Positions 1 through 53,311 of a DNA stretch of 53,311 nucleotides are shown piece after piece (within the stretch, counting starts at the first letter, position 1; every line of letters begins with the position of its first letter). The notes under the pieces are model-generated. The model searched no databases. It had not been told where the DNA came from and was given only the letters and a program-made list of their open reading frames with translations. This stretch comes from an uncultured bacterium (GTDB lineage Bacteria; Bacteroidota; Bacteroidia; CAILMK01). Where the stretch lies: NCBI GenBank assembly GCA_903829945.1, contig CAIKRV010000021.1, positions 1 through 53,311 of the forward strand, given 5' to 3'. The position numbers and the translations under genes are program-made.

Positions 1-141
1 AAAATGGTTCCTACACAGCATGAACTAAAATCTCGTCCGCAGGTGGTCAATTTGATCCGGTGCGGGGTGGTCAATTTAGACCGGAATCAAGTGGTGAGCT
101 TTGTCCGATGGACGGTGGTCAGTTTGACCGAGTTTTCCACA
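1..141. mobile_element. End of an IS21-type insertion element
   Basis: Four related repeats of the form GTGGTCAnTTTGnnCCG start at 43, 67, 91 and 115, exactly 24 bp apart. The third is degenerate (GTGGTGAGCTTTG). The array stops just before TTTTCCACA, whose final CA at about 141 fits the TG...CA ends of IS21-family elements. Such subterminal repeat arrays are known transposase-binding sites in IS21 elements. Right after this point the sequence becomes the middle of a serine recombinase, so this is the insertion boundary. The transposase genes lie outside the window, so the family assignment rests on the repeat architecture alone. Confidence 0.6.
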
Positions 142-1027
142 ATGGCTTATCTAATCAGGAAATATTAGGCAAGTTAGAGGTCTTAGGATTAAAAATGAAT
201 AAGCAGAAAATTTCCAAGATATTCCGAAATCCGTTTTACTGTGGAATGATTGCTCATAATTTTTTGGAAGGAAAAGTGGTTGAGGGGAAACATGAGCCGA
301 TGATCTCAAAAGATCTCTTCTTAAAGGCAAACGGCGTATTGCAACGGAATAACCAGAAATATAAACAGGAAAAGAACAATGAAGGTTTGCCTTTAAAACG
401 TTTCGTGAAGTGCGGGGAATGCGGTACATCATTCGCTGGCTATGTTGTAAAGAAGAAAGGGCTTTATTATTACAAGTGCAACCGCAAGGGCTGCAAATGT
501 AATAGAAATGCTAACGAACTTCACAACCTCTTCAAAAGCTTCTTAAATAACTACACCCTCGCTCCTGAGTATATTGAACCATTCAAGGAAATATTGTCTG
601 AAACTTTTGAGGAGATGAATGAGGGAAATATTGAAATTCAAAAACACCTTGATGAAAAGATCAAGGCGATTGACACGAAGATTGAAACAACTGAAGAAGG
701 ATTAGTTCTACGTGAAATCACCAGAGAGTTGCATGATAAATACATCATCAAATACAGGGCTGAAAAATGCAAAATCCTAGAGGAAATGCAGAAAGTTGAC
801 TTTAATCTATCGAACCTCGGTTCCTATATCTCTTTTGCACTAAATCTCTCTTCTAACTTACAGAGGACATGGGAATTATCAGATAACAAGGATAGGGAGA
901 GAATACAGTATATGCTGTTTCCTGAAGGAATTTACTATGATCGAAAAAATGGCAATTATCGAACAGAAAGAGTGAATATAATTTTTGATTTAATAAACTC
1001 TATTACAGAAGAATTAGAGGGAAATAT

Positions 1028-1065
1028 AAAGGGACAAATTAATGATGAAATTAATTTGTCCCTTT
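1028..1065. terminator. Perfect 15-bp stem hairpin beside tRNA-Leu
   Basis: Arms at 1028-1042 and 1051-1065 are perfect reverse complements with an 8-nt loop. The stem starts with AAA and ends with TTT, so it can serve both strands. It sits 4 bp past the 3' end of the minus-strand tRNA-Leu and probably terminates it. It also falls inside the end of the recombinase frame. Confidence 0.65.
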
Positions 1066-1068
1066 GTG

Positions 1069-1153
1069 TGCCCAGAAAGAGACTCGAACTCTTATGCCGT
1101 TGCCAGCGCCACCCCCTCAAGATGGTACGTCTACCAATTTCGCCACCTGGGCA
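1069..1153 (-). tRNA. tRNA-Leu (GAG)
   Basis: On the minus strand an 85-nt sequence folds as a class II tRNA. The acceptor arms are TGCCCAG and CTGGGCA, the D-loop contains AATTGGTAGACG, and the anticodon stem CCATC/GGTGG encloses loop TTGAGGG with anticodon GAG. A long variable arm and the T-loop GTTCGAGTC follow. The CCA end is not encoded. The neighbouring recombinase fragment suggests the locus was an integration site. The anticodon was read by eye and the fold is unambiguous. Confidence 0.93.
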
Positions 1154-1247
1154 TTTTGCAGGGCAAAGTTACGAACTTTATAAATAGTTCCCGAAGCGAT
1201 TTGCACTTTTTGGACTAATTAACTATTAATAAATTAATTATCAACAA

Positions 1248-2270
1248 TTAATCACCAAGCATTTTGAATAATTCGCTCAATTTTGGAGTTAAGATGATTT
1301 CCGTACGACGGTTCTTTGCCCTGCCTTCAGAGGTACTATTATCCTCCAATGGCTGGGTATCTCCTCTGCCGGCAGCAATAATGCGGCGGGCCTCTATTTT
1401 ACCGTCTGTGCTTAGGATTCTCGATACTTCCGTAGCACGTAGTACACTTAGGTCCAGATTGTCCTTAATAACGCTTCCATTGCTCTTATAGGGGACATTA
1501 TCGGTATGACCTTCTACCATGATGTTTATATCGCCTTTCTGATTTAACACTTGGGCTAATTTTAATAAGGCGTCCTTACCATTAGCATTGATGGTATATT
1601 TCCCCGATTGGAATAATAATTTATCTTCCATGGAAACATATACTTTACCATTTTTAATATTTACACTTAAGCCTTGATCCTTAAAACTAATTAAGGCATC
1701 GGATATTGTTGCTTTTAATGCTTTTACTACTGAATCTTTTTGATTTAATACACTCTCCAATTCTTGAACGCGCTTTTGACGCGCAAGCAAATCGGCATTC
1801 ATTTGATTTAATTTAATGGTTAAATCTTGCAAATCCGCATCTTTTTGACGCAGGTTTTTAGTACGTTGTTCCAAATCTGCTTCTCGCTCCTTCAATTGCT
1901 TTTGAGCATCCAATAATTCGGAACTTAATTCCTGAGAGCGTAAATTATTTTGAGATTCCAATTCTTTTACCTTACCTAGCAATTTTTCATACGCATCATT
2001 AACCTGCTTGTATAATGAATTTAGTTTTCTACCGCCCGTACCCATCATGGCAGTATCTTGATTTAGTTCTGAAATATTTGCATTTTGAATGCGCATTAAT
2101 CGGTGCGCCTCATCCAAAGAATCTTGCAATTGGCCGCTGCGTTTATTGCAATTGGTATTTTGCTTATGCAAATCATCATAATCTTTTTTCAGATCATCGA
2201 ATTTGCGTTGGGTTACGCAGGAGGTACCCGCAAGCAAGGCCATTAATATATAAAGTGGTAATATGCGCAT
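1248..2270 (-). CDS. OmpA-family lipoprotein with long coiled coil
   Basis: This 340-residue protein is predicted to anchor the outer membrane to peptidoglycan. A lipoprotein signal ends in LLAGTSC (lipid Cys18). Residues of about 20-190 form a Gln/Lys/Leu-rich coiled coil. The C-terminal OmpA/MotB-like domain, about 215-335, has the peptidoglycan-binding signatures VEGHTDNVPY and NRRTEIIL. The coiled coil would span the periplasm. It ends 94 bp from tRNA-Leu and its upstream neighbours on the same strand are the heme lipoproteins, with a 158-bp gap that suggests its own promoter. The family is certain; the specific role (general envelope integrity) is inferred. Confidence 0.9.
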   Translation of the reverse strand: MRILPLYILMALLAGTSCVTQRKFDDLKKDYDDLHKQNTNCNKRSGQLQDSLDEAHRLMRIQNANISELNQDTAMMGTGGRKLNSLYKQVNDAYEKLLGKVKELESQNNLRSQELSSELLDAQKQLKEREADLEQRTKNLRQKDADLQDLTIKLNQMNADLLARQKRVQELESVLNQKDSVVKALKATISDALISFKDQGLSVNIKNGKVYVSMEDKLLFQSGKYTINANGKDALLKLAQVLNQKGDINIMVEGHTDNVPYKSNGSVIKDNLDLSVLRATEVSRILSTDGKIEARRIIAAGRGDTQPLEDNSTSEGRAKNRRTEIILTPKLSELFKMLGD

Positions 2271-2428
2271 AATATTAATTTTAGCAAAAATAAGGCTAGA
2301 ATACTATTAGCTATACCTTCAAAATTAAATATATGAGCGCTAATATTTGCAATAAATGCCCTTAAGATATCCACTTGCACTTAATATTCAAGCAACAAGA
2401 AAATACAAAACCTTAGGCAAGGAGGAAC

Positions 2429-2809
2429 CTAATTGTTCTTAGCACCCTGTTGTATCCACAAAAAGATGGTTTGCAAATCCGCTTCGGTTAAAGGTTTATC
2501 CGGTGGCATTTGGCTTACCAAACCGCGTCCCGAGACGGATTTATAAAGATTACTGCTCAAAGCATCATGTGGCGTTATTTCCCCATACTGCATTACATCT
2601 TGATAATTATCCAAAGGGAATAATTCAGCAGAAGCACTACTGCTATGGCATGTTGCCTGATCGCAATTACCGATTAAAATAGGTAAAACATCCTTTGAAA
2701 AACTAACAGCCGGCAGGTCCGGAACGTTAATATTATGCGTACACGAATCCAAGAATAACATGAAGCAAATTAAAAATACAGATACAAATAAATTTTTGGG
2801 GTTTTTCAT
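2429..2809 (-). CDS. Heme-binding lipoprotein, CX4CH type (copy 2)
   Basis: A 126-residue lipoprotein (lipid Cys23 after MLFLDS) carries one cytochrome c-like domain. The putative heme site is CDQATCH, a CX4CH spacing in place of the usual CXXCH, and SQMPP offers a distal Met ligand. It ends in FLWIQQGAKNN. It closely matches the gene at 3206-3574 over nearly its whole length, so the two are tandem duplicates. It is the last gene of a four-gene run, 14 bp after its neighbour. It probably sits in the periplasm or outer membrane and carries electrons or caps a respiratory chain; no substrate can be named. Covalent heme attachment at CX4CH is an inference. Confidence 0.75.
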   Translation of the reverse strand: MKNPKNLFVSVFLICFMLFLDSCTHNINVPDLPAVSFSKDVLPILIGNCDQATCHSSSASAELFPLDNYQDVMQYGEITPHDALSSNLYKSVSGRGLVSQMPPDKPLTEADLQTIFLWIQQGAKNN

Positions 2810-2823
2810 AATTTTAATACCCG

Positions 2824-3204
2824 TTAATTATTTTTTGCACCCGCATTCACCCAATTTTCAATAATTTTTAATTTGCAATCATTCAATTTAGCAGAGGAAC
2901 CTTGAGGCATGGGATAAGGCCCGGTATGATTAACGCTTGGCAAAAGCTTATTATTGGTTACCGACTTCAATACTCCGGCATAATTATCCAAAGCATACCC
3001 GCCGGTGGATAAACTACTGCTATGACAATTATTGCAATAAGATGCCATAATGGGAGCAATAGATTTGGAATAGGATACATTGGCGGAATCACAAGTGGAG
3101 GTAAGTTTAGAAGCAGCCGTCAATTCATCGTATTTGTCATAATAGCAAGAATTAAGAACCAAAGCTGCACAAGAAATTATTCCTAGTATAAGTAATTTTT
3201 TCAT
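2824..3204 (-). CDS. Heme-binding lipoprotein, CXXCH type
   Basis: The start chosen is the ATG at 3204, where MKKLLILGIISCAALVLNSC forms a lipoprotein signal (lipid Cys20). A longer in-frame start at 3267 would add 21 residues that spoil the signal and overlap the upstream gene. The 126-residue product has one c-type heme motif, CNNCH, and a possible Met ligand in YPMPQGS. It ends in ENWVNAGAKNN, like its neighbours. It begins one base after the stop of the preceding gene, so the two are surely co-transcribed. It is the stand-alone version of the second domain of the protein at 3583-4326. Confidence 0.78.
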   Translation of the reverse strand: MKKLLILGIISCAALVLNSCYYDKYDELTAASKLTSTCDSANVSYSKSIAPIMASYCNNCHSSSLSTGGYALDNYAGVLKSVTNNKLLPSVNHTGPYPMPQGSSAKLNDCKLKIIENWVNAGAKNN

Positions 3205-3205
3205 A

Positions 3206-3574
3206 TTAATTGTTCTTTGCGCCCTGCTGAATCCATAAGAAAACAGTTTGTAAATCTCCTTCAGCAATTGGGCCGGTTGGTGGCATTTGTTTTGATAAAA
3301 GACCTCTGGCCGACATATCCTTATAAATTTTGCTGCCTAAAGCATTATAAGGTGAAATGCTACCATAGGTCATAATGGTATTATAATTATTTAAAGCTGC
3401 TCTTCTTTTTACGCCGCTATGACAATTAGTTTGATCACAATTTCCAATAAAAATTGGAAGCACATCCTTAGCAAAACTAACGGTAGGTGTAGGTGGCACG
3501 CTAATAGGATGGGTACAGGAGGCAATAATTATCATTGAGCAGAGAACCAAAAAAAGTGCAGTTGTAAGTTTCAT
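3206..3574 (-). CDS. Heme-binding lipoprotein, CX4CH type (copy 1)
   Basis: A 122-residue lipoprotein (MKLTTALFLVLCSMIIIASC, lipid Cys20) carries a single cytochrome c-like domain. The heme motif is CDQTNCH (CX4CH) with KQMPP as the probable Met ligand region. Blocks shared with the gene at 2429-2809 include VSFAKDVLPI, the YG-ISP segment and the FLWIQQGAKNN end, showing recent tandem duplication. It lies 8 bp after the fused protein at 3583-4326. The role is likely periplasmic electron transfer, unproven. Confidence 0.75.
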   Translation of the reverse strand: MKLTTALFLVLCSMIIIASCTHPISVPPTPTVSFAKDVLPIFIGNCDQTNCHSGVKRRAALNNYNTIMTYGSISPYNALGSKIYKDMSARGLLSKQMPPTGPIAEGDLQTVFLWIQQGAKNN

Positions 3575-3582
3575 TAATTTAG

Positions 3583-4326
3583 TTAATTATTTGGGTATCC
3601 CGCATCAATCCAATTTTTGATTTGGGAAATTTGACAATTAGAAAGCTTAGGACTTCCTAGAGGCATAAAATTATACCCTGTTGTGTGGTTGACATCGTTA
3701 TATAATTTTCCATTGGCTGCCTGTACGGAAATATCACTGTAGGTTAATAAACTTACATTGCCACCGGTGGCAGAACCATTGTGACAGCCTTGGCAATACA
3801 TTTTAAGTAATGGCAAAATATCATTGGCAAACTTAAAATTATTGGCATTGCAGGTAGTATCGGTACAAGTATTGTTTTTAGCACCTTGCTTTATCCATTT
3901 ATAAATTAAGGCAATTTGCGCAGAAGTTAATTGTGTTTGTGATGCCGGAGGCATACGGTCATCCACACCGGTAATGACACTGTACAATTTACTGCCACCG
4001 GGATTGCCCGGCTTTACCTTTGCCACTACGGAATTGTATCCTGTATAGGATATACCATTTTGAGCAGTATTAGCATCATGGCATCCGGCCTTTGCACAAT
4101 TGCTAGCTATGATTGGCCAAATATCCTTTTGAAAATAGGCACTATCGGGACTACATGGATCTTTAACTACTACATGATGCGTAGTATCCACCGGTACTTT
4201 GGTGGTAGTAGTATCCACTGGAACTACTTCCGGGCCGGGGAATGGCAAATGTTTACAATTTGTAGCTAAAATAACCATTGAGCTTCCTATTAAAATCATT
4301 AGAAATACCCTTTTAAAACTTTTCAT
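3583..4326 (-). CDS. Two-domain heme-binding lipoprotein (CX4CH + CXXCH)
   Basis: This 247-residue lipoprotein (lipid Cys24) is the first gene of the heme lipoprotein run. After a Pro/Thr/Val-rich linker with repeated VPVDTT, domain A has CAKAGCH (CX4CH) and DRMPP, ending in YKWIKQGAKNN. Domain B has CQGCH (CXXCH) and NFMPLGSPKL, ending in KNWIDAGYPNN. The downstream genes encode A, B and A domains separately, so this protein looks like the fused form, or ancestor, of the series. Diheme electron transfer at the outer membrane is a reasonable guess. The partner is unknown and no catalytic enzyme sits nearby. Confidence 0.78.
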   Translation of the reverse strand: MKSFKRVFLMILIGSSMVILATNCKHLPFPGPEVVPVDTTTTKVPVDTTHHVVVKDPCSPDSAYFQKDIWPIIASNCAKAGCHDANTAQNGISYTGYNSVVAKVKPGNPGGSKLYSVITGVDDRMPPASQTQLTSAQIALIYKWIKQGAKNNTCTDTTCNANNFKFANDILPLLKMYCQGCHNGSATGGNVSLLTYSDISVQAANGKLYNDVNHTTGYNFMPLGSPKLSNCQISQIKNWIDAGYPNN

Positions 4327-4596
4327 AGTATTAGTTTAAAATATGTTAACAAAATTACGAAGGGGTATTTCGAATTATACTGATAAATATCATAGAAGCA
4401 AAACTTCGTAAATCTTTATTAGTTTAATTATTTACAAATACGCACCTTGCCCCATTTTGGTGGGGCATTACCTTAAAAAATAAAAAAATAAAAGCTAAAA
4501 ACCTATCCTTTCCTTATATCCACAGCAAAATTACATACTGAATATTAAGATGATATAATGAATGAAAGTATTCATCGAATTATAGAGGAAATTCAA

Positions 4597-6711
4597 CTAA
4601 TAAGTACCAAAATATTTCCTAAGAAACCATTCTGTTGACAACAATAATAAAACTATAAAAAACAACCATTTGATATATATCATTTCGCGCAAGGTAGTTT
4701 CGTGATAAACTACGGAATGAATATCTTCACGAGCATCTAAAAGATCAGTCAATTGATTTAATTGTGATGGATAAATCATCTTGCCACCATTTTGCAATGC
4801 AATTGCATTTAATAACTGATGATTGGCTTGAGTTTCCAAAAATTCCAAATCAACTGCCTTTACAATAAATTCACCGTTAAGCACAAAATTTTTCTTATTA
4901 TTATTAACTTGAGCAACATAAGTATAAACTCCGGCAGGCATAAAACCTGCATCAAGTACATAAGAATTATCTCGAGGCTGAAAAGTAAAATCGAAGCTTT
5001 TACCTGCCTCATTTTTAATTTTCATCTGTACTACGGCATCCTTTACGGGTTCATAACTTTCATTATAAACCTCAGCTTCAAAACTAATTTTATCATCATC
5101 ATAAAATATACTGCGCGATGGACGAACCCTGAATAATCTATTATCACTTTTCAAACTTAAATACTGAATGGTCTTATCAATGATTTCATCCGATGCTTTA
5201 AAATTTAAATTTACTGCATAATCATTTAAAAACCATTTCCAAATGCCCTCACCACACAAAATACCTACTTTTTGTTTCATGCTTTTGGAAAATAACAACA
5301 ATGGCATATCCGTTCGTACTCTACCAATTTGTTGATATAAGAAAATATTTTCCTTGTCTGAAACTTTATAATCACCAAAGGGACTACTTAGCGGTGGCCA
5401 AGTAATAATATTTTTTTGTACGTCATCTGAACTTGAAAATAAATTAAATCCTGAATTAATGCTTGCACCCACCTCATTGGATTTAGCGCCTCCTTGATTT
5501 ATTTGCAAACCGGCACCCAATGAATTAAATACATTTAAAGCGGATTGATTACCGAGAATATATAAGCATGGAATTTCATTATCCCTTAGTAACATAGTCA
5601 ATTGTGAAGCATTTTGGTCAGTCCCCGGTAACTGATGAAGAATTACCAACTGATAATTTTTCAACTTAGCGGCATTTAACCCTATTTGACTCTGAAAATC
5701 ATTATAAGCCAAAGCATCTACTTCATAAAATTTATTGCGTTCAATAGATTTTTTAATCGCTGCCACATCCGGATGTGGATGTTGTGCAATCATTAATATT
5801 TTCTTCTTGCTATTAAGTACATCAATAAATACATCGTATTGGTTATTAATATAACTCACCTCATTTTCTAAATGCGTAATTTCAATATGATACCTTTGCA
5901 TACCAACGCCATTGGCATCAATTTTAGCTTCTATTTCTTTATAGAATTTATCATCACTTATTGTAATTTGTTGATGAAAAACAACTGCACCATGATTAGA
6001 AACTGTAATATTTGCTTCTTTATTTTTAAAGCCTTTGGCACGTAACTGAATTAGTAATGGGAAAGTATTCCCTGCATATACAATTTGATTATAACGAACA
6101 TTTTTAATTAAAAAATCTTTGGGGGCATTGGTATCCCCTAATGCTACGGTATAAACAGGAGTATTAAACCTTTGAATAGTATATAATGGATTTTGCCCCA
6201 AATTATAAATACCGTCGCTAAGGGTAATAATAGCACCTATATTTTGATTGTAAAAGCGATTATATATTTCATCGAAAGCTCCTGAAATATTGGTTTGCTT
6301 CTCTTCATAATTCAAATTTGGTTTATCATTTAAATTATTTCCAAAAGTATAATATCGAACATCATATTTTTCGGATAATTTATCTTTAAGCTTAGAAATT
6401 GCATCCGGTAATTTTTTACGATTAAATACTGAATCCTTATTTAGTAAAATAGACTGCGAATTATCAGCGGCAATAACGACAATAGGTTTTTCAACTTTTT
6501 TAGAATTGGTTTTAATAACCGGGGATAGTAAAAGGAAACTTAAAATACTTACGCTTAAAAAACGTAGTATTATTAATAACCACACCGGCCAATGAAAACG
6601 TTTTTCAGCCTCTTGAATCGGATTCTTATAATAAGTTAAAATACTTACGCCTGCCCCGAAAAGGAGACATAAAATGAAAAAGTACCAAGGATAATCAGTG
6701 AGTATTGACAA
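4597..6711 (-). CDS. Membrane protein with von Willebrand A-like domain
   Basis: A 704-residue inner-membrane protein. Two N-terminal membrane segments (about 10-28 and 43-64) are followed by a VWA-like domain with the metal-site motif DNSQS at 83-87. Next come Ig-like or beta-sandwich stretches and a domain resembling class I glutamine amidotransferase folds. The last segment, about 680-697 (WLFFIVLLLLSTEWFL), crosses the membrane again near the C-terminus. Proteins of this build are common in Bacteroidota beside BatA/BatB-like genes, but none of those are here. It is a single-gene unit. The function is unknown; the VWA assignment is fairly sure. Confidence 0.65.
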   Translation of the reverse strand: MSILTDYPWYFFILCLLFGAGVSILTYYKNPIQEAEKRFHWPVWLLIILRFLSVSILSFLLLSPVIKTNSKKVEKPIVVIAADNSQSILLNKDSVFNRKKLPDAISKLKDKLSEKYDVRYYTFGNNLNDKPNLNYEEKQTNISGAFDEIYNRFYNQNIGAIITLSDGIYNLGQNPLYTIQRFNTPVYTVALGDTNAPKDFLIKNVRYNQIVYAGNTFPLLIQLRAKGFKNKEANITVSNHGAVVFHQQITISDDKFYKEIEAKIDANGVGMQRYHIEITHLENEVSYINNQYDVFIDVLNSKKKILMIAQHPHPDVAAIKKSIERNKFYEVDALAYNDFQSQIGLNAAKLKNYQLVILHQLPGTDQNASQLTMLLRDNEIPCLYILGNQSALNVFNSLGAGLQINQGGAKSNEVGASINSGFNLFSSSDDVQKNIITWPPLSSPFGDYKVSDKENIFLYQQIGRVRTDMPLLLFSKSMKQKVGILCGEGIWKWFLNDYAVNLNFKASDEIIDKTIQYLSLKSDNRLFRVRPSRSIFYDDDKISFEAEVYNESYEPVKDAVVQMKIKNEAGKSFDFTFQPRDNSYVLDAGFMPAGVYTYVAQVNNNKKNFVLNGEFIVKAVDLEFLETQANHQLLNAIALQNGGKMIYPSQLNQLTDLLDAREDIHSVVYHETTLREMIYIKWLFFIVLLLLSTEWFLRKYFGTY

Positions 6712-6792
6712 AAAACTTATTAATTTAATTTCGAGAAACTTAGCAAAGCATTAGACTTACAAAAGTAAGACAAAATAATGATTTTAGGCTTT

Positions 6793-7182
6793 TTAACTCT
6801 TAAACAAACCTGTAATAAAAGTAAAGAAATTTAAAAATCTTAACGCAATTATCATCATAAAGATTCCAAATAATATTTTCATTGTTTCTTTTGGTACTAT
6901 ATATGCCAATTTTGAGCCAAAATAACCCCCAACCACAAATCCGATAGAGATAATTAATGCATGATTAATATTAATATTTCCCGCTTGATAATAGTGGTAA
7001 ACTGCAATAATCCCTACCGGCAATAACAAAACTGCCAGGGAAGTTCCTTGGGCGCTCAATTGGTCATATTTCATAAAAAACACTAAGGCTGGTACTATAA
7101 GGATGCCTCCTCCTACCCCCACCAATCCACTCAGCATACCGGATAGTACACCGACAATAATTAGAATAATAATTGCATTCAT
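6793..7182 (-). CDS. Half-size TauE/SafE-type permease
   Basis: A 129-residue, very hydrophobic protein with about four membrane helices. It has the TauE/SafE family pattern GLVGVGGGILIVPALVFF near the N-terminus and GGYFGSKLAYIVP in the middle. Full-size family members have two such repeats (about 250 residues), so this half-size form probably dimerizes. The family is linked to export of sulfite, sulfoacetate or other organic sulfur anions, but the substrate here is not known. It starts 12 bp after the NUDIX gene stop and probably shares its transcript. Confidence 0.75.
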   Translation of the reverse strand: MNAIIILIIVGVLSGMLSGLVGVGGGILIVPALVFFMKYDQLSAQGTSLAVLLLPVGIIAVYHYYQAGNININHALIISIGFVVGGYFGSKLAYIVPKETMKILFGIFMMIIALRFLNFFTFITGLFKS

Positions 7183-7194
7183 ATTTTAATTTTT

Positions 7195-7809
7195 TTAAAT
7201 TTTAAGTGTGTTTTTAAGTATTTCGGCGATGGAACTATAGGTTAATTTTAACTTCGATGCTATTTCATTAAATGGGACCCAACAGGCTTGTTCAATATCC
7301 TCCTCCGTTTGTGGAATTAATTTTGTTTGATAATTTGAACGCATCCGGAACCAAAAGGTTTCTTTCAGAATCCATTTTTTTTCAAAATAAATATGATAAG
7401 TACTGCTTATAAAATTTTGTAATTCAATATTTTTTATTCCCGTTTCTTCTTCCAATTCTCTCAGGGCTGCTTCCTCATTAGTTTCACCTTTTTCAATTTT
7501 TCCCTTTGGTAAATCCCAATACCCTCTTCTAAATATCATTAATAATGCATCCTCATTATTCCATACCATACCCCCTGCGGCCCCTATTAGCTTAAAATTT
7601 TTAGACCAGATTTTAAAATCCTCCTCAGGTTGTTCACTCAAATAATAAAATCCATCATGCGTGGACCAAAAACCTTCATTATTAAGCAGATTTTCAGGGT
7701 CCTGGATAAAATTTAAATCCATGGCTAAATAATTCTTAAAGGATGAATCAAGTGTTTTTACGAACATAAAGGGTTTGTCCTTAATAAAAATTTTATAGCT
7801 TTGAGGCAT
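7195..7809 (-). CDS. NUDIX hydrolase
   Basis: A 204-residue protein with a complete Nudix box at about 103-125: G103, E109, and R117-E118-L119 followed by E121, E122 and G124. This motif binds Mg2+ and cleaves a nucleoside diphosphate linked to another moiety. An N-terminal extension of about 75 residues precedes the domain. The start MPQSYKIFI is taken because its ATG overlaps the pyrE start (shared CATG at 7807-7810), leaving no intergenic space. Its promoter must therefore lie inside pyrE. The substrate cannot be told from sequence. Confidence 0.85.
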   Translation of the reverse strand: MPQSYKIFIKDKPFMFVKTLDSSFKNYLAMDLNFIQDPENLLNNEGFWSTHDGFYYLSEQPEEDFKIWSKNFKLIGAAGGMVWNNEDALLMIFRRGYWDLPKGKIEKGETNEEAALRELEEETGIKNIELQNFISSTYHIYFEKKWILKETFWFRMRSNYQTKLIPQTEEDIEQACWVPFNEIASKLKLTYSSIAEILKNTLKI

Positions 7810-8449
7810 GATTTATAATCTTGAAATTGCAGAGCAAGTTGCGGATTTTCTACTAGAAATCAAAGCAGTAATTTTACGTCCGGAACAACCTTTTAAGTGG
7901 GCCTCCGGCTGGAATTCCCCTATTTATTGCGATAATCGCCTCATTTTAAGCTATCCTGAACACCGTAGTTTCTTAAAAGAGCATTTTAGTAATGCCATTG
8001 CAAAGCATTTTAATGATGTAGAATTAATTGCTGGCGTGGCTACTGCGGGCATCGCTCACGCTGCATTAATTGCTGATTGTATGAATTTACCGATGGCTTA
8101 TATTCGTTCCAAAGCCAAAGAACACGGTACAGGTCAATTAATTGAAGGTAAGATAAACACCGATCAGAAAGTAGTTATTGTGGAAGATTTAATTTCCACA
8201 GGGAAAAGCTCCTTGCAGGCCGCAGAAGCAGTGATAAACCTTCCTGCCTCTGTATGCGGTATGGTTGCCGTATTTACTTATGGTTTTAATGAGGCCCAGA
8301 AAGCCTTTGAAGATAAAGAGATACCCTATATATGCCTTTCCAATTACGAGGTACTGATTCAAAGAGCCATTGCAAAAGGATATGTAAAAGAAAAAGACCT
8401 TAGTTTATTGGAAGAATGGAGGAAAAATCCTTCAGAATGGAGAAAATAA
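7808..8449 (+). CDS. pyrE: Orotate phosphoribosyltransferase
   Basis: PyrE converts orotate and PRPP to orotidine 5'-monophosphate in pyrimidine synthesis. The 213-residue length fits. Family landmarks are FKWASGWNSPIYCDNR near the N-terminus and the PRPP-binding loop VVIVEDLISTGKSS. The ATG at 7808 gives an N-terminus typical of Bacteroidota PyrE, and there is no early alternative Met. This start shares two bases with the divergent NUDIX start, so its promoter is inside the NUDIX coding sequence. A hairpin follows immediately. Confidence 0.95.
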   Translation: MIYNLEIAEQVADFLLEIKAVILRPEQPFKWASGWNSPIYCDNRLILSYPEHRSFLKEHFSNAIAKHFNDVELIAGVATAGIAHAALIADCMNLPMAYIRSKAKEHGTGQLIEGKINTDQKVVIVEDLISTGKSSLQAAEAVINLPASVCGMVAVFTYGFNEAQKAFEDKEIPYICLSNYEVLIQRAIAKGYVKEKDLSLLEEWRKNPSEWRK

Positions 8450-8452
8450 AAA

Positions 8453-8480
8453 GGGAGAATCTTAATTTTAAGATCCTCCC
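8453..8480. terminator. Hairpin between convergent pyrE and lipoprotein gene
   Basis: Stem GGGAGaATCTT / AAGATcCTCCC around AATTTT, with one a-c mismatch, lies between the pyrE stop and the stop of the minus-strand gene at 8511. It is preceded by an A run (8446-8452), which serves the minus strand as a U tract. It probably ends transcripts from both sides. Confidence 0.6.
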
Positions 8481-8510
8481 CTAGCTTATAATTTCTAAAA
8501 ATGGTTAACT

Positions 8511-9362
8511 TTACTCTTTTATAGTAATAGTCCTTTCCACCGTATTATATGGCCCATCTATAATTTTTCCTTCATTGTCCACCAATTCTAGTTTTATGGT
8601 ATTTTTACCCACTTTCAAACCCTTAATGGCATAAGCACACCATTTGCTGAGCATAAACTGTTCTCCGTTTATAGTAGCAGCTACCTTATTTCCTGTCTCC
8701 GAAAGATCGGTATTAATTAAATAAAAATCAAGTAAAACGATATCGGCATCCTTGCCTTTATATTCACCTTTAGGGCGACTATACACCAACATTGGTGACT
8801 TCAAATCAATCGGTTTTGCATCTACTTTTCCAACATCAAAAGTAGCCACTTGAAAGGCATTTTTGTTTTTTACACTTTCGTGAAAAGAACGAGACAAGAA
8901 TGATACGGCCAAATACCTTCCATCTTTTAAGGCAGTATCAAATTTGGTTGAATATAATGGTTTATAGGGCTGATTATTAAGAATTAAATGTATATGTTGG
9001 CCTTTGGCTGAATTATTACAATTACAAGCATCATGCCCTGAAGTTTGTTGTTTCAATTCATAATTTTTGACACCAAAATCAAATGAAACCTTGGCACCGG
9101 AGGATACTCCTTTAGAAAGCGGGGTATTATATGATAAAGTTGCGTCCGGGAAATCAGGTGAACCTTGGAATACATAAATAGAGATATCTCCCTTTGTTCC
9201 AATTTTATCACCAAGCATGGTATTAGAGGTAGTTTTAGCAGTTGAATCTTTAGCTTTGGTACTATCGGAGGAACCGGCGTTTGATTTTGAATTTGAATTG
9301 GTACAAGCAAAGCCCAATAACAGGGCGCTGAGACTTACCATTGTAAAAAATGAATGTTTCAT
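8511..9362 (-). CDS. Lipoprotein of unknown function
   Basis: A 283-residue lipoprotein: the signal ends SALLLGFAC, lipid Cys20, followed by a Ser/Asn/Lys/Thr-rich tether to about residue 50. Two beta-rich regions follow. The first contains GHDACNCNNSAKGQHIHLIL, a His/Cys-rich stretch that could bind metal. The second, near the C-terminus, has an Ig-like pattern (KVGKNTIKLELVDNEGKII). I recognize similar Bacteroidota proteins only as uncharacterized. It is a single-gene unit and diverges from the 3-hydroxyanthranilate dioxygenase gene over 121 bp. No function is proposed. Confidence 0.6.
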   Translation of the reverse strand: MKHSFFTMVSLSALLLGFACTNSNSKSNAGSSDSTKAKDSTAKTTSNTMLGDKIGTKGDISIYVFQGSPDFPDATLSYNTPLSKGVSSGAKVSFDFGVKNYELKQQTSGHDACNCNNSAKGQHIHLILNNQPYKPLYSTKFDTALKDGRYLAVSFLSRSFHESVKNKNAFQVATFDVGKVDAKPIDLKSPMLVYSRPKGEYKGKDADIVLLDFYLINTDLSETGNKVAATINGEQFMLSKWCAYAIKGLKVGKNTIKLELVDNEGKIIDGPYNTVERTITIKE

Positions 9363-9436
9363 AATATATAGTTTATAACTATTTCAAATGTACAATTTAT
9401 TCGCAAAATAGCTATATCATACAGCCTTATAATTAT

Positions 9437-9465
9437 TTGTTTTTAAACAATAAGCATTATCTTTG
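9437..9465 (+). promoter_or_regulatory. Bacteroidota-type promoter of the dioxygenase operon
   Basis: A -33 TTG (9437-9439) and a -7 box TATCTTTG (9458-9465) are 18 bp apart, matching the Bacteroidota TTG/TAnnTTTG pattern. Transcription would start around 9472, giving a leader of only about 12 nt before the ATG at 9484. Confidence 0.6.
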
Positions 9466-9483
9466 ACCTAAAGTTTAAAAGAT

Positions 9484-10011
9484 ATGGCAGTAACACCGGT
9501 TATAAATTTCAAACAATGGATCAATGAACATAGACATGAGCTAAAACCACCTGTTGGTAATGCACAAGTTTATAAAGATGTTAAAGATTTTATCATCATG
9601 GTAGTTGGAGGTCCAAACTCCAGGAAAGATTATCATTATAATGAAAGTGAAGAATTCTTTTATCAACTGGAAGGAGATATTGTAGTAAAAATAATTGATG
9701 AAGGAATCCCTAAAGATATTCATATAAAAGAAGGCGATATTTTCATGTTGCCCGGGAAAACACCTCATTCCCCACAGCGCGGCGAAGGCACGATCGGATT
9801 AGTTATAGAGAAAGTCCGTGATAAAAGTGAAAAAGATGGATTTTTGTGGTTTTGCGAAAATTGCGGTAATAAATTATATGAGGAATATTTAGACGTTACC
9901 GATATCGTAAAGCAACTGCCTCCTGTTATGGAACGTTTTTATGCCAGTGAAGATTTGCGCACTTGCACCAAATGCGGCAGTGTAATGGAACCTCCAAAAA
10001 AATTAGTTTAG
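9484..10011 (+). CDS. nbaC: 3-hydroxyanthranilate 3,4-dioxygenase
   Basis: This enzyme opens the ring of 3-hydroxyanthranilate with O2 to give 2-amino-3-carboxymuconate semialdehyde (ACMS). The 175-residue cupin has the iron ligands His51, Glu57 and His95 at the canonical numbering, and substrate-binding Arg47 and Arg99 in place. The C-terminal rubredoxin-like site typical of bacterial enzymes is present (CENC at 124-127, CTKC at 161-164). The next gene, 6 bp on, encodes the enzyme that consumes ACMS, so the pair forms two consecutive steps of kynurenine-type tryptophan breakdown. The other pathway genes are not in the window. Confidence 0.95.
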   Translation: MAVTPVINFKQWINEHRHELKPPVGNAQVYKDVKDFIIMVVGGPNSRKDYHYNESEEFFYQLEGDIVVKIIDEGIPKDIHIKEGDIFMLPGKTPHSPQRGEGTIGLVIEKVRDKSEKDGFLWFCENCGNKLYEEYLDVTDIVKQLPPVMERFYASEDLRTCTKCGSVMEPPKKLV

Positions 10012-10017
10012 TTTTTC

Positions 10018-11064
10018 ATGAAAATAGACGTACATACTCATATTCTACCTGAAAAATGGCCGGATTTGAGAGAGCGTTATGGTTATGGTGGATTTGTACG
10101 CCTTGAGCACCATAAGCCTTGTTGTGCCCGTATGATGATTGATGATAAATTTTTTAGAGAAATTCAATCCAACAGCTGGGATCCAAAAACACGCATTCAT
10201 GAATGCAATCATGCGCAAGTGGATGTGCAAGTATTATCAACCGTACCGGTGATGTTTAATTATTGGGCTAAACCTGAACACACCTATGATTTATCCAGAA
10301 TTTTAAATGATCATATTGCAGGAGTAGTTCAAGAATACCCTAAAAGATTTATTGGATTAGGAACACTTCCAATGCAAGATACCCATTTAGCATTGAAAGA
10401 ATTGGAACGCTGCATGAAAGAACTTGGTTTAGCCGGCATTCAAATCGGATCTAATATAAATAATATAAATTTAGATGCACCGGAGTTCTTCCCTATTTTT
10501 GAAGCTGCCCAAGAACTAGGTGCTGCAATATTTATACATCCTTGGGAAATGATGGGTGAAGAATCCATGCGCAAATATTGGTTGCCTTGGTTGGTAGGCA
10601 TGCCTGCAGAAACCAGTCGTGCCATTTGCTCCTTAATATTTGGTGGTATTTTCAGACGATTACCAAAGCTAAAAGTTTGCTTTGCCCATGGCGGAGGATC
10701 TTTCCCTTTTACCATTGGCAGAATAGGACATGGTTTTGAGGTACGACCTGATTTGTGTGCCATAGATAATGATATCCATCCTAAAGAGTATTTAGGTAAA
10801 TTTTATTTAGATACTTTGGTTCATGACCCAAAAGCATTAAGGTATATTATTGATCAATTTGGTGCGGACAAAATAGTAATAGGTTCGGATTATCCTTTTC
10901 CTTTAGGAGAAGAAATTCCGGGAAAAATACTGACGGAAGCCGGATTAGATAAGGACATTATTGAACAAATATCTTGTCAAAGTGCACTCAATTGGTTATC
11001 ACTATCCCCTATGCAATTGCAACAACTTCATATTGATTTACCGTCCTTAAGGAAAGCTGTATAA
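10018..11064 (+). CDS. nbaD: 2-amino-3-carboxymuconate-6-semialdehyde decarboxylase (ACMSD)
   Basis: A 348-residue amidohydrolase that removes CO2 from ACMS to give 2-aminomuconate semialdehyde, steering 3-hydroxyanthranilate to catabolism and away from quinolinate/NAD. The zinc-binding HTH (His6, His8) opens the protein. IFIHPWEMMG, CFAHGGGSFPF and VIGSDYPFPLGE supply the later metal and catalytic residues. Length and motifs match ACMSD closely. It directly follows the dioxygenase gene in the same operon. Confidence 0.93.
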   Translation: MKIDVHTHILPEKWPDLRERYGYGGFVRLEHHKPCCARMMIDDKFFREIQSNSWDPKTRIHECNHAQVDVQVLSTVPVMFNYWAKPEHTYDLSRILNDHIAGVVQEYPKRFIGLGTLPMQDTHLALKELERCMKELGLAGIQIGSNINNINLDAPEFFPIFEAAQELGAAIFIHPWEMMGEESMRKYWLPWLVGMPAETSRAICSLIFGGIFRRLPKLKVCFAHGGGSFPFTIGRIGHGFEVRPDLCAIDNDIHPKEYLGKFYLDTLVHDPKALRYIIDQFGADKIVIGSDYPFPLGEEIPGKILTEAGLDKDIIEQISCQSALNWLSLSPMQLQQLHIDLPSLRKAV

Positions 11065-11113
11065 ATTAACCCGACTTGTCGAGAAAAAATAAATCTTAAT
11101 CGTCTCCAATATT

Positions 11114-12778
11114 ATGTCAAAAAACTTAAGTCGCCACACAAAGTGCTTCAAAATATTTTTACTATATTTATGTATTTATTTGCCCATCCAAATTAAGGCA
11201 CAGATTCCAAATCAACCAAAGTTGGTGATCGGTATAGTTGTTGATCAAATGAGGTATGATTATTTATTTAAATTTTGGAATAAATATAGCGATAAAGGTT
11301 TCAAAAGATTAGTTCGTGAAGGATTTTTATGCCGGGATGCGCATTATAATTATATGCCCACTTATACCGGCCCCGGACATGCTTCCATATATACCGGTGC
11401 AACACCATCAATTCATGGTATTATTGCTAATGACTGGTATGAGAAGAATGAAAAAAATGAAATTTATTGCGTAAGTGATAAAAATTATGAAACTGTAGGA
11501 AGTACGGGAAAAGCCGGTAGAATGTCACCAAAAAATTTACAATCCAGTACCATTGGAGATGAATTGCGTTTATGGAGTAATTTCAAATCAAAGGTAATCG
11601 GAATTTCACTAAAGGACCGCGCGGCTATACTGCCTGCCGGCAGGGCTGCTAATGCAGCTTTTTGGTTCGATGCAACTTCCGGTAATTTTATCAGCAGTAC
11701 CTATTATATGTCTCAACTTCCAGAATGGGTATCTTTATTTAATCAAAAAAAATATGCGGATAAATATCTTTCTCAAGCATGGAATACCCTGTTACCGATA
11801 AGTTCATACGTAGAAAGCTCAGATGATAATTCCAAATATGAAAACCCATATAAAGGTGAAAAAACGCCAACATTCCCGCATGATTTAGCTGCAATAAAAG
11901 TAAATGATGGAGAATTAATTCGCAGAACGCCATTTGGGAATAGTATTCTCAAAGATTTTGCTATATCTTGCATCAATGCGGAGAAGCTTGGTAAAGGGAA
12001 CTTTCCGGATTTCTTGTCCATTAGCTTTTCATCTACTGATTATATTGGCCATCAATTTGGACCTTCCTCCATAGAACTTGAGGATACTTACCTAAGATTA
12101 GATCAAGATATTTCTGAATTATTAAGCTTTTTGGATAGTTATATTGGTCAAAACAATATCTTGTTTTTTTTAACGGCGGACCATGGTGGAGTTTACAGTG
12201 GCACCCAATTAGATTCTGCAAAATTATCCAATGGCAATACCGATTTTAAATCCATAAAAAGCCAATTGGAACAAGCATTGGAAAACAAATATGGTAAGAA
12301 GGAATCGGATTGGATTGCTTCTATTTCCAATTATCAAGTCTTTTTAAATCATGCCCTTTTAATATCAAATAATATTCCTTATTCCGAATTTGAAAATTTC
12401 ATAGTACAGTATATCGAAAAATTACCCGGGATTGCCAGATGTTATACCGAAGCGGAGATGCGTATTCCGCAAAATGGTTTGGCGGCAAATATTCAAAGGG
12501 GCTTTTATCCGAAACGCTCGGGAGATATTATTATTTTGACGGAGCCCTATTATGGAGAATTATTTAGCAAGGGTGCTATGCACAGTACTACATATACTTA
12601 TGATACTCATGTGCCCATTATTTTATTTGGCGGGGCCATACCTAGCGGTGAATCTTATAATTATTTAGAAATCACAGATATAGCCCCAACAATTTGCAAT
12701 ATCCTTGGGATAGAAGCTCCAAGTGGTTGTACCGGCAAAATAATTAACCTTAAAAGAGTAAATAGTACCAATAGGTAG
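11114..12778 (+). CDS. PafA-like alkaline phosphatase superfamily enzyme
   Basis: A secreted phosphomonoesterase or diesterase of the nucleotide pyrophosphatase/phosphodiesterase fold, 554 residues. A signal-like segment (about 11-30, ending IKAQ) precedes VIGIVVDQMRYDY (Asp44 as metal ligand). TYTGPGHASIYTG holds the Thr85 nucleophile, IIANDW holds the Asn that contacts phosphate, and LKDRAA holds the Lys-Arg pair that marks PafA. FLTADHGG and a late His complete the metal site. These features point to a phosphate-scavenging phosphatase of the PafA group. It is 49 bp after the ACMSD gene with no clear link in function. Confidence 0.85.
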   Translation: MSKNLSRHTKCFKIFLLYLCIYLPIQIKAQIPNQPKLVIGIVVDQMRYDYLFKFWNKYSDKGFKRLVREGFLCRDAHYNYMPTYTGPGHASIYTGATPSIHGIIANDWYEKNEKNEIYCVSDKNYETVGSTGKAGRMSPKNLQSSTIGDELRLWSNFKSKVIGISLKDRAAILPAGRAANAAFWFDATSGNFISSTYYMSQLPEWVSLFNQKKYADKYLSQAWNTLLPISSYVESSDDNSKYENPYKGEKTPTFPHDLAAIKVNDGELIRRTPFGNSILKDFAISCINAEKLGKGNFPDFLSISFSSTDYIGHQFGPSSIELEDTYLRLDQDISELLSFLDSYIGQNNILFFLTADHGGVYSGTQLDSAKLSNGNTDFKSIKSQLEQALENKYGKKESDWIASISNYQVFLNHALLISNNIPYSEFENFIVQYIEKLPGIARCYTEAEMRIPQNGLAANIQRGFYPKRSGDIIILTEPYYGELFSKGAMHSTTYTYDTHVPIILFGGAIPSGESYNYLEITDIAPTICNILGIEAPSGCTGKIINLKRVNSTNR

Positions 12779-12830
12779 CAATAAAACTTCGTTTTTTGCG
12801 TTATATGCCTTTACTTTGTAGAACTTATTC

Positions 12831-13898
12831 ATGAAAAAATTATTCGTTACATTATATTTAATCTTCGTGATTTCCAACATCAATGCTCAAATTGGTGGAT
12901 ATGGTGTTTATAAATTCATGAATTTGCCTACCTCCTCCAGAACTGCCGGGCTGGGTGGAAATTTAATCTCAGTAAAGGATGATGATGTGAGTCTTGCCTT
13001 GCAAAATCCCGGACTATTAAATCCTTCTATGAATGATAAATTTGCCGTAAGCTATATAAATTATCTTGCAGGTATAAGTTTTGGTTCGGCCATTTATGCG
13101 CATACTTTCGATAGCATCGGGACATTTTCTTGCGGCCTACAATACATTAATTATGGCGATTTTGTAAAAGCGGATGAAAACGGCAATAAACTTGGAACTT
13201 TTCGTGCGGCTGAATATAATTTCTTTGCAGGATACGCGCGCGATTGGAAGAACTTTACGTATGGCGGTCAAATGAAATTTATCTATTCCCAATTGGAATC
13301 CTATCTTTCCACCGGATTGGCAATAGATTTAGGAGGTTCTTATTTAAGTAATAACAAAAGATTTAGTGCCGGTTTAGTATTTAAAAATATTGGCATGCAG
13401 ATTAAACCTTATGCTGATGTAAGAGAGCCATTACCTTTTGAAATTCAAGCAGGCATTGCATACAAACCAGAGCATATGCCATTCCGATTTACAATTATTG
13501 CTCATGATTTGCAACAAGCAGATATCAGCTATATAAATAGTAATTTACCTGTTCAGAAGGATTTAAACGGAAATGTAATCCCGGTTAATATTAGCCTGAC
13601 GGATAAAATTGCCAGGCATATGATTTTCGGCGCAGAATTAATAGTAGGCAAAGTCTTGAAATTAGAGTTAGGTTATAATTATCAGAAAAAAGCTGAATTA
13701 AGTATACCGGGACTCAGTTCTGCCACAGGTTATTCTTTTGGAATGAATTTAAATTTAGGAAAATATTACTTTGCCTATGGCAAAACTTTTATCTCCTTGG
13801 CAGGTGGTTCTGATACCTTTACTTTTGGAATGAATTTGGGACAAATGTTTACCAAAAAATCATATGATTCCATTAAAGATGATGCACCTAAATCTTAA
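12831..13898 (+). CDS. porQ: Type IX secretion system protein PorQ
   Basis: A 355-residue outer-membrane beta-barrel of the FadL-like PorV/PorQ group. A signal peptide ends at INAQ and is followed by the PorQ landmark [30 protein letters not shown] and repeated aromatic/Gly strands run to the end. PorQ is an accessory part of the T9SS, the machine that exports proteins with C-terminal sorting domains; two such cargo proteins lie at 29799 and 32624. Its stop overlaps the convergent lpxD stop by 4 bp. Confidence 0.88.
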
Positions 13899-14824
13899 TG
13901 ATCTTTAGCCGCATTTCTAATAAATGCCATTTCTTTCAAGGCCTTTCTATTTTCTTGGGCCGGTGAACCGAAATATACCTTTCCTCCTTCCAATGATTTT
14001 CCAACACCGCTTTGTGCTAATATAATAGCCCCCTTTCCAATAGTTACATCTTTTGTAATGCCTACTTGTCCCCAAATAACCACATTGTCTTCAATAATAG
14101 TTTTACCTCCAATGCCAACTTGTGCAGCTATCAATACACATTTACCCAGCACTACCCCATGGCCGATATGGATATGATTATCCAATTTTGATCCTTCTCC
14201 AATGATGGTATCTCCGGAAACGCCTTTATCAATGGTGCAGGCAGCTCCTATTTCAACATTATTCTCTATTATTACCCTACCGCAGGATATCATTTTGTCG
14301 AAATGCGTTCCTCTCCCTTTGTAATAAAAGGCATGTGCCCCTAAAACAACATTGGCATGGATAATGACATTATCGCCAATATGGGTATCATCATAAAGGA
14401 CCGCGTTTGGATATATCGTGCAATTTTTACCTATACTAACGTGGCTTCCAATCACTACACCCGGGTATATTTGAGAACCTTCTCCTATCTGTACATCCTC
14501 GCCTTTAATAAATGCATTTGTTAAAGAGGGTTTCTCCTCCTTTTTAAAATGATTAACCAGTTTAATATATTCTGCAAATGGATCTGCAGCAATCAAAATT
14601 GCTTTCCCTTCAGGGAAATCAACTTCCTTATTAATAATAATAGTGGTGGCTGCAGAATTAAGCGCTTTATTATAATACTTTGCTAAATCCACAAATGTTA
14701 GGTCACCGGGTACCACCTTATGAATTTCATTAATGCCGCTAACCGGCAAATTTGCATTCCCTTTAAATGGAATATTTAAAAACTTTGCCAATTCAGCAAC
14801 GGTAATAGGAGTACTGATTTTCAT
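13895..14824 (-). CDS. lpxD: UDP-3-O-acylglucosamine N-acyltransferase (LpxD-like)
   Basis: LpxD adds the N-linked acyl chain in lipid A synthesis. The 309-residue protein has the N-terminal uridine-binding domain (about 1-95, with [18 protein letters not shown]), then a left-handed beta-helix of hexapeptide repeats (about 100-260) and a short helical tail. [11 protein letters not shown] contains the catalytic His region. Bacteroidota often carry two lpxD-like genes; this shorter version may be the second, so acyl specificity is uncertain. The upstream gene on the same strand is the phosphohexomutase, separated by a hairpin. Confidence 0.85.
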
Positions 14825-14885
14825 AGGACAAAGTTAGTAAAGAATCTAATAAATAATATATTTTGGCAAAAGAGCCTATAAATAT

Positions 14886-14920
14886 GAAAGCCGGCTAAAA
14901 TTAGATTTTAACCGGCTTTC
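14886..14920 (-). terminator. Hairpin after the phosphohexomutase gene
   Basis: GAAAGCCGGcTAAAA and TTTTAaCCGGCTTTC form a 15-position stem with one mismatch around TTAGA, 20 bp past the minus-strand stop at 14941. The T-rich tail is weak, so this is a probable, not certain, terminator. Confidence 0.55.
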
Positions 14921-14940
14921 AGCTATTTTCATGAACGTTA

Positions 14941-16329
14941 TTAAGAACTCTTTATGAAGTTTTTTATATCTTCCATCAGCTTTTCAGCCAACTGTTCGGC
15001 AGTTGTTTGGCTAAGGCTTTCAGAATAAATTCGAATAATAGGTTCGGTATTAGAACGACGTAAATGGATCCAGTCTTTTTCAAAATCTATACGGATGCCA
15101 TCTTCACGATTAATTTCATTTTTCTTATACTTGTCATAAACTTTTTCCATGACAACATCAAGGTTCATGCTTTCATCCAAGGTTATTTTATTTTTTGATA
15201 TAAAATAATTTGGATATTGGGCCCTCAATTGGGAAACACTTTTACCGCTAAGGGCTAATTGAGTTAAGAAAAGTGCAATGCCAACCAATGCATCTCTTCC
15301 GTAATGTAATTCCGGATAAATAATTCCTCCATTACCTTCACCGCCAATTACAGCATTTTCATCTTTCATGCGTTTTACTACATGAACTTCGCCAACTGCA
15401 GAGGTAAAGTATTCTTGACCGTGCTTTAGGGTTATATCCTTCAACGCACGTGTTGAGGATAAATTTGAAACTGTATTGCCGGGGGTATGGGTTAAAACAT
15501 AATCGGCCACAGAAACCAAGGTATATTCTTCCCCAAAGAAATTTCCGTCTTCGCATACTAAGGCAAGACGATCCACATCAGGGTCAACAGCTATCCCTAA
15601 ATCAGCTTTACGATATCTAACCTCATGGGAAAGTTCCCCTAAATTTTCAGGTAGTGGCTCAGGATTATGAGCAAACTTACCATCTACACTACAATGTAAT
15701 TCATGGATAGTAGCAACCCCCAAAGCTTTTAACAATAAAGGTAATGCAATGGCACCGGTAGAATTAACACAATCAATAACGACGGTATATTTTTGAGCTT
15801 TTATTAAATCCGCATCAACCAATGGTAAAGCAAGAATTTTTTCAATATGTCGCTCTATATAATTGTCAATTCTGGTAACAGCACCAAGATGTTCTACTTT
15901 TTCATATTCAAAATTTCCATGCGCTGCAATATCCAAAACCTCTTGTCCGGCAGCACCTGAAAGGAACTCGCCTTTTTCATTGAGCAATTTCAGGGCATTC
16001 CATTGTTTAGGATTATGACTGGCAGTGATAATAATACCGCCACCTGCATTTTCCATACTGACTGCCATTTCCACGGTAGGCGTAGTAGATAAATCCAAAT
16101 CTATTACTTGGATGCCACATCCTACCAAAGTTGCACTCACCAAATGCTTTACCATTTCTCCTGAGATGCGAGCATCACGGCCAATCACCACCTTTTTATG
16201 AGTGCTATTTTGTTTTACCCATTGTGCAAATGCAGCAGATATCTCTACAATATCCTGAGGAGTAAGTGAATCTCCCGCTTTTCCACCTATAGTGCCTCTG
16301 ATTCCTGAAATAGATTTTATTAATGTCAA
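14941..16329 (-). CDS. glmM: Phosphoglucosamine mutase / phosphohexomutase
   Basis: The enzyme interconverts hexose(amine) 6- and 1-phosphates, most likely glucosamine phosphate for cell-wall and lipid A precursors. The catalytic serine loop is ITASHNPKQWNALK, the metal loop is AVDPDVDRLAL, and the sugar loop is GGEGNGGIIYPE. RRSNTEPIIRIYSE binds phosphate. I place the start at the TTG at 16329, giving MTLIKSISGIRGTIGG, the family N-terminus, with AAAGGA about 8 bp upstream. The ATG at 16383 would add 18 residues with no family match. A phosphomannomutase role cannot be excluded. Confidence 0.85.
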   Translation of the reverse strand: MTLIKSISGIRGTIGGKAGDSLTPQDIVEISAAFAQWVKQNSTHKKVVIGRDARISGEMVKHLVSATLVGCGIQVIDLDLSTTPTVEMAVSMENAGGGIIITASHNPKQWNALKLLNEKGEFLSGAAGQEVLDIAAHGNFEYEKVEHLGAVTRIDNYIERHIEKILALPLVDADLIKAQKYTVVIDCVNSTGAIALPLLLKALGVATIHELHCSVDGKFAHNPEPLPENLGELSHEVRYRKADLGIAVDPDVDRLALVCEDGNFFGEEYTLVSVADYVLTHTPGNTVSNLSSTRALKDITLKHGQEYFTSAVGEVHVVKRMKDENAVIGGEGNGGIIYPELHYGRDALVGIALFLTQLALSGKSVSQLRAQYPNYFISKNKITLDESMNLDVVMEKVYDKYKKNEINREDGIRIDFEKDWIHLRRSNTEPIIRIYSESLSQTTAEQLAEKLMEDIKNFIKSS

Positions 16330-16415
16330 AAGATGTTCCTTTTTTTGATTTGCAAAGATAAGGATAGAACTGCCGCTATACAATAATTAATAGTAATAGT
16401 TTTTTACTATATTAA

Positions 16416-16455
16416 TAGCAGTAAAAACAAGTAAAATTAGTGTTAATTACTGCTA
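16416..16455. promoter_or_regulatory. Inverted repeat in divergent promoter region
   Basis: TAGCAGTA (16416-16423) and TACTGCTA (16448-16455) are perfect 8-bp inverted arms, 24 bp apart, in the 295-bp gap between the divergent phosphohexomutase and methyltransferase genes. It could be an operator. No regulator is nearby and chance cannot be ruled out. Confidence 0.3.
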
Positions 16456-16574
16456 ATGAATAATATAGAAAAAGCCTTACTTTTTTCTTTTACTTTTCAT
16501 ACACAAGAGTTAAAAAATGGCAAAAATTAATCATAATACATAAGTTACAGATTAACAATGAATTTAAGTCTTAA

Positions 16575-16607
16575 TTGTCGTTTTTAATGGTCAATTCCTT
16601 AAGTTTG
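16575..16607 (+). promoter_or_regulatory. Bacteroidota-type promoter of the methyltransferase gene
   Basis: TTG at 16575-16577 and TAAGTTTG at 16600-16607, 22 bp apart, fit the TTG/TAnnTTTG pattern. The expected transcription start is about 12 nt before the TTG start codon at 16625. Confidence 0.5.
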
Positions 16608-16624
16608 CACCTAAATCTAAAAAA

Positions 16625-17359
16625 TTGTCCTGGTTTAAAGATTGGTTTGGAACTGAATACTACAAAATGCTTTATCGTCATAGGAATGATGAGGAGGCCA
16701 GACTCTTTTTAGACAATTTAATAATTCATCTTAAACTTGATAAAGGGGCCAAAGTGCTTGATTTGGCCTGTGGCCGTGGAAGACATTCTATTTATTTGGC
16801 GTCTAAGGGCCTTGATGTAACAGGTATCGATTTAGCAGCTGATAGCATAGAAGAAGCAAGTTTATCCGCTAATAATCATTTGCATTTTATTATTCATGAC
16901 ATGCGTGAAAAATTTCCGGAAGGTCTCTATGCAGTCATCATCAATGCGTTTACAAGCTTTGGTTATTTTGAAACCGAAGAAGAAGATTTAAAAACACTAA
17001 AAAATGTATCACAAGCTTTAAACAATAATGGCTACTTTGTATTTGACTATTTTAATGTTAAAAAGGTAATTAATGAAATGCAAAGTGATTCAGAAATGAA
17101 CTGTGATCAAGTTCAATTCAAAATTCATAAATTTATAGAAAATAAATTTATTGTCAAAAATATTTCAGTGACGGATCATGGGAAAACTTTCTTGTACACT
17201 GAAAAAGTAAAACTATTTACCTTAGAAGAATTAGAAGAATATTTCAATTTATCGGGACTCAAAATTACTGCATGCTACGGAAATTATAACTTAGACGCAT
17301 TTGAGGAATTGACTTCAGATCGTCTAATCATATTAGCGACTAAAAGTGTAAATATTTAA
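16625..17359 (+). CDS. SAM-dependent class I methyltransferase
   Basis: A 244-residue Rossmann methyltransferase. Motif I is VLDLACGRGRHS (about 41-52), followed by VTGIDLAADSIE for the acidic SAM-contact strand and INAFTSFGYF for the post-II region. The start is a TTG giving MSWFKDWFGTEYY, a common N-terminus in Bacteroidota relatives and just downstream of a good promoter; no nearby ATG fits. The acceptor is unknown. The stop overlaps the next start (TAATG), so the PAP2 gene is translated from the same message. Confidence 0.8.
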   Translation: MSWFKDWFGTEYYKMLYRHRNDEEARLFLDNLIIHLKLDKGAKVLDLACGRGRHSIYLASKGLDVTGIDLAADSIEEASLSANNHLHFIIHDMREKFPEGLYAVIINAFTSFGYFETEEEDLKTLKNVSQALNNNGYFVFDYFNVKKVINEMQSDSEMNCDQVQFKIHKFIENKFIVKNISVTDHGKTFLYTEKVKLFTLEELEEYFNLSGLKITACYGNYNLDAFEELTSDRLIILATKSVNI

Positions 17360-17952
17360 TGAGTATTGATAATATTAGCTTCGCCGTTGGTGAATGGAAC
17401 AAAGATGCCTTTGAATTTATTAATTCGAAAATGGCCAATGGCTTTTTTGATATTATTATGCCTATGGCTCGTCAGCCTATCATATGGGTTCCCTTATATG
17501 TTTTTTTTGCTGCCCTAATTTTTATCAATTTCAAAAAGCAAGCATTGTATATTTATATTTTTGCGGCAGCCACTATATTTTTCTCCGATCAATTGAGTGC
17601 CCATGTATTAAAAGTATTTTTTGCCCATCCTCGCCCATGTGCGGATTATACCATGATGGGTAGAATAAGAATGTTGGTTGATTGTGGCCCGGGTTTTAGT
17701 TTCCCTTCCTCTCATGCAACCAACCATTTTGCTTTTGCTGTATTTATAATTACCTTATTGGGGCAGAAAATAAAATGGTTATTACCGATGCTCGTTTTTT
17801 GGGCTGCCTTGGTTTGCTTTGGTCAGGTATATGTAGGAGTACATTTTCCTTTAGATGTCATTGGCGGCGGACTATTAGGCACCATTATCGGATATTGGTT
17901 CGGATATTTTTGCCGCAAAGCTGTTTTTCCAATAACCATGGAAAATAGCTAA
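17359..17952 (+). CDS. PAP2-family membrane phosphatase
   Basis: A 197-residue membrane protein with about five or six helices. It removes phosphate from a lipid such as phosphatidate, undecaprenyl pyrophosphate or lipid A. The three-part active site is KVFFAHPRP (KX6RP), FPSSHAT (PSGH-like), and GQVYVGVHFPLDV (normally SRX5HX3D). In the third part the catalytic His and Asp are present but the usual Arg is Gln. That replacement occurs in some family members, so activity is likely but not certain. It is coupled to the methyltransferase gene by a one-base overlap. Confidence 0.82.
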   Translation: MSIDNISFAVGEWNKDAFEFINSKMANGFFDIIMPMARQPIIWVPLYVFFAALIFINFKKQALYIYIFAAATIFFSDQLSAHVLKVFFAHPRPCADYTMMGRIRMLVDCGPGFSFPSSHATNHFAFAVFIITLLGQKIKWLLPMLVFWAALVCFGQVYVGVHFPLDVIGGGLLGTIIGYWFGYFCRKAVFPITMENS

Positions 17953-17969
17953 GCTTATTTAAATATTCA

Positions 17970-19367
17970 CTATTTAATATATCCCAAAATCTTCATCATG
18001 GAATCAGCACTTTGTTGCTCGGCAAAAACCTTGTAAGTAAATTCCCCGTGCTCATCTTTATCCACTAAAATATGTTTTGGCGCAGGTACCAAACAATGTT
18101 GGATACCTCCATATCCGCCTAATGATTCTTGGTATGCCCCGGTATGAAAGAATCCAATATAGATTTTGCTATTATCATCCGGCTTAGGTAAAAATACTTG
18201 ATTGACATGCACTTCTGCATTATAATAATCTTGACTATCACAAGTTAAACCACCTAAATTCACTCTTTGATATTCTTTATCCCAATGATTTACAGCCAAT
18301 AAAATAAATCGCTGACCAATACCCCAAGTATCCGGCAGCGTGGTAATGAATGAACTATCAATCATATACCATTTTTCATTATCGTTTTGTTTCTTTTCAG
18401 CGATAATACTATACAAAGCTGCACCACTTTCTGCAACGGTAAAAGAACCAAATTCAGTAAAAATATCCGGCGTTTCTACTTTAGCATTGTCGCAAGCAGT
18501 TTTGATGCTTTGTACAATTTCATTAGTCATGTATTCATAGTCATAATCGAAAGTCATTGAATTGGGCACCGGGAAACCTCCTCCGATATCAAACGCATTT
18601 AAACTTTCACTCAACTTCTTTAAATCACAATAAACATGAATGCACTTATTAAGTTCCGACCAGTAATACGCATCATCCTTAACACCTGTATTGATGAAAA
18701 AGTGAAGCATTTTCAATTTTACCTGAGGATTATTTGCAATTTTTTTCTCAAAAAATGGAACAATATCACTGTATCGTATGCCCAATCGAGAGGTATAAAA
18801 TTCAAAATTAGGTTCTTCTTCCGCTGCAATTCGAATCCCAATTTGAAATGGTTTTTGTGTATAATGACCATATTGATCCAATTCATCCAAATTATCCAGA
18901 ATAGGAATAACATTTTCAAAACCTGCTTCAATAAGGCCGGCAATTTTACTAATATATCCGGGTAGCTTATAACCGTTACAGACTATATAAGTATTTTTAT
19001 TAATCTTACCGGATTCAAAAAGATGCCAAATCAAATTAATATCAAATTCCGAAGAGGTCTCCAATTGTCCATTATGTTTTAGCACTTCATCAATAATGAA
19101 GGAAAAATGAGAACTTTTGGTACAATAGCAATAATGGTAATTCCCTTTATAGTTACTTTTGGCCATCGCATCCCCAAAAAGCTTTCTGGCTTTTTCAATT
19201 TGCGAACCAATTTTAGGAAGATATGTTAATTTTAAAGGAGTACCGAACTTTTCTGCAACTTCAGTAAGTGGTATCCCGTGGAAGGTAAGTCGGTCATTAG
19301 CAAGGCCGAAGTCGTAGGATGGAAAGTAAAATGTTTGATCAATTAAATCGAAATACTTATTCTTCAT
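17970..19367 (-). CDS. speA: Arginine decarboxylase, PLP-dependent
   Basis: Decarboxylates arginine to agmatine, the first step of one route to putrescine and spermidine. The 465-residue protein has the alanine racemase/ornithine decarboxylase fold. The PLP lysine is in YHYCYCTKSSHFSF, substrate and PLP contacts lie in NALDIGGGFPVPNS-like and TEFGSFTVAESG segments, and the C-terminal beta domain follows. This compact form is the one usual in Bacteroidota, much shorter than the gammaproteobacterial SpeA. It diverges from an arginase-family gene over 54 bp. Confidence 0.88.
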   Translation of the reverse strand: MKNKYFDLIDQTFYFPSYDFGLANDRLTFHGIPLTEVAEKFGTPLKLTYLPKIGSQIEKARKLFGDAMAKSNYKGNYHYCYCTKSSHFSFIIDEVLKHNGQLETSSEFDINLIWHLFESGKINKNTYIVCNGYKLPGYISKIAGLIEAGFENVIPILDNLDELDQYGHYTQKPFQIGIRIAAEEEPNFEFYTSRLGIRYSDIVPFFEKKIANNPQVKLKMLHFFINTGVKDDAYYWSELNKCIHVYCDLKKLSESLNAFDIGGGFPVPNSMTFDYDYEYMTNEIVQSIKTACDNAKVETPDIFTEFGSFTVAESGAALYSIIAEKKQNDNEKWYMIDSSFITTLPDTWGIGQRFILLAVNHWDKEYQRVNLGGLTCDSQDYYNAEVHVNQVFLPKPDDNSKIYIGFFHTGAYQESLGGYGGIQHCLVPAPKHILVDKDEHGEFTYKVFAEQQSADSMMKILGYIK

Positions 19368-19421
19368 TTACCAAAAAGGCTTTTTCATGTTAAATTGCGT
19401 TCGAAATTAGTTATAAATATT

Positions 19422-20366
19422 ATGCAAAGAACAAAAATTCTAATTTGCAGTTCTGAATTAGGTGCCGGAGTACGTGGCGCAAGCCTAGGACCGGACGCTA
19501 TAAGGATCAGTGCGGTAAATAATTTTTACAATATTTTTGAGCGTTTGCACGTAGATGAAATCAAAGTTCCTATGCTAAATAGGTACAGTCCGGAAAATAA
19601 ATCTGCCAAATACATAAAATTAATTGCCTCTACCCATCGGAAAATATGCAAAAAAATGTGTGCCGCCCTCACTGACGGATATAGTACTTTGGTTTTATCC
19701 GGTGATCATTCCAATGCTGCCGGATTTATTTCAGGCTTTCGCGAAGCCTATCCTGATAAAAAACTGGGCGTAATATGGATCGATGCCCATGGAGATATTC
19801 ATTCGCCTTTTACTTCTCCTTCGGGAAATATGCACGGTATGCCGGTGGCCATTTTATTAGGTTTAGACAATCTGAATCATCGAACAAGAAAAAAGATTAA
19901 AGCGGATGTCATTAAAAGCTGGGAAAAAATTAAAGCTACGGGGAAATTAAAAATTACGCCAAAATTAAGCTCCGATGACCTAATATATATCGGTATTCGT
20001 GATTTAGAAGAGGAAGAATGGAATATTATTAAAGAGCAAAATATTAAATTTTATACCCCGGACGATTTGAAAAAACCGGGAATTGATAAGGTCATTGAAG
20101 AAGTAGTATCACATTTTACTAGCTACGATGCCATCTATATAAGTTTTGATGTGGATTCCATGGATCCGTCTGTATCTGTCGGAACCGGTACTCCGGTACC
20201 CGGCGGTTTAAGTTTGGACCAAGCCAAAAAACTGCTTAAAGCTTTTACGAATATGCCTAATTGCAAGGCATTGGAAATTACTGAAGTGAATCCAATATTA
20301 GACACTGATAATAAAATGGCCACCGCAGTAGTAAAAATACTTAGGGAATCTGTCGTTTTTAGCTAA
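19422..20366 (+). CDS. Arginase/agmatinase-family ureohydrolase
   Basis: A binuclear manganese hydrolase that releases urea from a guanidino compound. The metal sites are GDHSNAAG, WIDAHGDIHSP and SFDVDSMDPS, all intact. The start chosen is the ATG at 19422 (MQRTKILICSSELGAGVRGA); the TTG at 19395 would add nine residues. The GDHS form and overall sequence resemble arginase more than SpeB. Placement opposite arginine decarboxylase leaves open whether arginine or agmatine is the substrate. If it is arginase, it gives ornithine and competes with SpeA for arginine. Confidence 0.75.
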   Translation: MQRTKILICSSELGAGVRGASLGPDAIRISAVNNFYNIFERLHVDEIKVPMLNRYSPENKSAKYIKLIASTHRKICKKMCAALTDGYSTLVLSGDHSNAAGFISGFREAYPDKKLGVIWIDAHGDIHSPFTSPSGNMHGMPVAILLGLDNLNHRTRKKIKADVIKSWEKIKATGKLKITPKLSSDDLIYIGIRDLEEEEWNIIKEQNIKFYTPDDLKKPGIDKVIEEVVSHFTSYDAIYISFDVDSMDPSVSVGTGTPVPGGLSLDQAKKLLKAFTNMPNCKALEITEVNPILDTDNKMATAVVKILRESVVFS

Positions 20367-21386
20367 CTATAAACTTAATAAAAACTTAAAAGTATCTACC
20401 CCATCCGGGTAATCCCATAATTCCGGGGATTGGGATTGACCAAATGGTACATTGGCAATGCCATGATGCGAGTCACCGACGATACATTGTATCGCCTCTT
20501 TATCCCTTTCAAGATTTGCTTTTAATTCTTCTAAATTATTATATTTTTCATAGTGCAATACTGAAACTGCCGAGGCGATATTTTGATCCTCTTTCACTAA
20601 TAAAAAACCATTATCTAAGTGCGGAATTTTATTAATTAGCATAATACTTTTTTGATAGGTATAATTGTTATCATACTTATTAAAATCAACCTCTGCATCG
20701 TAGGATTGAAAATTATCTAACATATTAGTAAAATCAAAAGAAGCAGGAACATAGATTTTATTTACATTTCTACATCCCAGACCATAATATGAAAAAATAT
20801 CTTTCCCCAATAAATACAATTGGTGATTGGTTTCATTGCCATTTAAAATCGCCACAGAAGAACGATTCTTGCGAATAATATGCGGATATTTTCCAAAATA
20901 ATAATCAAAATATCTGGAGGTATTGGAGCTTCCGGTGGCAATAACGGCATCAAAAGAACTTAATCGCTCGGCAATATGAATTTTACTTTTCAAATCCGGT
21001 AACAGTTCAATTAATTTTTCGATGAGGTATTTAGGTAAAATCTCGTCTTTGGAAGATAATTTTATTTGAGCCTCATGACCACTCAAAAGGACACACATTA
21101 AATCATGCCAACCCACCAAAGGGATATTGCCGGCCATAATAATAGCCACCTTTTTTGAATTTGGGGCAGCATTGTGATGATACATTTCCAACCAGGTGCT
21201 TAATTTATCTTTTCTGAGCAAATGATTAGCTATATTGCTGAGGGCCAGTATAGAAAATTGTTCATTAAACCAAGGATTATGGTGATAGGCGGAGCTTAAT
21301 ATCGGATCTAGTTTTTTTGCATCTAACTCTCTAATAATCAAATCACCAAGTTGTGCAAAACCGTCAATAGTGTGTTCTAAGTTCAT
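20367..21386 (-). CDS. Acyl-CoA reductase, LuxC-like
   Basis: A 339-residue member of the LuxC/acyl-CoA reductase family, which reduces fatty acyl-CoA to aldehyde with NADPH. The nucleotide-binding region holds KKVAIIMAGNIPLVGWHDL and the probable catalytic Cys is in YYGLGCRNVNKIYVP. No luxAB or other bioluminescence genes are near, so this is a general aldehyde- or alcohol-forming role. It converges with the ureohydrolase gene, whose stop abuts its own, and diverges from the ferredoxin gene over 82 bp, an arrangement seen in other Bacteroidota. Substrate is unknown. Confidence 0.78.
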   Translation of the reverse strand: MNLEHTIDGFAQLGDLIIRELDAKKLDPILSSAYHHNPWFNEQFSILALSNIANHLLRKDKLSTWLEMYHHNAAPNSKKVAIIMAGNIPLVGWHDLMCVLLSGHEAQIKLSSKDEILPKYLIEKLIELLPDLKSKIHIAERLSSFDAVIATGSSNTSRYFDYYFGKYPHIIRKNRSSVAILNGNETNHQLYLLGKDIFSYYGLGCRNVNKIYVPASFDFTNMLDNFQSYDAEVDFNKYDNNYTYQKSIMLINKIPHLDNGFLLVKEDQNIASAVSVLHYEKYNNLEELKANLERDKEAIQCIVGDSHHGIANVPFGQSQSPELWDYPDGVDTFKFLLSL

Positions 21387-21422
21387 ATATTTAAGGATGA
21401 AATAAATTTAAATCTTAATTCG

Positions 21423-21430
21423 TATCTTTG
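21423..21430 (+). promoter_or_regulatory. -7 box of the ferredoxin gene
   Basis: TATCTTTG matches TAnnTTTG and lies 38 bp upstream of the ATG at 21469. No clear TTG is at the -33 distance. Confidence 0.45.
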
Positions 21431-21468
21431 CGGCAAAATTCAACAAAATATATTTAATAGTTGGTACT

Positions 21469-21819
21469 ATGGCAATAATGATAACTGATGAATGTATTAA
21501 TTGCGGCGCCTGTGAACCGGAATGTCCAAATAATGCAATATATGAACCGGGTTCAGAATGGGCCTTTGAAGATGGAACTAGCCTACGCGGCGAAGTATTA
21601 CTTAATGGTATTCAGGTAGATGCATCAAAGCGTCAACGTCCTGTTTCTGATGAAGTATATTATATCGTTTCCGATAAATGCACCGAATGTGTTGGGTTTC
21701 ATGAAGAACCACAATGTGCAGCCGTTTGTCCGGTAGATTGTTGCATAGATAATCCGGATAAAAGAGAAACCAAAACGGAATTGACTGCCAAAAAGGAATC
21801 TTTACACCTAGAAGCATAA
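21469..21819 (+). CDS. Ferredoxin with two 4Fe-4S clusters
   Basis: A 116-residue electron carrier. The first cluster motif is [12 protein letters not shown]. The second is CTEC-(8)-C-AAV-CP followed by a further Cys, the longer spacing typical of the YfhL/Alvin type. A 30-residue insertion between the motifs ([14 protein letters not shown]) is typical of the Bacteroidota form. It would transfer electrons at low potential in the cytoplasm; the partner could be the divergent acyl-CoA reductase, but this is inference. It is followed by a strong terminator. Confidence 0.9.
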
Positions 21820-21840
21820 TACATTCGATAATTGAATATA

Positions 21841-21870
21841 AAAAAGCACTATCCTTGATAGTGCTTTTTT
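21841..21870 (+). terminator. Rho-independent terminator after ferredoxin
   Basis: AAAAAGCACTATC, loop CTTG, then GATAGTGCTTTTTT. The stem is perfect and flanked by A and T runs, 21 bp after the stop. Confidence 0.85.
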
Positions 21871-21953
21871 ATTCTTAACTGTATTTATCGCGATTAAAAT
21901 TCTGATTTTTTAGCACATAATTTAGTAATTTTGCTTCACAAAATAGTTTACCC

Positions 21954-22190
21954 TTGCGCCAAGAAAATCAAACAAATTATCCTTATATTTTATTGTTGTA
22001 TCATGCTATTGCAGTAATATTATTTACCGGCTTGGGAATCTTTATTATTTTTAGTCCCGCTTTTGTCATGGCTTCCAATAAACAATATAAAACAATCCTT
22101 GGCATACTATTGGTAGTATATGGAATATACAGAGCATATAAAGCATATTTAAAACTTAATAGGATAAGGGAGGAAGAAAATGAACAATAA
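21954..22190 (+). CDS. Small two-helix membrane protein
   Basis: A 78-residue protein from a TTG start. It has two membrane segments (about 10-34, LLLYHAIAVILFTGLGIFII, and 46-62, ILGILLVVYGIYRAYKA) and a charged C-terminal tail (NRIREEENEQ). A -7 box TAATTTTG at 21926-21933 lies 20 bp upstream of the start. It overlaps the PstS-like gene by 11 bp, so the two are translated together. A role as a small partner of the downstream lipoprotein is inferred from this coupling only. Confidence 0.6.
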   Translation: MRQENQTNYPYILLLYHAIAVILFTGLGIFIIFSPAFVMASNKQYKTILGILLVVYGIYRAYKAYLKLNRIREEENEQ

Positions 22191-23142
22191 ACTATTAAAT
22201 ATTTTTTTCGCTCTAGCTGTTGCCTTCACATTAATATCTTGCGGACAAACTGAGAAGGAAAAAAATTTAAGTACTCCTGTTTCCGGTACCCTCAAAATTG
22301 GCATTGATGAAACGCTTCAACCTTTAGCTAAGGAGGAATTAGAAGCATTTATGGCAGAATATAATCGTGCTACCATTATTCCAAGTTATAAACCCGAAGT
22401 AGATATTGTCAATGATTTTTTAAAAGATAGCGTTGAAGTTTTAATGCTCAGCAGAAAAATAACACCGCAAGAAAATAAAATTTTTGAAGCCAAAGAATTA
22501 GTACTATCTACCAGTAAAGTGGCTTTTGATGCCATTGCTTTAGCACTTAATAAAAGTAACGAAGATACCATTTATACCTATGAGCAAATTACAGATCTAT
22601 TTTCAGGAAAAATAAAAGATTGGAGTGAAATTAACCATAAAAAAAACGGCACTATCAATATAGTTTTTGACAGTAAAAATTCATCTACTTTAAGGTATAT
22701 GCGCGATCACTTTTGCAAGGATGGGAAACTTCCTTCCAATTGGACTGCACTTAACTCCAATCCTGAAGTAATTGATTATGTAAACAAAAATAAAAATGCA
22801 ATTGGTGTTATTGGCGTTAATTGGATTAGTAATTACCACGAGAAAAAAGCAATTTCCTATTCCAATAAAATATCCTTAGCCCGGATATATCCTCCTGATA
22901 GCATCAAAAATCCTGATAACTTACCTTATGGGCCAAGGCCTGAAAATATAGCTCGCAGATTATATCCTTTGTATCGTGATATATATATGATCAGCAGAGA
23001 AGGACGTAGCGGTTTAGGTTCAGGATTTATGAGCTATGTTGCTACAGAAAAAGGGCAAACCATCATATTACAAGCCGGCTTGGTACCTGCCAATGCACCG
23101 GTCAGACTCATTCATATTACAAATTCATTGAACGTAAAATAA
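22180..23142 (+). CDS. PstS-like substrate-binding lipoprotein
   Basis: A 320-residue lipoprotein (lipid Cys21 in FTLISCGQ) of the PBP-like family related to phosphate-binding PstS. Landmarks are the N-terminal LKIGIDETLQPLAKEELEAF, TYEQITDLFSGKIKDWSEIN and the central SSTLRYMRDHF loop. No phosphate ABC permease genes follow, so it is probably not part of a Pst transporter. In Bacteroidota such proteins often sit near TonB/ExbBD genes with a TPR protein next, as here, but no TonB genes are in the window. Ligand unknown. Confidence 0.78.
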   Translation: MNNKLLNIFFALAVAFTLISCGQTEKEKNLSTPVSGTLKIGIDETLQPLAKEELEAFMAEYNRATIIPSYKPEVDIVNDFLKDSVEVLMLSRKITPQENKIFEAKELVLSTSKVAFDAIALALNKSNEDTIYTYEQITDLFSGKIKDWSEINHKKNGTINIVFDSKNSSTLRYMRDHFCKDGKLPSNWTALNSNPEVIDYVNKNKNAIGVIGVNWISNYHEKKAISYSNKISLARIYPPDSIKNPDNLPYGPRPENIARRLYPLYRDIYMISREGRSGLGSGFMSYVATEKGQTIILQAGLVPANAPVRLIHITNSLNVK

Positions 23143-23156
23143 GTATCAAAATACCT

Positions 23157-24782
23157 ATGAAAATCAGCAAATCAATCCTAAGAAATTCAATTATACTTTT
23201 AGGAATTTCCAGTACCATTTTTTCCTCCTCTGCGCAAACATTAAACGATGGTGTTAAAGCGTTGGAATTAGGATTAAATGACAAATCAAGGACTATTTTT
23301 AGAAAAATTATTGCCAATGAGCCTAAAAATGCAAAGGCATGGTTTTACTTAGGTCAAGCCTATTGTGAAGGCGATCAAAACGATTCTGCAAAATATATAT
23401 TTAATCAAGGAATCATCGCAAATCCTGCGGAAGCATTAAATTTTGCCGGCCTTGGCCGTACGCAGATGGAAGACGGCAAAAAAGACGAAGCAAAAATGAA
23501 TTTTGAAAAGGCATTAAATATGTCCAATTACAAGGATATTTCAGTTTATTTTGCCGTTATAGAAGCAAGTTTAACCGAGTCTACAAAAAATCCTGAATAC
23601 GCTTTAATGGTCGCAAAAAATGCACAAAAAGTAAATCCGAATGATTTATATGTATTCCTTGCATTGGGTGATGCTCTAGTAGAAAACGGCGGTAACGGTG
23701 GCGGTGATGCAGTAACTCAATACGAAGCTGCCAGAGATAAATATCCAAAGGATCCCAAACCTTATTTTTGGTTAGGAAAAATATATGTTCATGCACGTGC
23801 CAACGATGTTGCGTTAACTAATTTTAATAAAGCATTGGAATTAAATCCGGATTATGCTTCCGTTTATAGTGAATTGGCAAGCATGTATATTCACGACAAT
23901 AAACCGGATATTGCTACTGATTATTTAAAAAAATATTTATCCCTTAATGGAAATAATATCAGTGCAAGATCCCGCTATTTAACTCTAATGTTTACCAAAA
24001 AGAATTATAAAGAAGTTATTGATGAAGCCAATACTATTCGTTCACGAGATACGAGCAATGTACCTATTTTACGTGTATTGGGATATTCTTATTTTGAAAC
24101 CAAGCAATACAAAAAAGCACAAGCCGCATTATCCATTTATTTTGCACGCTTAGGCACTAAAAAACCACTTATTTCAGATTTTGAATATCTAGCCAAAGCT
24201 TATGATTCATTAAAGAATGACTCTATGGCCATTTATAATTATAAAAAGATAATAGAAACTGATTCCAACAGATACGATGTATATAATACGCTTGCTGATA
24301 AATATAATGGTCTAAAAAGATATAAAGATGCTATCTATATGCTAAGTACTAAAGTAAATCGCGGAAAGGCAAAAATAAATGATCGTTACGAACTGGCAAA
24401 ATATTATTATCAAACCAATCAATACGAATTGGCGGATTCACAATTTGCGGTAGTTAACAGAGCAGTTCCAAGCAATGTAAATGTATATTTATGGCGTGGC
24501 CGTACCAATGCCGGATTAGATCCGGATTCTAAAAAAGGAATCGCAAAACCATTTTATGATCAATTTTTAGAAAAAGCCAATAATGATTTATCAAAATATA
24601 AAGATGGAATTGTGGAAGCTTATGGTTATTTAGGCTTTTATTATTTCCAAAAGAAAGAATTTGGACCTTCCAAAGAATATTGTAATAAAGTAATTGCCAT
24701 TGATTCAAAAGACAAAAGAGCTTTAACTTTATTAAAATATTATTCAGACCTAGAGAAGAAAAAAGCAGCCGGTTCTAAATAA
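23157..24782 (+). CDS. Secreted or periplasmic TPR-repeat protein
   Basis: A 541-residue protein with a signal peptide ending at SSAQ (about residue 27), then a nearly continuous run of TPR helices from 30 to 535. Typical repeats contain NAKAWFYLGQAYCEGDQNDS, PKPYFWLGKIY and YASVYSELASMY. It lies 14 bp after the PstS-like gene and is surely in the same operon. TPR arrays mediate protein binding, so an assembly or scaffold role in the periplasm is likely. The specific partner is unknown. Confidence 0.8.
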   Translation: MKISKSILRNSIILLGISSTIFSSSAQTLNDGVKALELGLNDKSRTIFRKIIANEPKNAKAWFYLGQAYCEGDQNDSAKYIFNQGIIANPAEALNFAGLGRTQMEDGKKDEAKMNFEKALNMSNYKDISVYFAVIEASLTESTKNPEYALMVAKNAQKVNPNDLYVFLALGDALVENGGNGGGDAVTQYEAARDKYPKDPKPYFWLGKIYVHARANDVALTNFNKALELNPDYASVYSELASMYIHDNKPDIATDYLKKYLSLNGNNISARSRYLTLMFTKKNYKEVIDEANTIRSRDTSNVPILRVLGYSYFETKQYKKAQAALSIYFARLGTKKPLISDFEYLAKAYDSLKNDSMAIYNYKKIIETDSNRYDVYNTLADKYNGLKRYKDAIYMLSTKVNRGKAKINDRYELAKYYYQTNQYELADSQFAVVNRAVPSNVNVYLWRGRTNAGLDPDSKKGIAKPFYDQFLEKANNDLSKYKDGIVEAYGYLGFYYFQKKEFGPSKEYCNKVIAIDSKDKRALTLLKYYSDLEKKKAAGSK

Positions 24783-24823
24783 TATTGAACCTAAAAAAAG
24801 TGCCTGCTAAAGTTTTATGAAAG

Positions 24824-24853
24824 TTGGCACATCTATATAATCTTGTAACTTTG
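24824..24853 (+). promoter_or_regulatory. Bacteroidota-type promoter of the cysteine desulfurase gene
   Basis: TTG at 24824-24826 and TAACTTTG at 24846-24853 are 19 bp apart, the expected spacing. The transcription start would be about 13 nt upstream of the ATG at 24873. Confidence 0.6.
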
Positions 24854-24872
24854 AATTAACAATACTGTTTAT

Positions 24873-26012
24873 ATGCGTGTATATTTCGATAATGCTGCCA
24901 CCACTCCTCTGGATCCTGAAGTTTTAGCAGAAATGACAGAAGTTCTACAAAACTCCTATGGCAATCCTTCTTCTATTCATTATGAAGGAAGACAAGCTAA
25001 AACCATTATTGAAAAAGCACGTAAAAGTATAGCAAGTTTGCTGGAAGTTAGCCCAGGTGAAATATTTTTTACCAGCGGTGGAACAGAAGCGGACAATATG
25101 GCCATTACTTGTGCCGTTCGTGATTTAGGCGTAAATAGAATTATTACCTCCGCTATAGAACATCATGCCGTGCTTCATACCGTGGAAGAAATGGAGAAAA
25201 ACGGCGTGGTGGTAAACTATGTAAATCTCACCGAAAACGGACATATAGACCTCCAGCATTTAGAAGCATTGCTAAGTGATGCTTCGATCGGAAAAACACT
25301 TGTTTCCCTCATGCATTCCAATAATGAAGTTGGAAATTTATTAGACGTAGAAGCGGTTGGTGCTTTATGCAAAAAACATAGTGCTTTTTTCCATACCGAT
25401 ACCGTACAAACCATAGGCCACGTACCCTTAAAACTAAAAGAATGGGGCGTCCATTTTGCAGCCGCTGCCGGACATAAATTTAATGCGCCCAAAGGTGTTG
25501 GGTTTATTTTTATTAATAATGATATAAAGGTCCGTCCATTTATCAGCGGTGGTGCTCAGGAACGCAATATGCGTGGAGGAACAGAAAATATTTCAGGTAT
25601 TGCTGCCATTGCAAAAGCCTTGGATATTTGCTATCAGGAAATGGAAGTTCAAAGCAAGCATATCCAAGCAATCAAATCCTATTTTATTGATAAATTAAAG
25701 GAAGAAATTCCCGGGGTTGTTTTTAATGGCGACTATAATGGCAGAAGTTCTTATACCGTTTTAAACGTGTGCTTCCCTCCTTCTCCTGCTTCCGAAATGT
25801 TGTTATTTAACTTGGATATTGAAGGCATTTCCGCTTCCGGAGGTAGTGCTTGTACGTCCGGTTCCTCCCAAGGATCGCATGTGTTAAGGGCCTTAAATAT
25901 CCCTGATGGTTATGCACCGGCTCGTTTTTCATTTGGTAAGTATAATACCTTGGAAGAAGTTGATTTTACAATTTCCAAACTTAAGGAAATATTAAAATTA
26001 CAGTTAGCCTAA
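24873..26012 (+). CDS. Cysteine desulfurase, IscS/NifS type
   Basis: A 379-residue PLP enzyme that takes sulfur from cysteine as a persulfide for Fe-S clusters and thio-modified tRNA. It begins VYFDNAATTPLDPEV. The PLP lysine is in AAAAGHKFNAPKG, and the persulfide cysteine is in GSACTSGSSQGS on the long mobile loop of group I enzymes. No iscU, iscA or suf genes are beside it, so it stands alone here. Its own promoter is clear. Confidence 0.9.
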   Translation: MRVYFDNAATTPLDPEVLAEMTEVLQNSYGNPSSIHYEGRQAKTIIEKARKSIASLLEVSPGEIFFTSGGTEADNMAITCAVRDLGVNRIITSAIEHHAVLHTVEEMEKNGVVVNYVNLTENGHIDLQHLEALLSDASIGKTLVSLMHSNNEVGNLLDVEAVGALCKKHSAFFHTDTVQTIGHVPLKLKEWGVHFAAAAGHKFNAPKGVGFIFINNDIKVRPFISGGAQERNMRGGTENISGIAAIAKALDICYQEMEVQSKHIQAIKSYFIDKLKEEIPGVVFNGDYNGRSSYTVLNVCFPPSPASEMLLFNLDIEGISASGGSACTSGSSQGSHVLRALNIPDGYAPARFSFGKYNTLEEVDFTISKLKEILKLQLA

Positions 26013-26207
26013 TTTTACAAAAACTTACTTTACCGTTGCAAAGTTTTTTGTGTAAAAAAATCTAATCTTATTTTAAATTCCTCCTTCAGGTTCATAATGC
26101 TGGCTTAAAATGCTTCCACGCAGGTATTTTTAATTCTTCCATAATACCGAAGCGCTAAATAATGGTAATTAATATTAACTTGTGCAGAAATTCAATGCGT
26201 CATTGAA

Positions 26208-28595
26208 ATGAAAAATCTGTGTAAAATATTTGCTTATTTAGTACTCCTTTTTTCACAATCGGTATTTGCACAAAATTATACCCAAACCATAAGAGGTAAA
26301 ATTGTTGATAAGGATTCAAAAATGGAAATACCGGGGGTTGCCATTGCTTTGCTTAAGGATACCGTAATGTTGGCTCATACCTCCTCTGATGATAACGGAC
26401 AATTCAAATTTCCGGCAATTCCTATTGGAACCTATACCTTACATCTCAAAATAATTGGATATAAAGAGGCATGGATACCAAACATAACTTTGAACTCCGG
26501 TCGAGAATCCATATTAAATTTAGAACTCGAAGAAAATGCGATTCAATTAAAAGAAGCCATTGTTCAAGGAAAACAAAAAGGTGTTATTCGTAATGAAATG
26601 GCCATGGTTAGCACAAGGGTATTTGATGCGGAAGAAACTGAAAAATATCCCGGAAGTCGACAAGATCCTGCAAGAATGGCATCGAATTTTGCAGGTGTAA
26701 ATGGGAATGATGACTCCAGAAATGATATTATTATAAGAGGAAATTCGCCACAAGGTTTATTGTTTAAAATAGAAGGCATCGATTTGGGAAATGCCAATCA
26801 TTTTGCCCTTCCCGGAACCACCGGCAGTGAAGTAAGCATGCTCAATAATAAAACTATCGGAACCTCTGATTTTATGACCGGTGCCTTTCCCGCTGAATAT
26901 GGAAATGCAATTGCAGGAGTTTTTGATATTCATCTTAGAAACGGAAATACTGAAAAATATGAGAATACTATTCAAGCCGGCGTGCTGGGATTAGAGGCAG
27001 CTTCCGAGGGCCCTCTTTCAAAAAATGGGAATTCATCTTATTTGGTGGCCTATCGTTATTCAACACTTTCTATAGCCCATAATTTAGGAATGGATTTAGG
27101 TACATCCTCAATTCCGGTGTATCAAGATTTAACTTTTAAATTTAATTTTCAGCTCGGTAAAAGTGATAATTTATCTGTTTTTGGAATTCTTGGTATTAGT
27201 CGGGTAGCCATTGTAATGAGTCAATATACCAAGCCCACAAAAGAAATTTATGGTTCCAGTGATTTAAATATTTATGATACTATTGGAAATGGATTTGCCG
27301 GTGCCAGTTGGAATCATATAATTAATAATAATTCTTATATGAAACTTACAGTGGCCCAAACCTATTATAATGGGGCATTTACCAATGATAGAATTAGAAG
27401 AAATAATGATTTCAGTATTGATACTATTTACAGACGACTAAGGACTCGATATATAGACGAAAGAACCATGGTGAATTGGTTTTACAATAATAAAATTAAT
27501 AGTCAGAATAGTTTCAAATTTGGTATTGATGGTACAAGAATTTATACTTCCATTATTGATAATAAAATGCAGGAAGATACCATTCTGAGGTGGCAAAGTA
27601 GAGCAAATATCGCTACTGCCACTTATCTGCTGCAACCCTATATTCAATATAAATATAAATTCAATGATCAAATTACTTTTAGCGGCGGGTTGCATGGGCA
27701 ATATTATGCCTTAAGCATGAGTAAGGCAATAGAACCAAGAATTTCTGTAAGGTGGAATATTACTAATAAACATACTATAGCTATTGGCGCCGGGTTGCAT
27801 AGTCAGATGGATGCATTGAATGTTTATTATATTCATCAACCTACCTATTTGGCAAGCCATTCCTATAATGACAAATTAGATTTTATGCGGAGTTTTCATT
27901 CGGTAGCTTCGTATGATTATACCATCAGCAATGACCTTCGCTTGAAGGTAGAATCGTATTTTCAATATTTATATAATATACCTATTACAAGATATAAATC
28001 GTCTTTCTCGGGACTTAATGAAGGTGCTACCAATGAATTATATTCATACGACACTTTAGTTAATAGAGGAATAGGTCGAAACTATGGAATAGAATTTACC
28101 ATTGAGAAATTCTTCTCTCATCAATATTTCTTATTAGGGACGGTTTCACTTTTTCAATCCCAATACCAAGGCTCTGATCAAATATGGCGAAGCACTAATT
28201 TTAATGGCAAATTTATTACTAATATCCTTGGAGGTAGAGCTTTTAAAATTGGTAAAAACAGTTTAACCTTTTCCGGTAAATTAAGCTGGGCAGGAGGAAG
28301 ATTATACTCACCGGTAGATACTGCTGCTACCCGAAAAGCCAAGGAAATAATAGCTGTGGATAGTAAGAGAAACAGCTTGCAGTTTAATAATTATTTCAGA
28401 CTTGATCTTAAATTGGCTTATAAAATCAATGCCAAAAAGCTAACCCACGAATTCTCCATTGATCTTGTAAATGTAACTAATCAAAAGAATTTGTTATCCT
28501 ATGATTATGCATTCTCACCACAAGGGAAATATCAAATCGAATATTTATATCAATTAGGATTCCTTCCTTTGATATATTATAAACTGGATTTTTAA
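26208..28595 (+). CDS. TonB-dependent receptor with CarboxypepD-like domain
   Basis: A 795-residue outer-membrane receptor. A signal peptide ends at SVFAQ, then a carboxypeptidase-regulatory-like Ig domain (about 28-115, IRGKIVDKDSKMEIPGV). The plug domain follows (about 120-235, IIIRGNSPQGLLFKIEGIDL and MTGAFPAEYGNAIAGVFDI), then a large beta-barrel with aromatic final residue. It has no SusD partner next to it, so the substrate need not be a glycan; iron chelates or other small molecules are also possible. The 195-bp upstream region shows no riboswitch I can recognize. Confidence 0.85.
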   Translation: MKNLCKIFAYLVLLFSQSVFAQNYTQTIRGKIVDKDSKMEIPGVAIALLKDTVMLAHTSSDDNGQFKFPAIPIGTYTLHLKIIGYKEAWIPNITLNSGRESILNLELEENAIQLKEAIVQGKQKGVIRNEMAMVSTRVFDAEETEKYPGSRQDPARMASNFAGVNGNDDSRNDIIIRGNSPQGLLFKIEGIDLGNANHFALPGTTGSEVSMLNNKTIGTSDFMTGAFPAEYGNAIAGVFDIHLRNGNTEKYENTIQAGVLGLEAASEGPLSKNGNSSYLVAYRYSTLSIAHNLGMDLGTSSIPVYQDLTFKFNFQLGKSDNLSVFGILGISRVAIVMSQYTKPTKEIYGSSDLNIYDTIGNGFAGASWNHIINNNSYMKLTVAQTYYNGAFTNDRIRRNNDFSIDTIYRRLRTRYIDERTMVNWFYNNKINSQNSFKFGIDGTRIYTSIIDNKMQEDTILRWQSRANIATATYLLQPYIQYKYKFNDQITFSGGLHGQYYALSMSKAIEPRISVRWNITNKHTIAIGAGLHSQMDALNVYYIHQPTYLASHSYNDKLDFMRSFHSVASYDYTISNDLRLKVESYFQYLYNIPITRYKSSFSGLNEGATNELYSYDTLVNRGIGRNYGIEFTIEKFFSHQYFLLGTVSLFQSQYQGSDQIWRSTNFNGKFITNILGGRAFKIGKNSLTFSGKLSWAGGRLYSPVDTAATRKAKEIIAVDSKRNSLQFNNYFRLDLKLAYKINAKKLTHEFSIDLVNVTNQKNLLSYDYAFSPQGKYQIEYLYQLGFLPLIYYKLDF

Positions 28596-28630
28596 TTTAG
28601 ATTGAGGTTAATAAAACCTCATGCTTATAA

Positions 28631-28662
28631 AACAAGAAAGCCCCTCTTTTGGAGGAGCTTCT
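28631..28662 (-). terminator. Terminator of the H1-like gene
   Basis: On the minus strand AAGCTCCTC and GAGGGGCTT form a stem (one G-T pair) around CAAAA, followed by TCTTGTTTT. It lies 35 bp after the stop at 28697 and just past the TonB receptor gene on the other strand. Confidence 0.8.
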
Positions 28663-28696
28663 TATTGAAGATAAATCTTCTAATTTTTCAACGTGC

Positions 28697-29113
28697 TTAT
28701 TTCTTTTTAGCTTTTGCACGTGCAGCACCTGGCTTCTTAGCAGCCACTGCTGTTGCTTTTTTCGCTTTAGGAGCAGCTTTCTTTGCAGGAGCAGCTTTTT
28801 TAGGAGCAGCTTTCTTTGCAGCTGGTTTAGCAGCAGCTTTCTTAGCAGCTGGCTTTTTAGCAGCAGCCTTTTTAGGAGCAGCTTTCTTTGCAGCAGCCTT
28901 TTTAGGAGCAGCCTTTTTCGCAGCTGTAGCTTTCTTAGGAGCAGCCTTTTTTGCAGGAGCCGATTTTTTAGGAGCAGCTTTTTTAGCAGCTGGTTTAGCA
29001 GCAGCTTTTTTCGCTGCTGGTTTTTTCGCAGCAGCTTTCTTTGGTGCTGCTTTCTTAGGAGCCGCAGCACTCTTAGCGCCGCTTGCTGATTTTGCTTTTT
29101 GCCTTTTTTCCAT
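28697..29113 (-). CDS. Lys/Ala-rich histone H1-like protein
   Basis: A 138-residue, extremely basic protein built almost wholly from Lys, Ala and Pro in AAPKK/AAAKK/PAAKK steps. It resembles the tail of eukaryotic histone H1 and the Hc1/AlgP-like bacterial proteins, so it probably binds and compacts DNA non-specifically. It contains an internal duplication: residues 23-60 and 79-116 differ at one position (Ser51 versus Ala107). A folded DNA-binding domain is absent. A -7 box TACCTTTG (minus strand, 29136-29143) precedes it and a terminator follows. Long open frames on the other strand are only shadows of the repeats. Confidence 0.8.
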   Translation of the reverse strand: MEKRQKAKSASGAKSAAAPKKAAPKKAAAKKPAAKKAAAKPAAKKAAPKKSAPAKKAAPKKATAAKKAAPKKAAAKKAAPKKAAAKKPAAKKAAAKPAAKKAAPKKAAPAKKAAPKAKKATAVAAKKPGAARAKAKKK

Positions 29114-29135
29114 ATTAGTAAAATAAATTACATTT

Positions 29136-29143
29136 CAAAGGTA
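29136..29143 (-). promoter_or_regulatory. -7 box of the H1-like gene
   Basis: CAAAGGTA on the plus strand is TACCTTTG on the minus strand, matching TAnnTTTG, 23 bp upstream of the start at 29113. No TTG is found at the right distance for a -33 box. Confidence 0.45.
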
Positions 29144-29149
29144 TAACTC

Positions 29150-29798
29150 CATTTAATATTTATGCACATTCAATATTGGAAATATTATTATTTTTTGCAG
29201 GCGGTTGTCCACACGCATAAAGTTACAACTTAAAATTAAACTTTCCAAATAAATTTTTAATCTTTTTTCATTACCCCTTTTTACATTTTTTATCTATGAA
29301 AATTTTGAAATTATTTTTTCCGTCATCAAAATTTAAAATCCAAAAAACATTCCAAATAATTCATTTTTTATTTCGTGTTTTCATCCATAATAAGTTAATT
29401 TTATCAATTCATAATCGTCCGAATTGTGGATAAACTTCATTATACATTTTTCAAAAAAAAGTAATTTCAATCATGATACATTGCATTTCAGAATTATTTC
29501 AAAGTCATTTCTTAAATATTGCAATTAAATTTTGACGTTAGCATTAATTCAAAATTCCTTGTCGAACCATAATTAATTACAGTAAATCAAATGCACAGTT
29601 TAGCATTTCTCATAGATAAAATTCTATTGACAAACCTTACCAAACAGTTTTTGCGAAATTTAAAATCGAATTATTTCCACTATCCAATTATTTTCTAATG
29701 GCAAAGAATTGTAGCGATCGTGGATATTAAAAAGAGATCATATCATGAGATCGAATAAAGCATCCGGGGAACAATTAAACAAAAATCCGGGATCCTAC
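29150..29798. other. Long AT-rich stretch without genes
   Basis: About 650 bp between the H1-like promoter and the stop of the next minus-strand gene. It is very AT-rich with many A and T runs and contains no open frame with a recognizable product, no tRNA and no clear repeat array. A weak hairpin GATC-GATC at about 29738-29755, followed on the minus strand by TTTTT, might end the secreted-protein transcript. I see nothing else. Confidence 0.5.
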
Positions 29799-32330
29799 TT
29801 ATCGTATCACAGATATTCGCTGTACTGATTTTGCTCCATCGCTAAGTAATTCACACAAATAAATTCCTTCCGGAAGCCCAGTGGTATTCCATACCAAAGT
29901 TTGCTTACCGTTAAATTTACCTGTGGCAATAACCTGAATTTTGGTGCCTTGCATATTATAAATTGAAATGGTAGCATAGGTTGGTAAAGCAAAATCAAAA
30001 GAAATATTAACCCATGTATTACTTGGATTCGGAAATACTTTCAATTTGTCTTTGGATACAGGCTCCTCAATATTAATGCCGGTAGTCAAATTATCAATGC
30101 CTCTTTGAAGGCCATTCCCATAACTGCCAATCCAAATTTCATTTTTTCTGTAGGGATGGAAATAAACATGCTCCGGACTACAATAATGATAGGATTCTAT
30201 TAGGCTAATGGTTGGCATTGAATCATTCAAATTTGTAGTATGCCACAAACCATGATCAGCTGTAGTCATATACATTTCATCTTTATTGTTTGGATTTATA
30301 GTAGCACTTTCAAAATTCATATTCCAAACATCAGGTTCCGATGATGGCGTAAGTCTTGTCCAATGCTTACCACGGTCTTTAGTTCTATAAATACCGCCCA
30401 TATCATTACCTGTTCCGCTCCATCCATTATTTACACAAACATACCAAGTGCTTTGGGTAGTATCATTATTATCAATAATAATTTCCTTGGTATAATATTT
30501 CATATTGGGATCCGATACATCTGTCCATGCGTTTGCCCCGGCTTTCAATATAAAAACACCGGAACTGGCAGTAAAAACTTTAGTTGTTCGTCGGCCTGAA
30601 TAAGTACATAAAATACTTCCATCGTTTAAAATATGAAGATCCCACGGATGCCCTTCAGTTCTCGGCGGATCAGGCAATTTATTCCAAACAGTAGAAGAAT
30701 CAATAATATTATTGCAGACATAAATACCGCCAATACTCGTAGTGGCACTATGTTGAATAACGGATGCGTAAAGTTTTTTAGGATTGTTGGGATCTGTAGC
30801 CATTTTGACCACGGGATGGCCAAAAGTATAAACGGTATTCCAAGTGGCACCCTTATCGGAAGTATATAAAACCTTACCATCATCATAGCTCGGGTTGCAT
30901 TGATTATCCATCAAATGTGTACTTTTATACATATCATGAACACTGGATGTACCTGCATAAAAATATCCATTTTGTGCTGATTGAACCATATGATACATGG
31001 TATTCAAATCATGGCCGGTATAATTAAAATTCCAGCTTTCACCGGCATCCGAACTTCGAATTCCTTTAATATCCGTAAACCCAGCAAAAATATTGGTTGA
31101 ATCCATCCATTGGATACACCAGCATCCGGTTACTTCTAAACCGTTAGAATGATAATTTTTTCCTTTTGGTGTTTTTTGAAATGGGGGATTTTGATCGGCA
31201 GTATCTTCATATAATTGATGCCAATATTTACCGCCATCATAAGTATAATAAGCATCTCCCATTCCGGTAATTGCAGCCTTATTACTATTTTTCGGAGCCA
31301 CACTAAATCCAATTGCAGCCGAAGAATACCATGGATAATCTCCACGAAAACCTACCCATGCGGTATATACATTTTGATTAATACCATCATATTGATATAT
31401 ACCAACGGTCATTATATTTACCCAATTTCCACTCGATGTACTTTTTAAAACCAAAGGATTTCCATAAGTCGTGGAACCTGCTACATAAACCGTTCCGGTA
31501 TCATTAGTGGCCATACCACAATATAATGGAAATTGAGAACTCGTATCTAAATTCATTTTAAAGGAGCTCCACTTTTTATCCCCCAATTCCATTTTAAAAA
31601 TTCCACGAAAAGTGCTAAAATTAAAATTTTCAACACCGGGATATGCATCATTTGAATCAGCAGTAATACAAACAAAACGAGTATGTCCATTTTGTTTAGC
31701 ACCGGCAAATGAGAACATATTATCAGGGACAGGAATACCTGAAATTTTATTTATAGAAAAATTTGCACCGCTATCATTTGAACTCAGTATTCCGGATTTG
31801 GTAGCTACATAAATATTATTAGCATCAAAGAAAGCTCCTGCCACATAGCACGCAGGGAAATAAAATATCTTCTTAAAGTTTTTACCTCCATCCTTTGAAA
31901 AATAAATTGCATTATAATCAGAAGCAATAATTCTTAGACTATCATTAACATCAGAAAATAAATAATAGGCAGTACCTGACCAGCCGGATAATGCATTCCA
32001 TAAGGTGCCGCCATCTATACTTTTCACTACAGCTCCTCCATGACCATAATCTAAAGTATATAAAATTTTAGGATGATTTGTATAGCAGACTTTAGTCGGG
32101 CTGGAAGAAGCTACTTGTCTAAAATCAACAATATTCCAAGTGGCACCACTATTTACGCTATGAAATAAATCCCCCATATCACAAGTAATAAACATATCTG
32201 AATCATTATTCGGACTAAAGGTCGGATTAAACATAGCCCCACCTCCACCTATTCCAATACTCTTCCATTGTTTTGGTTGTGCATTGGCATGCAAAGCAAT
32301 TAAAAGTAGAAGTAATAAATATCTTTTCAT
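29799..32330 (-). CDS. Secreted BNR/Asp-box repeat protein with T9SS sorting domain
   Basis: An 843-residue secreted protein. The signal peptide ends at LHANAQ. About eight Asp-box-type turns (SGATWN, DGGKNF, DGGKYW, DAGESW, DKGATW, DRGKHW) show a beta-propeller of the sialidase/VPS10/GH74-like kind. Residues of about 768-843 form a type A T9SS sorting domain (VFPNPSNTWVNISFDF through GIYLCELLSDG). It is thus exported by the PorQ-dependent system. A glycoside hydrolase role, for example on xyloglucan, is possible but no catalytic residues were assigned. A 32-bp perfect palindrome lies 32 bp upstream of the start. Confidence 0.82.
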   Translation of the reverse strand: MKRYLLLLLLIALHANAQPKQWKSIGIGGGGAMFNPTFSPNNDSDMFITCDMGDLFHSVNSGATWNIVDFRQVASSSPTKVCYTNHPKILYTLDYGHGGAVVKSIDGGTLWNALSGWSGTAYYLFSDVNDSLRIIASDYNAIYFSKDGGKNFKKIFYFPACYVAGAFFDANNIYVATKSGILSSNDSGANFSINKISGIPVPDNMFSFAGAKQNGHTRFVCITADSNDAYPGVENFNFSTFRGIFKMELGDKKWSSFKMNLDTSSQFPLYCGMATNDTGTVYVAGSTTYGNPLVLKSTSSGNWVNIMTVGIYQYDGINQNVYTAWVGFRGDYPWYSSAAIGFSVAPKNSNKAAITGMGDAYYTYDGGKYWHQLYEDTADQNPPFQKTPKGKNYHSNGLEVTGCWCIQWMDSTNIFAGFTDIKGIRSSDAGESWNFNYTGHDLNTMYHMVQSAQNGYFYAGTSSVHDMYKSTHLMDNQCNPSYDDGKVLYTSDKGATWNTVYTFGHPVVKMATDPNNPKKLYASVIQHSATTSIGGIYVCNNIIDSSTVWNKLPDPPRTEGHPWDLHILNDGSILCTYSGRRTTKVFTASSGVFILKAGANAWTDVSDPNMKYYTKEIIIDNNDTTQSTWYVCVNNGWSGTGNDMGGIYRTKDRGKHWTRLTPSSEPDVWNMNFESATINPNNKDEMYMTTADHGLWHTTNLNDSMPTISLIESYHYCSPEHVYFHPYRKNEIWIGSYGNGLQRGIDNLTTGINIEEPVSKDKLKVFPNPSNTWVNISFDFALPTYATISIYNMQGTKIQVIATGKFNGKQTLVWNTTGLPEGIYLCELLSDGAKSVQRISVIR

Positions 32331-32362
32331 AATAAATGATTTTATAATTCAAATTTAAGATT

Positions 32363-32394
32363 ATTTTTTATACATATATATATGTATAAAAAAT
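32363..32394. repeat. 32-bp perfect palindrome upstream of secreted protein gene
   Basis: The sequence from 32363 to 32394 is its own reverse complement. Each half has the form ATTTTTTATACATATA, and the centre is an alternating AT tract. It opens with T and closes with A runs, the reverse of a rho-independent terminator. It lies 32 bp upstream of the minus-strand start at 32330, so an operator or cruciform is more likely. Confidence 0.6.
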
Positions 32395-32595
32395 CTGCAT
32401 ACTATTCAAAGGCTGATTACAGTAATCAAAGCACAAAGAATAATTCTACAATGCTGCATTCAAAAAATAAATTTAATCAACAAATTGAATCAATGTTTTA
32501 AAAATGTTCCAAAACACTAAATTTTATGGGTTTTTAAACCTGACTAAAGTTATGATACATTTTTTGTAGGCTTCTAATTAAAATAAAATATTAAG

Positions 32596-32603
32596 TATCT
32601 TTG
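32596..32603 (+). promoter_or_regulatory. -7 box of the Omp28-like gene
   Basis: TATCTTTG matches TAnnTTTG, 20 bp upstream of the ATG at 32624. The nearest TTG upstream is 29 bp away, further than normal. Confidence 0.45.
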
Positions 32604-32623
32604 CTTTTGTAACATTAACAAGT

Positions 32624-34621
32624 ATGAAAAAATTATTTTTACTCCTAAGCATTCTTTTAAGCTCCGTCAATGTTTTATTTGCACAAAATTTCAGTGATGA
32701 TTTTGAATCCTATAAAGCCGGAGATTATTTGGCACAAAGTAATTCCAAATGGACCACTTGGGCTAATAAGCCCGGTACCTCCCAAGATGTACAAGTAAGT
32801 AATGCAAATGCCCATAGTGGCAACAACTCAATTTATTTTTCTTCAAGTTTATCTGCCGGAGGACCGGTGGATGAAGTGCTTCCATTTGGTTCGGTAATTA
32901 ATACCGGTTCGTTTGCGCTCGAAATGTTGATGTATATAGATAAAAGCAAACCGGCTTATTTCAATTTACAAGCCAATAGTACTCCTGGACAAAAATGGAG
33001 TATGGAAATATATATGAATTCTGATAGTTCATTTATCATTACCAATACGGATGGCTCCTTATTGAGCGGTACCTATCCTCAAGGGAAATGGATAGATGTA
33101 AAATTAGCCATTAATTTTAATACCAATACTTGGGAATTATTTATCAATAATACCTCAAAAGGGACCTTTGCTAATACCGTAAATCAAATTGCAAGTATGG
33201 ATATTTATTCTTATCCAAACAGTAGTTTTTATGTGGACGATGTTTCCTTTACCTCCACCCCATATACCCTTCAAAATACCAATGGTGCAGCTGTTAATTT
33301 AACGAATACAAAAGGTTTGGAAGGACAATCTGTCATTCCAAGAGCTTATATAAGAAATGTTGGAAAAAACACAATTACCTCATGTGATATTTCTCTATTA
33401 TATAACGGTAATACCATTTCAAAATCAATCAGCGGAATTGCATTGTCTTCCTTAGATACTTACAGTGTATTTCTTTCACCAATTCAATTGGCTAGTTCCT
33501 CCTCCAATGCGGTATTAACTATTTCAAATGTAAATGGAGCAGGAAAAGACAATGATACTACCGATGATTCGAAAACCTTTATAATTAATCCAATTATTCC
33601 TGCACCGGGCAAATTAGTTATTGGAGAAGAATTTACCGGAACTTGGTGCGGTTTCTGTCCGCGTGGCACTGTATTTTTAGATTATATGACTAAAAAATAC
33701 GGGAAGTATTTCCAAGGAATAGCCGTTCATGATAATGATCCTATGGCGCTCTCCGGTTATGATGGAGTTTCTTCAACTTTTATTAAAAGCTATCCAACTA
33801 TTATGACCAATAGAATGGACACTATGGATCCATCGGCTGTAGAAGTATTATTTTTAAATAAAATTACTACCGCACCATTTGGAACAATCGTTAACGGTGC
33901 AACTTATGTTAAGGATTCTAATTTACTAAAAGTATCATTAACTACTACATTTGCCACCAACCTAAGCGGTGATTATAGAATTGCTTGTGTACTTACTGAA
34001 GATAGCGTAAGAGGTACGGGCACCGGATATGATCAACATAATTATTATTCCGGCGGTTCATTGGGTCCTATGGGCGGCTTTGAAAAATTAGCAAATCCTG
34101 TACCTGCGGCTGACATGGTTTATAATCACGTTTCAAGAATTATTGCTCCAAATTTTTATGGTTTAAAAAATAGTTTCCCAAGCAGTATTGTTAGCGGTAC
34201 TAATTATAACCTTATTTTTAAATTTGATGTAGGTGCATATAATGTTAATAATTTACATATCGTTGGTATTTTATTTAATCCGAACGGCACTATTAATAAT
34301 GGATCCAGTACTACCTTAAGCGAAGCCGAAGCAAACGGTTTTCAAAGTGTAGGACAGGTAGCAGGCATAGAGCAAATGCTTATGAACCCTAATATACATA
34401 TTTATCCTAATCCTGCTGCTGATTATTTATATATTAGTGGCCTTAAAGGCAAAGAAAAAATAGTCATCACCGATATTTCAGGAAAAGAACTTTTATATTT
34501 TAACACTGTAAGTAATGATCAAACAAGTGTTCCGATTTCAACTTTATCCAATGGCTTTTATCTTATAAAAATTATAAGTAATGATAATGTTTTCAGCAGT
34601 AAAATATTAATTCAAAAGTAA
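32624..34621 (+). CDS. Secreted Omp28-like thioredoxin-fold protein with T9SS sorting domain
   Basis: A 665-residue secreted protein with a signal peptide ending at LFAQ. Residues of about 22-210 look like a LamG/MAM-type beta-sandwich (FSDDFESYKAGDYL, FYVDDVSF). A middle beta region precedes a thioredoxin-like domain, about 330-560, of the Omp28-related kind with GTWCGFCPRG. The CGFC pair could be redox-active. Residues of about 590-665 are a T9SS sorting domain (IYPNPAADYLYISGL to LSNGFYLIKI). It is likely displayed on or released from the cell. Substrate unknown. Confidence 0.8.
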   Translation: MKKLFLLLSILLSSVNVLFAQNFSDDFESYKAGDYLAQSNSKWTTWANKPGTSQDVQVSNANAHSGNNSIYFSSSLSAGGPVDEVLPFGSVINTGSFALEMLMYIDKSKPAYFNLQANSTPGQKWSMEIYMNSDSSFIITNTDGSLLSGTYPQGKWIDVKLAINFNTNTWELFINNTSKGTFANTVNQIASMDIYSYPNSSFYVDDVSFTSTPYTLQNTNGAAVNLTNTKGLEGQSVIPRAYIRNVGKNTITSCDISLLYNGNTISKSISGIALSSLDTYSVFLSPIQLASSSSNAVLTISNVNGAGKDNDTTDDSKTFIINPIIPAPGKLVIGEEFTGTWCGFCPRGTVFLDYMTKKYGKYFQGIAVHDNDPMALSGYDGVSSTFIKSYPTIMTNRMDTMDPSAVEVLFLNKITTAPFGTIVNGATYVKDSNLLKVSLTTTFATNLSGDYRIACVLTEDSVRGTGTGYDQHNYYSGGSLGPMGGFEKLANPVPAADMVYNHVSRIIAPNFYGLKNSFPSSIVSGTNYNLIFKFDVGAYNVNNLHIVGILFNPNGTINNGSSTTLSEAEANGFQSVGQVAGIEQMLMNPNIHIYPNPAADYLYISGLKGKEKIVITDISGKELLYFNTVSNDQTSVPISTLSNGFYLIKIISNDNVFSSKILIQK

Positions 34622-34636
34622 ATCCTATACCAATTT

Positions 34637-34667
34637 AAGGCTCCCGTTAACATCGGGAGCCTTTTTT
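34637..34667 (+). terminator. Terminator after the Omp28-like gene
   Basis: AAGGCTCCCG, loop TTAACAT, CGGGAGCCTT then T run. Strong stem with T tail, 15 bp after the stop. Confidence 0.9.
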
Positions 34668-34689
34668 AATTATTTAAAATTAACCCACA

Positions 34690-35460
34690 ATGTCCGGCAA
34701 AACTATTGTATTTATTCATGGCCTTTTCATGAATCCTAAAAGTTGGTCTCCATGGATTAGTCTTTTCGAAAAAATTGGATATACTTGCTATGCTCCAGCT
34801 TATCCTTACCATGAGGGTGAACCCGAGGAATTGCGTAAAAAACCTTCTGCCAAACTTAATAATTTAACCTTAGACGAGGTATATAAATCCATTTCAAGTT
34901 TTATTTTAAGCCTGCCGGAATCACCTATCCTTATTGGTCATTCCATGGGTGGATTAATTGTTCAAAAACTACTTGCAAACAATATTGGATTGGCTGGAAT
35001 TGCCATAGATTCAGCACCACCTAAAGGCATTGTAAGTTCCAAATGGAGCTTCTTAAAATCAAACCTTCCGGTCATTAATCCGTTACAAGGGAATACTGTG
35101 TTTTTACCTGGTTTAAAGTGGTTTCATTATGCATTTTGCCACCTCATGACTATGGAACAAGCCAAGGCATCATATAATCAACTTGTAGTTCCTGAAAGCA
35201 GAAATATTCCACGTAGCAGCGCCGGAAAGGACGGGAATATTGATTTTAAAAAACCTCATGCTCCCTTACTAATTATAGCGGGTGAAAAGGACCATATTGT
35301 TCCGGCTGCCATGAATAAAAAGAACTTTTTAGCCTATAAGGCTAATACCGGTATTCTTAATTTCAAATTATTTGAAAATCGAACTCATTTTATATGTGCT
35401 CAGGAAAATTGGGAAGAAGTAGCAAATTATATCGCAGACTGGCTCAGTAAACTTCCTTAA
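34690..35460 (+). CDS. Alpha/beta hydrolase
   Basis: A 256-residue cytoplasmic hydrolase. IVFIHGLFMNP supplies the oxyanion-hole region, GHSMGG the nucleophile elbow (Ser about 84), GEKDHIVP the acid, and NRTHFI the catalytic His. The substrate is unknown; esterase or lipase-like activity is the default. It lies between a terminator and the convergent carotenoid operon, and its stop abuts that of the lycopene cyclase gene. Confidence 0.82.
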   Translation: MSGKTIVFIHGLFMNPKSWSPWISLFEKIGYTCYAPAYPYHEGEPEELRKKPSAKLNNLTLDEVYKSISSFILSLPESPILIGHSMGGLIVQKLLANNIGLAGIAIDSAPPKGIVSSKWSFLKSNLPVINPLQGNTVFLPGLKWFHYAFCHLMTMEQAKASYNQLVVPESRNIPRSSAGKDGNIDFKKPHAPLLIIAGEKDHIVPAAMNKKNFLAYKANTGILNFKLFENRTHFICAQENWEEVANYIADWLSKLP

Positions 35461-36153
35461 TTATTTCACTTTTTTCTGAAAATATTCAAATAGATAAACT
35501 GTTTGAAGAATTAAAAGCATACCATAGAAGAAGTCTTCAATGGGAATGGTTAATATTCTTAAACCAATTTGTTCTTTGGCATTATACCATACAATCGGTT
35601 CAGGCAATCCGCTTCCTGTCAATATCCCATTAACAATAAAGAATGGTATTAATAAGAGGCTGTATACCTTGATAAATTTACTTAATGACAAAGTGGATTT
35701 AGATCCTACATAAATTAAAAATCCCCCTAATAAAGTAAAAGTAGCAACCGTGTATAATTTATGAAAATAAATAATGGCTAATATCAAACAAAGAATTCCA
35801 AATACATATCCCAATTTCTTTTCAGTACCAGGTTTGTATTTTTTAAATGTCAATTTATCGAGTGCGAAATAGGTAAATAAACAAGCATAAGGAATGCATA
35901 TAAAGAATAGTATTTCCTCAATAGGCAAATTAAATATTTGAAGCCCTAATAAGTACCTATTATTAAAACCCCATACCCCTAAGTAAGTATAACCAAAATC
36001 CCAAAGAATAAAAAATATAGCCGGAATAATTAAAGCCGGAAATGCATATTTCCACTTCTTATCAAAACGTAATCCCGGATAAAAACTAAAAATAAACGGG
36101 ACTATTACTGACAAGACATCAATACATATATAATATACCTTGGTAGGAATCAT
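35461..36153 (-). CDS. crtYcd: Lycopene cyclase, fused CrtYc-CrtYd type
   Basis: A 230-residue membrane protein with about six or seven helices, made of two related lycopene-cyclase domains. Each has the family pattern: FYPGLRFDKKWKYAFPAL and NLPIEEILFFICIPYACLF in the first, and IPIEDFFYGM in the second. It closes the rings of lycopene to give beta-carotene. It is last in the carotenoid operon, with its ATG overlapping the crtZ stop by 4 bp. Confidence 0.88.
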   Translation of the reverse strand: MIPTKVYYICIDVLSVIVPFIFSFYPGLRFDKKWKYAFPALIIPAIFFILWDFGYTYLGVWGFNNRYLLGLQIFNLPIEEILFFICIPYACLFTYFALDKLTFKKYKPGTEKKLGYVFGILCLILAIIYFHKLYTVATFTLLGGFLIYVGSKSTLSLSKFIKVYSLLLIPFFIVNGILTGSGLPEPIVWYNAKEQIGLRILTIPIEDFFYGMLLILQTVYLFEYFQKKVK

Positions 36154-36608
36154 TTATTAATATATTCTTTGTAATAACGCAAAGGAACCCAAAGCATACC
36201 AAAACATTCTCCTTCTTCCTTACCTGTATGTTTATGATGAACCTTATGTGCACGTCTGATGGCCAAAAAGTAACCCATACGGGTTTTGCTCATTACTTTT
36301 ATTCTTTGATGAATAAATAAATCATGGATAAAAAAATAGGCCGCACCGTAAATAGTAATTCCCAAACCAATCCAAAATAAAAAATTAAAATGAAGATGCA
36401 TCCCCCAAAAAAGACAAATAATACCCGGCACTGCAAAAATTAAGAAGAAATAATCATTCTTTTCTAAAAAATTATAATGATCCTTTTTATGATGGTCGGC
36501 ATGCAAATTCCATAACCAACCATGCATAACATATTTATGGGTAAGCCAAGCCACTCCTTCCATGCCTAAAAATGCGAGTAGCGTTATTAATATATTAATT
36601 CCAATCAT
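36150..36608 (-). CDS. crtZ: Beta-carotene hydroxylase
   Basis: A 152-residue di-iron membrane enzyme that hydroxylates beta-carotene rings to give zeaxanthin. The histidine clusters are HKYVMHG (HX4H), HADHHKK, HDLFIH and HKVHHKH, all present. Four hydrophobic helices anchor it. It overlaps crtYcd by 4 bp and follows idi by 7 bp. The expected end product is zeaxanthin or a derivative. Confidence 0.9.
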   Translation of the reverse strand: MIGINILITLLAFLGMEGVAWLTHKYVMHGWLWNLHADHHKKDHYNFLEKNDYFFLIFAVPGIICLFWGMHLHFNFLFWIGLGITIYGAAYFFIHDLFIHQRIKVMSKTRMGYFLAIRRAHKVHHKHTGKEEGECFGMLWVPLRYYKEYINK

Positions 36609-36615
36609 TGCTGTA

Positions 36616-37149
36616 TTAATTTATATAACCCATTTTTCTTTGACGAAATACATCAAATACTTTGCTCCAAATAAGTTTAAACCATTCAGTAAATTCCTCC
36701 GGTAATTGAAGCATAGCCAAGGCCAATTCTTCCTCAGAGATATAATTAAAGGTTTCCACTTCTTCCGGATCAAAGTTCGGTAAATCATCACTTATTCCAA
36801 AAAACACATGATCAAATTCATGTTCAATGAGTCCATTGCCTACAATTAACTCATAGCATTCAGTAAATAAAAATTCTAGCATACAATTTATCCCCATTTC
36901 TGATATTAATCTTTTTTGTGCGGCCTCTTTTACATTTTCTCCCAATTCCGGATGACTGCAACAGGTATTGGTCCATAAGCCTCCGGAATGATATTTTCCC
37001 ACAGCTCTTTTTTGAATTAATAAACGTCCCTCTGAATTAAAAATAAAAACAGAGAAAGCTCTATGCAATCGTCCGAGTTGATGTGCTTGGAGTTTTTCCA
37101 TCGACCCCAATTCCTCATCTTTTTCATTAACCAATACTACATGTTTCAT
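36616..37149 (-). CDS. idi: Isopentenyl-diphosphate isomerase, type I
   Basis: A 177-residue NUDIX-fold enzyme interconverting isopentenyl and dimethylallyl diphosphate, supplying the isoprenoid starter for carotenoids. NTCCSHPELGE contains the catalytic Cys and metal His, RLHRAFSVFIFN lies near the substrate site, and EHEFDHVFFG holds the metal-binding and acid residues. It is in the operon between the unknown secreted gene and crtZ, one base from the former. Confidence 0.9.
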   Translation of the reverse strand: MKHVVLVNEKDEELGSMEKLQAHQLGRLHRAFSVFIFNSEGRLLIQKRAVGKYHSGGLWTNTCCSHPELGENVKEAAQKRLISEMGINCMLEFLFTECYELIVGNGLIEHEFDHVFFGISDDLPNFDPEEVETFNYISEEELALAMLQLPEEFTEWFKLIWSKVFDVFRQRKMGYIN

Positions 37150-37641
37150 TTAGTTGATCTCCTTTTCGCTGCAAATAGCATTCGTTAGTAAAAATTTACG
37201 AATCCTAACTTTTAAATCCAGATCCTGAACATTACGTACATTTTTAATTAATATTTTTTTGTCTTCATCCATATGACTATAATAATTCAAATAAAATGGA
37301 GCTTTAAATTGCACACAATATCTTAAATAACGCAATTCTAAATTACTACGATCATTTAAAATTGCAGTCTCCAAAGCCTCCTTAGCTTCATTAAAATATT
37401 TTATTTTATAGTAAGGATTTCCGGCTAATTTTGATTTCATAAATAATTCCATTGCTATATAACCATTTTTTAAGGAACTATTTTCAAAAGAATTTTGACG
37501 CAATGCTTTTGAAAAATCATCAAAATATCGCTCGTCATTATTGGCACGTTCCAATAAAGTTCTGATATGCGTCAAATCATTGGCTTGACTATACAAGCTG
37601 CCTATCAATAAAAAATATAATATAAAAGCGCCTCGCCTCAT
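37150..37641 (-). CDS. Unknown secreted protein inside the carotenoid operon
   Basis: A 163-residue protein with a signal peptide (MRRGAFILYFLLIGSLYSQA) and a helical, TPR-like mature part (ELRYLRYCVQFKAPFYLNYY). There is no family I can name. Its ATG overlaps the crtB stop by 4 bp and its stop abuts the idi start, so it is translated in register with carotenoid genes. A role in carotenoid transport or membrane placement is suggested by location only. It is probably soluble in the periplasm. Confidence 0.7.
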   Translation of the reverse strand: MRRGAFILYFLLIGSLYSQANDLTHIRTLLERANNDERYFDDFSKALRQNSFENSSLKNGYIAMELFMKSKLAGNPYYKIKYFNEAKEALETAILNDRSNLELRYLRYCVQFKAPFYLNYYSHMDEDKKILIKNVRNVQDLDLKVRIRKFLLTNAICSEKEIN

Positions 37642-38474
37642 AATAAGTTCAATTGATGCCTTAAGTAGGAATTAACCATTAATAAAAATTTATGTGAATT
37701 CGGAATTCGAATTCTATTTGATAATACTTTATCCAATGAAGCTCTCCTAATTTTATGAAATAAATTTTTGTAGTAATAATACGCCAAATAAACCCCTCTT
37801 CTGCTACCGCCCGGTAATAGTTTAATGCCCTGTAATGCTTGGTTAAAGTCTTCCTCTATTTCCGCTTCAATATTCTTTTTATCAGCATGTGTAAACCCAT
37901 TAATTGCAAAGCCCGGAAAATAACTTCTTCCTAAATCTTGAACATCGTCTTTAAGATCTCTCAAAAAATTTACTTTTTGAAATGCAGCTCCTAGCCTCAT
38001 GGCAAATGGCTTCAAATCCTGAAACAATTTTTCATCTCCCTCTGTAAATATTTTGAGACACATCAAGCCTACCACCTCAGCAGAACCTAATATATATTTT
38101 TCATACAATACTTGTTGATATTCCAATTTTTGCAAATCCATTTCCATACTATCCAGGAAGGTGCCAATTAATTCTTCATCTATATTAAATGTATTGACTG
38201 TTTCCTGAAATGAATTTAAAATAGGATTCAAACTGATGCCCTCGTGAATTGCTTCATAGGTATTTTGCCTAAATCTTTCCAATAATTCTTTTTTGTTAAA
38301 CTGGTGAAAAGAATCCACAATTTCATCAGCGAGGCGAACAAATCCATAAACATTATAGATGGGCTGTCTATATTTCTTATCCAGAAATAAGATCCCTAAT
38401 GAAAAGCTGGTACTATACCTTTTGGTAATGTCCTTGCTGAAATTAGAGGATAAATTATCAAATATTTCTTTCAT
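37638..38474 (-). CDS. crtB: Phytoene synthase
   Basis: A 278-residue enzyme that joins two geranylgeranyl diphosphates to form phytoene, the first committed carotenoid step. The first Asp-rich motif is in VRLADEIVDSFH and the second in NFLRDLKDDVQDLGRSYFP. It overlaps the crtI stop by 4 bp at its start and the unknown gene by 4 bp at its end, so translation is coupled through the operon. Confidence 0.92.
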   Translation of the reverse strand: MKEIFDNLSSNFSKDITKRYSTSFSLGILFLDKKYRQPIYNVYGFVRLADEIVDSFHQFNKKELLERFRQNTYEAIHEGISLNPILNSFQETVNTFNIDEELIGTFLDSMEMDLQKLEYQQVLYEKYILGSAEVVGLMCLKIFTEGDEKLFQDLKPFAMRLGAAFQKVNFLRDLKDDVQDLGRSYFPGFAINGFTHADKKNIEAEIEEDFNQALQGIKLLPGGSRRGVYLAYYYYKNLFHKIRRASLDKVLSNRIRIPNSHKFLLMVNSYLRHQLNLL

Positions 38475-39958
38475 ATGTCTAAGTTTTTAAGGAGTTGGTT
38501 AGCGGCTATTTGTCCGGAAATTAAGGCAGGCGGCACACCGGGCCCCGGCACCGTTAGGTGTCCTGCATAAAATAGGTTCTTTACCTTTTTATTGCGAATG
38601 GATGGACGCATAAAAGCAGTTTGCCTTAAGGTATTTGCCAATCCATATGCATTCCCTTTATAGGAATTATAATCCTTTATATAATCAGATACGCAATAAC
38701 TGCGTTTGTAATCTATATCTTCTCTAAAACTTTCTCCAATGACTTCTTCGAGTTTATCCATGATTATGTTAAAATATTTTTCACGGATAGCCTCTTCATC
38801 ATGAATGCCGGGTGCAAGTGGCATGAGTATAAAAATATTTTCATGCCCTACCGGTGCAATATTCGGATCTGTTTTGGAAGGGCAACACACATAAAATAGT
38901 GGTGCTTCCGGCCATCTTGGATTTTTATAAATAGCATCCGAATGAATATCCAGATCCTCCATAAAAAATAAATTATGATGGTAAAGGCTGACAATTTTTT
39001 TCTTAACTCCTATATAAAAAATTAAACACGATGGTGCTAAAATTCTTTTATCCCAATAGGAGGATGAATAGTTTCTATATTCTTCATTGAGTAATTTTTC
39101 GGTATGCACATAATCGGATGATCCAATTATTCCATCAGCATGATAAGTAGAATTATTGGTAACTACTGAATTTGCCTTACCATCGGCCACTACAATTTTT
39201 TTGACAGCTTCATCTGTTTTAAAATGGACTCCCATTTCTTGAGCCATTTGCACCATTCCATTAGTTATAGAGGAAAAACCTCCCATCGGATACCAGGTGC
39301 CCATATTAAATGCAGCATAATTCATCAAACTATAAAGTGCCGGAATTTCTTTTGATGTTGCACCTAAAAATAACACCGGAAATTCTATCAATTTTAATAA
39401 TCGTGGGTTGGTAAAATATTTCCTTACATGACTGCGGAATGAATTATATACATCCAAACTTGGCAAATTTCTTAAGATGGTTAAATTAACATATTCAAAT
39501 AAACTTTGAGATGGTAAGTATATTAGTTCATCTACCGCAAGATTGTATTTCAATTGCGCCTCTTTCAAAAATTTTCGTAAATGTTCTGCACCGTTGGGCT
39601 CCTCTTGATCAAAAAGCTCAAAAATACCTTCCATCCGTGCAGGAATTTTCATAATATTATCCTTACCAAAGAAAATAACAAAGCCAGGATCTAATAATTT
39701 TAAATCATAATAATCCTCCGCTTTTTTTCCGAATAACGAAAAGAATTTTTCAAAAATATCAGGCATCCAATACCAACTCGGGCCCATATCAAAAGTATAT
39801 CCTTGGGCATTAAATATCCTTGCCCTACCTCCTATCTGACTATTTTTTTCCAATACCGTAACCGATGCTCCTGATTTAGCCAATACTGATGCAGCTGCTA
39901 AACCGGAAAATCCGGACCCGATGACGGTAACTTTTTTCGATGAATTGTTTGCTTTCAA
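38471..39958 (-). CDS. crtI: Phytoene desaturase, CrtI type
   Basis: A 495-residue FAD enzyme that converts phytoene to lycopene. The N-terminal dinucleotide-binding motif is VIGSGFSGLAAASVLAKSG, followed by IGGRARIF and FDMGPSWYWM. The C-terminal signature is NLFYAGHLTVPGPGVPPAL. It is the second gene of the operon, 14 bp after the CarH-like regulator. The related CrtD/CrtN enzymes are less likely because a CrtB and a cyclase frame it. Confidence 0.92.
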   Translation of the reverse strand: MKANNSSKKVTVIGSGFSGLAAASVLAKSGASVTVLEKNSQIGGRARIFNAQGYTFDMGPSWYWMPDIFEKFFSLFGKKAEDYYDLKLLDPGFVIFFGKDNIMKIPARMEGIFELFDQEEPNGAEHLRKFLKEAQLKYNLAVDELIYLPSQSLFEYVNLTILRNLPSLDVYNSFRSHVRKYFTNPRLLKLIEFPVLFLGATSKEIPALYSLMNYAAFNMGTWYPMGGFSSITNGMVQMAQEMGVHFKTDEAVKKIVVADGKANSVVTNNSTYHADGIIGSSDYVHTEKLLNEEYRNYSSSYWDKRILAPSCLIFYIGVKKKIVSLYHHNLFFMEDLDIHSDAIYKNPRWPEAPLFYVCCPSKTDPNIAPVGHENIFILMPLAPGIHDEEAIREKYFNIIMDKLEEVIGESFREDIDYKRSYCVSDYIKDYNSYKGNAYGLANTLRQTAFMRPSIRNKKVKNLFYAGHLTVPGPGVPPALISGQIAANQLLKNLDI

Positions 39959-39972
39959 AATAATATAATATC

Positions 39973-40875
39973 TTATATAATGGGTAATTTTGTAATCTTG
40001 TCTTTAAAGGAAGCCGGTGTGGGAAGCATCATTATATTTGCTGCTAAAGCATCCATCGGAATAAGTTTAATATTGCCGAATACCAGAATTTTTTGATCCG
40101 GAAAATTTTGGCTAAGTTCACTAAAATAGGCTAGGCTATATTCTTCTGAAACATGTGCCGTCATTGAAAATAATAAATGACTGGGTTGTATTACTCCTAC
40201 GGCAGTTTTTAAATGTTCCAATGGAGTGCGAGGCCCCAAATAAGTACTGGAAATACCTTGTTTCATCAGTAAATAATTTGCGTATAATAGGCCTATTTCA
40301 TGGTCTTCATTATCCGGTAAAAACAATATAAATTTTGAACCTGAATTTCCTTCCGGTCTTAATCCATCCACAGCAGCAAATAATTTTTGTTTAGCAATAG
40401 CTGATAAAAAATGTTCTTGTGCGGGATTAATTTCATCACTCAGCCATAATTGTCCAATCTGATTTAAAAGCGGATATAAAATTTGTTCTATACTTAATTC
40501 CAAACCAAATTTTAAAATACAAGCATCAAAAGTTTTATCAAATCCAGGCTTATCAAAATTGATGGTATGCACCAATAATTCTTTTACATATAGTTCATGC
40601 AACGTACTCTTTTGTGTGGGCTCTACTTCCATGATGGATTTAATCTCCGCTAGGATTTGCTCTTCTTTCAAATTGCCGATATAAGAGATTTTTCTTCCGT
40701 TCTCCAATAGTATGCCTACATTAATGAGCTTTTTAAGTTGAGCATTATCATAATACCTGATATTGGTATCGGTGCGCCTAGGCGTCAATAAATTATATCG
40801 CTTTTCCCATATACGTATAGTATGGGCCTTTACCCCCGACACCTTTTCAAGTTCTTTGATCGTATACTTCAACAT
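39973..40875 (-). CDS. MerR/B12-binding regulator, CarH-like photoreceptor
   Basis: A 300-residue regulator: MerR-type DNA-binding domain (about 1-70, with KAHTIRIWEKRYNLLTP) joined to a cobalamin-binding module (about 90-300). The adenosylcobalamin residues known from Thermus CarH are kept: Trp144 with the WX9EH motif ending at Glu154-His155, and the lower-axial His in EDHEIG (ExHxxG, His192). In CarH, adenosylcobalamin in the dark makes a DNA-binding tetramer and light breaks it. As first gene of the carotenoid operon it would repress its own transcript in the dark. Light response here is inferred from the conserved residues. Confidence 0.88.
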   Translation of the reverse strand: MLKYTIKELEKVSGVKAHTIRIWEKRYNLLTPRRTDTNIRYYDNAQLKKLINVGILLENGRKISYIGNLKEEQILAEIKSIMEVEPTQKSTLHELYVKELLVHTINFDKPGFDKTFDACILKFGLELSIEQILYPLLNQIGQLWLSDEINPAQEHFLSAIAKQKLFAAVDGLRPEGNSGSKFILFLPDNEDHEIGLLYANYLLMKQGISSTYLGPRTPLEHLKTAVGVIQPSHLLFSMTAHVSEEYSLAYFSELSQNFPDQKILVFGNIKLIPMDALAANIMMLPTPASFKDKITKLPII

Positions 40876-40877
40876 TT

Positions 40878-40971
40878 TGTTTAACTATTTAATCACAAAG
40901 TTAAACATTTTTACTTAATAAGTGCTTATTTTTGAAATTTTTGTTTAATGATATCACTATTCTATTAAACA
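40878..40971 (-). promoter_or_regulatory. Paired inverted repeats: likely CarH-like operator and promoter
   Basis: Repeat one is TGTTTAACT (40878-40886) with AGTTAAACA (40899-40907). Repeat two is TGTTTAAT (40942-40949) with ATTAAACA (40964-40971). Arm spacing is 21 and 22 bp, two helical turns. The -7 box TAACTTTG on the minus strand (plus 40896-40903) overlaps the first repeat, so bound protein would block RNA polymerase. Between them are smaller palindromes (40912-40922, ACTTAaTAAGT). Confidence 0.65.
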
Positions 40972-41072
40972 TAATTACTTAAAAAGGCATCATAAAAATT
41001 CTAAGCCTCTATTAATGAGTCGCTTAAAGAAAACAAGAAACTTTTTACGCTTTTGAACCGCGAATTAATTTT

Positions 41073-41606
41073 TTAGGCCGTTTGTTTAGCCAAATCGCTT
41101 TCCAAGGAGCCCTTGTAAAAGCCATGCAACTCTTCCGGAACATCCGTCCATTGAAGGCGGACGACATTTTTTTGAGCCTCCAGATCGCTGCTCAAAAAAT
41201 TAAACTCCTCAATAAAAGGATTGACCATACCCGGGTCAGAAAATATCATTCCGTTCTCACGATTATTGCCATTGGCAAAACAACATAAATTATAGGAGGT
41301 ACACAATACTTTTACATCATCCGCCAAAATAAACTTATAATGCAATTGCGCTCCATTTTTTGAAAAACGCAAACTGCCTTTGGACTGTATAAATTGATTC
41401 CAATCCAAAGCATCGGGATGATTGTTTAAAAAATCATTTCGAGTAATGATCGAAACTGAAACACCTTCTTCTAATTTTTTTAATAATAACTGAAATATTT
41501 CTCGATCGGTAAGCCATGAAACGGCCAATTTTACACTCTTATCAGCAGTGCCAATATGGTCTAAAATTCTTGCTTTTATTTGCTCAAAAAATACTTCTTG
41601 TGTCAT
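41073..41606 (-). CDS. PLD-like protein with a single HKD motif
   Basis: A 177-residue protein of the phospholipase D/nuclease superfamily with one HKD-type site: HYKFILAD (HxKx4D), then TSYN in the position of the usual Ser/Asn. A single motif means it works as a dimer, as in Nuc-type endonucleases and some lipid-processing enzymes. It has no signal peptide or membrane helix. It begins 39 bp after the stop of the GT-B gene and may share that transcript. It could act on a nucleic acid or a phospholipid; nothing in the sequence settles which. Confidence 0.65.
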   Translation of the reverse strand: MTQEVFFEQIKARILDHIGTADKSVKLAVSWLTDREIFQLLLKKLEEGVSVSIITRNDFLNNHPDALDWNQFIQSKGSLRFSKNGAQLHYKFILADDVKVLCTSYNLCCFANGNNRENGMIFSDPGMVNPFIEEFNFLSSDLEAQKNVVRLQWTDVPEELHGFYKGSLESDLAKQTA

Positions 41607-41645
41607 GAGTATATAATACCTGCTTCAGTAAGTAATGTGTAATAT

Positions 41646-43055
41646 TTATTTTTTACTTTCAAATTTAAAATGCAATTCATCTTGCAAATAACTAATTACT
41701 GCATTTGCAAATCGCACTCCGCTTCCACCGTCATTATAGGTGCAAACATATTCTGCAATTCTTCTTCTTCCTTCTTTATGCAATTCGGGATGCTTAATAT
41801 ATGTAACTACCGCCTCGCACATATCCTTATAGTCCTGAACTTCCCACATCCCTTCCATTTTTACCAATGGTGCAAAATGCCTCATGGTCGTATTCACTTC
41901 TTTGACCAATTGATTTTTGTTTCCGGAAGGATCAAAATTTAAATTAATCACCGGCCGATCCAATAAACATCCGTCAATAGCCACCGTAGAACCTAATTGA
42001 ATAATCACATCGGCATATTTGTAAGTACTCATCCATTCAATTATTTTAGTTTTATCATGGGTAAATACTTGCGAATCTGTTTTTGCATTGGACTTGGCTT
42101 GTACCAATACCTTATTATAAATTTTGTTCAGTTCTAATAATCCCGGATCATTATGTTTCATCGGGTGCGGGCGAACAATTACTTGAATATCCCCCATTGC
42201 ACCTGTGGCAGCCAATTTTACAAACTCCAGTGCCCCCGGAAACTCATCAAATAAATTCGGTGAACCCAGTGCATACACCACAATTGGTAAATTTGGATTC
42301 AAATTATTTTCCTTACAAAAATCTTCCTTGGATTGATAAAATTCCGGATTTTTAAAGACATCGTATTGCGGTGCCCCTATCAAATACCATGGTTTATTTC
42401 TAAACTGTGGATAAAAAGTATCTAAGTCCACTTTCATTTCCTCACTCCAAACAAAAAAACCGTGATAGGAAAACATTAAACGATTTTTGGTGGAAATATT
42501 ATCCCAAGCTGTGATAAAAGGTAATACCGGAATTTTCAATCGCAATGCTTCATTAATAATTCCCGGCTCTATGGAAAAAAACGCACTCATGGTAATCACC
42601 ATATCAGGATTCAATACCTTTAATCTTTGCAAGGCTTCTTCGCTGCGTATTTCCTTCCTATAGATTTTTTCGGATAAATTTTCGAGTGGCACCGCCAAGC
42701 CTAGAGCATTGACAACTTTCGCCAAATTGCGAATAATTATTCTAATGGATCTAACTTCGTCCTCATCGGTATGTGCCCAAAAACTTTCGCGGCTATGCGC
42801 CAATTTTTTCGCATCCCAGGTATAGTCATTTAATCGCCTAAGCAATCCGCGCATAAAGCGCATGGGTTTTACCTTGGGAAATTTTTCTACATACACTCCT
42901 TCCATATTTACGGAAGTATAGGCCGGCTTATCCCAAGCCAGAGGCCATATATATACATCAGCGTATTTACTGAGTTCCTTCAGGAAATCATTGTATAAAA
43001 TTACACGGTCATTAAGGAGTGAGGTACTTGTGATTAATACTTTCGGCTTTCCCAT
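41646..43055 (-). CDS. GT-B-like transferase of unknown donor
   Basis: A 469-residue protein with the two-Rossmann layout of GT-B enzymes. The C-terminal half has VIVRPHPMKHNDPG and IQLGSTVAIDGCLLDRPVIN, the kind of nucleotide-binding region found in CDP-glycerol glycerophosphotransferases and UDP-GlcNAc epimerases. No signal peptide. It is 6 bp after the PhyH-like gene, so the two probably work together on the same product, perhaps a modified surface glycan or a small metabolite. The acceptor and donor are unknown. Confidence 0.65.
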   Translation of the reverse strand: MGKPKVLITSTSLLNDRVILYNDFLKELSKYADVYIWPLAWDKPAYTSVNMEGVYVEKFPKVKPMRFMRGLLRRLNDYTWDAKKLAHSRESFWAHTDEDEVRSIRIIIRNLAKVVNALGLAVPLENLSEKIYRKEIRSEEALQRLKVLNPDMVITMSAFFSIEPGIINEALRLKIPVLPFITAWDNISTKNRLMFSYHGFFVWSEEMKVDLDTFYPQFRNKPWYLIGAPQYDVFKNPEFYQSKEDFCKENNLNPNLPIVVYALGSPNLFDEFPGALEFVKLAATGAMGDIQVIVRPHPMKHNDPGLLELNKIYNKVLVQAKSNAKTDSQVFTHDKTKIIEWMSTYKYADVIIQLGSTVAIDGCLLDRPVINLNFDPSGNKNQLVKEVNTTMRHFAPLVKMEGMWEVQDYKDMCEAVVTYIKHPELHKEGRRRIAEYVCTYNDGGSGVRFANAVISYLQDELHFKFESKK

Positions 43056-43061
43056 ACTTAA

Positions 43062-43907
43062 TTAGGACACTTTTCCTGCAAAATAATTTCTACCGCAGGC
43101 AGGTGAAGTGAACATTACATTCAACATTATTCTATCCTTGGATTTTACATCTCCCCCTTTATGATAACCATGCGTATCTGCAAATACGATGGTTCCTTTC
43201 TTTCCGGTTCCTACAATCCACTTTTCCTTGGGAACAATTTTATCCATCTGTTCATTGGTGGTTCTTTTTACACCATTTTCCCAATGAAATTCCGGTTCAG
43301 CCTTAATGCTGCCTTGCAATTGTGTGCCCGGCGCATAAGTAAATGGACCGGCCTCCTCATCCACATCAGAAAAATATAAGAATATTTTTAAAATCTGCAA
43401 GTCCTCGCGGTCGCGATGCCAAAGCTGACTAGTACGAAGCGGACCGGAACTTGGTACATTATGCCATAAATTATAATCTCTGATTTCCGTATCTTTCATT
43501 TCAAAGTATCCATTGGCAACGCTTTGAAAATACTTTCTCGCCAAGCGGTTATAAATGCTGGAGGCATCATATTCGGGATACATGCCTAAAAGCTGTATTA
43601 AAAAAGTTTTTACTTCCACTTTATCAGTAAGGCCGCCTTGATTACGTGCATTTTCAATTTCCGTTTTATGCTCTTCTTCCTTTTGTTGCAAGGCATCCAA
43701 TAATTCCTGATAGATGGCAGGATCTATTTGTAATTCCTCTACTGAAGTTTTAGCTATACCGTTTCTTTTCAATTCATCAATAATTCTCTTTTCATAAGGT
43801 TTCAAATTATTCCCTGCCATGCGATAGCTGATACTTGATTTGTAATTAAACAAATATCTCCAGAAAAACTCTGTTTTACGCAATTTCTTCTTTAAATTAT
43901 TGAGCAT
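43062..43907 (-). CDS. PhyH-like Fe(II)/2-oxoglutarate dioxygenase
   Basis: A 281-residue oxygenase. LWHRDREDLQ gives the HxD iron ligands, ADTHGYHKGG the second His, and KDRIMLNVMF the 2-oxoglutarate Arg. PhyH-family enzymes hydroxylate a carbon of a small or lipid-linked substrate. It is the first gene of a run with the GT-B-like transferase and the PLD-like protein. The substrate cannot be told from the sequence. Confidence 0.78.
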   Translation of the reverse strand: MLNNLKKKLRKTEFFWRYLFNYKSSISYRMAGNNLKPYEKRIIDELKRNGIAKTSVEELQIDPAIYQELLDALQQKEEEHKTEIENARNQGGLTDKVEVKTFLIQLLGMYPEYDASSIYNRLARKYFQSVANGYFEMKDTEIRDYNLWHNVPSSGPLRTSQLWHRDREDLQILKIFLYFSDVDEEAGPFTYAPGTQLQGSIKAEPEFHWENGVKRTTNEQMDKIVPKEKWIVGTGKKGTIVFADTHGYHKGGDVKSKDRIMLNVMFTSPACGRNYFAGKVS

Positions 43908-44063
43908 ATAAATTCTATTTTTTTGAATTTGGAAGCAAATTTACTTATTCTGATGCAGAATAAGTCATATGGAGTGCAGGAATTAAGAAAATTGACGTTT
44001 TTTTCATATAGTGAAGTACTCCTGCTAAATTTAATTTTTAAAAAGTGATTTTTATCAGCTTTT

Positions 44064-44390
44064 TTAATTTTTATTTAAAAATATGGCGCTTGCAAAAAGC
44101 TTTTGTAAAGTATGTGCCCATAATAGGATAATGAGCAGCAAAACCACAACAAAAAGCGGATTAAAATGCCATGCCTCCTGAAAGCGCAAATGCAAGGCAT
44201 AAAACACTGCCCTTGTCATACCGCAACCATAACATGATAAGCCGGTCAGATTTTTAAAAATACAAATGGAAGCTTGCTTTTTAAAAAAACCTAAAGGGAC
44301 AAAAAACAAAACCACCGGACTTAAAAATAAACCGGTGATTTTAAGTTTTAGAAGTAAAATATTAATTGTTTTTAACCAATAGTTTTCCAT
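44064..44390 (-). CDS. DUF2752 small membrane protein
   Basis: A 108-residue protein with three hydrophobic segments. CGYG-type motif is present as GLSCYGCGMTRAVFYAL, the mark of DUF2752. I use the ATG at 44390; one at 44396 adds two residues. It overlaps the preceding zinc-ribbon/TM2 gene by 29 bp, so the two are co-expressed. Function unknown. Confidence 0.78.
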   Translation of the reverse strand: MENYWLKTINILLLKLKITGLFLSPVVLFFVPLGFFKKQASICIFKNLTGLSCYGCGMTRAVFYALHLRFQEAWHFNPLFVVVLLLIILLWAHTLQKLFASAIFLNKN

Positions 44391-44745
44391 CACCATCCTT
44401 ATATGTGCCGACTATAATCATAATTAAATCGACTAAAGTCCAAACGCCGCAGCATCCTAAGGTAAATAATTGAATCACTCCAATTAAGGTGCTTTTGGTA
44501 TAAAAACGATGAATGCCCAAACCGCCAAGAAATAAACATAAAAGTAAGGTAGTCAGCCAATCTTTACCATCTTTGGTGCCTAAATTTTGTAAACCAACGC
44601 CGCAGCTCATACAAACTATGGCATTGGGAGCAGTTGGCGCCTTACAATTATAACAATAGCGATTCCCATCCAAGGGCGGAGTGCCGCAAGCCACACACAT
44701 AATGGCTTTGTCTGAAACTTCATTTGCACAATTTCTACAATACAT
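44362..44745 (-). CDS. Zinc-ribbon and TM2-domain membrane protein
   Basis: A 127-residue protein from the ATG at 44745 (MYCRNCANEV), which starts on the first zinc-ribbon cysteine pair; a longer start at 44769 would add eight residues ahead of it. Two zinc ribbons (CRNC/CVAC and CYNC/CMSC) precede a TM2 domain (about 65-120) with LFLGGLGIHRFYTKST and WTLVDLIMIIVG. Proteins of this type are common but uncharacterized. It is joined to the DUF2752 gene. Confidence 0.85.
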   Translation of the reverse strand: MYCRNCANEVSDKAIMCVACGTPPLDGNRYCYNCKAPTAPNAIVCMSCGVGLQNLGTKDGKDWLTTLLLCLFLGGLGIHRFYTKSTLIGVIQLFTLGCCGVWTLVDLIMIIVGTYKDGDGKLLVKNN

Positions 44746-44955
44746 AGATAATAAATTTGTTATACACAAAACTAAATAAAATTTTTATATTATAAAACAT
44801 TAATTAGTTGGATTAGCATTTAAAAATAGTCGGAATAAAAAGACGATTAAATTATCCTACAAACAGCTCAAATTTAGAATGCCATTAAGTTTACTATATC
44901 TCCGCTCGTGTGAAGTCTTCTGAAGGGAGACATGGTACAAATGGATATAAATGAT

Positions 44956-44990
44956 GAAAGGCTCCCATTCTGGTAGCCTTTCCATTTCTT
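44956..44990 (+). terminator. Hairpin with T-rich tail
   Basis: GAAAGGCT (44956-44963) and AGCCTTTC (44975-44982) form a perfect 8-bp stem, followed by CATTTCTT. It would end a plus-strand transcript that starts upstream, but no gene lies there, so a small RNA is possible. Confidence 0.45.
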
Positions 44991-45083
44991 ATTTCACAAC
45001 ACACAATCTTGTGAGTGCGATTTTATACTCTTTGCTTAAGACAAAGTGAGCAGTAAAAATATTCATCAAAAGTTAAATGCAGG

Positions 45084-45201
45084 GCGGAACAGGTATGTCC
45101 GCTTCATCTTTCTCTAATCATACTGGCTGGCGCGCCAGGCGACTTTTCAGAACTCAAAAGCCATATTCATGAATATGGAATGTTACTACTCAACGTAACA
45201 T
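45084..45201. repeat. Five consecutive inverted repeats
   Basis: In order: GCGGA/TCCGC (45084-45102); CTGGCGCGCCAG, a perfect 12-bp palindrome (45127-45138); a CTTTTcAG/CTcAAAAG hairpin (about 45143-45160); CCATATTCATGAATATGG, a perfect 18-bp palindrome (45161-45178); and ATGTTAC/GTAACAT with an 8-nt loop (45180-45201). The last three are almost adjacent. No coding sequence is found here. A structured RNA, a recombination site or the remains of a mobile-element end are all possible. Confidence 0.55.
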
Positions 45202-45350
45202 GACACAAATATAAGTACAAAATTTAAAATTAGTATCGCTTACAAAAAAGATGGCTATTCAAAATTTAAAGCAGATCCCTTCATTCAGATAGTCCAAGAT
45301 GTAGTTTACCTCTCCGAACTACCCACATGGTCATTGAAGAAATATTCTCT

Positions 45351-45548
45351 TCAGACAGGTATATCCAAAGTGACTAAGGTGATAGACATTCCAACACCTT
45401 CTTCCACCAGTTTTTTTATTGCATAATTAGCAATATTATATGCAGTATATTTATCCTTCTTTCGTTGGTATTTAGCACAATCCTTACACTTATATTGCTT
45501 ATTATTCCTGTCTTGATACATTGGCAATAGCGGCAAGTAAAGCTTACA
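45351..45548 (-). pseudogene. Remnant of an IS1-like transposase N-terminus
   Basis: The in-frame part reads KQYKCKDCAKYQRKK followed by NYAIKKLVEEGVGMS, like the zinc-binding and helix-turn-helix start of IS1-family InsA. In the other frame just upstream the sequence reads TCRYCQCIKTG, which supplies the first Cys pair, so a frameshift splits the gene. The frame then stops after about 60 residues and the DDE domain is missing. It is a dead insertion sequence. IS1 assignment is from pattern only. Confidence 0.45.
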
Positions 45549-45720
45549 GTTTGGGATATGAGGTCAGCTTTGAATATTTAGATGCGGTAAGATACATTTT
45601 TTCCCTATTAAACGATATAAGCCCTACTTTTATTTTCGCTGATTTTTAGTGGTCTTGGTTTTTAAAATTATTGTTTTTCAAGTGATTGTGAAGCATAAAT
45701 GACAGTTTAAGAAATTACCC

Positions 45721-46257
45721 TTATTTATGTGTTTTATCAATAAAAGCAGGAGCTAATTCTTTAATGGTATCATAAAAACTGTCAATCAGGTTGTTTTTAG
45801 CCCATTCACCATAAGGATATTGTTCAAACATAACGTGGTTAGTTTTTCGATAAGTAAAAACAATTTTATAACTTATTGAACGACCATCCACTACAAGTAC
45901 TCGGTCTATTGAGATGTCATTAACAGAAAACGGTTCATCAGCAAAGATTAATTTATTTTTGTCATATACTGTAATTGACAAACATTCTTCAGATATTAAA
46001 TAAGCTTTGATAATATAAATTTTGCTCCAGTTCCTATTTCTGAAGTAACTTATCAAAGAAAATACTATCATACCACCTCCTGCCACAGGAACCATGATGA
46101 ATAACAAAGGTTTTAAAAATAAGAAATGGATAAGTATTAGTAATGTCATTGAGACAATATTAACTACAAATGCATACTTTAGACTATTTTTAAATCTTTC
46201 AAAATGACCAATAAATGGAAGGTCAATTTTTAATTCAGTCTGATTTATTCCTTCCAT
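45721..46257 (-). CDS. Two-helix membrane protein, candidate Rhs immunity
   Basis: A 178-residue protein with two adjacent membrane segments (about 28-48 and 50-71, LIHFLFLKPLLFIMVPVAGG) and a soluble C-terminal half with alternating beta-strand pattern. Its ATG lies inside the end of the Rhs gene (13-bp overlap). A gene directly after an Rhs C-terminus is often the matching immunity protein. The hydrophobic Rhs C-terminus and this membrane protein would suit a membrane-acting toxin pair. No sequence family is recognized and the toxin has not been shown. Confidence 0.55.
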   Translation of the reverse strand: MEGINQTELKIDLPFIGHFERFKNSLKYAFVVNIVSMTLLILIHFLFLKPLLFIMVPVAGGGMIVFSLISYFRNRNWSKIYIIKAYLISEECLSITVYDKNKLIFADEPFSVNDISIDRVLVVDGRSISYKIVFTYRKTNHVMFEQYPYGEWAKNNLIDSFYDTIKELAPAFIDKTHK

Positions 46258-48605
46258 TTTTTATAAATATATTGTCCTGTTGATTCTAATGTTCCCATTT
46301 TTCCTGTATAATCTCCGATTTTTATAATAGTCGGACTTAATGTTTTCGGCGTAACGTCGGAAATTGCCTTCCCACCTTTTATAAAGACTAGACCTTCCAT
46401 AATATCACCAACCATTGATGCATCCTCACCAAAAGGTCTAGCTATTACTCCTGTGTAAGAAGAAGGTAATTCTGATACCTCATGATGACCGCTTAAATGG
46501 CCAATAGATTTAACTGTCGCTAAGGAAACCGATGTGACCCCAGTTGTTAAAAGGCCTGCTGCCCAAAGCGCAGCAGGAACAGCAAGTCCTCCAGTTGAGC
46601 TAACTATAGCAATTGCTGCAACTATGGCTACAACTCCTCCCACTATTGCAAACACACTACCCACTTGATCTGCTACATCTCCTGTTTTCCAACCTTGGCC
46701 GGATTCTTTACCTCCTTTGTTTACACTTGTTTTCGCAGAACCTTCCAAAGGGTTGATGTTACTGAAAAATTTTGATAGAGTATTCTTTAGTTTTTCAGTA
46801 GTTTCTTGGAAATTTCCTTCATTCTGAAACTTTAAATTAAAAACTTTGAAATTACCATCTTTATCTTGAATGCGAACCTTTGCTTCAAGAGTCAAAATAA
46901 TTTTATCTCCACTTGTTTTTATTGCTTTGGCTTGTATACCATAAGTTATTTTGCTATCAAGTGGCCCTTTGAAATCACCTACGACCTTTAATGTTGAAAC
47001 TGATGTGATTTGTGCATCAGCATTATTGATCTGGGTTAAAGATGTATCTGTAGCTGAATTAGTGCTGTTGGATTGTTGGACGTCATTATTCATACTTCCA
47101 CCTTGAACTGGGCTGGTAGGCTCTCCTTTCGTTTCCGCACCATCAAGATCAATATGATTTATTGGTTTATTTGCTGCATAGGCAAATGGTGTTAAATGTG
47201 CATACTTTTCCGCCAACGGATCCACACTTACAAACCGACACGTCCATGGCATGTAGTAGCGCATGCCGTAGTAATATAATCCGCTTTCCTCATCCTTCTC
47301 TTTTCCACAGAAGCGATAACGCTTTTTGGCGTAGCTTCCAAAACTTGTTTCTCCAAAGGGGTAATATTCTTCGCGGTTTACTAAGGCTGCATTGCTTGCA
47401 TCAATCAATACATTACTTGAACCTAGATGATCCGACAAAATAAACTTTATGGCAGGCGTACTATCCCCCATGGCTTCACCAATGCGTTCTGTGGCTATGC
47501 GTGCCTTGTCATCCATGATATGTACTGTATTTTGTTTATCGGTACCGTCTGTACAATATTCAAAGATACTATCAATATACGTAACTGATAACCATACCCC
47601 TCCGGTATTTTGGGTTAGTTTCTTTATACGATTGCCGGAGGCATCATACAAGTACGTAGTAAAAATAGTCGGTGTTCCACTTCCTACCTGATTCGCAAAG
47701 GTGCGCATCCTATCAGCATAGTCCCAGCCAAACTTACGGTCGGTGTTTTCTGTTATTATATAGCCATTCGCATCGTAGCTATAGGTATAATTATTGGAAC
47801 CTACCGTCATGCCTTGTAGCAAATTATTGGGCTTGGGAGTACCGCTGTTATAATTGAAGTACCGTACATAATTATCTCCACTGGCGGCATTTTTCAATAC
47901 CGTAATGTTGCCCATTTCATCATAATCATACTGCTGGGTATAAGCAACAGTATTGGCATCCGTATCATCGCGGTACACGTCCTCCCATGCCGGGAAACTG
48001 GTATAAGGCAGGTTCTCCCTGCCCGTCGCTTGCAATAGTCTGTAAAGGGCATCATAATTAAAATCTCGCTCCAATCCGCTTGTACCCCCTATACCTCCAT
48101 TTGGTGTTTCATCGTTTATTTTTAAAATATTCCCTAATGGGTCATAGCTATACGCAAAATCTTGTTTGGTCGTGCCGCTTTGGGGGATATAGGTATCGGT
48201 GGTCGTTGTAGAACTCAGGGCATATTTCTCGCTCTTCATCCGCAAGAGCCGGAAGTTCTTATCATCATACACATAGCGCGTCATAATACCGGCGGCATTA
48301 GTCATGCCATCCGTATTCATGGAAATCAGTAGTCGCTGACCTCGTGCATTATAGGCTATGCGCTGCACATAGGGCACTGATGTTCCTCCCACCGAATCCT
48401 GCATATAAACCCTATCCATCTTACCCGATTTATCATAGGCCGGAATCATCACTCTTCTATTATTACTATCCGTAGTAGCATCAGGATATATCTCGCTCGC
48501 TCGAGAATTTATTGTAAGAGCTCTCGAATTAATGAAATAGGGCGGTCTGGGACCGCAATAATCCTCGGGATTATTCCTCCAATTCCTATTATACATTTCC
48601 TTCAA
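46245..48605 (-). CDS. Rhs-repeat protein, N-terminally short, with variable C-terminus
   Basis: A 786-residue protein read from a TTG at 48605 (an ATG follows at 48596). Residues of about 50-390 hold YD-type Rhs repeats (YDPLGNILKI, YDASGNRIKKL). Residues of about 390-489 are the conserved core end (DHLGSSNVLID, YYPFGETSFG, GLYYYGMRYY, RFVSVDPLAEKY). Past GA at 490 the last 297 residues are unrelated to the core and look more AT-rich, with a Gly/Ala/Val-rich hydrophobic part at about 640-705. Full-size Rhs proteins are often over 1,500 residues, so the N-terminal part is missing: an orphan or displaced copy. INSRA appears twice near the start. Confidence 0.82.
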   Translation of the reverse strand: MKEMYNRNWRNNPEDYCGPRPPYFINSRALTINSRASEIYPDATTDSNNRRVMIPAYDKSGKMDRVYMQDSVGGTSVPYVQRIAYNARGQRLLISMNTDGMTNAAGIMTRYVYDDKNFRLLRMKSEKYALSSTTTTDTYIPQSGTTKQDFAYSYDPLGNILKINDETPNGGIGGTSGLERDFNYDALYRLLQATGRENLPYTSFPAWEDVYRDDTDANTVAYTQQYDYDEMGNITVLKNAASGDNYVRYFNYNSGTPKPNNLLQGMTVGSNNYTYSYDANGYIITENTDRKFGWDYADRMRTFANQVGSGTPTIFTTYLYDASGNRIKKLTQNTGGVWLSVTYIDSIFEYCTDGTDKQNTVHIMDDKARIATERIGEAMGDSTPAIKFILSDHLGSSNVLIDASNAALVNREEYYPFGETSFGSYAKKRYRFCGKEKDEESGLYYYGMRYYMPWTCRFVSVDPLAEKYAHLTPFAYAANKPINHIDLDGAETKGEPTSPVQGGSMNNDVQQSNSTNSATDTSLTQINNADAQITSVSTLKVVGDFKGPLDSKITYGIQAKAIKTSGDKIILTLEAKVRIQDKDGNFKVFNLKFQNEGNFQETTEKLKNTLSKFFSNINPLEGSAKTSVNKGGKESGQGWKTGDVADQVGSVFAIVGGVVAIVAAIAIVSSTGGLAVPAALWAAGLLTTGVTSVSLATVKSIGHLSGHHEVSELPSSYTGVIARPFGEDASMVGDIMEGLVFIKGGKAISDVTPKTLSPTIIKIGDYTGKMGTLESTGQYIYKKWKE

Positions 48606-48842
48606 AAATAAAAATTATTTGCAATTTAAATAATATTTTTATAACTATTTAATTCTCATAATATAAAATTAAAAGTGTTTCTTGAAAGCAAAACATCAGA
48701 CATTTTAAACATATTCTTAATTTACTGATACTTAACCTGTCTGATTTTAAATTCAAATAATTAATTTACCATTCTGATAAATATGTAACTATAAGCGATA
48801 AACATGTAAGTTACTTTAACCATAAATATTCAACCTTTGTCC

Positions 48843-48861
48843 TATCGGAATAAAACCGATA
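48843..48861 (+). promoter_or_regulatory. Inverted repeat upstream of the envelope trio
   Basis: TATCGG (48843-48848) and CCGATA (48856-48861), 7 nt apart, sit 7 bp before the ATG at 48869 and just after CAACCTTTG (near -7 box). A second pair, GTAACT and AGTTAC, lies about 50 bp further up. Position suggests an operator or translation control; the regulator may be one of the genes downstream. Confidence 0.4.
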
Positions 48862-48868
48862 ACAAAAG

Positions 48869-49429
48869 ATGAAAAAAATTATATTTACACTACTACTTGT
48901 ATGGAGCTATTGCTACCAAAGTCAAGCACAAGACAAATTTGGTCAAACCCTAAACCTAGGATTAGGCCTCGGAGGCTATTCCGGTTATTATTCATATACA
49001 GGACATACCATGCCTGTTCTCCATGTAGATTATGAATTTGATGTAGCCAGAAATTTTACACTTGCTCCCTTTGTTAATTTTTATACCTTTTCCAATAGTT
49101 ATTATTGGGGCGATAATAATCATCCCAATCGATATTATAATTATACCCAAACTGTAATTCCTATCGGCGTAAAAGGAACCTATTATTTCGATGAATTATT
49201 AAATGCGGGTGCCAACTGGGATTTTTATCTTGCAGGTTCATTAGGATTTGCAATAATAAATTCCACTTGGGATAATGGATACGGCGGAAATCCAAATTAT
49301 TATGAAAAACCAAGTTCCCTTTTTCTGGATTTGCATATTGGAACAGAGTATCACTTCAGTAGAAGAATTGGTGTATTTTTAGATCTATCAACAGGTGTAT
49401 CTACTATAGGACTAGCCATTCATAGATAA
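48869..49429 (+). CDS. Outer-membrane beta-barrel protein of unknown function
   Basis: A 186-residue protein with a signal peptide ending at SQAQ and a mature part of alternating strands, rich in Tyr, Gly and Asn (GYSGYYSYTGHTMPVLHVDY; DLHIGTEYHFSRRIGVFLDL). It resembles small eight-stranded outer-membrane barrels. It starts an operon with two further envelope genes, 7 bp before the next. No specific family is recognized. Confidence 0.7.
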   Translation: MKKIIFTLLLVWSYCYQSQAQDKFGQTLNLGLGLGGYSGYYSYTGHTMPVLHVDYEFDVARNFTLAPFVNFYTFSNSYYWGDNNHPNRYYNYTQTVIPIGVKGTYYFDELLNAGANWDFYLAGSLGFAIINSTWDNGYGGNPNYYEKPSSLFLDLHIGTEYHFSRRIGVFLDLSTGVSTIGLAIHR

Positions 49430-49436
49430 AAATAAC

Positions 49437-49667
49437 ATGAGTAAAATAATAAAGAAAGTGAAGCGCCCATCCCAACATAATAATCCCATGAATACGCAAG
49501 AACAACTTTTTCCATTAAACAGTCCGGATAAAACCGGAAAAGATGAAGATGCAGATAAATCAGGTAAAGATGATAAATCTGACAAAACATTACCTGAAAC
49601 ATCTCCATCCACATCTGATGAAAATGAATCTTCATCAGAAAACATCCAAAAAATAAATATTAAATGA
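49437..49667 (+). CDS. Small hydrophilic Asp/Ser/Lys-rich protein
   Basis: A 76-residue protein without signal peptide or membrane helix, with a basic start (MSKIIKKVKRPSQ) and an acidic, low-complexity tail rich in Asp, Lys, Ser and Glu. It is probably disordered. It is kept as a real gene because it lies 7 bp after the barrel gene and overlaps the next start by 4 bp. Its function is unknown. Confidence 0.5.
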   Translation: MSKIIKKVKRPSQHNNPMNTQEQLFPLNSPDKTGKDEDADKSGKDDKSDKTLPETSPSTSDENESSSENIQKINIK

Positions 49668-50131
49668 AAACACAAAAAAACTACCACCAAATAAAAGCTA
49701 CAAGCTTAAAGTTAATTATATTATCCTTTATAATCAGCAGTGCAATGATGGCCTGTCGATCAACTGTCAGCAAAAAAGAAGAAGCAGCTGAAAAATTACA
49801 AGTTGCCAAAAATAATTTCGATAGTGCACAAAAGCAATATAATAATGAAGTAATAACGTATAGAAGAGAAAGTGCTGAAAAAATGACAAGCAATGCAAAG
49901 AACTTAAATACTTTCAAAACAGAATTACAAGAAAGAAGAGATCAAGCAAGAATTGATTATCAAAAAAGAATTGCAATATTAGAACAAGAAAATACAGAAT
50001 TAGAAACAAGAATGGATAACTTTAAAGATAGTTCTAAAGCAGATTGGAAGCAATTCAAAGAAAAGTTTGATAATGATTTAAATAAATTAGAAAAATCAGT
50101 TAAAGACCTTACTGCTAAGCACAAGAAATAA
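49664..50131 (+). CDS. Coiled-coil lipoprotein
   Basis: A 155-residue lipoprotein with lipid Cys31 in SSAMMACRS, followed by an almost uninterrupted charged helix (about 40-150) with heptad-like spacing of Leu, Ile and Phe. It could span part of the periplasm and act as a scaffold or tether. The start overlaps the preceding small gene by 4 bp. It ends the envelope trio; the next gene is 147 bp away. Confidence 0.68.
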   Translation: MKTQKNYHQIKATSLKLIILSFIISSAMMACRSTVSKKEEAAEKLQVAKNNFDSAQKQYNNEVITYRRESAEKMTSNAKNLNTFKTELQERRDQARIDYQKRIAILEQENTELETRMDNFKDSSKADWKQFKEKFDNDLNKLEKSVKDLTAKHKK

Positions 50132-50278
50132 TATTTTAATATTAGAGAACTTTTCTCAAATAAATTGTGTTTCAATAACTTAACAACTTACATAAAAAGT
50201 CAAAAACCCCAAAAGACACTTATGATAATATCCCAAAAAACTTTCAGAATTGATCATTAAAAGTAAAAATATAAAAGT

Positions 50279-50875
50279 TTGAAACTCTTTATAAAATATA
50301 TGGTCAGTAACCGCTGTAAAATGGCGGTAAAAGAAGAGCTTAAAAAACTTGATTTAAACTTTATAATGGTAAATCTGGGTGAAGTTGAAATAATGGAGGA
50401 ATTAGATTTTGAAACGCATAAAAAATTAGAATCTGCTTTGCTGAATATCGGTTTGGAACTAATAGATGATAAAAAAGCAATGTTGATAGAGCGCGTCAAA
50501 ATATTAATTATAGAAATGATCCATCATTCAGACACCTGGCCTAAAATTAATATTTCAGATTACCTTAGCGAAAAATTAAATTGCGACTATACACATCTTG
50601 CACATTTATTTTCCGAAAAAGAAGCTACCACCATTGCACAATTTATTGTACTCCATAAAATAGAACGGGTCAAGGAACTCATTACCTATGATGATTTAAA
50701 TATTACTGAAATAGCATGGAAAATGAATTATAGCAGTGTTGCGCATTTATCCAATCAGTTTAAAAAAGTTACCGGACTGTCACCTTCCCATTTTAAAAGT
50801 ATGAAAGAAAGAAAAAGAAATTCTATCGAAGATTTAGGAAAACAAGATATATTATTAGAATCAAATGAACTCTAA
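50279..50875 (+). CDS. AraC-type regulator with HMA-like N-terminus
   Basis: A 198-residue regulator. The start is a TTG at 50279 giving MKLFIKYMVSNRCKM, which fits the N-terminus of Bacteroidota relatives. The first 70 residues look like a heavy-metal-associated (HMA) fold, but the metal CxxC is reduced to one Cys (SNRC), so metal binding is doubtful. The C-terminal 100 residues form an AraC double helix-turn-helix with the closing signature KKVTGLSPSHFK. The stop overlaps the histidine kinase start by 11 bp, linking the two proteins in production and probably in function. Confidence 0.8.
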   Translation: MKLFIKYMVSNRCKMAVKEELKKLDLNFIMVNLGEVEIMEELDFETHKKLESALLNIGLELIDDKKAMLIERVKILIIEMIHHSDTWPKINISDYLSEKLNCDYTHLAHLFSEKEATTIAQFIVLHKIERVKELITYDDLNITEIAWKMNYSSVAHLSNQFKKVTGLSPSHFKSMKERKRNSIEDLGKQDILLESNEL

Positions 50876-52829
50876 TTTAACTAAATCTCAATACGACCGA
50901 AGCCTCATAGAAGCCAGTATGGACCCCTTGGTAACTATTAATACCGACGGAAAAATAACTGATATGAATGAGGCATTAATTAATGCTACCGGATTTAGTA
51001 GAAATAAACTGACCGGTACTGATTTTTTTGAATACTTTACCGAACCGCAAAAAGCTCGAGAAGTATATAAAACAGTATTTTCAAAGGGCTCTGTTGCAAA
51101 TTCACCACTTACCTTATGTGATAAGAATGGAAAATTGACTGATGTCTTATTTAATGGCTCCGTATATAAAAATGAGAAGGGAGAAATAATTGGAGTCGTA
51201 ATTGTAGCAAGAGATGTAACAGAACAAAAAAGGATAGAAAAAGAATTAATAGAAGCCAAAGAATCCGCGGAAAAAGCCAAAGAAATTGCAGAAGAAGCCA
51301 AAAATAAAGCGGAGAATGCAGTAAAATCCAAGCAGCAATTTTTATCGAATATGAGTCATGAAATCCGTACACCGATGAATGCCATTATTGGCTTTACAAA
51401 GGTGGTTTTAAAAACGGAACTTACCAGCAAACAAAAAGAATATTTAACAGCGATTAAGATCAGTGGAGATGCATTAATAGTATTAATTAATGATATTCTT
51501 GACCTGGCAAAAGTAGATGCCGGAAAAATGACATTTGAAAAGATACCATTTAAAATGGTAAATTCCTTATCTGCGATGATTCATTTATTTGAAACAAAAA
51601 TTCAGGAGAAAAACCTTACTCTAATAAAAGAGTATGATGCAAACATACCAGAGGTAATGGTAGGTGATCCGGTGCGATTACATCAAATAATACTAAATCT
51701 TATTAGTAATGCTGTAAAGTTTACTAATGTAGGATCCATTAAAATAAGTGTCCATTTAGAAAAAGAAGATGAAAAAGAAGTTATAATTAAATTTGAAGTA
51801 GAAGATACCGGCATTGGAATATCCGCCAATAAAATAAAAAGTATATTTGAGAATTTCCAACAAGCCAGTAGTGGAACGTCCAGGTTATATGGAGGTACAG
51901 GCCTAGGATTAGCTATCGTAAAACAATTAGTAGAGCAACAAGAAGGAAAAATAGAAGTGAAAAGTGACATAGGAAAAGGATCTACTTTTAGCTTTTTATT
52001 AACCTTTCAAAAAACTGAAGATAAAGCAGTAGAAGAATTAGATTCTATTGAGCTTGACACCAAAATTAAAAACATAAAGGTTTTGGTAGTAGAAGATATC
52101 CAAATCAATCAATTGCTTATGAAAACGCTATTAGATGATTTAGGCTTCGAAAGAGATATTGCTGAAAATGGAAGAATTGCTATAGAGAAACTAAAAAATT
52201 CTTATTATGACATTATTTTAATGGATTTGCAAATGCCGGAAATGAACGGTTTTGAAACCACAGAATATATACGCAAGAAAATGGATTCACAAATACCTAT
52301 TATAGCCATTACAGCAGATGTCACTACGGTGGACTTGAAAAAATGCAAAGAAGTAGGTATGAACGATTATATTGCTAAACCGGTTGATGAACGATTACTC
52401 AATAGTAAAATTCTTTCATTATTAAAAGATAAAGAAGGTAAAGGCAAGAATGCTTATGAAAGCAAAAACAAGTGCATTAACTTGAGTTATTTGATGGAAA
52501 TCACCAAATCAAATTCAACTTTAATGACAGAAATGATTAATGCTTATCTGGAGCAAACCCCTCCTATTATTCATGCAATGAAAGAAAGTTTGCATAATCA
52601 AGATTGGCCTTCATTGCATGCTGCAGTTCATAAAATCATACCATCATTTTTCATTATGGGAATTAGTACGGACTTTGAGAATATGGCCAAAAGAGTGCAG
52701 GAATATGCCATCTCCCGTGGGCAAAATGAAAGAATTTCCGATTTGGTACATCAGTTGGAAAGTATCTGTGTTCAAGCATGTACAGAACTAAAAACTGAGC
52801 TTGACCTTATAAAAAATGCTAAATCATGA
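50865..52829 (+). CDS. Hybrid sensor histidine kinase with PAS, REC and HPt
   Basis: A 654-residue phosphorelay kinase without membrane helices, thus cytoplasmic. Domains in order: PAS (about 10-125), a coiled linker (125-155), HisKA with His165 in SNMSHEIRTPMNAIIG, and HATPase (HQIILNLISNAVKF, DTGIGIS, GGTGLGLAIV). The receiver follows (about 430-545, with phospho-Asp in DIILMDLQMPEMNG and Lys in YIAKPVDE), then HPt (His in HAAVHKIIPSF). It carries the full four-step relay from kinase to HPt. Its end overlaps the next receiver gene by 4 bp, so that receiver is the likely phosphate acceptor. Confidence 0.9.
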   Translation: MNSNLTKSQYDRSLIEASMDPLVTINTDGKITDMNEALINATGFSRNKLTGTDFFEYFTEPQKAREVYKTVFSKGSVANSPLTLCDKNGKLTDVLFNGSVYKNEKGEIIGVVIVARDVTEQKRIEKELIEAKESAEKAKEIAEEAKNKAENAVKSKQQFLSNMSHEIRTPMNAIIGFTKVVLKTELTSKQKEYLTAIKISGDALIVLINDILDLAKVDAGKMTFEKIPFKMVNSLSAMIHLFETKIQEKNLTLIKEYDANIPEVMVGDPVRLHQIILNLISNAVKFTNVGSIKISVHLEKEDEKEVIIKFEVEDTGIGISANKIKSIFENFQQASSGTSRLYGGTGLGLAIVKQLVEQQEGKIEVKSDIGKGSTFSFLLTFQKTEDKAVEELDSIELDTKIKNIKVLVVEDIQINQLLMKTLLDDLGFERDIAENGRIAIEKLKNSYYDIILMDLQMPEMNGFETTEYIRKKMDSQIPIIAITADVTTVDLKKCKEVGMNDYIAKPVDERLLNSKILSLLKDKEGKGKNAYESKNKCINLSYLMEITKSNSTLMTEMINAYLEQTPPIIHAMKESLHNQDWPSLHAAVHKIIPSFFIMGISTDFENMAKRVQEYAISRGQNERISDLVHQLESICVQACTELKTELDLIKNAKS

Positions 52830-53257
52830 AACCTGAAAAAGTGCTAATATTCCTTGTTGATGATGACGCAGTATTTCTAAAATCTTTGGAAATTGAATTT
52901 ATTAATAACACTGAATTTAACATTGAAACCTATCCTACCGGCGAGCAGTGTATTGCAAATTTATCTCATCATCCAGATATGATCGTTCTCGACTATAATC
53001 TTGATGGCATAGAAAGACATGCAATTAATGGTTTGCAGACACTTGACAAAATAAAGGAATTCAATTTTAATATACCTGTGATTATGTTATCTTCACAGGA
53101 TAAAATTGATGTTGCAATAAGTTGCATGCATCATCATGCCTTTGACTATGTAGTAAAAAGCGAAACAGCTTTTCTTCGTTTACAAAAAAATATAATAGCA
53201 TACTTACATAACGATAAAGTAGAAAAAAAACTAGCTTGGTATATGTCTCGGATGTGA
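52826..53257 (+). CDS. Stand-alone receiver (response regulator)
   Basis: A 143-residue CheY-like receiver with acid pocket LVDDDAVF (Asp12-Asp14), phospho-Asp56 in MIVLDYNLDG, Ser/Thr-type residue in MLSSQD and the Lys in YVVKSE. No output domain follows, so it acts by protein contact or passes phosphate on. Its ATG overlaps the kinase stop, so it is the matching partner. The gene ends 54 bp before the window edge; regulated partners may lie beyond. Confidence 0.88.
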   Translation: MKPEKVLIFLVDDDAVFLKSLEIEFINNTEFNIETYPTGEQCIANLSHHPDMIVLDYNLDGIERHAINGLQTLDKIKEFNFNIPVIMLSSQDKIDVAISCMHHHAFDYVVKSETAFLRLQKNIIAYLHNDKVEKKLAWYMSRM

Positions 53258-53311
53258 AAAACCCATATTGTGTAATAATAATAATGCAATATATTTAAAG
53301 TTTAGTATAAC

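Follow-up and report, generated by a model that had tools for sequence, protein, structure and literature searches.

The orphan rhs-CT/rhsI modules of Enterobacteriaceae (e.g., STM0292 of Salmonella LT2) are composed of a core fragment, a tail and a small adjacent gene, lack an N-terminal delivery part, and are preceded by a main rhs gene able to take them up. Silent-cassette recombination of such orphan tips has been shown for Salmonella (PMC3967940), whose orphan Rhs pairs can also act inside the cell (PMC7043789), and Rhs loci have been described as having a GC-richer core and AT-richer tips (PMC2935791). The locus described here has the same anatomy, but it differs in two respects: no second core was found, and its break lies at a dispersed repeat.

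Ssp6 is reportedly a membrane-depolarising toxin with a membrane immunity protein. Toxins of the Bte2/VasX type are also membrane-depolarising and have membrane immunity proteins (PMC12718326 for Bte2), and EsxX is a depolarising toxin whose polytopic membrane immunity proteins, ExiCD, protect from the outside (PMC12744356). Tox-WTIP, a predicted class, is the one pore-forming class listed in a survey of polymorphic toxins (PMC3482391).

The window, i.e., the whole stretch of 53,311 nucleotides that was analysed (contig CAIKRV010000021.1 of an uncultured member of the Bacteroidia), contains at 46245-48605, on the minus strand, an open frame of 786 codons (2361 bases without an internal stop; the coordinates were re-checked and are exact). 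In a profile search, residues 414-489 of this frame matched the Rhs-associated core TIGR03696 (E 3.7e-21 at 75.4 bits, the cut-off being 32.5; E 1.6e-22 in the genome-wide search), placing this core, as in Rhs proteins, at the junction with a variable tail. Residues 49-537 align at about 50% identity with a same-genus Rhs frame of 1634 aa (L030, G295 C286, 933-5837), which has a different tail that we take, by eye, to resemble a CHAP/NlpC-type amidase. From the profile match and this alignment, the truncated Rhs/YD-repeat core occupies 47139-48488 (minus strand, Rhs_assc_core at 47139-47366), which amounts to only about 450 residues instead of a complete YD-repeat shell with its N-terminal delivery region. 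It is directly followed by a tail of 297 residues, the candidate toxin (46245-47138, minus strand), recognised by its position, its GC3 and its absence of relatives. The core ends at residue 489, where the first-pass annotation had put it, with 297 different residues beyond. A frame of 178 codons on the same strand (45721-46257), the candidate immunity gene, starts 13 bp before the end of the Rhs frame. The three elements of an orphan Rhs CT/immunity module (a partial core, a tail of different composition and an adjacent small gene) are thus present. What the locus shows directly is a fragment of the core, its junction with the tail, the overlap, a missing N-terminus and, where the gene breaks off, the repeat. 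It is best explained as a known kind of locus, an Rhs C-terminal tip that is orphan (displaced and solitary) and is accompanied by its immunity gene; we give this reading a probability of about 0.7. Tail and overlapping gene would have come in jointly as the toxin-immunity cassette of an Rhs protein, the front half of which would have been lost later at the hairpin repeat.

Residues 1 to about 40 of the frame are not Rhs; homology begins at about residue 40-49 (49 in the alignment, 40 by eye). Most of these first codons are spanned by a copy of a dispersed multi-hairpin repeat (48484-48587, plus strand), recognised by its genome matches, a same-genus copy and its hairpins, which abuts the Rhs core and indicates, at the level of sequence, that the Rhs gene is cut at, or joined to, this repeat. 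The N-terminus had been called missing before, which both the repeat in these codons and the length of the core bear out. With a related copy as query, 18 places in the genome were matched (E <= 0.01), that is, 17 besides the one in the window, which is among the more diverged (75% identity to the query); a copy in a same-genus genome is 84% identical over 55 bases. The repeat consists of several hairpins, whose stems vary and whose joints are constant, and some copies form inverted pairs; others are found at 32245-32325 and 32405-32466 of contig C25 of G000, in C61, C81, C67 and C6, and elsewhere. No Rfam family was found at its cut-off in a scan of the whole window, hairpin repeat included. 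A fragment related to the same family (81% identity over 43 columns) lies on the opposite side of the cassette (44902-44941, plus strand). For annotation, the lesson is that what looks like the beginning of an orphan Rhs frame can be repeat sequence and not Rhs. We give little credence to the broader idea that dispersed multi-hairpin repeats would be places where Rhs genes break or are joined, leaving their tips stranded, and that in-frame read-through would supply a new start, so that a delivered toxin becomes a toxin-antitoxin pair that is solitary, internal and made up of new families.

Neither the tail nor its partner matched Pfam, NCBIfam, PADLOC or PHROGs over a cut-off, in agreement with the initial impression that both lack a known family. 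Against 295 genomes of the class, the tail gave seven matches (E <= 0.01), its own genome and six others (L003-L008), none of which was Rhs on inspection: those in L003, L004, L005 and L008 share one frame, presumably an alanine dehydrogenase (L005 was listed only, its frame not inspected), the one in L007 is in what we take to be trigger factor, and that in L006 is in a 293-aa frame of a kind that was not recognised. Two further weak matches of the last 158 residues, among 395 genomes of the phylum, were discarded as relatives, since L056 is a large repeat-rich frame and in L057 a protein other than Rhs is matched in its hydrophobic part. No match to the tail came from plasmids, viral contigs or genome contigs, and it has no convincing relative in any collection searched. 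A single-sequence structure model of the tail (pLDDT 42.5) contains nothing reliable and was too poor for a fold search; a search of solved structures gave nothing convincing. The tail has one strong hydrophobic stretch, at residues 155-191 (46566-46676, minus strand; Kyte-Doolittle peak 2.81 as a 19-residue mean), beyond which 94 residues, from position 204 to the end, remain. A strict glycine zipper, (G/A/S)xxxGxxxG or GxxxGxxx(G/S/T), does not occur within this stretch, the two matches in the tail being at residues 54 and 275. A hydrophobic toxin segment is shared with EsxX-ExiCD, Ssp6 and the Bte2/VasX type, and for EsxX the likeness extends to polytopic membrane immunity proteins; however, no sequence relation to these systems is apparent, they use other delivery systems, and the zipper is missing here. 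Likewise, Tox-WTIP has membrane-spanning helices in a polymorphic toxin tail, but its RxxR and Wx[ST]IP motifs, as given in the survey (PMC3482391), are absent from the window tail in a motif search, which leaves the tail outside this class.

The partner is predicted, from its overlap, its hydropathy and a low-confidence model, to be a two-helix membrane hairpin followed by a probable beta-rich domain. The hairpin (residues 25-72; 46042-46185, minus strand) is supported by hydropathy and by block-mean pLDDT values of 80-96 for residues 21-70, and it is flanked on both sides by K/R residues. These data agree with the two-helix membrane protein proposed from the first reading, whose length and 13-bp overlap with the Rhs stop proved exact. 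The single-sequence model (pLDDT 60.5) contains a helix at 13-73 and then low-confidence strands, and a fold search with it gave no match at E <= 0.001. The 178-aa protein lacks the WxW that, together with two TM helices, characterises Imm17, and its score for DUF3796 (16.3 bits) is below the curated cut-off of 24.8. Among the 295 class genomes it matched itself and, weakly, six others, chiefly in the membrane part for L010, L011, L012 and L014, over residues 80-144 for L013 and over residues 22-111 for L015; among the 395 phylum genomes (E <= 0.001) it matched only itself, and genome contigs, plasmids and viral contigs gave no match. An iterated search was discounted because it grew out of spurious matches; its hit in the Rhs array of L114 (E 0.021) covers only a short hydrophobic segment. 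No convincing relative of the partner was found in any collection searched, and since the same is true of the tail, their pairing rests on one locus.

A membrane-acting effector had been suggested from this pairing, and the suggestion was compared with other Rhs cassettes, taken from the best-scoring and array-rich core matches among the class genomes and from earlier order relatives, hence not a random draw. Three of the 63 distinct comparator tails of at least 40 aa have a hydrophobic peak of at least 2.0. When a tail of at least 60 aa, 300 bases downstream and a following frame of at least 70 aa were demanded, 47 comparators were kept; the next frame has a strong hydrophobic stretch in 18 and none in 23, and the six whose partner was of intermediate hydrophobicity did not enter the tests. 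No association was found between a membrane partner and a hydrophobic tail (n=41; Fisher p 0.57 at 2.0, Mann-Whitney p 0.57). Membrane partners are common and occur irrespective of how hydrophobic the tail is; by itself, such a partner therefore argues only weakly for a membrane-acting tail, and in this sample it is no guide to a hydrophobic one. The peak of the window tail is above those of all 47 comparators (next value 2.74). Two, L120 and L148, pair a hydrophobic tail with a hydrophobic partner, and the L120 partner has by eye a similar layout (membrane hairpin, then soluble part), with no significant sequence similarity. Of the earlier suggestion, then, the possibility stands, in view of the tail's own hydrophobicity, whereas the partner by itself carries little weight. 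That the tail acts on a membrane is plausible, as a leading guess and not a result; tentatively, the most likely action would be depolarisation of the inner membrane through insertion of the hydrophobic segment, with the two-helix immunity protein blocking the segment there.

It is rather unlikely that the hydrophobic stretch serves only as a translocation or pre-toxin segment, with the last 94 or so residues acting as a small soluble cytoplasmic toxin and the membrane partner anchoring a neutralising domain at the inner membrane. In L017, the most hydrophobic comparator tail, a similar stretch has about 212 more residues behind it, and the gene that comes next has no hydrophobic stretch; the weak non-Rhs match in L057 likewise has a hydrophobic stretch ahead of more C-terminal sequence, and the K/R residues on both hairpin flanks of the partner suggest a cytoplasmic C-terminal domain. 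Nevertheless, 94 residues are short for such a toxin, the tail matches no family over a cut-off, and no catalytic motif was recognised in it by eye.

In the genome, whose assembly is rated 99.99% complete, this is the one Rhs core above the cut-off, the next match scoring 13.8 bits, below it, and neither nearby nor elsewhere was a main rhs gene with the same core found. The T6SS sheath (TssC/VipB, PF05943), the one delivery family searched, has no match either, so there is no obvious delivery route. We regard as unlikely that the locus is a dead remnant whose toxin part is lost and in which neither gene now functions. The missing front half, the repeat at the break, the repeat fragment and an IS1-like remnant alongside, and the lack of an acceptor core and of a sheath match agree with decay, while the uninterrupted frame and its intact overlap with the partner argue against it. 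The initial suggestion of a silent cassette, one that would be maintained to recombine onto a complete Rhs gene in the way known from Salmonella LT2, fits the anatomy of the orphan tips in PMC3967940 but is very unlikely, since the full gene with the same core that the first-pass annotation proposed to look for was not found in this genome, leaving the cassette without an acceptor, and the only Rhs found in the genus shares about 50-54% protein identity with it, against 522 bp at 95% identity in Salmonella (PMC3967940).

Under the reading as an orphan tip with its immunity gene, the Rhs stump is probably too short for a full Rhs shell and no export route is visible, so that any tail produced would not leave its own cell and would be neutralised there by the membrane protein. 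At present the locus is most likely a relic, which either persists as an immunity gene against neighbours that carry this tip or is decaying towards one, although the frame is still fully open, which would not be required of a decayed relic. If the pair works, a very diverse known class would gain a tail and a membrane immunity protein, neither of them described so far.

GC3 falls from 0.42 in the core to 0.24 in the tail and 0.22 in the partner (0.29-0.36 in three neighbours), and the low values of tail and partner relative to the core are in line with the Rhs pattern as outlined in PMC2935791. Rhs cores were found in 148 of the 295 class genomes, many in short frames. L031 (G034 C43, 7836-15044), of the same order, contains a tandem series of truncated Rhs cores in which the tail and the small gene differ from one core to the next, and L114 (G014 C9), of the same class, has eight successive Rhs cassettes; behind seven of these, the next frame has a strong hydrophobic stretch. 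Both share the unit of short core, CT and small gene, but they are arrays, whereas the window has a single cassette, and no sequence relation of its tail or partner to theirs was found. Stranded Rhs tails are common in related bacteria and the type is ordinary, even though this tail and partner match no described family. No paper combining Rhs, Bacteroidota, polymorphic toxin and cassette was found when one literature collection was searched with that word combination. In the family relatives, the neighbour genes that could be placed sit in other surroundings, and no empty site was readable. Sites found in a promoter scan of 45400-48900 were no more frequent than in shuffles. The IS1-like remnant is a short frame beside the cassette (45351-45536, minus strand), a probable IS1-type transposase remnant by a below-cut-off match to NF033558 (E 0.005, 16.8 bits). 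Elsewhere in the window, an imperfect tandem repeat with units of 15-27 bp (28755-29062) lies inside overlapping frames on both strands, possibly a lysine/alanine-rich histone-like gene.
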